This document shows positions 1 to 41,531 of a stretch of 41,531 nucleotides of DNA, in pieces; position 1 is the stretch's first letter, and every line of letters starts with the position of its first letter. The notes below the pieces were generated by a model, which saw nothing but the letters and a program-made list of their open reading frames with translations, was not told where the DNA came from and did no database searches. The DNA comes from an uncultured Actinomycetes bacterium (GTDB lineage: Bacteria > Actinomycetota > Actinomycetes > Nanopelagicales > Nanopelagicaceae), in NCBI GenBank assembly GCA_903863015.1, contig CAIPAI010000017.1, positions 1-41,531 of the forward strand. The letters are read 5' to 3'. A program made the position numbers and the translations under genes.

Positions 1-384
1 ACCTTGAGGAATTCCGTCGTGCATATTTGGCATTGCGCCTTGTGTCGTTATGCCCTGCATATTTGGCATTCCGCCTTGTGGCATTCCGCCTTGTGGCATT
101 CCGCCTTGTGGCATCCCAGTTGCAGGCATTCCACCCTGCATATTTGGCATTCCGCCTTGAGGAATTCCGTCGTGCATATTTGGCATTGCGCCTTGTGTCG
201 AATTTGGCGCAAAAGGAGGAGGCGTAGGTGGTGGCGTCGCTCCAGAAGCAGGAGCAGGAGTTTGCGCGGCAGCGGGCGCTGGGGCCTCGGCTGCGGGTGC
301 TACAGGTTGAGTTGGAGCTTCAGCCGCGGGTGACTCTTGGGCTGGCTGATTAGCGTTGTTTTGCTCGCCATCCATGACGCTCAT
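1..384 (-). CDS. N-terminal part of a Pro/Ala-rich protein with Gly-Met-Pro repeats (gene continues beyond the window edge)
   Basis: The reading frame opens at an ATG at 384 and stays open to base 1, giving 128 residues without a stop. A purine-rich AAAGGGAAG lies 5 nt before the ATG. Residues 1-15 are polar, about 16-60 are Ala/Pro/Gln-rich and probably disordered, and from about 65 the chain is built of short units such as GMPQG and GMPNMQG. No signal peptide or enzyme motif is visible. Such low-complexity N-termini often precede a membrane or surface domain in actinobacteria, but the informative part lies outside the window, so I assign no function. Composition and lack of interruption support a real gene. 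Confidence 0.7.
   Translation of the reverse strand, partial: MSVMDGEQNNANQPAQESPAAEAPTQPVAPAAEAPAPAAAQTPAPASGATPPPTPPPFAPNSTQGAMPNMHDGIPQGGMPNMQGGMPATGMPQGGMPQGGMPQGGMPNMQGITTQGAMPNMHDGIPQG
2..200 (-). repeat. In-frame repeats inside the Gly-Met-Pro region
   Basis: Bases 2-47 recur exactly at 155-200, an offset of 153 bases, which is 51 codons and keeps the frame. Between them, 15-base units coding for GMPQG are repeated in tandem, at least three times around 68-115. The arrangement suggests growth by slippage or unequal crossing-over. Confidence 0.85.
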
Positions 385-543
385 GGTTGCTTCCCTTTCG
401 CGCCTCACCTTGAGGCTATGCAACGAAAGTAAGTCGCCTAGGCAAACTTGGCAAGGGGCGACACACCGAACTTATTTGAACAACTTGCCAACGCTGGCAG
501 CGAGCGTGAGAGTAAGGCATCTACCGCACCGATGGAGGCCAAA

Positions 544-1230
544 ATGGGCGAAAAAATCACCTTTCCGAGCAACGGCAGCAATTGCGATGGCTACCTAGCC
601 CTTCCCCCCACGCCAAACGGGCGCGCGATCATTGTCATCCAAGAGTGGTGGGGCCTCGTTGGCCATATCACCGATGTTGTCGACCAGTTTGCGGCAAACG
701 GGTACGTAGCCCTCGCCCCTGACCTTTATCACGGCACACAGACCACAGAACCTGATGAAGCGATGCGACTCATGATGGGCCTTGCGATGGATACGGCCGC
801 AAAAGATATTGCTGGCGCTGCAAGTTATCTCGCATCACGAAGCGAGGTCACTACAAGGGGCATCGGAGCTGTCGGCTTCTGTCTCGGCGGATCACTCGCG
901 CTATGGAGTGCCACCCTTTCCCCCTTGGTAACAGCCACCGTGGGCTACTACCCAGGAATTCCCTGGACGAAAATGTCACCCGAATGGTCGAACTACACAA
1001 ATAAAGCCGCCATTATCCATTGCAGTGAACATGATGGGACTTCAGCAGCGCCTGGAATTCAGAGTGCGCTCGTTGCTATTCGCGAAGCAGGTGGAAGCGC
1101 TGAGGCATTCGATTACGCAGGAAGTGATCATGCCTTCTTCAATAGTGATCGCCCTGAAGTCTTCGACGCAGCGCATGCAGAACTTTCATGGAAGCGCACG
1201 CTCTCATTCTTCTCGTCACAGCTGAAATAG
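544..1230 (+). CDS. Dienelactone hydrolase family protein
   Basis: A 228-residue cytosolic alpha/beta hydrolase of the dienelactone hydrolase (carboxymethylenebutenolidase) family, whose members open lactones such as dienelactone to maleylacetate. The Cys-Asp-His triad is visible: Cys113 in GFCLGG, Asp164 in SEHDG and His196 in GSDHAF, close to the classical spacing. The ATG at 544 is chosen because GGAGG lies 5 nt before it; an in-frame ATG at 532 overlaps that site and longer TTG-started versions add non-homologous residues. It is first of four closely spaced genes. The natural substrate is unknown, since no aromatic ring-cleavage genes are nearby. Confidence 0.9.
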   Translation: MGEKITFPSNGSNCDGYLALPPTPNGRAIIVIQEWWGLVGHITDVVDQFAANGYVALAPDLYHGTQTTEPDEAMRLMMGLAMDTAAKDIAGAASYLASRSEVTTRGIGAVGFCLGGSLALWSATLSPLVTATVGYYPGIPWTKMSPEWSNYTNKAAIIHCSEHDGTSAAPGIQSALVAIREAGGSAEAFDYAGSDHAFFNSDRPEVFDAAHAELSWKRTLSFFSSQLK

Positions 1231-1238
1231 GAGCGCTT

Positions 1239-2915
1239 GTGCTAAAGCCTGATTTTTCTTTAGTGGATGCCATCTTTCAAAAGTTTGTGGAAGATGAAGT
1301 TGCACCTGGTGTTTCTTACGGTGTGACATATCGCGGGAAACTCATCCATGCTGGTGGCTATGGCGTAACGCGGGATGGCGGCACACTGCCACACTCGCAG
1401 AGCATCTTTCGCATTGCATCGATGACCAAGAGCTTCGCCGCTGCTGCAGTACTACTTCTGCGCGATGAAGGTCAGCTCGATCTAGATGAACCCATCACAA
1501 CCTACCTTCCAGAAATGTCAGCTGTGCGCTTACCATCGAGTGACTCCCCCGCTCTCACGTTACGGCTCATGCTCACCATGAGCCCCGGATTTCCTACCGA
1601 CGATCCCTGGGCTGATCGACAAGAAGCAATGACGCCCGACGAATTAGGATCACTCATCTCTCGCGGATTCGAATTCGCACACATTCCCGGAACTCGCTTT
1701 GAATACTCCAACCTCGCTTACGTTCTTGCCGGTCGAGTAGTAAGCCGTGTGAGCGGAATCTATTTCACCGATTTCGTGCGCTCCCGTTTTCTCGAGCCAC
1801 TCGGAATGAAGAACACGCGCTTTAGCGAAAATGAATTAGATGGCGCTCTCCTCACTCGTGGCCATAAGAAAGTAGATGGCAATTGGGAAGAGTTGGAATT
1901 TTCGGAAGCCGGAGAATTCTCCGCCCTCGGCGGCCTCTTTAGTACTGTCGAAGATCTGGCGATCTGGAGTGGTGGCATGGTGAGCGCCTTCGATCCCCAT
2001 CCCGACAGCAACCATCCACTTTCGCGAGCTTCACGGAGAGAGATGCAGCAGGGATACCGAATTATTCCGCCTAATGTGCACCTTCCCTTCAGTGATCCGG
2101 CCTCTGATGGCGAAACCCTGGCTTATGGCTTTGGGCTAGTAAATGAAAGCGATGTGCGCTTTGGCGTAACCGCCGGCCACTCAGGTGGATATCCGGGATA
2201 TGGATCGCATATGCGTTGGCACCTCGCCTCGGGATATGGGCTTATTGCCTTAGCGAATTCCACGTATGCGTGGGCCTCTCGTGTTGGCAAGCACGCGCAC
2301 CTAGCACTCCTGCGACAGCTCGACGTGCGCTCACATCATGTTGCGCCGTGGGCTGCCACCATCACCGCACAAGAATCCGTGCGTTCACTGCTACATGCAT
2401 GGAATGACGAGCAAGCCGATCAACTCTTTGCGAGCAACGTAGATATGGATCAACCGCGGGAGAGCCGTAAATCATCGATCGCGACAGCCATCGATGCCAT
2501 CGGTGGCCTACGCGGTGGTGACGTAATGCAGTTACGCACCCCCTCGGCGGCGCAGATAGCATGGAATGAACCCGGAAAGAGCGGGCACCTCAGCATTTTC
2601 ATGCAACTCACACCAGAGAACCCACCGAAATTACAAACGCTCAATGTCACGAGCGTGCAACTCCCGAACACACAACTCGCGGCACTTGCGCAGGAACACT
2701 TCGTTCAAGCCGCCATCACGGCAGTATCTCTTGATGGTCCCCTGACACTCACTGATGAGTATGTGCGAGGAAACGGAACATCACACTTAACGCAGGTTGC
2801 CCGGGGCGAACGTGGTCTCTGGCATTACTCCTTCAGAATAAATCCCGTCACCGAAGAGGTCCTCGAATCGAGTGTCGTCTTGGCTCCAACCAACGAAACC
2901 CACTTCATCAATTAG
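1239..2915 (+). CDS. Beta-lactamase-related serine hydrolase (class C / PF00144 type) with extra C-terminal domain
   Basis: A 558-residue serine hydrolase of the beta-lactamase/transpeptidase-like family, which includes esterases, D-aminopeptidases and penicillin-binding proteins. The SxxK motif is Ser61-Met-Thr-Lys64, the YxN motif is Tyr156-Ser-Asn158, and a HSGG motif at about 314 takes the place of KTG. The GTG at 1239 is chosen because GGAG lies 5 nt before it; it follows the dienelactone hydrolase stop by 8 bases. No signal peptide is evident, which argues against a periplasmic-type beta-lactamase acting outside the cell. About 170 residues after the catalytic domain form a second part I do not recognise. 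Most likely an esterase or peptidase of unknown substrate. Confidence 0.85.
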   Translation: MLKPDFSLVDAIFQKFVEDEVAPGVSYGVTYRGKLIHAGGYGVTRDGGTLPHSQSIFRIASMTKSFAAAAVLLLRDEGQLDLDEPITTYLPEMSAVRLPSSDSPALTLRLMLTMSPGFPTDDPWADRQEAMTPDELGSLISRGFEFAHIPGTRFEYSNLAYVLAGRVVSRVSGIYFTDFVRSRFLEPLGMKNTRFSENELDGALLTRGHKKVDGNWEELEFSEAGEFSALGGLFSTVEDLAIWSGGMVSAFDPHPDSNHPLSRASRREMQQGYRIIPPNVHLPFSDPASDGETLAYGFGLVNESDVRFGVTAGHSGGYPGYGSHMRWHLASGYGLIALANSTYAWASRVGKHAHLALLRQLDVRSHHVAPWAATITAQESVRSLLHAWNDEQADQLFASNVDMDQPRESRKSSIATAIDAIGGLRGGDVMQLRTPSAAQIAWNEPGKSGHLSIFMQLTPENPPKLQTLNVTSVQLPNTQLAALAQEHFVQAAITAVSLDGPLTLTDEYVRGNGTSHLTQVARGERGLWHYSFRINPVTEEVLESSVVLAPTNETHFIN

Positions 2916-2927
2916 AACGAGGAACAC

Positions 2928-3560
2928 ATGATTATCGATGTATGGTCCGACGTAGTCTGCCCCTGGTGCTTCATCGGCCGTCGTCGACTACAGCGCGCCC
3001 TACAGGCCACCGAAATAACAGCCGTAGTGCGACACCGTGCCTTCCAGTTACAACCTGATTGGCCGAGCGGAGTCGTTACCCCTACCGAGCAACTCCTGAA
3101 AGAGAAGTACCGCCTCGACGATAACGCCTACCGAGAAATGCACGAGCGAGTAAATGCAATCGCCGCCGAAGAAGGTCTGCAGTACAAACTAGATGGCACG
3201 CTCTCCGGAAATACACGCGATGCTCATCGACTTCTTCTCTGGGCACAATCCCTCGGAGAGGGCGACGCACTACTTGAGTCCATGTACTCCGGCTACTTCG
3301 AGAAGCAGCTCCCACTTTTCACCGAAGCAGATCTCTTGCCCTTAGTCGCTGGAGCAGGTCTCGACACTTCAACCGCGTCGGAAATCCTGCACTCCACGGC
3401 CTACGAAGGCGAGGTAGCCGCAGACGTACAACTCGCTGCCCAACTTGGTGCCACTGGCGTACCTTTCTTTGTGATCGACATGAAGTTTGGCATCTCCGGG
3501 GCGCAACCACTCGAAGCCTTTACCGCCACCTTGCAACGTGCCGCGAGTGATTCCGACTAA
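2928..3560 (+). CDS. DsbA-family oxidoreductase, FrnE type
   Basis: A 210-residue thioredoxin-fold protein of the DsbA/FrnE group. The active site is Cys11-Pro-Trp-Cys14 directly after the first beta strand, and the cis-proline loop is visible near residue 180 (TGVPFFVID). There is no signal peptide, so it acts in the cytosol, as FrnE proteins do, in disulfide exchange or isomerisation. GAGGA lies before the ATG at 2928, 12 bases after the preceding gene. FrnE proteins were first noted in polyketide clusters, and Deinococcus FrnE has been linked to oxidative stress tolerance; which applies here is not shown. Confidence 0.88.
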   Translation: MIIDVWSDVVCPWCFIGRRRLQRALQATEITAVVRHRAFQLQPDWPSGVVTPTEQLLKEKYRLDDNAYREMHERVNAIAAEEGLQYKLDGTLSGNTRDAHRLLLWAQSLGEGDALLESMYSGYFEKQLPLFTEADLLPLVAGAGLDTSTASEILHSTAYEGEVAADVQLAAQLGATGVPFFVIDMKFGISGAQPLEAFTATLQRAASDSD

Positions 3561-3563
3561 TCT
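3558..3563 (+). promoter_or_regulatory. Possible -10 element for leaderless patatin transcript
   Basis: TAATCT, overlapping the stop of the preceding gene, sits exactly 6 nt before the ATG at 3570, and no Shine-Dalgarno sequence is present. No clear -35 was found. The same layout recurs elsewhere in the window. Confidence 0.3.
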
Positions 3564-3569
3564 CGTTAC

Positions 3570-4511
3570 ATGAAGATTCTCTCCATCGATGGTGGTGGCG
3601 TTCGAGGCATCATCCCCGGGATGGTGATCGCGGAGATTGAAAGCCGCACCGGCACACCAGTCAGCGAACTCTTCGACCTCATCTCCGGAACCTCTGCCGG
3701 AGGCCACCTCGCATTAGCGCTGACTTTGCCAGGAGAGAACGGAAAACCACGATGGTCGGCTGCCGCTCTCGCCGACTTCTATGGCCCGGCATACGGGAAG
3801 ATCTTTGATAGCTCACGTTTTAAGATGCTCGATGTCATCAAAGGGCTTGCACATGAGCGGTACTCAAGCAATGGAATCGAAGGAGTTCTCGAAGAACTCT
3901 TCGGCGAGGCGATGCTCAGTGATGCACTTACCGAAGTTCTCATCACCGCCTACGAAGTAGAGCGAGCCGAACCACATTTCTTTACCCGACATGATGCCCG
4001 AACGGATCCACGAAACGATCACTTCATGCGCTTCGTTGCACGAGCCACCAGCGCCGCCCCCACATACTTCGAGCCAGCCGCCCGTCTCGAATCCCCCGAC
4101 AAACTCACCTTTATTGACGGTGGTGTTTTTGCCAATAACCCTACGATGTGCGCGTTCGCGCATGCACAGTCATTGGGCTTTGATGAAGACGACATGACCA
4201 TTGTTTCTCTCGGCACCGGTGCCGTCTCTCGCTCGCTGCAATTTGAAGAAGTTCGCGAATGGGGATTAGCGAGTTGGGCCAGGCCCATCATCGATATCAG
4301 TGCCCACGCCGGCAACCACGCCATCGACTGGCAAATGACTCATATCCTGCGTCCGGAAAATTACTTCCGCTTAACACCCAGCCTGGCAAGTGGGCGCACT
4401 TCGTTGGACGACGCTCGTCCCGAAACCATTTCCGCTCTCGAAGCAATAGCAAAGAATCTCATTGAAGAGAACTCCGCAACGATTGATGTGCTCTGCGAAT
4501 CAATCGGTTAA
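3570..4511 (+). CDS. Patatin-like phospholipase
   Basis: A 313-residue patatin-domain acyl hydrolase that probably releases fatty acids from phospholipids or other esters. All three signatures are present: the oxyanion-hole glycine loop DGGGVRG at 7-13, the nucleophile elbow GTSAGG with Ser42, and the catalytic aspartate in DGG at 183. No signal peptide or membrane segment is seen, so it is cytosolic. It starts 9 bases after the FrnE-like gene with no ribosome site, so it may be translated by coupling or from its own leaderless transcript. Its tail faces guaB1 across 13 bases. Confidence 0.9.
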   Translation: MKILSIDGGGVRGIIPGMVIAEIESRTGTPVSELFDLISGTSAGGHLALALTLPGENGKPRWSAAALADFYGPAYGKIFDSSRFKMLDVIKGLAHERYSSNGIEGVLEELFGEAMLSDALTEVLITAYEVERAEPHFFTRHDARTDPRNDHFMRFVARATSAAPTYFEPAARLESPDKLTFIDGGVFANNPTMCAFAHAQSLGFDEDDMTIVSLGTGAVSRSLQFEEVREWGLASWARPIIDISAHAGNHAIDWQMTHILRPENYFRLTPSLASGRTSLDDARPETISALEAIAKNLIEENSATIDVLCESIG

Positions 4512-4524
4512 TTGCTTTCGGGGT

Positions 4525-6520
<1,996 letters not shown>

Positions 6521-6521
<1 letters not shown>

Positions 6522-7657
6522 CAGCCCTTACCTCCTGGGCCAGCGATCGTATTAAGGCTCGTCACAATAGAAATTGCGCGGACGAGGGACTTTGAACTCG
6601 GCGAAAGAACATCTGGCTGGACGCCTGCACCTTCGAGGTAACGTCCAGATGGCGTTCGGTATTTGCCCACTGAAAGCTGAATACTGGAACCATCTGAAAG
6701 TAGTTGTGGTTCTTGGACCGTACCCTTTCCAAAGGTCTTCATTCCCACAATGACCGCTCTATTTCTATCTTGCAGGGCGGCCGCCACAATCTCTGAAGCA
6801 CTTGCAGATTGGCCATTTACTACAACAGCCAAAGAACCATGCTCCTTACTGCCTTCTGCAGCTTCCATGACAACACTCTCTTGGCCGCGGCGCTCATAAC
6901 TGACCACAACGCCTCCGCTAACAAAAGCGCTCACGACAGCAACGGCTTCTTCAACCAATCCGCCAGGATTATCTCGTAAGTCGAGAACTACGCCCCCCTT
7001 GTGGGCAGATTTAGCAAGGATATCGGCTACTTGATTGCCTACACCGCGAGTAAATGCATTTACTCGAATCAGTAAAACACCATTCTTTAATGAATCTGCA
7101 GTGACATCCTCGGATGTCACTGTGAATCGCGGAAGCGTAAATTTGATTTCTTCACCTGCGCGCACCACAGTGATACTGACTTCGCTAGCAGCATCTCCTC
7201 GCAAAAGCGCTGAAACCACGGGAACTGACGAACTGCTGACGTCAACTCCTTGCGCGGAAATGATGGAATCGCCTGCAAGCACCCCGGCTTTCTGTGCAGG
7301 AGAGGCGGCAATCACACTTGCCACTTCAACTCCCCCACCTTTGCCAGCGCGCAGCCATAACCCCACACCCGTGTAACGCCCGGCAAGGGCTTGATCAAAA
7401 GTACTCACTTCATTGACGCCGTAATAACTCGACCAGCGATCGCCGGATGCGCGCAGCATGCCTTCGATCGCAGCACGGCGGAGCAATTCTTGAGTGGCAC
7501 CCTTATTCCCGTACTGCGAAATGGAAGCCTGCGCCTCATCAAGAACGCCGGAGTTCGTATTCGTGAGGCGTCCTGCCCCAAAGGCCCCCAGGGCAAGCAG
7601 GAGTACGAGAACTACGCGAATAAGCGCGCCTCGACCGCCTCCAACTACCCGTTTCAT
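6521..7657 (-). CDS. S41 family carboxy-terminal processing peptidase with PDZ domain
   Basis: A 378-residue CtpA/Prc-like serine protease. One hydrophobic segment at about 10-30 anchors it so that it acts outside the membrane. A PDZ domain spans roughly 95-180, and the peptidase core contains [11 protein letters not shown], the nucleophile region GQSASASEI at about 282-290 and the general-base Lys311 in [10 protein letters not shown]. The ATG at 7657 is chosen because an upstream extension from 7777 would overlap ftsX and put 40 polar residues before the membrane segment. There is no ribosome site, but TACACT lies 6 nt upstream. It sits between ftsX and smpB, a conserved order in actinobacteria. 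Confidence 0.9.
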
Positions 7658-7663
7658 ACGCCT

Positions 7664-7669
7664 AGTGTA
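7664..7669 (-). promoter_or_regulatory. Possible -10 element for leaderless S41 peptidase transcript
   Basis: TACACT lies 6 nt (AGGCGT) before the ATG at 7657, in the 25-base gap after ftsX. No convincing -35 box is seen. It would allow expression of the S41 peptidase and smpB apart from ftsEX. Confidence 0.35.
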
Positions 7670-7682
7670 GTCGGGCGAATTA

Positions 7683-8585
7683 CTAGACCTTGAGGTACTT
7701 GCGCAGCGTGAGGAATGAGGCAATGGCCGAAACCACAAGCCCTGTGAGTAAGAGCAGGAGGCTGGCATTCCACACATCTGCCCAGCCGAAGAAGTTTGTG
7801 AATGTCAGAAGTGGAGCAACGCGAGCATCGACCAACGATTTAAGGGCCGAAAGGATCCCGGTAGCTATCCCCCAACCAATGATGGCGGAGATCAGACCTT
7901 CTAATAAGAATGGAAGTTGAATCGAGAAATTCGAAGCACCGACGAGACGCATCACGCCTGTCTCGCGACGTCGGTTAAACGCCGCGATCCGCAGCGTGTT
8001 GGAAATAAGCAGAGCGGCCGTAAGCACACTGATTAAACCGATCGCTAGTGCCCCATCGCGAAGCACTCCCAAAAGTTTGAAGAACTTATCGAGAATCGTT
8101 CGCTGGTCTTGTACAGAGTCAATTCCTGGTCGCCCGCTAAAAGCACTCTGCACGATGGCAAATTGCTTGGGATCTTTTAATTTAACTCGATAAGACTCCG
8201 GCAACTGATCTGCCGTTACGTTATCTACAAGCGCAGTTCCCTTGAATCGTTCTTTAAATCGTGTAAACGCTTCTGTTTGAGATTCGTAATACACGTTGGC
8301 AACGATGGGAAGTGTCTTCAAGTCGCTTTCAATCTGCGCGCGCTGCTCAGCAGTGACTGGCCCACCAGAACACGTGGGGCTATCTGAAAGCTGACCACAC
8401 AAGAAGATGGATACCTCGATCTTGTCGTACCAGTAATCCTTCATCACCCGCACCTGGCTATTAGCAAGCAAGCCAACACCCAACAAAGAGAGGGAAATGG
8501 CAACGGTGATCACCACCGCGATAGTGAGAGTGATGTTGCGGCGAAGTCCGTTCAAGACCTCTTTCGTTACAAATCCTGCACGCAT
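7683..8585 (-). CDS. ftsX: Cell division permease-like protein FtsX
   Basis: A 300-residue membrane protein with the FtsX layout: one membrane helix near 20-40, an extracellular domain at about 45-170, then three helices at about 180-295. The outer domain has two cysteines (FLCGQLSDSPTCSG) that could form a disulfide. With FtsE it forms an ABC-type complex that does not transport but couples ATP hydrolysis to peptidoglycan hydrolase activation at the septum. It lies 4 bases after ftsE and runs into the S41 peptidase gene. The partner hydrolase is not in this window. Confidence 0.96.
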   Translation of the reverse strand: MRAGFVTKEVLNGLRRNITLTIAVVITVAISLSLLGVGLLANSQVRVMKDYWYDKIEVSIFLCGQLSDSPTCSGGPVTAEQRAQIESDLKTLPIVANVYYESQTEAFTRFKERFKGTALVDNVTADQLPESYRVKLKDPKQFAIVQSAFSGRPGIDSVQDQRTILDKFFKLLGVLRDGALAIGLISVLTAALLISNTLRIAAFNRRRETGVMRLVGASNFSIQLPFLLEGLISAIIGWGIATGILSALKSLVDARVAPLLTFTNFFGWADVWNASLLLLLTGLVVSAIASFLTLRKYLKV

Positions 8586-8589
8586 CAGA

Positions 8590-9279
8590 TCACCCGCTAT
8601 ATCCGTAGATACCGCGCACCTGATCGCGGACTACTAGGCCGTTTTCGAGCTCAATCACGCGTTTGCGCATTTGATCAACAATCTTGTCATCATGCGTTGC
8701 CATCACCACGGTGGTGCCAGTGCGATTGATTCGGTCAAGAAGTTTCATAATTCCCACACTCATTGTGGGGTCAAGGTTTCCGGTTGGCTCATCGGCAATA
8801 AGAATTTGTGGCTTATTGATGAAGGCTCGTGCAATTGCAACGCGTTGTTGTTCGCCTCCACTGAGTTCGGCGGGCATCCGATGGCCGTAATCATCTAGCC
8901 CTACGAGCTCGAGAACCTCTGGAACTTCGCGGGCAATCTCCTTTGGCGCAGCACCAACAATCTGCATGGCGAAAGCTACGTTTTCGCTGACCGTCTTGTT
9001 AGGCAGAAGACGGTAATCCTGAAAGACCGTACCGATGCCGCGACGGAACTCAGGCACCTTCCATTGTGAGAGGGTGCTGAGGTCTTTGCCTGCCACGTAC
9101 ATCCGTCCAGAAGTGACTTTCTCTTCCCGGAGAATGAGTCGAAGGAAAGTCGATTTACCTGATCCGGACTGTCCCACCAAGAAGACGAACTCCCCTTTGG
9201 CCACCTCGAGGGTTACTGAATCGAGGGCAGGGCGGTCTTGTTTGGAATAGGTCTTAGTGACGTTTTCGCAACGAATCAT
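8590..9279 (-). CDS. ftsE: Cell division ATP-binding protein FtsE
   Basis: A 229-residue ABC ATPase. Walker A is GQSGSGKST at 36-44, the Q-loop is in VFQDYRLLP near 86-93, the signature is LSGGEQQR at 139-146, and Walker B with catalytic Glu is ILIADEP at 159-165, followed by the switch His in ATHDD. The length and the FQDYRLLPNKTV stretch are typical of FtsE. It drives FtsX at the division site. No ribosome-binding site is obvious upstream of the ATG. It follows prfB by 39 bases on the same strand. Confidence 0.96.
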   Translation of the reverse strand: MIRCENVTKTYSKQDRPALDSVTLEVAKGEFVFLVGQSGSGKSTFLRLILREEKVTSGRMYVAGKDLSTLSQWKVPEFRRGIGTVFQDYRLLPNKTVSENVAFAMQIVGAAPKEIAREVPEVLELVGLDDYGHRMPAELSGGEQQRVAIARAFINKPQILIADEPTGNLDPTMSVGIMKLLDRINRTGTTVVMATHDDKIVDQMRKRVIELENGLVVRDQVRGIYGYSG

Positions 9280-9318
9280 GGGCGCATCACTGTCCTGAGT
9301 CTAGGTGGGGCGGGCTGG

Positions 9319-10425
9319 CTAGGCGCCAGTGGCACGCCGCCACCGGATTCCTGCCTGAATGAACCCATCGATATCCCCGTCTAGGACTGCTCCGGTATTG
9401 CCGGTCTCCCACTCAGTTCGATGGTCTTTGACCATTTGGTACGGGTGAAGCACGTAGGAGCGGATCTGGTTTCCCCACGAGCCCTGGGTATCCCCGCGCA
9501 AGGCATCGATCTTGGCTGCCTCTTCTTGCCGGCGTCGCTCGAGCAACTTGGCTTGGAGTACCGCCATGGCCGACGCCCGATTTTGCATTTGTGAACGTTC
9601 GTTCTGGCATGAGACCACGATGTTGGTGGGGATATGCGTAATGCGCACTGCCGAGTCGGTGGTGTTCACTCCCTGGCCGCCAGGACCACTGGAGCGGAAT
9701 ACATCGATCCGCAAATCCTTTTCGTCAACTTCCATGTGATCGCTCTGCTCCACAACCGGCACTACCTCAACACCAGCGAATGATGTATGGCGACGATTCT
9801 GACTATCAAACGGTGAGATGCGAACTAAACGGTGTGTTCCTTGCTCAACCGAGAGGGTGCCGTATGCGTATGGTGCTGCCACTTTAAATGTCGCCGATTT
9901 GATCCCTGCTTCTTCTGCATAGGAAGTGTCGAGTACTTCGACTTTGTAATTATGGCGCTCGGCATACCTGAGGTACATGCGGAGGAGGGATTCGGCCCAG
10001 TCGGCGGCATCGACGCCGCCAGCTTCTGAACGGATGGTAACTAGCGCTTGGCGGGCGTCGTACTCGCCGTGGAGCAGAGTGCGAATTTCCATAGCGCCAA
10101 TTTCCGAAGTGAGCGCGTCGAGTTCGGCTTCAACATCGGCCAGAGCGCTCGCATCTTCTTCGCCTTCGGCAAGTTCAAGTAAGAGACTCAGATCATCCAA
10201 ACGAGAACGCAGGGCGCCGAGTTTGGCTACTTCGTCCTGAGCATAAGAGAGTTCGCTCGTCACTTTTTGAGCATTCTCTGGGTCATCCCAGAGATCTGGC
10301 ACGGAGGCACTGATTTCAAGTTCGGCGATGCGCGCCCGCAAAGTAGTGACGTCGAGGACCGATTCGATAGATGCCAATGTGGAATCAATCGCCTCGATTT
10401 CGATACGTAATTCGCGATCAGCCAC
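9319..10425 (-). CDS. prfB: Peptide chain release factor 2
   Basis: A 368-residue class-I release factor. The SPF tripeptide that reads UAA and UGA stops is at 204-206 and the GGQ peptidyl-tRNA hydrolysis motif is at 249-251, so it is RF2 and not RF1. The frame is continuous: unlike the well-known enterobacterial gene there is no in-frame UGA and no programmed frameshift. The start is GTG at 10425, 4 bases after the preceding TadE-like gene. Before it is TAGGGT followed by AGGCGT, which could be a weak ribosome site or a -10 element 6 nt from the start. Confidence 0.97.
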
Positions 10426-10429
10426 ACGC

Positions 10430-10852
10430 CTACCCTACCGGGTTTACGCGCACCTCCGCCCGCGCGTGCGCTGAGAGCGAGCGCCATTGACCGGTCAGCA
10501 GTCGGGTTTTCGCACGTAATCCAATCTCCACTTGAGACCCTTTGGCGACCACGGCGTCGACCGAAATTCCGTTGAGGAGGTTCGAGCGCTCGGCGCTCAC
10601 TGCACTCCTGGCCACAGCTCGTGCGCTTTCCAAATCGATGGTCAGCTCGCCACTTGAGTAATAGGTACTTCGATCAACGCTCGACGCACAAGAGAGCACA
10701 ATCTCTTCCGCCATGTTATTTAGCAACGCGTTCGCGGTCGCTACTTGTCCAATAGAAACTGCCACTGTAAGCGCAGCAGTGAGGAGTGCGAGATATCCAA
10801 GAATGAGCGGGAGTAGCGAACCGCGCTCATCTTGAATGAGCGATGTATTCAC
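10430..10852 (-). CDS. TadE-like minor pseudopilin protein (second of pair)
   Basis: A 140-residue small membrane protein of the TadE/TadG-like type. It begins with a short basic head ending DERGSLLPL, followed by one hydrophobic helix at about 14-38, a class of N-terminus resembling type IV pilin-like proteins, and then an extracytoplasmic part with a single cysteine near 55. The start is GTG, overlapping the stop of the preceding gene by 4 bases (GTGA), so both are made together. TadE-like proteins assemble Flp/Tad pili; the ATPase and platform genes are not here. Confidence 0.7.
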
Positions 10853-11253
10853 TTAGCCTCATCGAAGAGATCGACGAATTCGCTATGTGTCACGTCAATA
10901 TGTCGCGCGAAGAGCCCGCCATCGATCCGACCCGCGATGCGTGCAGTGACTCGTGCCCCTGGCGTCAAGCACGGAGTTGCCGAACACTGGAATTCGAAAG
11001 TGAGGCCATCGCCAAGATCCTTAATGGCATCTTTAGCAATGTATGTTCCTTGGAATAATCCCGTTGCCGAATCGGCGCCACCTTTGAGAACGTGCACAGC
11101 TTCGCGCACCGCAAAGTCAGCCCGTATCTCTCCCTCATGGATACGCATAAGTGCCACGGCTCCAGCTACAAGTGGAGTGATGAGCGGGATGGCAAAGACG
11201 ATGAATTCGAGAGTGGCACTACCTCGGTCGGAGCGCAGACGCGATAGAAGCAT
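10849..11253 (-). CDS. TadE family pilus assembly protein (first of pair)
   Basis: A 134-residue protein with a TadE-type N-terminus: DRGSATLEFIVFAIPLITPL leads into one hydrophobic helix, with the Glu after the Ser-Ala-Thr-Leu that is typical of TadE and pilin-like proteins. Two cysteines near 92-97 (FQCSATPC) could form a disulfide outside the cell. The ATG at 11253 is preferred over a TTG at 11274 because neither has a clear ribosome site and ATG is the commoner codon. It pairs with the overlapping downstream gene and sits between uppS and prfB without the rest of a Tad locus. Confidence 0.72.
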   Translation of the reverse strand: MLLSRLRSDRGSATLEFIVFAIPLITPLVAGAVALMRIHEGEIRADFAVREAVHVLKGGADSATGLFQGTYIAKDAIKDLGDGLTFEFQCSATPCLTPGARVTARIAGRIDGGLFARHIDVTHSEFVDLFDEAK

Positions 11254-11310
11254 GCGCTCAAGATGATCGCTCAAGCCGCTTTCGTCTACCCCGAATTGCT
11301 GAGGTGTGGA

Positions 11311-12072
11311 TTAAGCCTTACCGAAGCGCCTTTGACGCTCAGCGTAAATCTCAATCGCCTTCCAAAGCGTTCGACGATCCGCATCGGGCCAGAGCGTGTC
11401 TAGAAAGACCATTTCGGCATATGCAGATTGCCAGAGCAAGAAGTTGCTCGTGCGCTGTTCGCCAGAAGATCGAAGGAAGAGATCAACATCTGGCATGTCT
11501 GGTTCATCTAAGTAAGTTGCAAAGAGTTTTTCAGTGATGCGATCTGGATCTACTTTCCTTCGCTTGACATCTAGTGCGAGAGCGGCCGCAGCGTCCGCAA
11601 TTTCTGCACGACCTCCATAATTCACACACATCGTAAGCGTGAGCTTCTTGTTCTTTTTAGTAAGTTCTTCTGCTTCTTCCAACTCGCGAATCACTGACTT
11701 CCAGAGTCGTGGTTCGCGTCCGGCCCAGCGCACTCGCACACCCATTTCATGCATTTCATCGCGGCGGCGACGGATCACATCTCTATTGAAATTCATCAGG
11801 AAAGTGACTTCTTCGCGTGATCGCTTCCAATTCTCAGTAGAGAAGGCGTACGCGCTTAAATGCGTGACGCCAATTTCGATCGCTCCATTAACCATGTCGA
11901 AGAGCGAAGCCTCTCCGGCTTCATGTCCGACAGTGCGCGCAAGGCCCTTCGCTTTCGCCCACCGACCGTTGCCATCCATTACGACAGCCACATGCTGAGG
12001 TATGGAAGCTTTGGGAAGTTTCGGTGGCTTTGCCCCCGATGGATGTGGCGTGGGTGATTTGGGCTTACTCAT
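11311..12072 (-). CDS. uppS: Isoprenyl transferase (undecaprenyl diphosphate synthase family)
   Basis: A 253-residue cis-prenyltransferase. The first conserved region [17 protein letters not shown] contains the catalytic Asp33, and the later [18 protein letters not shown] and WPDADRRTL regions bind isopentenyl diphosphate and magnesium. It condenses isopentenyl diphosphate units to make the lipid carrier for cell-wall synthesis; actinobacteria often have two such enzymes with different chain lengths, so the exact product is not certain. GGAG lies 5 nt before the ATG, which overlaps the recO stop by 4 bases. Confidence 0.95.
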
Positions 12073-12800
12073 GTGCGCTCCACAAGTGGAAGGCTACGCA
12101 AACCGTGCTCGAGATGCCAAGAGAGATAAGCGGCCACGATGCCATGCGCTTCTCGTTGATGGCGGGCTTCGCTCGCGACGGCAGATTCCCAATCGCCTTC
12201 CATGAGATTTCCCAGCAGCGTGAGAGTCTCAGAAGCAGGGGTAGCCGTTGCTGGCGGCCGACACTCCCCACAGACCGAGCCACCTCCGGCTAACGAGAAC
12301 CATTTATGTGGACCTGGAGCTCCGCAGCGGGAACATGCGTCGAAGGAGGGCGCATACCCACCGACGGCAAGTGAGCGAATCAGAAAGGCATCGAGCACCA
12401 TTGCCGGATCGTATGCGGACTCGGCAAGTGTGCGAAGCGCGCCGACGACTAATAGGAATTGCTGGAGCGCCGGCTCCTCAACGAGGGCAGTAAATCTCTC
12501 TGCAGTTTCCAAAACAGCATTCGCCATCGTCCACTTTGAATAGTCACCAGAGAGCACGTCTCCATATGAGTGAAGAGTCTCAGCTTGCGTGATGATGTCA
12601 AGTGAACGTCCCGTGTGAAGTTGTAAATCCACATGCATCGCTGGTTCGAGGCGCGCGCCGAATTTACTCATCGTACGACGAACACCCTTGGCAACTGCCC
12701 TCACTTGACCGTGCTCACGCGTCAAGAGCGTGACGATGCGGTCAGCTTCTCCTAATTTATGCGTGCGAAGCACAACCGCTTCGTCACGATAAAGGCCCAT
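12069..12800 (-). CDS. recO: DNA repair protein RecO
   Basis: A 243-residue recombination mediator that helps load RecA at gaps with RecF and RecR. The N-terminal OB-fold is recognisable from [24 protein letters not shown] and the basic [19 protein letters not shown] zinc site is formed by Cys156, Cys159, Cys177 and Cys180. It overlaps uppS by 4 bases, a common actinobacterial pair. There is no clear ribosome site; CAGAGT followed by AGGCGC precedes the ATG at 12800, so a leaderless start is possible. Confidence 0.95.
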
Positions 12801-12813
12801 GCGCCTACTCTGC

Positions 12814-14649
<1,836 letters not shown>

Positions 14650-14656
14650 AGTGGGC

Positions 14657-15361
14657 TCAGGTTAGCAGGCGGGCAAATGATCGGGCTACCGGCTGCCATG
14701 TCGCTCGCAATTGCCCCTCGGCAGCCTCAGTTTCGGCGATGACCTCTGCCGGAGTACGGCTCAGACCCTTCATTGAGGAGGGCGTCGACCACTCGGCCAT
14801 CAACTCGCCTCCGATTTCCGGGTGGAATTGCACGCCCCACGTACGCTCCCCTACCCGATACGCCTGGTGCGGGAACTCATCATCGCTAATGAGGAGCTCT
14901 GCCCCCGCGGGTAGCTCGGTAATTTCATCGACGTGCCACTGCGCTGCACGCACCGGTCCCGAAATGCTGCTGAAGATCAAATCGTCTGAAAGATCGCAGA
15001 CCGGCGCAAGATCGTACGTGCCAACCTGTTCGCCGTGAGTGCTTCGCTCAACTTTTCCGCCGAGGGCCACCGAAAGTAATTGCCCCCCGAGACAGATACC
15101 TAATGTGGGACGAAAACTCGTCGCTTCGCGACGAAGCAGAGCACGCACGGCAGGGAGCCACGGAGCAATGTCATCGTCTTGGCAGTTCATGCTGCCGCCG
15201 AGAACTAAGAGACCGTCGGCAAGACCATCGAGAGTGTTCGGAATGGGATCTCCGCGGTACGCATGACACTCAAGAAGTTCAACACCCTCTTGCGCAATCC
15301 ACTCACCAAAGAAAGCCGCAGTGGTATCCGGCTCGTTGATAACGATAAAGAGTTTCCCCAT
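14657..15361 (-). CDS. Class-I glutamine amidotransferase
   Basis: A 234-residue stand-alone class-I glutamine amidotransferase of the GuaA-like type. The Cys-His-Glu triad is Cys90 in LGICLGGQ, His180 and Glu182 in GVQFHPEIGGE. It begins 3 bases after the glnA-like stop with no ribosome site, so translation is surely coupled. Proteins like this release ammonia from glutamine or cleave gamma-glutamyl bonds. Its position directly after a glutamine-synthetase-like gene suggests that it acts on the product or nitrogen flow of that enzyme, but no acceptor domain is present to say which. Confidence 0.85.
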   Translation of the reverse strand: MGKLFIVINEPDTTAAFFGEWIAQEGVELLECHAYRGDPIPNTLDGLADGLLVLGGSMNCQDDDIAPWLPAVRALLRREATSFRPTLGICLGGQLLSVALGGKVERSTHGEQVGTYDLAPVCDLSDDLIFSSISGPVRAAQWHVDEITELPAGAELLISDDEFPHQAYRVGERTWGVQFHPEIGGELMAEWSTPSSMKGLSRTPAEVIAETEAAEGQLRATWQPVARSFARLLT

Positions 15362-15364
15362 GTA

Positions 15365-16702
15365 TTAGAGAACCGGAAGGTAGCGATCAAGCTCGAAAGC
15401 CGTGACCTGTCGGCGGTACTCAGCCCACTCAGCGCGCTTATTGCGCAGGAAGTGATCGAAGACGTGCTCGCCCAAAGTTTCGGCAACGAGTTCACTCTTC
15501 TCCATTGCGGCGATGGCTTCGGCCAAGTCGGTAGGAAGCGGTGCGATTCCCAAAGCGCGACGCTCGGCCGGAGACAACGACCACACATCATCCTCGGCGC
15601 CCTCTGGAAGTTCGTACTCCATCTCGATGCCCTTGAGTCCTGCGGCGAGGATCACGGCAAAAGAGAGATAAGGATTGCATGCCGAATCTGGTGACCGAAG
15701 TTCGATGCGGGTGGAATTTCCCTTGCCTGGCTTATACATAGGGACGCGTACTAGCGCGCTTCGATTGTTGTGACCCCATGAAATAAAGGCAGGAGCTTCG
15801 CCTCCACCATGAAGGCGTTTGTAAGAATTTACCCATTGATTGGTAATGGCAGTGATCTCTGGTGCGTGACGAAGAAGACCAGCGATAAACGAACGACCCA
15901 CTCGTGAAAGTTGGTATGGAGCACCCGCTTCATGGAAAGCATTGCGATCACCTTCGAAGAGCGAAAGGTGCACGTGCATTCCAGAACCTGGGTGGTCAGT
16001 AAATGGCTTCGGCATAAAAGAGGCGAAGACTCCCTGTTCCAGAGCGACCTCTTTAACTACCAAGCGAAAAGTCATGATGTTGTCAGCAGTTGAAAGCGCA
16101 TCCGCGTAGCGAAGGTCGATCTCCTGTTGACCAGGGGCGCCTTCATGGTGGCTAAATTCCACGCTAATGCCCATCGCTTCAAGCATGGTGATTGCTTGGC
16201 GACGGAAATCGTGGCCGACCACATTCGGCGTGTGGTCGAAGTACCCACCTGAGTCGACGGGAACTGGGGCTTCCCCACGCTTTGGTTTTTCTTCGAAGAG
16301 GAAGAATTCAATTTCAGGATGCGTGTAGAAGGTGAATCCCATTTCAGCTGCGCGAGCAAGAGTGCGCTTGAGTACATAACGAGGATCTGCATAAGACGGA
16401 TTGCCGTCGGGGAGCATGATGTCGCAGAACATACGTGCAGTGCCTGGTGCTTCTGCACGCCACGGCAAAATCGAAAAGGTAGACGGGTCTGGTTTTGCCA
16501 ACATGTCGGATTCATAAACGCGCGCAAAACCTTCGATCGCTGAACCATCAAAACCAATGCCTTCAGCAAAGGCGCTCTCCAACTCGGCAGGTGCTACCGC
16601 GACCGACTTTAAAAAGCCGAGCACATCGGTAAACCAGAGACGGACGAAACGGATATCGCGCTCCTCGAGGGTGCGCAGAACGAATTCCTCTTGTTTTTCC
16701 AT
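15365..16702 (-). CDS. glnA2: Type I glutamine synthetase homologue, GlnA2-like
   Basis: A 445-residue glutamine-synthetase family enzyme. Conserved regions include GFDGSAIEGFARVYESDM, the metal-binding PEIEFFLF, GAPGQQEID, GSGMHVHLS and the NRSALVRVP loop. The C-terminal tail lacks the NLYDLP adenylylation site of main GlnA enzymes, and its length fits the actinobacterial GlnA2 group. Some Streptomyces relatives without that site attach glutamate to polyamines or ethanolamine instead of making glutamine. The ATG at 16702 begins the homologous region. It lies 23 bases after nadE and 3 bases before the amidotransferase gene. Family is certain; glutamine as the product is not. Confidence 0.88.
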   Translation of the reverse strand: MEKQEEFVLRTLEERDIRFVRLWFTDVLGFLKSVAVAPAELESAFAEGIGFDGSAIEGFARVYESDMLAKPDPSTFSILPWRAEAPGTARMFCDIMLPDGNPSYADPRYVLKRTLARAAEMGFTFYTHPEIEFFLFEEKPKRGEAPVPVDSGGYFDHTPNVVGHDFRRQAITMLEAMGISVEFSHHEGAPGQQEIDLRYADALSTADNIMTFRLVVKEVALEQGVFASFMPKPFTDHPGSGMHVHLSLFEGDRNAFHEAGAPYQLSRVGRSFIAGLLRHAPEITAITNQWVNSYKRLHGGGEAPAFISWGHNNRSALVRVPMYKPGKGNSTRIELRSPDSACNPYLSFAVILAAGLKGIEMEYELPEGAEDDVWSLSPAERRALGIAPLPTDLAEAIAAMEKSELVAETLGEHVFDHFLRNKRAEWAEYRRQVTAFELDRYLPVL

Positions 16703-16725
16703 GGGACCAGTCTGCCCCCCTTGCG

Positions 16726-18462
16726 TTACGGGCGGGTAACAATCTCCCGCCAAGCGCTAGTAATGGGCAATCTTCGATCCCGGCCGAAGGCGCGCACGCT
16801 CACTTTGGTCCCGGGCGGGTACTGGCGACGCTTATATTCGGCCCCGTCGACCATCCGCAGAATCTTCTCGATCAGGGTCGGGTCAAAACCTTCGCGGGCA
16901 ATCCACTCGGCACCAAGGTCGCCCTGTACATACGCATCCAGTATTCGGTCAAGGATGGGGTACTCGGGAAGGGAGTCTGAATCACGTTGGTCGGGGCGCA
17001 ATTCTGCGCTCGGTTCTTTGGAAATAGAACTCTCCGGAATGGGAGCAACTTCGCCGGCAGCCAGGGCCACCACATTGCGCCACTTCGCCAATTCCCAGAC
17101 CATAGTTTTTGGCACGTCTTTTATAGGAGCAAAGCCGCCAACTGCATCTCCATAAATGGTGGAGTAACCGACTGCGAGTTCACTCTTATTACCGGTTGCC
17201 AAGACCAAGTGGCCTTCAGAATTCGAAAGCGCCATCAACGAAGTTCCGCGCACACGGGCCTGTACGTTCTCCTCGGCTAAGCCCGTGAGTTTTAACTCAT
17301 CCACAAAAGCGGCGACTAACGGTTCGATCTCCACAGTGCGAATGTTGATACCCATATTTGCTGCGAGCGCATACGCATCGCTCTTGGAATGATCCGAGGA
17401 GTACTTACTTGGCAACGAGACGCCAAAGACTCGATCAGCTCCCAAAGCATCAACAGCGATGGCCGCCACAAGCGCCGAATCGATACCGCCAGAGAGTCCA
17501 AGGATGACCGACTTGAAATTGTTCTTCTCTACATAGTCACGCAAGCCCACCACCAGTGCGCTCCACAATTCACCATGCATATCGAGGCGCATCGCGATTC
17601 CGGCAGGTAGCGGCTTTTCCAGGATTCGGGTTTCATCGTTGATCACGTGATCAACAGCACCTGCGCTGCGTACTGGTAATTCAAGATCGGTCACCATTAA
17701 ACCGTCTTCAAATTGTGGAGCACGAGCCACCAAGTTGCCCGCACTGTCGACGATCATGCTGTCCCCATCAAAAACCAATTCGTCTTGGCCGCCCGTCATA
17801 TTTACATATGCGAGAGTGCAGCCAGCTTCGCGCGCACGTCTTGAGCAGAGCGCAAAGCGAGCATCGTCTTTATCCTGCTCGTAAGGGCTTCCGTTGATCA
17901 CCACTAAGAGTCCAGCGTTTCGTTCCTTTACTTGCGCGACTGGTCCGCCCTCTTGCCAGAGGTCCTCACAGATCGCAACGCCGATATCAATTCCTTTATG
18001 TCGAAAGACCAAAGACTTTTCTCCCGGAATGAAATACCGGAATTCATCAAAGACTCCATAGTTGGGCAGATGGTGCTTTGCATAAGTGGCCACAACTGCA
18101 CCTTCATGAATGAGCGCTAAAGCATTTTGCGGATTGCCGGCGGGGACGCCGAGCTTTTCGGACTTCAGACTCTGCTGGTCCAGGTATCCGACAATGACCG
18201 GCAAGTGAGCGCACCCCGCATGTTTGATGTCATCTGCCAAGGTGTGTAATTGTTCAAGGACGGCGCTCTGAAAAGAGGGGCGCAAGGCCAAGTCTTCAAT
18301 CGGGTAGCCAGTCAGCATCATCTCCGGGAAGACCACGAGGTCGCTTCCCTGATCGGCCGCTTGCACTGTGTAGGCCACCACCAGAGCGGCATTTCCCGCA
18401 AGATCGCCCACCTTCGGGTTCACTTGAGCCAGCGCCAGGCGAAGGTGTGCGCGAGTGGACAT
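16726..18462 (-). CDS. nadE: Glutamine-dependent NAD+ synthetase
   Basis: A 578-residue two-domain enzyme. The N-terminal nitrilase-like glutaminase has the Glu47-Lys129-Cys165 triad (FPEMM, KHHLPNYG, AICEDLW) and supplies ammonia; the C-terminal synthetase has the ATP pyrophosphatase loop SGGIDS at 324-329. It makes NAD from nicotinic acid adenine dinucleotide. The ATG at 18462 gives a full N-terminus; no ribosome site is present, but TAGGCT lies 6 nt before it. It heads the run nadE-glnA2-amidotransferase-leuA, and is divergent from panB. Confidence 0.97.
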   Translation of the reverse strand: MSTRAHLRLALAQVNPKVGDLAGNAALVVAYTVQAADQGSDLVVFPEMMLTGYPIEDLALRPSFQSAVLEQLHTLADDIKHAGCAHLPVIVGYLDQQSLKSEKLGVPAGNPQNALALIHEGAVVATYAKHHLPNYGVFDEFRYFIPGEKSLVFRHKGIDIGVAICEDLWQEGGPVAQVKERNAGLLVVINGSPYEQDKDDARFALCSRRAREAGCTLAYVNMTGGQDELVFDGDSMIVDSAGNLVARAPQFEDGLMVTDLELPVRSAGAVDHVINDETRILEKPLPAGIAMRLDMHGELWSALVVGLRDYVEKNNFKSVILGLSGGIDSALVAAIAVDALGADRVFGVSLPSKYSSDHSKSDAYALAANMGINIRTVEIEPLVAAFVDELKLTGLAEENVQARVRGTSLMALSNSEGHLVLATGNKSELAVGYSTIYGDAVGGFAPIKDVPKTMVWELAKWRNVVALAAGEVAPIPESSISKEPSAELRPDQRDSDSLPEYPILDRILDAYVQGDLGAEWIAREGFDPTLIEKILRMVDGAEYKRRQYPPGTKVSVRAFGRDRRLPITSAWREIVTRP

Positions 18463-18468
18463 ATATAG

Positions 18469-18474
18469 AGCCTA
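18469..18474 (-). promoter_or_regulatory. Possible -10 element for leaderless nadE transcript
   Basis: TAGGCT lies 6 nt before the nadE ATG. The six intervening bases, CTATAT, contain no ribosome site. No good -35 was found at normal spacing. Confidence 0.4.
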
Positions 18475-18528
18475 CATATCTCCCATTCGCCCGCCTACCC
18501 AGCCCGCCTACCCACTCCGAGCGGTGGC

Positions 18529-18537
18529 TGTTAGAAT
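18529..18537 (+). promoter_or_regulatory. Extended -10 promoter of panB
   Basis: TGTTAGAAT is an extended -10 element (TG, one base, TAGAAT) 46 bases before panB. No -35 is needed for this type and none is obvious. A leader of about 40 nt with a good ribosome site would follow. Confidence 0.5.
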
Positions 18538-18583
18538 TGGGCTACCCAGGGACCCCCAGTGGCCTTGAGGCGGAGGAATCACA

Positions 18584-19408
18584 ATGAACACTTCTCTTTA
18601 TGCTGGCATTTCGCATAGGCGCGTCACCGTGCTTGATATTGCAGCGGCCAAGGAGCGCGGTGAGAAGTGGGCGATGCTCACTTCCTACGACCAAATGACT
18701 GCCGAGATTTTCGAAGAGGCTGGCATCCCTGCACTCCTTGTGGGAGATAGCGCCGCCAACACTGTTCTTGGTTATCAGAACACCATCGGTGTCACTGTCG
18801 ATGAATTGATCCCACTTACTCGCGCGGTAGTACGCGCCACCTCGCGTGCCATGGTGATCGCAGATCTTCCCTTTGGCTCATACGAGAGCAGCCCTACACA
18901 AGCATTAGAGACCGCAACCCGCTTCTTCAAAGAAGCTGGTGCCCATGCAGTGAAACTTGAAGGTGGCACCCGGGTGCTTCCACAGATTGAAATGCTCGTC
19001 ACTCATGGCATCCCAGTTATTGGTCACCTTGGACTGACCCCACAATCAGTTCATACCTTAGGTGGATATCGAGTGCAGGGCCGTGGTGGCAAAGGCGAAG
19101 AGATTATTCGCGATGCCAAAGCCATCGAGAGCGCAGGCGCTTTCGCGGTTGTTCTCGAATTAGTGCCGAGCGATTTGGCGACTCGTATCACCTCTTCCAT
19201 CAGCATTCCCACCATCGGAATCGGTGCGGGCAAGAGTTGCGATGCCCAAGTGCTGGTCTGGCAAGACCTACTCGGATTAACAGCGAATAGCCCCAAGTTG
19301 GCCAAGCGATACCTCGAATTGCGTTCGCTCATGGGCGCAGCTGTCACTGAGTGGGCCAACGACGTAGCTAGTGGAGAGTTTCCGGGAGCAGACCAGAGCT
19401 TCGAGTAA
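18584..19408 (+). CDS. panB: 3-methyl-2-oxobutanoate hydroxymethyltransferase
   Basis: A 274-residue enzyme that adds a hydroxymethyl group from methylene-tetrahydrofolate to 2-oxoisovalerate, the first step to pantothenate and coenzyme A. The TSYDQMTAEIFEEAGIPALLVGDSAANTVLG-type N-terminus, the metal-binding Asp in DLPFGSY, and GHLGLTPQS and PTIGIGAG are all characteristic. GGAGGAATC lies ahead of the ATG at 18584. It shares its substrate with LeuA, encoded nearby on the opposite strand. The other pantothenate genes are not in the window. Confidence 0.97.
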   Translation: MNTSLYAGISHRRVTVLDIAAAKERGEKWAMLTSYDQMTAEIFEEAGIPALLVGDSAANTVLGYQNTIGVTVDELIPLTRAVVRATSRAMVIADLPFGSYESSPTQALETATRFFKEAGAHAVKLEGGTRVLPQIEMLVTHGIPVIGHLGLTPQSVHTLGGYRVQGRGGKGEEIIRDAKAIESAGAFAVVLELVPSDLATRITSSISIPTIGIGAGKSCDAQVLVWQDLLGLTANSPKLAKRYLELRSLMGAAVTEWANDVASGEFPGADQSFE

Positions 19409-19409
19409 G

Positions 19410-19415
19410 TATCCT
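19410..19415 (+). promoter_or_regulatory. Possible -10 element for leaderless MFS gene
   Basis: TATCCT begins 2 bases after the panB stop and lies 6 nt before the MFS start at 19422. No ribosome site is present between them. Confidence 0.35.
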
Positions 19416-19421
19416 TGCCGA

Positions 19422-20705
19422 ATGCTCAAACGCCTCAAGTCGTTAGCGATCGATCTGACCCCACTTCGCACATCACGTGATTTTCGGATCATCATGGCTT
19501 CAGGGCTCATCACTTTCCTCGGATCGATGGTGACTTACGTTGCGCTTCCTTTTCAGGTGAAGGAGATTACGGGCTCGTACGTAGCCGTCGGCCTCCTAGG
19601 CGCCATCGAAATTGTGCCCTTAGTAATTTTCGGTCTCTACGGCGGCACCCTGGCCGATTCCATCGATCGCAAGAAAATGATCGTCATCATGGAGGTGGCT
19701 AGCCTGGCATTAACCACGATCCTCTTAATCAATTCACTCTTGCCCCATCCAAAACTCTGGGTGCTCTACGTGGTGGCGGGTATCTTCGCGGCGGTAGACG
19801 GACTCGCGCGCCCCAGCCTCGATGCCATGATTCCGCGCATATTGCCGCACGATCAAATGATGGCGGCCAGCGCTCTTCGAAGTGTGCGCTGGCAATTTGG
19901 TGCCCTTTTAGGACCTGCACTCGGTGGAATTTTGATCGCCTGGAAAGGTGTGAGCGCTGGATTCATTTTCGATGTGGTCACGTATGCGCTCAGTATTTTG
20001 CTCTTACTTCGACTCACACCTTCGCCTGCCGAACATAATTCACCGGCGCCCAGCCTCTCTTCTCTCATGGAGGGGGTGCGCTATGCATTCAGTCGAAAAG
20101 ACCTACTGGGCACTTATGCGGTGGATTTGGCGGCAATGTTCTTCGCCATGCCGAATGCGCTCTTCCCTTTTTTTGCCGACGAGCTCCATGCCCCATGGGC
20201 CCTCGGCTTGCTCTATTCATCGGCCATGTTCGGTTCCATTTTGGCCACCTTCACTAGCGGATGGACCAAGAAGATTCACCGGCATGGACGAGCAATTCTG
20301 GTGGCCGCAATCTTTTGGGGCGCGGGCATCTCACTCGCAGGTGCGACATCTTTTCTCCCCCTCGTTTTCTTTGGATTAATCCTTGCCGGCGGCGCTGATC
20401 AACTGAGTGGGATCTTCAGATCAACAGTCTGGAATCAGACGATTCCCGTTGAATTACGCGGGAGATTGGCCGGAATTGAGCTTCTCTCCTACTCGCTCGG
20501 ACCTTTAGGCGGACAAACAAGAGCTGGTGTGATGGCGCAATTTAGTGGGCTGAGAACTTCGATTGTGGGCGGTGGAATTCTCTGCATCGGAGCCGTTGCC
20601 GCACTCGGCGCAGCTCTTCCTACCTTCCGAAAGTACGATGATCGCACCAATGAATTCGCTCTTGCGGAACGGAAAAAGCGGGCGGGCACATCAGAAACAA
20701 AGTAG
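19422..20705 (+). CDS. MFS transporter, EntS-like exporter group
   Basis: A 427-residue major facilitator protein with about 12 hydrophobic helices. The loop between helices 2 and 3 has the MFS signature form GGTLADSIDRKKM, and the sequence resembles the EntS / transmembrane secretion effector branch (MFS_3) that exports siderophores, drugs or other small molecules. The ATG at 19422 is preferred because residues encoded before it are inside panB. The C-terminal tail is polar and charged. Substrate unknown; no biosynthetic cluster adjoins it. It follows panB by 13 bases. Confidence 0.85.
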   Translation: MLKRLKSLAIDLTPLRTSRDFRIIMASGLITFLGSMVTYVALPFQVKEITGSYVAVGLLGAIEIVPLVIFGLYGGTLADSIDRKKMIVIMEVASLALTTILLINSLLPHPKLWVLYVVAGIFAAVDGLARPSLDAMIPRILPHDQMMAASALRSVRWQFGALLGPALGGILIAWKGVSAGFIFDVVTYALSILLLLRLTPSPAEHNSPAPSLSSLMEGVRYAFSRKDLLGTYAVDLAAMFFAMPNALFPFFADELHAPWALGLLYSSAMFGSILATFTSGWTKKIHRHGRAILVAAIFWGAGISLAGATSFLPLVFFGLILAGGADQLSGIFRSTVWNQTIPVELRGRLAGIELLSYSLGPLGGQTRAGVMAQFSGLRTSIVGGGILCIGAVAALGAALPTFRKYDDRTNEFALAERKKRAGTSETK

Positions 20706-20789
20706 GAAATGTGGACTCCGTTGATGGCGACATTCTCCAGATAAATTAAAAAAAATCCCGACACGACACGAACGAATAATGTCCAGATG

Positions 20790-20819
20790 TTGGCTATCGA
20801 GTGAATTGCATGTCACACT
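20790..20819 (+). promoter_or_regulatory. Candidate promoter of the histone-like gene
   Basis: TTGGCT (20790-20795), an 18-base spacer and CACACT (20814-20819), preceded by TG to give an extended -10. It would leave a leader of about 45 nt. A run of eight A residues lies further upstream near 20748. Assigned by eye only. Confidence 0.3.
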
Positions 20820-20833
20820 TTCTCTTGCAAAGA

Positions 20834-20852
20834 GTCCGATGACGGATCGGAC
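20834..20852 (+). other. 5' leader hairpin of the histone-like gene
   Basis: GTCCGAT and ATCGGAC form a perfect 7-bp stem around a GACGG loop, ending 9 bases before the AGGAG ribosome site. It could stabilise the leader or affect ribosome access; no ligand motif is recognisable. Confidence 0.5.
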
Positions 20853-20872
20853 CCCTCAGACAGGAGATGCAC

Positions 20873-21271
20873 GTGGCTGCTAGCACCACGCGTAAGACCG
20901 TAGCCAAGAAGCGCCCAGCCAAGAAGGCTGCAGCGAAGAAGGCCCCGGCCAAGAAGCGCACAGCAAAGAAGCGCGCCGCTAAGAAGGCTCCAGCCAAGAA
21001 GGCTGCTGCCAAGAAGCGCGTAGCAAAGAAGCGCCCAGCGAAGAAGGCTGCCGCTAAGAAGCGCGTAGCAAAGAAGCGCCCAGCGAAGAAGGCTGCCGCT
21101 AAGAAGCGCGTAGCCAAGAAGCGCCCAGCGAAGAAGGCTGCTGCTAAGAAGCGCGTAGCCAAGAAGCGCCCAGCGAAGAAGGCTGCTGCCAAGAAGGCTG
21201 CTCCAGCTAAGAAGCGTGCTGCTAAGAAGCGCGTTGCAAAGAAGCGTCCAGCCAAGAAGGCCGCTAAGTAA
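20873..21271 (+). CDS. Lys/Ala/Pro-rich histone H1-like DNA-binding protein
   Basis: A 132-residue protein made almost wholly of Lys, Ala, Arg, Pro and Val, in PAKKA and RVAKK units like the C-terminal tails of eukaryotic histone H1 and mycobacterial HupB. There is no folded HU domain, so it is a free-standing basic tail expected to bind and compact DNA or bind RNA. The GTG at 20873 is chosen because AGGAG stands 6 nt before it; the ATG at 20867 directly touches that site. Nearly every lysine is AAG. It has its own terminator and probably its own promoter, consistent with high expression. Long open frames on the opposite strand here are by-products of the repeat. Confidence 0.88.
21011..21190 (+). 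repeat. Four tandem 45-bp units in the histone-like gene
   Basis: Units at 21011, 21056, 21101 and 21146 each encode [15 protein letters not shown]. They differ only at a few silent third positions, so the protein repeat is exact while the DNA copies have started to diverge. Confidence 0.92.
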
Positions 21272-21280
21272 ATCCTTATC

Positions 21281-21314
21281 AGAAAACCCCGCCACGAAAG
21301 TGGCGGGGTTTTCT
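21281..21314 (+). terminator. Strong intrinsic terminator after the histone-like gene
   Basis: AGAAAACCCCGCCAC and GTGGCGGGGTTTTCT form a perfect 15-bp stem with a GAAA tetraloop; the 3' arm holds the U tract. It starts 9 bases after the stop codon. Base composition also allows action from the other strand. Confidence 0.93.
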
Positions 21315-21328
21315 GCTTGTATGGGCAC

Positions 21329-22201
21329 ATGAGAAATGCACTTACTCCAGGAGTTCTCTCCCCTCGCCGCCTCGTGCCGACCAGCATCAAAGCTCCCGAG
21401 TATGTAGGAAAGAAAGCCCCGACTCTCCATAAAGATGGCCATATCCCTAGCCTGGAGATAGTGGAGAAGATGCGCATCGCCGGACGCATTGCAGCCGAAG
21501 CGATGAATGAAGCCGCCAAAGCAATCGCCCCCGGCGTGACCACCGACGAGATAGATCGCATCGGTCATGAGTACTTACTTGACCACGGCGCCTATCCCTC
21601 CACCCTCGGATATCGCGGCTACCCAAAATCTCTCTGCACTTCACTTAATGAAGTCATCTGCCATGGCATCCCTGATTCCACTCGCATGGAAGAGGGCGAC
21701 ATTCTCAACATCGATATCACGGCATTCATCCATGGCGTGCATGGGGACACCGACGCCACCTACCCGGTAGGAGAGATCAGTGAAGAAGCCCAATTACTGA
21801 TCGAACGGACTCGCGAAGCGCTCAACCGTGCCATCGCCGCCGTGAAGCCGGGGCGGGAGATCAACGTGATCGGGCGAGTGATCGAGGCATACGCCGGTCG
21901 ATTCGGGTACGGCGTGGTCAAAGACTTCACTGGCCATGGCATTAATACGGCCTTTCATAGTGGACTGATCGTGCCGCACTTCGATGCCCCGTATCACGAC
22001 ACCGTGATCGAAGAAGGCATGACCTTCACTATCGAGCCGATGCTCACACTGGGAAGTATCGATTATGAAATTTGGGATGACAGCTGGACGGTAGTCACCA
22101 AGGATCGAAAGTGGAGCGCGCAATTTGAACACACTCTCTTGGTGCATGCAGATGGCGCCGAGATTTTGACACTTCCCGGGACACTTCCTGGGACGGCTTA
22201 G
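21329..22201 (+). CDS. map: Type I methionine aminopeptidase
   Basis: A 290-residue metalloenzyme that removes the initiator methionine. The five metal ligands are recognisable: two Asp in NIDITAF and HGDTDAT, His in FTGHGI, Glu in FTIEPM and Glu in QFEHT. About 40 extra N-terminal residues, seen in the longer actinobacterial form, precede the core. The ATG at 21329 is preferred to a TTG at 21317, which lies immediately next to the terminator. No ribosome site is present. The last 4 bases overlap the tail of the convergent MarR gene. Confidence 0.95.
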
Positions 22202-22683
22202 GAGCCGCAGGTGTCGCTCTTTAAGAGGTTTTGAATTGTCGTGAAAGAACGCGCGATCACAGCTTGATCTGCTGGGCTTAATACATCGGTAAAGGCCCGT
22301 CGCACGCTGGCCACGTGATCGGGCGCCGCTGCCACGATGGCCTGCAACCCTTTCTCTGTCATCACCGCGAAAGCTCCACGGCGATCATCGGGGCACTCTT
22401 CTTTACGGATCAATCCCGCTTGCTCCATCACCTTCATTCGGTGCGAGAGACGCGAACGCGAGAGTAGAGCGGCTTGCGCGAGTTCGCTCATCCGCATCCG
22501 GCGCTCCGGCGCATCCGAGAGCTGGGCCAGGACTTCATAATCGGCCATCGAGAGGTCGTGGCCGTCGAGGGCCTGCTCGAGGAGCTCCATGAGGCGACGG
22601 CTGGTGAGGATATAGGCCCGCCAGGCTTCCATTTCCGCAGGTGAGAGCCAGCGAGGTGGCGCCTGCGTGCTTGCCTTATTCAT
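22198..22683 (-). CDS. MarR family transcriptional regulator
   Basis: A 161-residue winged-helix repressor. The helix-turn-helix runs through [30 protein letters not shown] and the wing through [20 protein letters not shown], both typical of MarR. Long helices at each end make the dimer. The ATG at 22683 is chosen because GAGGGGG precedes it by 8 nt; the GTG at 22692 runs into that site. It faces yceI across a region with two palindromes, one over its own predicted start of transcription, so self-repression and control of yceI are likely. The inducer is unknown. Confidence 0.92.
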
Positions 22684-22706
22684 GCCGGACACCCCCTCAG
22701 GGTAGA

Positions 22707-22753
22707 AGTTGAATCTTCAACTACTTTACGCTACTTTAGTTGAACATTCAACA
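22707..22753. promoter_or_regulatory. Paired MarR operator palindromes between marR and yceI
   Basis: Site 1 (22707-22722) is a perfect palindrome, AGTTGAATCTTCAACT. Site 2 (22738-22753), AGTTGAACATTCAACA, differs only in the centre and last base. Centres are 31 bp apart, about three helical turns, so both sites face the same side of the DNA. The half-site is GTTGAA. Site 1 covers the expected marR transcription start and site 2 lies just upstream of the yceI -10. Confidence 0.85.
22723..22751 (-). promoter_or_regulatory. Candidate marR promoter
   Basis: TTGAAT (22746-22751), a 17-base spacer and TAAAGT (22723-22728) on the minus strand. The -35 lies within operator site 2 and the start point would fall in site 1, which fits self-repression. 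Confidence 0.45.
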
Positions 22754-22756
22754 AAC

Positions 22757-22764
22757 TATATAAC
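22757..22764 (+). promoter_or_regulatory. Candidate yceI -10 element
   Basis: TATATAAC lies just after operator site 2 and 21 bases before the yceI start. The -35 region would fall in operator 2. A GAGGA ribosome site follows at 22775-22779. Confidence 0.4.
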
Positions 22765-22785
22765 CAGAACAGATGAGGAATATCT

Positions 22786-23328
22786 ATGAGCAACACCATC
22801 GCAGCCGGCACCTGGGCCATTGATCCCAGCCACTCTGAAATTTCATTCTCCGTACGCCACCTCATGGTGAGCAAGGTACGCGGGCACTTCACCAAGTTCT
22901 CCGGAAACCTTGTCATCGCAGAAGACAACACCAAGTCCAGCGTCACCGCAGAGATCGATGCGACAAGTATCGACACTCGCGATGAGAACCGCGACAACCA
23001 CCTTCGCACCAACGAATTCTTCGATATCGAAACACATCCCACCTGGACCTTCGCCTCAACCGCAGTCCGTACCGGCGGCAAGGGTGGTTACCTTGTAGAT
23101 GGCAACCTCACCATCAAGGGCGTCACCAAGCCTGTAGTTCTTGACCTCGAAGTTGCTGGCACGAGCACCGATCCTTGGGGAAACACCAAGGCGGGCTTCT
23201 CTGCTACCACCGTGATCAACCGCAAAGATTTCGGCGTTGAGTGGAATGCTCCACTTGAGACCGGCGGCGTCTTGGTCGGCGAAGAAGTAACTATCTCACT
23301 GGAAATCCAGGCAGCGCTTCAAGCCTAA
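22786..23328 (+). CDS. YceI family protein
   Basis: A 180-residue lipocalin-like beta-barrel protein. Typical motifs are WAIDPSHSEISFSVRHLMVSKVRGHF, the DATSIDTRDENRDNHLRTNEFFD region and the C-terminal NRKDFGVEWNAPLETGGVLVGEEVTI. Members bind isoprenoid quinones or similar lipids; several respond to stress. No signal peptide is present, so this one is cytosolic, as in many actinobacteria. GAGGA precedes the ATG at good distance. A neighbouring divergent MarR gene and operators indicate induction by a small molecule. Confidence 0.93.
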   Translation: MSNTIAAGTWAIDPSHSEISFSVRHLMVSKVRGHFTKFSGNLVIAEDNTKSSVTAEIDATSIDTRDENRDNHLRTNEFFDIETHPTWTFASTAVRTGGKGGYLVDGNLTIKGVTKPVVLDLEVAGTSTDPWGNTKAGFSATTVINRKDFGVEWNAPLETGGVLVGEEVTISLEIQAALQA

Positions 23329-23337
23329 TTCAACTAC

Positions 23338-23373
23338 CAAAACGGGATCTAGCTTCGGCTAGGTCCCGTTTTG
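23338..23373. terminator. Bidirectional terminator between yceI and the YkuD-like gene
   Basis: A 16-bp stem (left arm 23338-23353, right arm 23358-23373) with a TTCG tetraloop and one G-U pair. Four A on one side and four T on the other serve both directions, and the genes on each side converge on it. Confidence 0.92.
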
Positions 23374-23378
23374 TATTT

Positions 23379-24026
23379 CTAGGAAGTGCTGTGGGGCGAC
23401 GCGATTTGAATCATCGGGGCGGATTTTGGATCGAGCCATTTCAAGAGTTGCAATAACGTTTCTCGCTTTACGGCGATGCATCCAGTGAGGGGTTTACCTG
23501 TATCTAAGTGAAGAAAAATTGCCGCAGCGTGCGGCGAATCATTTGTTGTAATGGAAATTGCTAATGAGTAAGAGTCGCGATGATCAATAAGGTGTTCGCC
23601 TTCTGCAGCGTTCCAGGAACAATTCTTGAGACACTCTTGCCAGGTATCGTCCAAAGGAGAGAACGGATCTGCAACCCACCATGAAGCACTCGTGGCTCGG
23701 CGATACTTCAGAGCAGTCGCTGGCTTCTTTTCAAATCCAAAGGCGATACCAATAGGAAAAGTGCCTAGTGGAGTAGTTCCCGTATTTCGCACGCGATCAG
23801 CAATATTGACTAGGCCTTTGGTCGATGTGCGAGCCGTGAAGCTAGTGCCTACCTTCACCCACTTTGCGCTCCTCAATTCATACCGCGTGCCCACCGCTTT
23901 TCCTGACCCGTCAGCGGTAATTGAGATGACTTGACGAGTAGAGGCCGGCATTGCCTGCGGGGTTACGGGAGTGATGGGGGCGAGCATTCCCACCGCCAGC
24001 GCGAGCAGGCTCGCCTTAATGATCAC
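23379..24026 (-). CDS. Secreted L,D-transpeptidase-like (YkuD family) protein
   Basis: A 215-residue exported protein. A short hydrophobic signal sequence covers about 1-26 with possible cleavage after PQA. The catalytic region has His173 in IFLHLD and Cys183 in PLTGCIAV, the variant of the YkuD motif found in many actinobacterial proteins instead of SHGC. Such enzymes cross-link peptidoglycan or attach proteins to it through L,D bonds; activity of this branch is less studied. GGAGG directly touches the GTG at 24026, poor spacing, and an ATT codon 6 nt further would be better placed, so the exact start is uncertain. Confidence 0.78.
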   Translation of the reverse strand: MIIKASLLALAVGMLAPITPVTPQAMPASTRQVISITADGSGKAVGTRYELRSAKWVKVGTSFTARTSTKGLVNIADRVRNTGTTPLGTFPIGIAFGFEKKPATALKYRRATSASWWVADPFSPLDDTWQECLKNCSWNAAEGEHLIDHRDSYSLAISITTNDSPHAAAIFLHLDTGKPLTGCIAVKRETLLQLLKWLDPKSAPMIQIASPHSTS

Positions 24027-24044
24027 CCTCCTAATCTATCCCTC

Positions 24045-24050
24045 TACTAT
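24045..24050 (+). promoter_or_regulatory. Possible -10 element for leaderless GNAT gene
   Basis: TACTAT lies 6 nt before the ATG at 24057, with no ribosome site between. Confidence 0.4.
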
Positions 24051-24056
24051 TCACCT

Positions 24057-24623
24057 ATGTTCTTGGAGAGTGCTCGCCTGCGATTGCGCCCAATGGAACT
24101 GGCAGATGAAGAAGCGATGTTTCAGTACCACTCCGATCCTGAGGTGGTTCGTTACATTCCTTGGTTTCCTCGAGATCGATCCCAAGTACGGGCTTCCATC
24201 GAAAAGATCATGAAAGCCACCCGCCTTGAAGTCGAGGGTGATTACCTCAATCTGGCAGTCACACTCAAGGAGACCGGTCGCCTTATTGGCCAAGTGAGTA
24301 TCGAATTTACCAGCGCTGTAAATGAGTGCGGAGAGATTGGCTACGTTTTCAATCCAGAGTTCAGTGGGCAGGGATATGCCACCGAAGCCATCGCCACCAT
24401 CATCTCTCATGGGTTTGATCTCGTTGAATTCCACCGCGTGATAGCTCGCACTGACCCACGCAATATCGCTTCCATCAAGGTGCTCGAAAGGCTCGGCTTT
24501 CGCCAAGAAGCGCACTTCGTCAGCGAGGAATTCATCAAGGGTGAATGGGTCGATACGCTTATCTTCGCCGTGCTCGATTCCGAATGGGCAGAGCTTCGAA
24601 AGAAATGGGATTTGCAAAGGTGA
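24057..24623 (+). CDS. GNAT family N-acetyltransferase, RimJ/RimL-like
   Basis: A 188-residue acetyltransferase of the RimJ/RimL branch (Acetyltransf_3). It begins LESARLRLRPMELADEEAMF, has the acetyl-CoA loop GYVFNPEFSGQGYATEA with the Q/RxxGxG/A-type turn, and the later NIASIKVLERLGFRQEA helix. These enzymes acetylate protein N-termini, antibiotics or metabolites; the target is unknown. The ATG at 24057 starts the conserved region and a longer frame would overlap the divergent YkuD gene. The stop precedes tgt by 12 bases, so the two are probably co-transcribed. Confidence 0.9.
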   Translation: MFLESARLRLRPMELADEEAMFQYHSDPEVVRYIPWFPRDRSQVRASIEKIMKATRLEVEGDYLNLAVTLKETGRLIGQVSIEFTSAVNECGEIGYVFNPEFSGQGYATEAIATIISHGFDLVEFHRVIARTDPRNIASIKVLERLGFRQEAHFVSEEFIKGEWVDTLIFAVLDSEWAELRKKWDLQR

Positions 24624-24635
24624 GTGAGACCAAAG

Positions 24636-25862
24636 ATGAGTGAGAATAGCCGCGACAAGTTCGGCTTCACAATCACGCATCAAGGTGAAGGCCTGGCGCG
24701 TACTGGGACCATCAAAACTCCCCATGGCGAAATAGCGACTCCTGCTTTTATCCCAGTGGGTACCAAAGCCACCGTGAAAGCGGTGCTGCCGGAGACAATG
24801 AAAGATTTAGGCTCGCAAGCCTTGCTAGCAAATGCGTATCACCTCTATCTCCAACCAGGGCCCGAGGTCGTCGACGCCGCTGGTGGGCTCGGCGCATTTA
24901 TGAATTGGCCCGGCCCTACTTTTACCGATAGTGGCGGCTTTCAAGTTCTCTCGCTCGGCGTGGGATTTAAGAAAGTGCTCGCGATGGATACCTCAATGGT
25001 TCATCGCGATGATGTGATTGCCGAAAATAAGGAACGCCTTGCCCACGTCGATGATGATGGCGTCACTTTTAAGTCGCACTTAGATGGATCTCTCCATCGC
25101 TTCACGCCTGAAGTTTCCATGCAGGTTCAACACAAGTTGGGCGCCGACATCATTTTCGGATTTGATGAGTGCACCACTTTGATGAACACTCGAAAGTATC
25201 AAGAGTTAGCCGTTGATCGAACTTACGCCTGGGCACATCGCTGCATCGCCGAGCATCAGCGCCTCACCGCCGAACGCTCCGATAAGCCCTACCAGGCTCT
25301 CTTCGGTGTCATCCAGGGTGCGCAATACGAAGATCTGCGTCGCAAGGCTGCTCGAGAACTCAACGAACTCGATTTCGATGGGTTCGGCGTCGGTGGTGCA
25401 CTCGATAAACACGAACTCGGCACCATCGTGGGCTGGGTCAATGAAGAACTCACCCCCAATAAGCCGCGCCACTTGCTTGGCATCGGTGAGCCCGACGATT
25501 TCTTTGTGGCAGTGGAGAGCGGCGTAGATACCTTTGACTGCGTAGCCCCGTCACGCGTTGCCCGCACCAGTGCGGTGTATGGTGCCGATGGCCGATTCAA
25601 TATTTCCAATGCTGCCTACAAAACTGACTTCACCCCAATCGACGAAAAGTGTGGCTGCTATACCTGCCAGCACTACACCCGTGCCTATTTGAATCATCTC
25701 TTCAAGGCGAAAGAAATGGTGGCATCAACACTTGCCACCATCCATAACGAGTTCTTCACCGTGCAATTGGTTGATCAAATTCGGGCAACGATGCAATCAG
25801 GCGAATACCACGACTTCAAAAAAGATTTCCTCGGGCGTTATTACGCTAAACGGCAGCAATAA
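24636..25862 (+). CDS. tgt: tRNA-guanine transglycosylase
   Basis: A 408-residue enzyme that exchanges guanine-34 in Asp, Asn, His and Tyr tRNAs for a queuosine precursor. Asp98 in FTDSGGFQ, the nucleophile Asp in VDTFDCV, the GGLxxxxE-like GVGGALDKHEL segment and the zinc site CGCYTCQHYTRAYLNHLF are all present. The ATG at 24636 or a GTG at 24624, directly after the GNAT stop, could be the start; neither ribosome site is strong. The last 17 bases overlap the tail of convergent hutI. Confidence 0.95.
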   Translation: MSENSRDKFGFTITHQGEGLARTGTIKTPHGEIATPAFIPVGTKATVKAVLPETMKDLGSQALLANAYHLYLQPGPEVVDAAGGLGAFMNWPGPTFTDSGGFQVLSLGVGFKKVLAMDTSMVHRDDVIAENKERLAHVDDDGVTFKSHLDGSLHRFTPEVSMQVQHKLGADIIFGFDECTTLMNTRKYQELAVDRTYAWAHRCIAEHQRLTAERSDKPYQALFGVIQGAQYEDLRRKAARELNELDFDGFGVGGALDKHELGTIVGWVNEELTPNKPRHLLGIGEPDDFFVAVESGVDTFDCVAPSRVARTSAVYGADGRFNISNAAYKTDFTPIDEKCGCYTCQHYTRAYLNHLFKAKEMVASTLATIHNEFFTVQLVDQIRATMQSGEYHDFKKDFLGRYYAKRQQ

Positions 25863-27006
25863 CTCTGCTGACCAGATGTGCACCGGGGCGATACGCCAGG
25901 TATTCGTAACTCGGTGCGTCAAGAATGACAAAGTCTGCCCTCGCACCCATTCCTAAGTGACCGATGTCGGAGCGGCGAAGTGCTTGTGCGCCTCCGAAGG
26001 TAGCCGCATGCAGAGCTTGCGCGGGTGAGAAGTACATTTCACGCACCGCCGTAGCAATCACCCACGGCATTGAGGTAATAAACGACGTTCCTGGATTGCA
26101 ATCGGTGGCAAGAGCAACTTTAGCCCCGCGTGCGTAGAGGCGGCGCGCATCAGGGTAAGGCGAGCGCGTGGAGAACTCAGCGCCGGGCAAGAGGGTAGCA
26201 ACCGTGTTTGATGATGCAAGCGCAACGATCTCTTCATCTGAAAGATAGGTGCAATGGTCGACGCTGGCTGCATCTACTTCAAGAGCTAATTCGACTCCCC
26301 CGGTGTGACCAAGCTGATTTCCATGAAGGCGCGGAAGTAAGCCACGCGCTATCCCGGCATCCAAAATCCGACGCGATTCTTCTGGAGTAAATGCTCCGGT
26401 ATCGCAGAAGACATCGATCCACTTCGCTTTGGGGGCGCAGGTATCGAGCATCTCGCCAATAACTAGCGAAACATACTGCTCGCGTTCGGATGCAAACTCT
26501 GCGGGCACCACGTGTGCTCCTAGGAAAGTCACTTCCTGAGTAAATTCGTTGGCTACATCAAGGATCTTGGCTTCGCTTTGCACATCAAGGCCATAACCGC
26601 TCTTGATTTCAAAGGTAGTAATACCGCCAGCCCGAAGTTCACCTACGATTCCAGCGGTGTGCTCGCGCAATTGATCCACGCCAGCCTCGCGCGTCGCAGC
26701 AACTGTGGTCTTAATGCCACCAGCGGCATATTTTTCACCAGTCATCCGTCCGACAAAATCTCTGACACGGTCGCCGCCGAAGACGGCGTGCGTATGACTA
26801 TCAACAAAGCCGGGAATGACACTCTTGCCAGAGGCCTCAATCACTTGATCGGCGCTCGGCGCACCCTTCGACGATCCGATCCAGGCAACCTTGCCGTCCT
26901 CAACTAGAAATGCGGCGTCGCGCAGAGTACCCAGGATTGTTCCATCGCCCATTGTTGGGTCGTTGGTGACTAACTCACCGATTCCCGTGACAACCGTGGA
27001 ACTCAT
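25846..27006 (-). CDS. hutI: Imidazolonepropionase
   Basis: A 386-residue amidohydrolase catalysing the third step of histidine degradation, opening imidazolone propionate to N-formimino-glutamate. The metal-binding HTH of PGFVDSHTHAVFGGDR, the TFEIKSGYGLD segment, the HGNQLGHTGG region and the ATDCNPGT loop match HutI. It begins 2 bases after the hutU stop, with AAGGA overlapping the end of hutU. It is last in the hutHUI operon. Confidence 0.96.
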   Translation of the reverse strand: MSSTVVTGIGELVTNDPTMGDGTILGTLRDAAFLVEDGKVAWIGSSKGAPSADQVIEASGKSVIPGFVDSHTHAVFGGDRVRDFVGRMTGEKYAAGGIKTTVAATREAGVDQLREHTAGIVGELRAGGITTFEIKSGYGLDVQSEAKILDVANEFTQEVTFLGAHVVPAEFASEREQYVSLVIGEMLDTCAPKAKWIDVFCDTGAFTPEESRRILDAGIARGLLPRLHGNQLGHTGGVELALEVDAASVDHCTYLSDEEIVALASSNTVATLLPGAEFSTRSPYPDARRLYARGAKVALATDCNPGTSFITSMPWVIATAVREMYFSPAQALHAATFGGAQALRRSDIGHLGMGARADFVILDAPSYEYLAYRPGAHLVSRVIAAV

Positions 27007-27008
27007 TT

Positions 27009-28715
27009 CTATCCTTCATTGAGTGGGGCGTGCTCGTGCATAGGGATGCGCACCCCGCGTTCCTGGGCAACTTGTTCTGCGAGCTCATAGCCGGCGTCTA
27101 CGTGGCGTATAACGCCCATGCCGGGGTCGTTTGTAAGTACTCGACGTAATTTCTCACCCGCAAGCGCTGTGCCGTCGGCCACGCTCACCTGTCCGGCATG
27201 AATAGAACGTCCGATTCCCACGCCGCCGCCATGATGAATAGAGACCCACGATGCACCTGATGCGGTGTTGATGAGTGCATTGAGCAGCGGCCAATCTGCG
27301 ATGGCGTCAGATCCATCAAGCATGGATTCAGTTTCACGATAAGGCGAAGCCACCGAACCGCAATCAAGGTGATCACGACCGATGACGATAGGAGCCTCAA
27401 CCTCGCCCTTAGCGACCATATCGTTGAAGCGTTCACCCGCGAGATGTCGCTCTCCATAACCGAGCCAACAGATGCGCGCTGGGAGTCCTTGGAAGGCAAC
27501 TTTCTCAGAGGCCTTCTTGATCCATCGGGCAAGTGGTTCGTTATCTGGAAAGAGTTCCAAAACAGCTTTATCGGTAGCGGCAATATCTTTGGGATTTCCC
27601 GAAAGGGCCGCCCAGCGGAAGGGCCCTTTGCCTTCGCAGAAAAGCGGACGGATGTATGCAGGCACAAAACCAGGGAAGGCAAAGGCGCGGTCATACCCCC
27701 CAAGTTTGGCTTCCCCGCGAATGGAATTACCGTAATCAAAGACCTCAACGCCAGCATCCATAAAGCCGACCATAGCTTCCACTTGCTTGACCATCGAAGC
27801 GCGGGCCCTCAGTGTGAAATCTTCTGGGTCCTTCTCCGCCATAAAGTGCCAATCTTCAACCTCAATACCTTCAGGAAGATATGAGAGTGGATCATGCGCC
27901 GAAGTCTGGTCGGTGACGATGTCGATCTCCACACCACGACGGAGCAGTTCAGGGAAAATTGTTGCTGCGTTGCCGAGGACGCCAATGCTCAACGCCTTGC
28001 GTGCCTTCTTGGCATCTAGCGCGAGTTTGATTGCTTCGTCCAGATCGGCGCACCAAATATCGAGGTAGCGATGGTCAACTCGGCGTTGTAAGCGAGTGGA
28101 ATCAACATCGACACAGAGACACACACCATCGTTCATCGTGACGGCGAGCGGTTGCGCACCACCCATGCCACCAGCGCCACCGGTTAATGTGAGCGTCCCA
28201 GCGAGAGTGCCGCCAAAACGCTTATTTGCGATAGCTGAGAAAGTTTCGTACGTACCCTGCAGAATTCCTTGCGTGCCGATGTAGATCCACGATCCGGCGG
28301 TCATTTGGCCATACATCGTCAGGCCCAAAGCTTCTAAGCGACGAAACTCTGGCCAGGTTGCCCAATCCCCCACGAGATTTGAATTCGCAATGAGTACTCG
28401 TGGCGCCCATTCATGCGTTTGCATGACTCCCACTGGCCGACCTGATTGCACCAGCATCGTTTCGTCAGCTTTCAGCGTCGTGAGAGTGCGCACGAGTGCG
28501 TCGAATGACGCCCAGTCGCGAGCTGCTTTACCGGTGCCGCCATAGACGACTAGATCATCAGGGCGTTCGGCAACCTCGGGGTCGAGGTTGTTCTGCAGCA
28601 TGCGAAGGGCAGCCTCTTGTTGCCAACCCAATGTCGAAAGCTTGGTGCCGCGCGCGGCACGCACTGGGCGAGGTCCAGGTCCTGCCCCAGGTGCAGAGTG
28701 AGGTGCGCCGCTCAT
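27009..28715 (-). CDS. hutU: Urocanate hydratase
   Basis: A 568-residue NAD-dependent enzyme, second step of histidine degradation, adding water to urocanate. The [10 protein letters not shown] start, the glycine-rich [14 protein letters not shown] nucleotide region and the conserved Cys in [13 protein letters not shown] are diagnostic. An Ala/Pro/Gly-rich N-terminal extension of about 25 residues precedes the core. Its ATG overlaps the hutH stop by 4 bases (ATGA), so production is coupled to the enzyme before it. Confidence 0.97.
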
Positions 28716-30277
28716 ACAAGTTCTCCGATTTCTCGTTCGACAGCCGTGAGTAATGCTTGGCTCTTCACCATTTCTACTGTTGCTTCAATTTCTGGCGTGA
28801 GCCAGCGATCCATTCCAGGTCCTTGGACTTTCGTGCGAAGGACCTTAAGTGCGGCCCCTGTGCCTGGCGAAGGAATGAGTGGGGCGCGCATATCGATCGC
28901 ACGCCCTGCAGTCATAATTTCAATAGCGATCACACGCGCAAAGGCATCGACAGCGCGACGCAATTTCCGCCCCGCATGCCAACCCATCGAAACGTGATCC
29001 TCTTGCATTGCGCTGGAGGGAATGGAATCGACCGAAGCAGGCGAAGCGAGACGTTTCATTTCTGAAACCAATCCGGCTTGGGTGTATTGAGCGATCATGA
29101 GTCCGCTGTCGACACCGGGGTCATCAGCAAGGAAAGGGTTGAGCCCAAAAGAACGAGACTTATCAAGCATTCGATCTGTGCGACGTTCTGACATGGAAGC
29201 TACATCCGCAATAACGATCGCTAAGAAGTCGAGCACGTACGCCACTGGTGCGCCATGAAAGTTTCCATTACTGCGTACGCGGCCATCAGGCAACACCACC
29301 GGGTTATCGATAGCGCTTGCTAATTCTCGTGACGCAATTAAACGAGCATGATCGACCGTGTCACGAGCGGCGCCGGCAACCTGCGGTGCACAACGCAACG
29401 AGTACGCGTCTTGCACTCGCGTGTCATCATGACCCGCGTGCGATTTCACAAAGGGAGAATCACCTAGGAGGTGCCGAAGATTTTGCGCAGAGAGACCTTG
29501 TCCGACTTGAGGACGTAATGCGTGCAACTCTTCTGCGAAGACCTGATCGGTACCGAGGAGAGCTTCAATACTCATTGCAGTGGAGAGATCTACGGTCTTG
29601 AGTAACGCATCGATATCGCTGATGGCCATGATCAACATGCCGAGCATGCCGTCAGTTCCGTTAATGAGTGCGAGTCCCTCTTTGGCCACAAATTCAATCG
29701 GTGAAATACCGGCATCCTTGAGCGCTACACCTGCATCAACCACGCTTCCGTCAGCTAAGCGCACTTCGCCTTCGCCCATTACCGCGAGCGCACAGGTGGA
29801 GAGAGGCGCGAGATCCCCGGAGCAGCCGAGCGATCCATATTCACGAACGAGCGGGGTGATCTGTGCGTTGAGAAGTGCGGCATACGCATCGGCGGTAGTC
29901 GCGCGAATGCCGGTGCGACCCGTGCACATCGTGGATAACCGCAGCGCCATCATGGCTCGTACGACTTCTTGTTCTACTGGCTCGCCCGATCCGGCAGCAT
30001 GTGAGCGGATAAGAGAGCGTTGCAGCTGGGCGCGCATCTCTGGGTCAATGTGCTTGGTAGCTAATGCCCCAAAACCAGTGGAGATGCCATAGGCCGGCGT
30101 GGGACTGGCGGCGAGTTCATCGACTGTTGCCCGTGAGGATTCCATGGCGGCGCGTGCCTCCGATGAAATCTCGACGGTTGCCCCGTGGCGCGCTATCGCC
30201 ACCACCTCTGCCGGAGTCAGACCTGGAATACCTATGACTACCTTTGCCATTGATGTGGCGATTGATGTGGCGCTCAT
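28712..30277 (-). CDS. hutH: Histidine ammonia-lyase
   Basis: A 521-residue lyase that removes ammonia from histidine to form urocanate. Tyr64 in AYGISTGFG and the segment [12 protein letters not shown] are visible; its Cys152-Ser153-Gly154 should cyclise into the MIO prosthetic group, with Cys in place of the usual Ala. The ATG at 30277 is chosen because AAGGAG lies 5 nt before it; homology begins at an in-frame ATG at 30250 that has no ribosome site. First gene of hutHUI, divergent from hutG. Confidence 0.95.
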
Positions 30278-30304
30278 CCGACTCCTTATAGATCTGACGC
30301 TCAG

Positions 30305-30311
30305 TACACTA
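30305..30311. promoter_or_regulatory. Candidate overlapping -10 elements for hutHUI and hutG
   Basis: TACACTA reads as TACACT on the plus strand and TAGTGT on the minus strand, so one site could serve both directions. Predicted leaders of roughly 22 nt (hutH) and 29 nt (hutG) would each contain the gene's ribosome site. No clear -35 boxes were found. Confidence 0.3.
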
Positions 30312-30345
30312 GCCGAGCAATCACTGATACGGGAGCGAGGGCCGC

Positions 30346-31266
30346 ATGGTGGAACTCCATCACGATCCACTCTGGCCACGCGCCAGCGCGTGGCTCCATG
30401 ACGGCGTCACAACCGGCCTAGAACGGGCCGATTTAGCCCTTATCGGCATCGGTACCCATCTCAGCGCTATCACTGCCAATAATGCGCATATGACCCCCGG
30501 AGCGGTGCGCGATGCACTAGCTCGCTACTCGACCTGGTCGGCTGCGCGCGAGATCGACTTCGCCGAACGCATTACCGGCATCGATCTCGGGGATATCGCA
30601 GATCCAGATGGTCCTCAAGGCGAAGCACGAGTTATCACCACCATCGCCGAGGCGATAGAAAAGTGTCGCCTTTTGATCGCGCTGGGCGGCGACAATGCGA
30701 TGTCCTTCTCCGCTGCCTGCGGCACAGGAGAGGCCATCGGTGGCTTATCCGAGTTGGGGTTGATCACTCTTGACGCGCATCACGATGTACGTGATGGGAT
30801 CTCGAACGGATCGCCGATTCGCCGATTGATTGAGGCCGGCGTTCAGGGAGCAAAAGTGGCGCAAGTAGGAATTAGCGACTTCGCTAACTCCAAGGAGTAC
30901 GCCGCTCGCGTGAAAGATTTTGGCATCACCGTTATCCGGCGAGACCAGATGCGCGGACGTCCGATGAGCGATGTCATGGCAGAGGCTTATGCGATTGCGG
31001 GATCTGGCACTCAAGGTATCTATGTCGATATCGATGTCGATGTCTGCGACCGAAGCGTGGCCCCGGCCTGTCCTGCAGCAACGCCAGGTGGGCTCAGCGC
31101 AGATGAACTCCGTCAGATCGCTTTCGAATGTGGAACGAATGCAAAAGTGCGGGCAATTGATATCACTGAAATCGACGCCACTTTGGATACGCCCGATCAG
31201 CGCACAGTTCGTCTCGCTGCGCTGCTCATCTTGGAAATTGCCACAGGTTTAGCGGTACGAGCGTAA
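30346..31266 (+). CDS. hutG: Formimidoylglutamase-like ureohydrolase
   Basis: A 306-residue arginase-superfamily enzyme. Metal-binding motifs are GGDN at 114-117, DAHHD at 143-147 and DIDVD at 228-232. The first motif has Asn117 where arginases and agmatinases have a metal-binding His. Position opposite hutH makes hydrolysis of N-formimino-glutamate to glutamate and formamide the likely reaction, completing the pathway. GGGAGCGAGG precedes the ATG at 30346. A different ureohydrolase substrate cannot be excluded from sequence alone. Confidence 0.85.
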   Translation: MVELHHDPLWPRASAWLHDGVTTGLERADLALIGIGTHLSAITANNAHMTPGAVRDALARYSTWSAAREIDFAERITGIDLGDIADPDGPQGEARVITTIAEAIEKCRLLIALGGDNAMSFSAACGTGEAIGGLSELGLITLDAHHDVRDGISNGSPIRRLIEAGVQGAKVAQVGISDFANSKEYAARVKDFGITVIRRDQMRGRPMSDVMAEAYAIAGSGTQGIYVDIDVDVCDRSVAPACPAATPGGLSADELRQIAFECGTNAKVRAIDITEIDATLDTPDQRTVRLAALLILEIATGLAVRA

Positions 31267-31279
31267 GAGTAGAAGCTCT

Positions 31280-32251
31280 TTACTCCGGGAAGTGGCAAGC
31301 GACCGAACTTGCGCCGATTTGCAGAAGTTCTGGCTCATCAATGCGGCAACGATCCTGCGCTTTCCAGCAGCGAGTATTAAAGACGCAGCCGCTAGGAGGA
31401 TTCATCGGGCTTGGTAGATCGCCATGGAGCAAGATGCGCTCACGCGTACGCTCTGTGTTGGGATCCGGAACGGGTACGGCTGAAAGCAACGCCTTCGTGT
31501 AGGGATGATGTGGCGCTGCATACAGGTCGGTAGTGGGCGCGATCTCCATGATCTTTCCGAGGTACATCACCGCAACACGATCTGAGATGTGTTGCACCAC
31601 TGAAAGGTCGTGAGCAATAAAGAGGAAGCTCATACCAAATTCTGTCTGCAGATCATCAAGTAAGTTGATGATCTGCGCTTGAATCGACACGTCGAGAGCG
31701 CTTACTGGCTCATCAGCCACGATGAACTTAGGCTTCAATGCGATTGAACGAGCAATGCCGATGCGTTGACGCTGTCCACCAGAGAACTCATGTGGAAAAC
31801 GGTTGTAGTGCTCAGGGTTCAGACCGACGCGCTCCATGAGCGTTTGCACAGCGCGCTTTACGCCGCCTTCAGGAGTGATGTTTTGAATTTCAAAAGGCGC
31901 TGCGATGATTCGGCCAATGGTGTGACGTGGATTGAGCGACGAGAATGGATCCTGGAAGATAATTTGCATCTTTGACCGGTACGAGCGCATCGCGGCAGGC
32001 GAGACCTTCGTAATGTCTTCACCTTCGAAGAAAATCTTTCCACCGGTGGGTTCGTATAGCTTGATGATGGTGCGGCCGGCAGTGGTCTTTCCGCACCCGG
32101 ACTCGCCCACCATGCCTAGCGTCTCGCCAGGTGCAATCTCGAAGGAGATGCCATCGACTGCCTTGACGTTTCCGGCAGCTCGACGAGCCAGCGCATTCTT
32201 CTTGATAGGAAAATGCTTGGTGAGATTTTCGACTTTAACGATCGGGGTCAT
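31280..32251 (-). CDS. oppF: Peptide ABC transporter ATP-binding protein OppF-like
   Basis: A 323-residue ATPase of the oligopeptide/dipeptide import family. Walker A is GESGCGKTT, the signature FSGGQRQR, Walker B FIVADEP and the switch AHD. The C-terminal oligopeptide-transport extension with cysteines (GCVFNTRCWKAQDRC) is present and may hold an iron-sulfur cluster as in related transporters. The ATG at 32251 overlaps the oppD stop by 4 bases. Last gene of the opp operon, its tail faces hutG across 13 bases. Confidence 0.94.
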   Translation of the reverse strand: MTPIVKVENLTKHFPIKKNALARRAAGNVKAVDGISFEIAPGETLGMVGESGCGKTTAGRTIIKLYEPTGGKIFFEGEDITKVSPAAMRSYRSKMQIIFQDPFSSLNPRHTIGRIIAAPFEIQNITPEGGVKRAVQTLMERVGLNPEHYNRFPHEFSGGQRQRIGIARSIALKPKFIVADEPVSALDVSIQAQIINLLDDLQTEFGMSFLFIAHDLSVVQHISDRVAVMYLGKIMEIAPTTDLYAAPHHPYTKALLSAVPVPDPNTERTRERILLHGDLPSPMNPPSGCVFNTRCWKAQDRCRIDEPELLQIGASSVACHFPE

Positions 32252-33288
32252 GCGTTTCCACCCTTTGCTGCGAACTTTGCGCCCGCCGTACGTCGATCGG
32301 CGAGAGCGAGGTGGCACCGTGCGAAGTGGCCCGGTTCGTCCTCAATGAGATGGGGTGCATCCGTGGCACAACTGGCGCCCACCACTTGTGATGCGAAGGA
32401 ACAACGCGAGGCGAAGGAGCAGCCTTCGGGAAGTGAGATAAGTGAAGGCGGCTGTCCTGGGATGGCAGAAAGACGGCCAGTGCCTTTGCCGTAGACGCTA
32501 GGAATCGATGAGAGTAGACCCATGGTGTAAGGAGCAAGTGGGCGGTAGTAAATGTCGTCAACACTTCCACGCTCCACAACTTTCCCTGCGTACATCACAT
32601 TTACTCGATCTGCGACTTCAGCAACTACACCGAGATCGTGAGTGATCAAGAGAATGCCCATATTGAATTCCCGTTGCAACTCTTTGAGCAACGTGAGGAT
32701 CTGCGCCTGCACCGTTACATCGAGTGCCGTGGTGGGCTCATCTGCAATCAGGATGCGTGGGTTGTTGATGAGGGCCATCGCAATCATTACTCGCTGGCGC
32801 ATGCCGCCTGAGAATTGGTGCGGGTACTCCTTGACGCGCTTCTGAGGCTCCGGGATGCCAACGAGATCGAGCATCTCCACGCAGCGCTTGAGCGCATCTT
32901 TCTTGGATGCCTTGCTTACTACGCGGTATGCCTCCGCGAGCTGGTTTCCGATTGAGTAATAAGGATGAAGTGAGGACATGGGATCTTGGAAGATCATGGC
33001 AACTGCGCTACCGCGTAATTTGCGCAGCTCCTCATCGCTGCAAGAAACTACATCGACGGCACCAGCTTCGGTATGTACCAAGATTTCACCATTGAGGCGC
33101 GTGCGCTTGCGATTGTGCAAACCAAGTACCGAAAGACTCGTGACGGTCTTGCCAGATCCCGATTCGCCCACAATGGCAACTGTCTCGCCGGCATCGAGCG
33201 TCAAGCTAATTCCATCGACAGCTTTTACATCGCCATCTTCGGTAGGAAAGGTGACGTGTAGATCATTGATATCTAGGAGACGGGTCAT
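32248..33288 (-). CDS. oppD: Peptide ABC transporter ATP-binding protein OppD-like
   Basis: A 346-residue ATPase that pairs with OppF. Walker A is GESGSGKTV, the Q-loop [10 protein letters not shown], the signature FSGGMRQR, Walker [13 protein letters not shown] and the switch THD. The cysteine-bearing C-terminal extension ([13 protein letters not shown]) is typical of the family. The ATG overlaps oppB by 4 bases, so subunits are made in matched amounts. Confidence 0.95.
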
Positions 33289-34280
33289 CCGACACGCACC
33301 CGAGGATCAAGGACTGCGTATAAGAGATCAACGACCAAGTTCATAATGACCACAATGGCGGCAGCCAACAAAGTGGTAGCAAGTACGACCGGCAAATCAA
33401 AGTCATTCACCGCTTTTAGCGACATGCGACCAAGACCTGGAAGATCAAAAATGGTTTCCGTAAGGATTGCGCCACCCAGCAAACCAGCAAAGTCGAGGCC
33501 GGCCATAGTGGTAAGTGGAGCCAGCGCTGCACGCAAAGTGTGCTTTCGCAAAACAACTTTTGACTTAAGGCCCTTTGCCCATGCAGTCCGGATGTAATCT
33601 TCGCCGCTGGTCTCAATGACTGCTGAACGGGTGTACCGCGTGTAAATGGCAGAGAACGAGAACGCCAGAGTGATCCAAGGCAGCAAGAAGTAAATGAAGA
33701 ATTTCGCTGGGTTATCAAAGATCGAAATATATCCATCAAAGTTAAGCGGAATAATGTTGTTCTTCAAAGTTAAGTAGATCAGAAGAAGCAAGCCAGTCAC
33801 GAAGGTCGGAAGACTCGTGCCGATAAGCACAAATACGGTGGAGCCGGTATCAATTGGCGAATCTTTGAAACGGGCCGCCAGAATTCCAAGACCGATACCA
33901 ACGATGAGCCAGAGAATGAGTGCGCCGATAGCGAGCGAAAGAGTGACGGGAAGTGCTTGCTTGATCAAGTCAGTCACGCAGGCATTCTGGCGGAAAGAGT
34001 AGCCAAGGCTGGGAGCCGGGCACGTAAAGGCAGCCGATCCCACACCATAATCACGCCCGACAAATATTCCGGTGAGGAAGAGCCAGTACTGCTCCCAAAC
34101 GGGCTTATCAAAACCAAGACGGACACGGTTAGCTGCGATCAAATTAGGGCGGCAATTCTTACCGCAGGTGAGAGCAGCAGGATCGAAAGGTAGAAATTGG
34201 AAGATGGCATAAACGGCAATGCTGACAAGGAGCAAGATGACAGCCGCATACATGAGTCGGCGTGCAATGTAACTAATCAT
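33285..34280 (-). CDS. oppB: Peptide ABC transporter permease OppB-like
   Basis: A 331-residue inner-membrane permease with about six helices. The N-terminus ISYIARRLMYAAVILLLVS is typical of the DppB/OppB group and the coupling loop EDYIRTAWAKGLKSKVVLRKHTLRAAL contacts the ATPase. A sizeable outer loop at about 40-110 contains four cysteines (TCGKNCRPN, FTCPAP, NACV) that could be disulfide-bonded. The second of two adjacent ATGs is preferred because GAGG lies 5 nt before it. Confidence 0.93.
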   Translation of the reverse strand: MISYIARRLMYAAVILLLVSIAVYAIFQFLPFDPAALTCGKNCRPNLIAANRVRLGFDKPVWEQYWLFLTGIFVGRDYGVGSAAFTCPAPSLGYSFRQNACVTDLIKQALPVTLSLAIGALILWLIVGIGLGILAARFKDSPIDTGSTVFVLIGTSLPTFVTGLLLLIYLTLKNNIIPLNFDGYISIFDNPAKFFIYFLLPWITLAFSFSAIYTRYTRSAVIETSGEDYIRTAWAKGLKSKVVLRKHTLRAALAPLTTMAGLDFAGLLGGAILTETIFDLPGLGRMSLKAVNDFDLPVVLATTLLAAAIVVIMNLVVDLLYAVLDPRVRVG

Positions 34281-34324
34281 CATGACCTCGCATTAATTTG
34301 AATCTGACTATGACTTCTACGTGA

Positions 34325-34360
34325 TGTTTCCTCGGGGCGCAGATGCGCCCCGAGGAAACA
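34325..34360 (-). promoter_or_regulatory. Stable hairpin between oppA and oppB
   Basis: A perfect 16-bp G+C-rich stem with a 4-base loop (34341-34344) lies 11 bases after the oppA stop and 45 bases before oppB. No U tract follows it in the direction of the operon, so it is more likely to protect the 3' end of the oppA message or partly reduce read-through than to stop transcription fully. Confidence 0.75.
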
Positions 34361-34371
34361 CTTCTCACGAG

Positions 34372-36117
34372 TTACTTGATGTAGAGCTTGCCCCAAGCGA
34401 GGGTGCCCTGTGGCTGCCAGAAGAAGGCGCCACCGACTCCCTTGCCCCAGATGTATTGGCTCTTGCCGTAGTTAGTAGGCAGGATCCACATACTCTCCAT
34501 GGCCTTTACGTCAAGTGCCTTCCACATTGCGGCTTGCTTTGCACGATCCGTGGTCTTCATAGCTACATCAACTGCAGCCTTGAAGTCCTTGTATGCAGGA
34601 TCGTCACCGTTCTGGCAGAGGTTGAATCCGCCTTCGAGGGTGAAGAGCTCAGGAATAACTGTCGAGGCATTTGCCCAGTCAGCACCCCAGCCGGAGTTCG
34701 ACATATCGCTCTGCTTTGCAGGGTTAAGAACGGTTGAGTAGTAACCACTCTTGATGATGTTGTAAGAGACCTTCAAACCAACGCGTGCCCAAGCGGCAGT
34801 GTTGATCGGAATGGTGTCCTGAAGAGTTACGCTCTGCGAAATATCGATGACGAGGCCATCAACGGTTGCATGCTTGTAATCAGCAGGGCAAGAGGTCTTT
34901 GCCTTGTCCATCAAAGCTTGTGCCTTGGCGACGTTACCGGTGGCAACGAAGTCAGGGCTTCCTGGGCCGACAACCTTGGTTGGCTCGTAATCGAGACCAA
35001 GGAGTGGGCTGATGGAACCGGTTGAGTAAGTACCACCGAAGAAGGTACCGCCCGCGTAGTCAAGGATTGCCTTGGCGTTACGTGCGTAGTACATAGCTTG
35101 GCGGATTTCAAGGCATGGCATCTTCTTTACGTTGAATGCCAAGTAACGTGAGTAAGGATCGTTGGTATTGATACGACGATCCTTGTACTTGTCATTCTGG
35201 AAGAACTCATCCTTGTTGGCAGGAAGTGGGCCATCGAAGTTCACGGCGTTGTACATCGTGTCGTTCAAGAAGACCTGATCCATAACTTGCTCATCGAGAC
35301 CGAACTTCATGATTACTTCGTCTGGATAAGGAGTGCGGATCGAGTCAGATGCCTTGCTCCACTTTGGGTTACGAACGAGCTTGAGCTGGTTCGTGGTGTT
35401 TTCCGCAATCTTGTATGGACCAGTTGCCTGTGGGCGAAGGTCGTAAGCATCGCCCTTATCGAGCTTTGCTTGGACTGGTGAGATAACACCGTAAGTGCCG
35501 AGGTAGTTAAAGTCAGCAACCGACTTGTTGAGGTTGAAGGTGATAGTGCGGTTATCTGCAGAGCAGGTAACGGCCTTATCAAACGCAGCCTGTCCGGCAG
35601 TGTCCTTTGCGTATGGACCCTTGTACTCCACCTTGCCGAGATCGAGCCACTGTTGAAGGTAGCCAGGACCATCGGTGATGATGTCAGCTGCGAATACGCG
35701 AGAGACGCCGTACTTCACATGGGCGCAAGTGATTTTGGTTCCATCTTCGAAGGTGGTACCTGGGCGCAGGGTGAACTTCCAGGTCTTTGCTTCGTTGCTT
35801 GGGACACCAGTGTTGGTAGCAAGGTCAGCGACCAAGCCAGCGCCAGCGGCACCAGGAACTGGGTTGTAGGCAACCAGGGTGCGGATAAAGAAGGAGTTCT
35901 CAAATGCCAAGTCGCGACCTGTGTAGATGCGGCTTGGATCAAGGTGATCCAACTTAGGGGTGTGCTCTAGCAGAATCAGGGTTCCGCCGGTCTTTGGACC
36001 TGCTGCATTTGCTGTTCCGATTGACGAAGACATGAGGCCTGAGACCACAAGTCCTGCCGCGACGGAAGTAGCAATTGCTGCACGGCCAAAGCGCTTGCTT
36101 TGGGGCAACTTGCTCAT
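34372..36117 (-). CDS. oppA: Peptide ABC transporter substrate-binding protein OppA-like
   Basis: A 581-residue family 5 extracellular binding protein. A Sec signal peptide covers about 1-38 (basic head, hydrophobic core, cleavage near ANAAG). No lipobox cysteine is present, unlike most Gram-positive binding proteins, so anchoring to the membrane is unclear. The mature part has the SBP_bac_5 features (IFENSFFIRTL-like start, WKFTLRPGTTFEDGT). AAGGAG and AAGGA precede the ATG. Peptides are the likely cargo, but family 5 also binds other solutes. The product is probably made in excess of the membrane parts. Confidence 0.93.
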   Translation of the reverse strand: MSKLPQSKRFGRAAIATSVAAGLVVSGLMSSSIGTANAAGPKTGGTLILLEHTPKLDHLDPSRIYTGRDLAFENSFFIRTLVAYNPVPGAAGAGLVADLATNTGVPSNEAKTWKFTLRPGTTFEDGTKITCAHVKYGVSRVFAADIITDGPGYLQQWLDLGKVEYKGPYAKDTAGQAAFDKAVTCSADNRTITFNLNKSVADFNYLGTYGVISPVQAKLDKGDAYDLRPQATGPYKIAENTTNQLKLVRNPKWSKASDSIRTPYPDEVIMKFGLDEQVMDQVFLNDTMYNAVNFDGPLPANKDEFFQNDKYKDRRINTNDPYSRYLAFNVKKMPCLEIRQAMYYARNAKAILDYAGGTFFGGTYSTGSISPLLGLDYEPTKVVGPGSPDFVATGNVAKAQALMDKAKTSCPADYKHATVDGLVIDISQSVTLQDTIPINTAAWARVGLKVSYNIIKSGYYSTVLNPAKQSDMSNSGWGADWANASTVIPELFTLEGGFNLCQNGDDPAYKDFKAAVDVAMKTTDRAKQAAMWKALDVKAMESMWILPTNYGKSQYIWGKGVGGAFFWQPQGTLAWGKLYIK

Positions 36118-36169
36118 ATTCCTTCTCCTTTTCCTCCGGAACGCGGCCGCGAACCGGAAACCTATTCTT

Positions 36170-37162
36170 TTATTTATCTGCTTTCGGATCTAACGCATCT
36201 CGTACTGCATCGCCGAGCAAGTTAAATGCCAAGACGACGAGTACAAGAGAAACAGTTGCGATCAAGAAGAAACTCGGCATGTTGGTTACATACTGAGTCG
36301 AGTTAGAAATCAAGAGGCCCCAAGTAAACCCTGGAGGCTGCACACCGATACCAAGGAAAGAGAAAACAGACTCTGCGGTGAGGTATCCCGGCAACGAAAG
36401 TGAGAGCACCACAATGACTGGAGCCCAGAGGTTGGGAATCAATTCTTGGAAAATAATGCGCGTGCGTGAGGCGCCAAGTGCAGTCGCTGCCGTGACGAAG
36501 TCGCGCTCGCTCAAACTCAGTACTTGTGAACGAATAAGACGCGAGAAACCTGTCCAGCCAAAGAATGTCAAGATAATGATGAGGAAGAGAATCCGCGCGC
36601 TATTTCCATGAGCAATTCCGAGACGCTGAATGCGATCAACGAGTGGCTCCGCGAGCGCAACAATCATGAAGAACGATGGGAAGGCGAGCAAGAAGTCGGT
36701 AACGCGACCAAGGGTGGCATCAACACGACCTTTGAGGTAGCCACCCGTGATGCCAGCAAGTAGACCCACAAAGAGCGTAGCTACCGTTGCCAAGATCATC
36801 ACTAAGAATGAAATGCGCGAACCGTAGAGAAGTTGGGAGAGCAGATCGCGACCGGTGCCGGGGAGCAAGCCGAGGGGATGCTCCCAACTAATTCCGCCGA
36901 GGTATGCCTTGGGCAGACCTGTGCTCACGTTAATTTGATCGAGATGCAACTCGTTGGGGTCCAATCCCAGCACCTTGCATATAAAAGGTGCAAAGAGTGA
37001 AGAGAGGAGCGTGCCAAGAGTAAAGACTCCGGCGATAATCCCAACCTTGTTACGACGGAAGCGTCGCCAGGCAAGTTCGCGCGGGCTACGACCTTTGAGT
37101 TCCTCGTCAGCGCCCAGCACGGGCTCAGAAGCGCTCGCACCATCAACAATCTCGATCGACAT
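36170..37162 (-). CDS. oppC: Peptide ABC transporter permease OppC-like
   Basis: A 330-residue permease with the long cytosolic N-terminus and the ELAWRRFRRNKVGIIAGVF segment typical of DppC/OppC, about six helices, and the coupling loop ERDFVTAATALGASRTRIIFQELIPN. AAGGAGG is present; the third of three in-frame starts (GTG, ATG, ATG) is chosen as it stands 5 nt from that site. It is the first gene of the operon, before oppA; in most opp/dpp operons the binding-protein gene comes first. Confidence 0.94.
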   Translation of the reverse strand: MSIEIVDGASASEPVLGADEELKGRSPRELAWRRFRRNKVGIIAGVFTLGTLLSSLFAPFICKVLGLDPNELHLDQINVSTGLPKAYLGGISWEHPLGLLPGTGRDLLSQLLYGSRISFLVMILATVATLFVGLLAGITGGYLKGRVDATLGRVTDFLLAFPSFFMIVALAEPLVDRIQRLGIAHGNSARILFLIIILTFFGWTGFSRLIRSQVLSLSERDFVTAATALGASRTRIIFQELIPNLWAPVIVVLSLSLPGYLTAESVFSFLGIGVQPPGFTWGLLISNSTQYVTNMPSFFLIATVSLVLVVLAFNLLGDAVRDALDPKADK

Positions 37163-37225
37163 CATCACCTCCTTTTGAACGGCCAGACATGAACGCAGGC
37201 TGAATTGCGCCTGAACTAAAGGTAG

Positions 37226-37254
37226 AGGCTACTCAATAAAGGAAGTATTGTGAA
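37226..37254 (-). promoter_or_regulatory. Promoter of the opp operon
   Basis: TTCACA (37249-37254), a 17-base spacer and TAGCCT (37226-37231) on the minus strand. The -35 matches TTGACA at five of six positions. The leader would be about 57 nt and carries a near-perfect ribosome site. Confidence 0.5.
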
Positions 37255-37441
37255 CCAAAAGGGTGATTTGCCCCGTTCTTAAAGGAGTCCTCCCTGCTCA
37301 GAGGAGCTCGGAGCGATTCGCCCGGAGAAAGTCACAGGCGGGGATGGCTGGTTGGAGCCGGCTTAAACCTGGGGCACTTGTATGCTTTTAGGCGTGTTCC
37401 GGGTAACCCACCCAGCCGCTCGTAGACGAAAGAAGGATCCC
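37255..37441 (+). other. Intergenic region with hairpins, function unknown
   Basis: Between the opp promoter and the lipoprotein gene. Two stems are visible on the plus strand: GAGTCCTC (37285-37292) with GAGGAGCTC (37301-37309, one bulge), and GGCTGG (37346-37351) with CCGGCT (37358-37363, two G-U pairs). TATGCT at 37381-37386 might be the -10 of the lipoprotein gene. I recognise no known riboswitch or RNA gene here. Confidence 0.4.
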
Positions 37442-37975
37442 ATGCGCAAGCCCCTACTTCTTGCCGCCACCGCCACCCTCGCCTTTGCGCTGACCGCATG
37501 TGGAAGTGACAACGCGGGTAACGCCACCGCACAGGATCAGCAAGATCTTGTGGAAGCTACTACTGCTCCAGCTGCCGCTTCCGGTGATATTGGGACCGCG
37601 GTGAAGACTGAAGCCGGCGTTTCAGTAGAGATTTCCAAGCCTGAGCAATTCACCCCCGGCAAATTTGTTTCACAGAACCTCACCGCCGGCAATACCAATA
37701 ACAGTTTCACCATCAAGGTAACTAACGGCACCACAGCTCCGCTTGATCTCTCCACCATGGTGGTTACCTCTTCAACCGGCGCCGCTCAAAGTTGCGTAGA
37801 TGTTCTTGACGCTGACAACGGCTTCGGTGGCGCTCCCATGGATCCCGTAGCTGCAGGTGCCAGCGTTGACATCAAGTGGGCCACCTCTTGCGTCGGCAAA
37901 GTGGGCTCTCCACTCTCCATCGTTATCGCCGTGAATGGTGAAAACCTCGCCGAACTCAAGGGCTCACTCGCTTAA
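37442..37975 (+). CDS. Putative lipoprotein, DUF4352-like
   Basis: A 177-residue exported protein. The signal peptide has a basic start (MRKP), hydrophobic core and the lipobox LTAC, giving a lipid-modified Cys20. An Ala/Gln/Thr-rich linker follows, then a domain of about 110 residues with an alternating beta pattern (TIKVTNGTTAPLDLSTMVV), resembling the immunoglobulin-like fold of DUF4352 lipoproteins; two cysteines at about 118 and 150 may pair. AAGGA lies 5 nt before the ATG at 37442. Role unknown; probably on the outer face of the membrane. Confidence 0.8.
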   Translation: MRKPLLLAATATLAFALTACGSDNAGNATAQDQQDLVEATTAPAAASGDIGTAVKTEAGVSVEISKPEQFTPGKFVSQNLTAGNTNNSFTIKVTNGTTAPLDLSTMVVTSSTGAAQSCVDVLDADNGFGGAPMDPVAAGASVDIKWATSCVGKVGSPLSIVIAVNGENLAELKGSLA

Positions 37976-37998
37976 TTATCCGCGTCCCCCTCACTCAC

Positions 37999-38004
37999 TA
38001 GAGT
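37999..38004 (+). promoter_or_regulatory. Possible -10 element for leaderless dinG transcript
   Basis: TAGAGT lies 7 nt before the ATG at 38012. The bases between, TACCAAG, hold no usable ribosome site. Confidence 0.35.
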
Positions 38005-38011
38005 TACCAAG

Positions 38012-40054
38012 ATGAGTGAGGGCGCAACATCGAGTGAAGTACGTATCGCACTCGATGCTGCCGTCTCGGCAATTGGTGGAAGTACCCGTGATGGTCAGGT
38101 AGCCATGGCTGAAGCCGTTGCTAACGCGCTCTCTGATCGACACCACCTCTTGGTTCAGGCAGGAACAGGTACAGGTAAATCACTTGCCTATCTAGTTCCC
38201 GCGCTCGTTCACGGCAAGCGAGTCCTGGTAGCCACGGCCACCCTCGCACTTCAACGTCAACTTATCGATCGTGATCTTCCGCGCATCGCACCAGCGCTTG
38301 AGAAAGTGCTCAATCGCAAACTTACTTTTGCTATTTATAAGGGCATCGGAAATTACATCTGCCTGCAGAAGATGAATAGTGGCGAGCAAGATCCGGACGG
38401 CGAATTACCGCTCGATCTTGGCCCACTGGGTAAAGAAGCAAAGAAACTACGCGCCTGGGCTGAAAAGCCTGGCGTGAGTGGCGATCGTGATGATGCGCCG
38501 GAAGTTGATCGACGTGTGTGGGCTGCAAGTTCGGTAACTGGCCGGGAATGTATGGGTGCCAATGATTGCCCCTTTGGCACCGAATGTTTTTCGGTGCGCG
38601 CAAAAGCGAGAGCGCAATTCGCTGATGTTGTGGTCACTAACCACACGTTGCTCGCAATTGAGATTGCGGATTCTCATCCGATCCTTCCCGAGCGCGATGC
38701 CATCATTCTCGACGAGGCGCACGAATTCATGGATCGCACGACACAAGCAATTACCGAAGAACTCAGCGCTGGTCGCGTGGAACGCGCGGCGAAGATGGCA
38801 AAGAAGTACCTACCAGGCAAGAGCGCCGAGGCATTTCAACAAGCAGCAGATGACGTGGCCGACGCCATTCGTGATTACGCTGAAGATGCTCCGCATGATC
38901 CGACTAAAACCGGGCGCCTCACCAAATTGCCCGATCAACTCGAAGGGCCGTTACGAAATTTACGAGAGAACGGCCAAGCGCTGCTCTCTCTCATCAACTC
39001 AGATTCCGATATTACGGAACCAGTAATTCTTGCCGAACGTGCGCGAGTAAAAGGCGCGCTCACCGAGGTTCAACAAAGCGCAGGTCGCTTACTCCAACCG
39101 CACGGTTCCAACGTCGTCTGGTTCGATCCCGCGTACTCCACCTTCTATTCTGCTCCGCTTTCGGTGTCGGGTATTCTTCGCAATAACTTGCTCACCAAGA
39201 CGCCGGTAATTGCTACCAGTGCCACGCTCTCTGTAGGGAAAAGTTTCGACGCCATCGCTCGCAGTATTGGTTTTGTGGTTGGCGGAAGTACTGCGGAGTA
39301 CGAGACCGAAGAAGAGCCCACTGATGAAGAGTTGATCGATCCAGCAAACGTGCAGATGCTTGATGTGGGTTCGCCTTTCGATTTTGCAAGCCAAGGAATG
39401 CTCTACCTCCCGCGCCACTTGCCCGAGCCCGGTCGAGATGGCCCTGCCTTTGAAGCATTAACCGAACTAGGTGAGCTCATCGAGGCGGCGGGCGGGCGCA
39501 CACTCGCGCTCTTCTCTTCTTGGCGAGGTGTAGAACTTGCGGATGCTCATTTGCGAGATGTGCTCTCGGAACTCGATATTCCGATCATTACGCAAAAACG
39601 TGGAGATAGCGTGGGAGCGCTTGTGAAGAAGTTCGCTGACCAACCGAATTCAATTCTCTTGGGAACTATTTCACTCTGGCAGGGCATCGATGTGCCCGGC
39701 CCTTCCTGCACGTTGGTTGCGATCGATCGCATTCCATTCCCCCGTCCAGATGAACCGATTACAAGTGCGCGATCTGCCGAGGCAGATGCCGCAGGTGGAA
39801 GCGGATTCATGCAAGTCTCACTCCCCCGAGCCGCACTTATGTTGGCACAAGGAACTGGACGATTAATTAGGTCAATGGAGGATCGTGGAGTGGTGGCTAT
39901 TCTCGATCCTCGTATCGTCACGAAGCGATACGGATCAATACTTCTCAACTCAATGCCGCCTCTGTGGCGGACCAGCGACGGTGCGGTGGTGAAGGAAGCG
40001 CTTAAGCGCTTAGACCTTCAGCACACCGCACCAGAACTCGATGTTGCAGAGTAG
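38012..40054 (+). CDS. dinG: ATP-dependent DNA helicase, DinG/XPD family
   Basis: A 680-residue superfamily 2 helicase. Walker A is AGTGTGKS at 50-57, the DEAH box is at 234-237, and four cysteines between them (117, 180, 186, 192) form the iron-sulfur cluster site. C-terminal motifs include LLGTISLWQGIDVPG and the QGTGRLIRS motif VI region. These enzymes unwind 5' to 3' and act on R-loops, forks and G-quadruplexes in repair. No exonuclease domain is attached. It starts 36 bases after the lipoprotein gene, without a ribosome site. Confidence 0.93.
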   Translation: MSEGATSSEVRIALDAAVSAIGGSTRDGQVAMAEAVANALSDRHHLLVQAGTGTGKSLAYLVPALVHGKRVLVATATLALQRQLIDRDLPRIAPALEKVLNRKLTFAIYKGIGNYICLQKMNSGEQDPDGELPLDLGPLGKEAKKLRAWAEKPGVSGDRDDAPEVDRRVWAASSVTGRECMGANDCPFGTECFSVRAKARAQFADVVVTNHTLLAIEIADSHPILPERDAIILDEAHEFMDRTTQAITEELSAGRVERAAKMAKKYLPGKSAEAFQQAADDVADAIRDYAEDAPHDPTKTGRLTKLPDQLEGPLRNLRENGQALLSLINSDSDITEPVILAERARVKGALTEVQQSAGRLLQPHGSNVVWFDPAYSTFYSAPLSVSGILRNNLLTKTPVIATSATLSVGKSFDAIARSIGFVVGGSTAEYETEEEPTDEELIDPANVQMLDVGSPFDFASQGMLYLPRHLPEPGRDGPAFEALTELGELIEAAGGRTLALFSSWRGVELADAHLRDVLSELDIPIITQKRGDSVGALVKKFADQPNSILLGTISLWQGIDVPGPSCTLVAIDRIPFPRPDEPITSARSAEADAAGGSGFMQVSLPRAALMLAQGTGRLIRSMEDRGVVAILDPRIVTKRYGSILLNSMPPLWRTSDGAVVKEALKRLDLQHTAPELDVAE

Positions 40055-40061
40055 TTTCTTA

Positions 40062-40328
40062 CTATTTCTTCAACGCGTTACGTAGCGCTTCACGATCACG
40101 TACATAATCATCGTGCGCGATCTCTCCGCGCGCAAAGCGGTGATCCAAAATATCAATCGCCGACTCTTTGCCATGATGTGCATGCCCACCTGCAAAGGTA
40201 CGAATAGCCCACACCACAAGAACCCCCAGAAGTACGAATATAACTAAAGAAGCAACGCCCATAAAAGCGCCACCACCTTGCATGTGTCCATAACCCCAGT
40301 CATCCATCATTCCAATCCCTACTCTCAT
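40062..40328 (-). CDS. Small membrane protein with SHOCT domain
   Basis: An 88-residue protein with a Gly/Met/His-rich head, one membrane helix at about 22-45, a His-rich turn (GGHAHHG) and a C-terminal SHOCT domain (ILDHRFARGEIAHDDYVRDREAL). Such proteins are common and mostly uncharacterised; the SHOCT part is thought to aid oligomer formation. The ATG at 40328 is used because GAAGG precedes it by 7 nt; an in-frame ATG at 40310 with AGGG is nearly as good. The His and Met residues might bind metal, but this is a guess. Confidence 0.82.
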   Translation of the reverse strand: MRVGIGMMDDWGYGHMQGGGAFMGVASLVIFVLLGVLVVWAIRTFAGGHAHHGKESAIDILDHRFARGEIAHDDYVRDREALRNALKK

Positions 40329-40433
40329 TAGTAAACCTTCACTTACGACGCTACGCCTAACTCTTTGAAATACAAGAGCCGTAACGGCCTGAGGGGTGAG
40401 CATATGCTGTGAAATTACCTAGATTTAGATGCG

Positions 40434-40793
40434 TCAACGTCCTTTGGAAGGGATCTCGGCTAACCGAGTCTTGATCAACTTCTTCACCAATATATGCGAG
40501 AGCGGCTTATCAATCGGGAATTGCAATGCCCCCTTGGTAGTCACGAACGCAGCGAGCTCATTGGGCAATTGAACGAGTACCGATCCGCTCATCGGGAAGT
40601 AACTGCAATGCTTCTTGAAAGAGGCGAAACCAGCGACGCCCCTACCCTCTACTTTGTATGCAGGGACGCCGTAGTAGATGGTTTCTTCTGCATCGGGGAG
40701 GATCTTTTTAATAGAGGCGCGAAGTGCTTGAAGAGTGGAACGTTGTGGTTGCGGACATCCCGCCAAATATGCATCCACTTCGTTCTTTGCCAC
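40434..40793 (-). CDS. DUF1801 family protein (YdhG-like)
   Basis: A 119-residue cytosolic protein of the DUF1801/YdhG group. It has the conserved pattern ...RASIKKILPDAEETIYYGVPAYKV..., a central FASFKKHCSYFPMSG strand region and the KGALQFPIDKPLSHILVKKLIKTRL end. One Bacillus member was described as a frataxin-like iron chaperone, but the family as a whole is little studied. The start is GTG at 40793 with no ribosome site and a good promoter match ending 6 nt before it. Confidence 0.85.
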   Translation of the reverse strand: MAKNEVDAYLAGCPQPQRSTLQALRASIKKILPDAEETIYYGVPAYKVEGRGVAGFASFKKHCSYFPMSGSVLVQLPNELAAFVTTKGALQFPIDKPLSHILVKKLIKTRLAEIPSKGR

Positions 40794-40799
40794 AACATA

Positions 40800-40828
40800 A
40801 TTCTGGCAAGACCACCCTCTCGTTGCAA
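40800..40828 (-). promoter_or_regulatory. Promoter of the DUF1801 gene, placed for a leaderless transcript
   Basis: TTGCAA (40823-40828), a 17-base spacer and CAGAAT (40800-40805), then 6 nt to the GTG start. Both boxes and normal spacing make this the best supported of the leaderless candidates. Confidence 0.5.
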
Positions 40829-40881
40829 GACATGGGGGCCACAGTTAGTAAGATTGCCGTGATCTAAGGAGCTAGTAGCGC

Positions 40882-41531
40882 GTGAATCAACAGAGCACTC
40901 TCGGCCCGCGTAAGTCGCTCCTTCTGCGACCCACCATCTCCTTTGAATTTTTCCCCCCTAAAGACGATCAAGGCGAGAGCAATCTACATGCGACCATCGA
41001 AGCGTTAAAGAAATTTAATCCTGACTTTGTCACGCTCACATACGGTGCCGGAGGTTCCACGCGAGATCGCACCGTACGTATCGCTGCTGAAATTATTCTG
41101 CGCCATCAGATTCCCACCATGGCCCACCTCACTTGTGTGGGCTCTACTCGCGATGAGCTCACCGAGATCTTGCGCGAGTACACCAAGGCGGGCGTGAAGG
41201 ACTTGCTCGCCCTCCGAGGGGATCCCGTGGGAGGGCCTACTTCAGAGTGGATCTCAACTCCTGGAGGTTTTGATTACGCCGACCAACTAGTTGACCTGGC
41301 GACCAAAGTGGGCGGATTCAATGTAGGCGTGGCTGCATTCCCCGATGTCCATCCCGCATCGCACGGGAACTTCCAGCAGGACATCGACGTGCTGCTTCGC
41401 AAAGAAGAACTTGGCGCAACTTTTGCCATCACACAATTTGTTTTCGACAGCGAGCGCTACGCCCAGCTGCTCTTCACACTTCGCGACCGTGGATCCAAAC
41501 TCACGCTCTACCCGGGAATCATGCCGGTGAC
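40882..41531 (+). CDS. metF: Methylenetetrahydrofolate reductase (3' part outside the window)
   Basis: The frame opens at GTG 40882 and runs to the window edge, giving 216 codons. AAGGAG lies 10 nt before the start, slightly long. Motifs of the FAD-dependent barrel are clear: SFEFFPPK near 25, TYGAGGSTRDRT, HLTCVGSTRDEL, LLALRGDPVGG and FAITQFVFD. It reduces 5,10-methylene- to 5-methyltetrahydrofolate for methionine synthesis. Typical length is about 290-310 residues, so about a quarter is missing. It is divergent from the DUF1801 gene. Confidence 0.95.
   Translation, partial: MNQQSTLGPRKSLLLRPTISFEFFPPKDDQGESNLHATIEALKKFNPDFVTLTYGAGGSTRDRTVRIAAEIILRHQIPTMAHLTCVGSTRDELTEILREYTKAGVKDLLALRGDPVGGPTSEWISTPGGFDYADQLVDLATKVGGFNVGVAAFPDVHPASHGNFQQDIDVLLRKEELGATFAITQFVFDSERYAQLLFTLRDRGSKLTLYPGIMPV

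Follow-up and report, generated by a model that had tools for sequence, protein, structure and literature searches.

Two palindromes lie in the gap between the divergent marR and yceI genes of an uncultured Actinomycetes bacterium and pose the question of which regulator is likely to recognise them, how they relate to the promoters of the two genes and what signal might release them. We addressed this in a stretch of 41,531 nucleotides (CAIPAI010000017.1, positions 1 to 41,531, the whole of which is referred to below as the window), in the remainder of its 1.94 Mb genome and in a set of 60 genomes that includes it. As judged from sequence comparison the two palindromes are very probably docking sites of the adjacent MarR repressor.

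Twin palindromes in the marR-yceI gap

The marR gene (22198..22692, - strand) encodes a 164 aa MarR-family repressor of the SCO3205/AbsC type (Pfam MarR_2, 3.5e-13) and yceI (22786..23328, + strand) encodes a 180 aa YceI-family protein (Pfam YceI, 3.7e-55; best PDB sequence 1wub, 1.4e-41) in which no signal peptide is evident by eye. The 93-bp gap between the marR GTG start (22692, -) and the yceI ATG (22786, +) contains both predicted operators, neither of which is assigned to a strand. Palindrome 1 (22707..22722, AGTTGAATCTTCAACT) is perfect over 16 bp and palindrome 2 (22738..22753, AGTTGAACATTCAACA) is perfect over a 14-bp core (GTTGAA-N2-TTCAAC) with an A/A outermost pair, the motif shared by the two being GTTGAANNTTCAAC. 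An earlier note on this DNA had described two near-identical palindromes between marR and yceI with centres 31 bp apart and the sequence bears out both statements, the distance being exactly 31 bp. That note also proposed looking at orthologous marR-yceI regions and elsewhere in the genome; both palindromes were found in the same place and at 31 bp in all four species of the genus represented among the genomes, and one further exact copy was found in the genome, upstream of a LigB dioxygenase gene.

The 14-bp core without mismatch occurs at three places in the 1.94 Mb genome and a reversed control pattern at none. With one mismatch allowed the core occurs at six places and the control at nine, so only exact matches are informative at genome scale and the one-mismatch sites of the genome (L004 and L005, which seem to lie within coding sequence, and a third, C57) were dropped. 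The third exact site, on contig C32, is located 16 bp upstream of the LigB-family gene (PF02900, 5.1e-31), whose product shares 35% identity with the annotated 4,5-DOPA dioxygenase YgiD of E. coli. The upstream neighbour of ligB is a BenE benzoate transporter gene, the stop codon of which is overlapped by the palindrome by one base.

Several other features of the window were observed in the vicinity of the pair. An ORF at 20867-21271 (+) consists almost wholly of AKKRxAKK-type repeats, is lysine/alanine-rich and appears histone H1-like by eye, with an ORF just downstream that we take to be methionine aminopeptidase-like. A GC-rich inverted repeat followed by a T-rich stretch (23339-23373) is terminator-like and lies between yceI and a convergent ORF (23379-24026, -), which is secreted-looking, has no Pfam match at E 0.001 and carries near its end a GCIAVKRE motif reminiscent of L,D-transpeptidases.

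The adjacent MarR is a homolog of SCO3205 and AbsC

The marR product is the single match in the genome at E<=1e-15 and its best PDB sequences are 3zmd (AbsC, 1.2e-37) and 3zpl (SCO3205-DNA, 4.7e-30), with identities of 46% to AbsC and 38% to SCO3205 over the aligned part. In the alignment the SCO3205 base contacts R72/S73/H77 correspond to R79/S80/H84 and the pocket residues W16/H119 to W24/H126, the latter being the pair that binds salicylate in AbsC, while the SCO3205 backbone contact Arg81 is replaced by Val88. Among 106 aligned sequences S80 is kept in 102, H84 in 92, W24 in 100 and H126 in 101, and the position of R79 is occupied by R in 48 and by K in 39. A cysteine just before the wing, Cys100 (window 22393-22395), is found in 96 of the 106, SCO3205 and AbsC included, and from this conservation could possibly be a thiol switch.

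SCO3205 of Streptomyces coelicolor binds its operators O3204 and O3205 in vitro with KD values of 1.3 and 2.4 nM and recognises the consensus TTnAAnnnTCAA (PMC3737563). Its two sites, described as independent, lie between sco3204, which encodes a class III extradiol dioxygenase homolog, and sco3205 itself, and binding was also seen upstream of sco5533, whose product is a homolog of a periplasmic polyisoprenoid-binding protein, and of the malonic semialdehyde reductase-like sco5049 (PMC3737563). We read sco5533 as YceI-like and sco5049 as nitroreductase-like. Both window palindromes fit TTnAAnnnTCAA upstream of the regulator's own gene, as TTGAATCTTCAA and TTGAACATTCAA. A site of the sco5049 type at a nitroreductase gene is present in one relative (G033, L117) and in the present genome all three exact sites stand at genes of other types. 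Since the sigma-E regulon of S. coelicolor also counts sco5049 among its members (PMC6767563), control of this gene may not belong to the SCO3205-type repressor alone, and the quinone reading proposed below does not account for that listing. Homology, the matching consensus and the shared types of target gene together place the operator system in the known SCO3205/AbsC operator/regulon type.

The motif accompanies marR and a recurrent set of genes

Across the 60 genomes the exact motif was found at 74 sites and the reversed control at 10. In a count of 72 sites, in which two G002 sites had been merged with duplicates from one contig, 60 lay beside regulon-type genes and 12 did not. The choice of neighbour families was made in part with the neighbours already in view, which makes this count circular for the doxX, pirin, monooxygenase, nitroreductase, VOC and F420-oxidoreductase genes. 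The regulon-type genes comprise marR, yceI, ligB, doxX, pirin, luciferase-like monooxygenase, nitroreductase, VOC dioxygenase and F420-oxidoreductase, each label having Pfam support on one representative, and the tests for pirin and doxX were repeated starting from the genes. One exact site (L049, genome G019) was observed between a divergent VOC dioxygenase gene, CatE-like by size, and a DinB-family gene.

Upstream of marR homologs of at least 52% identity a site with no more than two mismatches was present in 65 of 69 cases (shuffles 0.6, reversed motif 0) and upstream of more distant homologs in 7 of 36 (shuffles 0.1); the cut-off was set at two because at three mismatches the reversed control matches 33 of the 69 marR upstream regions. 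Exact upstream sites were found in 10 of the 18 regions examined for ligB homologs of at least 50% identity and in 11 of the 30 examined for yceI homologs, with none in shuffles in either case.

In related genomes the palindrome is also found upstream of DoxX and pirin genes, and seven of the 37 genomes of the family are without a MarR match (E <= 1e-15). Sites with up to two mismatches were present at 37 of 41 pirin and doxX genes where MarR is in the genome and at 2 of 12 in genomes that gave no MarR match (Fisher 2.8e-06, uncorrected for relatedness between genomes that are not independent). Three of the seven MarR-less genomes belong to one genus and two to another, so the independent events are fewer than the counts. 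The two exceptions are in genomes listed as 78% (G005) and 86% (G014) complete and the MarR gene may thus be absent from the assembly only; MarR is present and pirin lacks the site in G000, G001, G003 and G034. The sample consisted of the 30 of 51 pirin matches for which a locus was given, together with L219 from the own genome (29 inside the family and 2 outside it), and all 26 doxX matches (24 in the family, 2 outside), and the four out-of-family genes, one of which has a site, were excluded from both fractions. The pirin and DoxX-family genes of the own genome have no upstream site. As doxX gives no match at E <= 1e-15 in the genus and ligB at E <= 1e-30 is found only in the source species among its four, the regulon by exact sites consists of marR and yceI with the addition of ligB here.

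Predicted promoters are nested within the palindromes

The predicted -35 hexamer of yceI, TTGAAT (22709..22714, +), is the left half-site of palindrome 1 and is followed after a 17-bp spacer by a predicted -10 hexamer, TACTTT (22732..22737, +), which places the start inside palindrome 2. On the opposite strand the predicted marR -35, TTGAAT (22746..22751, -), is a half-site of palindrome 2 and is followed, again after 17 bp, by the predicted -10 TAAAGT (22723..22728, -), with a start predicted inside palindrome 1. Both -10 boxes would fall in the 17 bp that separate the two 14-bp cores. Each palindrome would thus supply the -35 of one promoter and the start of the other, so that both promoters share the same 31 bp. 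The overlap with both promoters that the earlier note had claimed holds as a prediction, with hexamers that differ from the TATATA-like stretch at the end of 22707-22764.

Among 87 site-gene pairs TANNNT lies exactly 17 bp after TTGAAN (offset +24) in 23, against about 1.6 expected per offset, and this spacing is found in 7 of 15 own-genus pairs and 16 of 72 others. The looser pattern TTGANN-17-TANNNT, which was chosen by eye, starts in the first near-palindrome at five loci found by gene-pair homology (L022, L074, L080, L100 and L108). The -35 rule does not hold throughout, as at marR genes of other genera TTGAAN and the -10-like box are separated by 15 bp (23 of 33 marR pairs) and a 17-bp spacer occurs only in the four pairs of the own genus. 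In the own genome the site at ligB seems to cover the start and not the -35. Another -10-like peak, immediately behind the palindrome (offset 14; 24 of 87 pairs), was rejected as the TA there is part of an extended palindrome, TAGTTGAANNTTCAACTA. In the relatives L058, L103, L010 and others the predicted ligB and marR starts are at or near the start codon and these mRNAs may therefore be leaderless.

Taken together we propose that a dimeric MarR of the SCO3205/AbsC type would bind with one dimer per palindrome, repressing yceI and marR itself and, from the third site elsewhere in the genome, the gene for the LigB extradiol dioxygenase. The half-site TTGAAN would double as a -35 hexamer, in palindrome 1 for yceI and in palindrome 2 for marR; with the repressor in place both promoters would be covered at the -35 and at the start, RNA polymerase could use no more than one of the two at a time, and an aromatic ligand (catechol, hydroquinone/quinone or salicylate-like) in the Trp24/His126 pocket would bring about repressor release. 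For this proposal as a whole, from MarR operators and repression of yceI, marR and ligB to nested promoters and release by an aromatic ligand, we estimate a probability of roughly 0.77. Palindromes, homology, residue conservation, regulon and co-loss with marR are computed here, nanomolar binding to such sites is in print for the S. coelicolor homolog, and binding in this organism, promoter use and ligand class are what we infer.

Alternative explanations for the sites and their spacing

The view of the earlier note that the neighbouring MarR uses the palindromes as operators for both divergent genes is strongly supported by homology, consensus, contacts, sites upstream of homologs and co-loss. 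Another regulator such as LexA could in principle be the one served, and in relatives some exact sites do lie between doxX and a DUF6504 gene or beside a gene that we take to be DinG-like. Against this, doxX and pirin promoters have lost the motif in genomes where no match to this MarR was found, the motif stands upstream of marR itself in the 65 of 69 close homologs and it matches the tested SCO3205 consensus. The actinobacterial LexA box also differs from the GTTGAA palindrome in half-site order, and we regard a regulator other than MarR as highly improbable.

A separate issue is why there are two sites. Starting from 92 distinct exact palindromes (97 records, five of them repeated sequences), a second site with at most one mismatch within 75 bp was found in eight distinct pairs against 0.035 in flank shuffles, seven of the eight at yceI (those of the own genus shared with marR) and one at doxX. 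It could be that the twin sites let two MarR dimers bind cooperatively on the same face of the DNA and that 31 bp, or three helical turns, has been selected to this end. This spacing is found without deviation in the four species of the genus and again, in another genus, at yceI in G033 (exact) and G008 (one mismatch), with marR elsewhere in both, and between two looser sites at L080; pairs at 21 bp (doxX, L060/L061), 22 bp (looser, G051) and 41 bp (one mismatch, G058) are also near whole turns. Looser pairs at 34 bp, in G006 and in the marR-yceI region of G016 from another genus, and at 27 bp (L074) are however off-phase, SCO3205 is described as having two independent sites (PMC3737563), and a single promoter with one site over its -35 and the other over its start already yields a distance of 31 bp. 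G006 has in addition a one-mismatch pair at 70 bp. Selection for cooperativity is on this evidence doubtful, and the promoter geometry accounts for the 31-bp spacing at least as well.

Likely inducer and physiological role

The earlier note suggested a quinone or related inducer from the binding properties of YceI proteins; such an inducer is plausible, although the better evidence for it is the regulon, with its LigB, DoxX, pirin, nitroreductase and VOC dioxygenase genes, and the conserved pocket histidine, and not YceI. As the regulon resembles known quinone/hydroquinone responses and the aromatic-ligand pocket is kept, a catechol, hydroquinone or quinone is by analogy the likely inducer, and the small gene set is probably a cellular defence against toxic quinones and catechols. 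The chief alternative is a salicylate-like acid, in which case the regulon would answer an aromatic acid (salicylate or benzoate, for catabolism or as a signal) and not quinone stress. This would suit the position of ligB directly downstream of the BenE benzoate transporter gene and the crystallisation of AbsC with salicylate (PMC3737563). DoxX, pirin, nitroreductase and YceI however constitute no catabolic pathway, the set matches quinone-/hydroquinone-induced sets and the BenE gene lies upstream of the operator, and we consider an aromatic-acid response rather unlikely.

The authors of the SCO3205-DNA structure stated that no function could be assigned and that there was no clear physiological theme (PMC3737563), and SCO3205 was still called a regulator of unknown function in 2022 (PMC9739823). 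The 60-genome comparison suggests a theme for this orphan, namely the detoxification of aromatic compounds, probably quinones, and in the open-licence literature, as far as its accessible text goes, we found no paper assigning quinone/aromatic detoxification to an SCO3205-type MarR. Our wider reading, for and against which we see the chances as even, is that the SCO3205 family is an actinobacterial quinone/catechol-stress repressor of a LigB-YceI-DoxX-pirin-nitroreductase set, with fully overlapping, mutually exclusive promoters inside its twin operators in this genus, and that the make-up of the set has converged with that of the Bacillota MhqR/YodB and E. coli YhaJ regulons. The operator type is already known; what is new is the physiological role proposed and the reading of the promoters as nested. 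The function of a regulator type described as well represented in sequenced actinomycetes becomes testable in a common laboratory strain, and these lake bacteria, meeting humic and plant phenolics, may carry such a defence, an ecology suggested by the names of related assemblies.

Comparison with known systems

The closest model is SCO3205, which shares with the present MarR its homology, the R/S/H base contacts, the consensus TTnAAnnnTCAA, two sites within one divergent gap and a regulon that takes in, besides the regulator's own gene, those for a LigB-type dioxygenase and a YceI-like protein. The two differ in that marR is here divergent from yceI whereas the SCO3205 gene is divergent from the dioxygenase gene, in that the operators here are perfect palindromes 31 bp apart, in that Arg81 is not kept and in the addition of DoxX and pirin to the regulon in the family. 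AbsC (PDB 3zmd) is the nearest solved structure by sequence and its salicylate-pocket Trp and His are kept. It has been linked to zinc-dependent antibiotic control (PMC3737563, PMC9739823), whereas no antibiotic-control genes were seen beside the sites here.

The Bacillota repressors MhqR, YodB, CatR and QsrR are of MarR type and act on ring-cleavage dioxygenases and nitro/quinone reductases, a content described for the quinone regulons of B. subtilis and S. aureus (PMC6798810) that resembles the set found here, although the main site here has a class III LigB instead. MhqR itself shows weak similarity to the present MarR (4e-07) and its operator, TATCTCGAA-aTCGAaATA, differs. By our own count, with a chain offset of 3, MhqR His111 aligns with His126, F39 with Y52 and E43 with A56. 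H111 and E43 are counted as shared with AbsC, and His111 of S. aureus MhqR is needed for methylhydroquinone sensing in vivo, the binding affinity of pocket mutants in vitro being no different (PMC12893000).

In E. coli the hydroquinone-induced set of YhaJ includes ygiD, yhaK, yhhW and yqjF, with YhhW being a pirin (PMC5031710). In our labelling yqjF is a DoxX-family gene. YhaK, like YhhW, is a pirin. YhaJ belongs to the LysR type and has a different operator, yet its regulon echoes the set described here in YgiD, which is 35% identical to the present LigB, in the pirin YhhW and in the DoxX-family yqjF.
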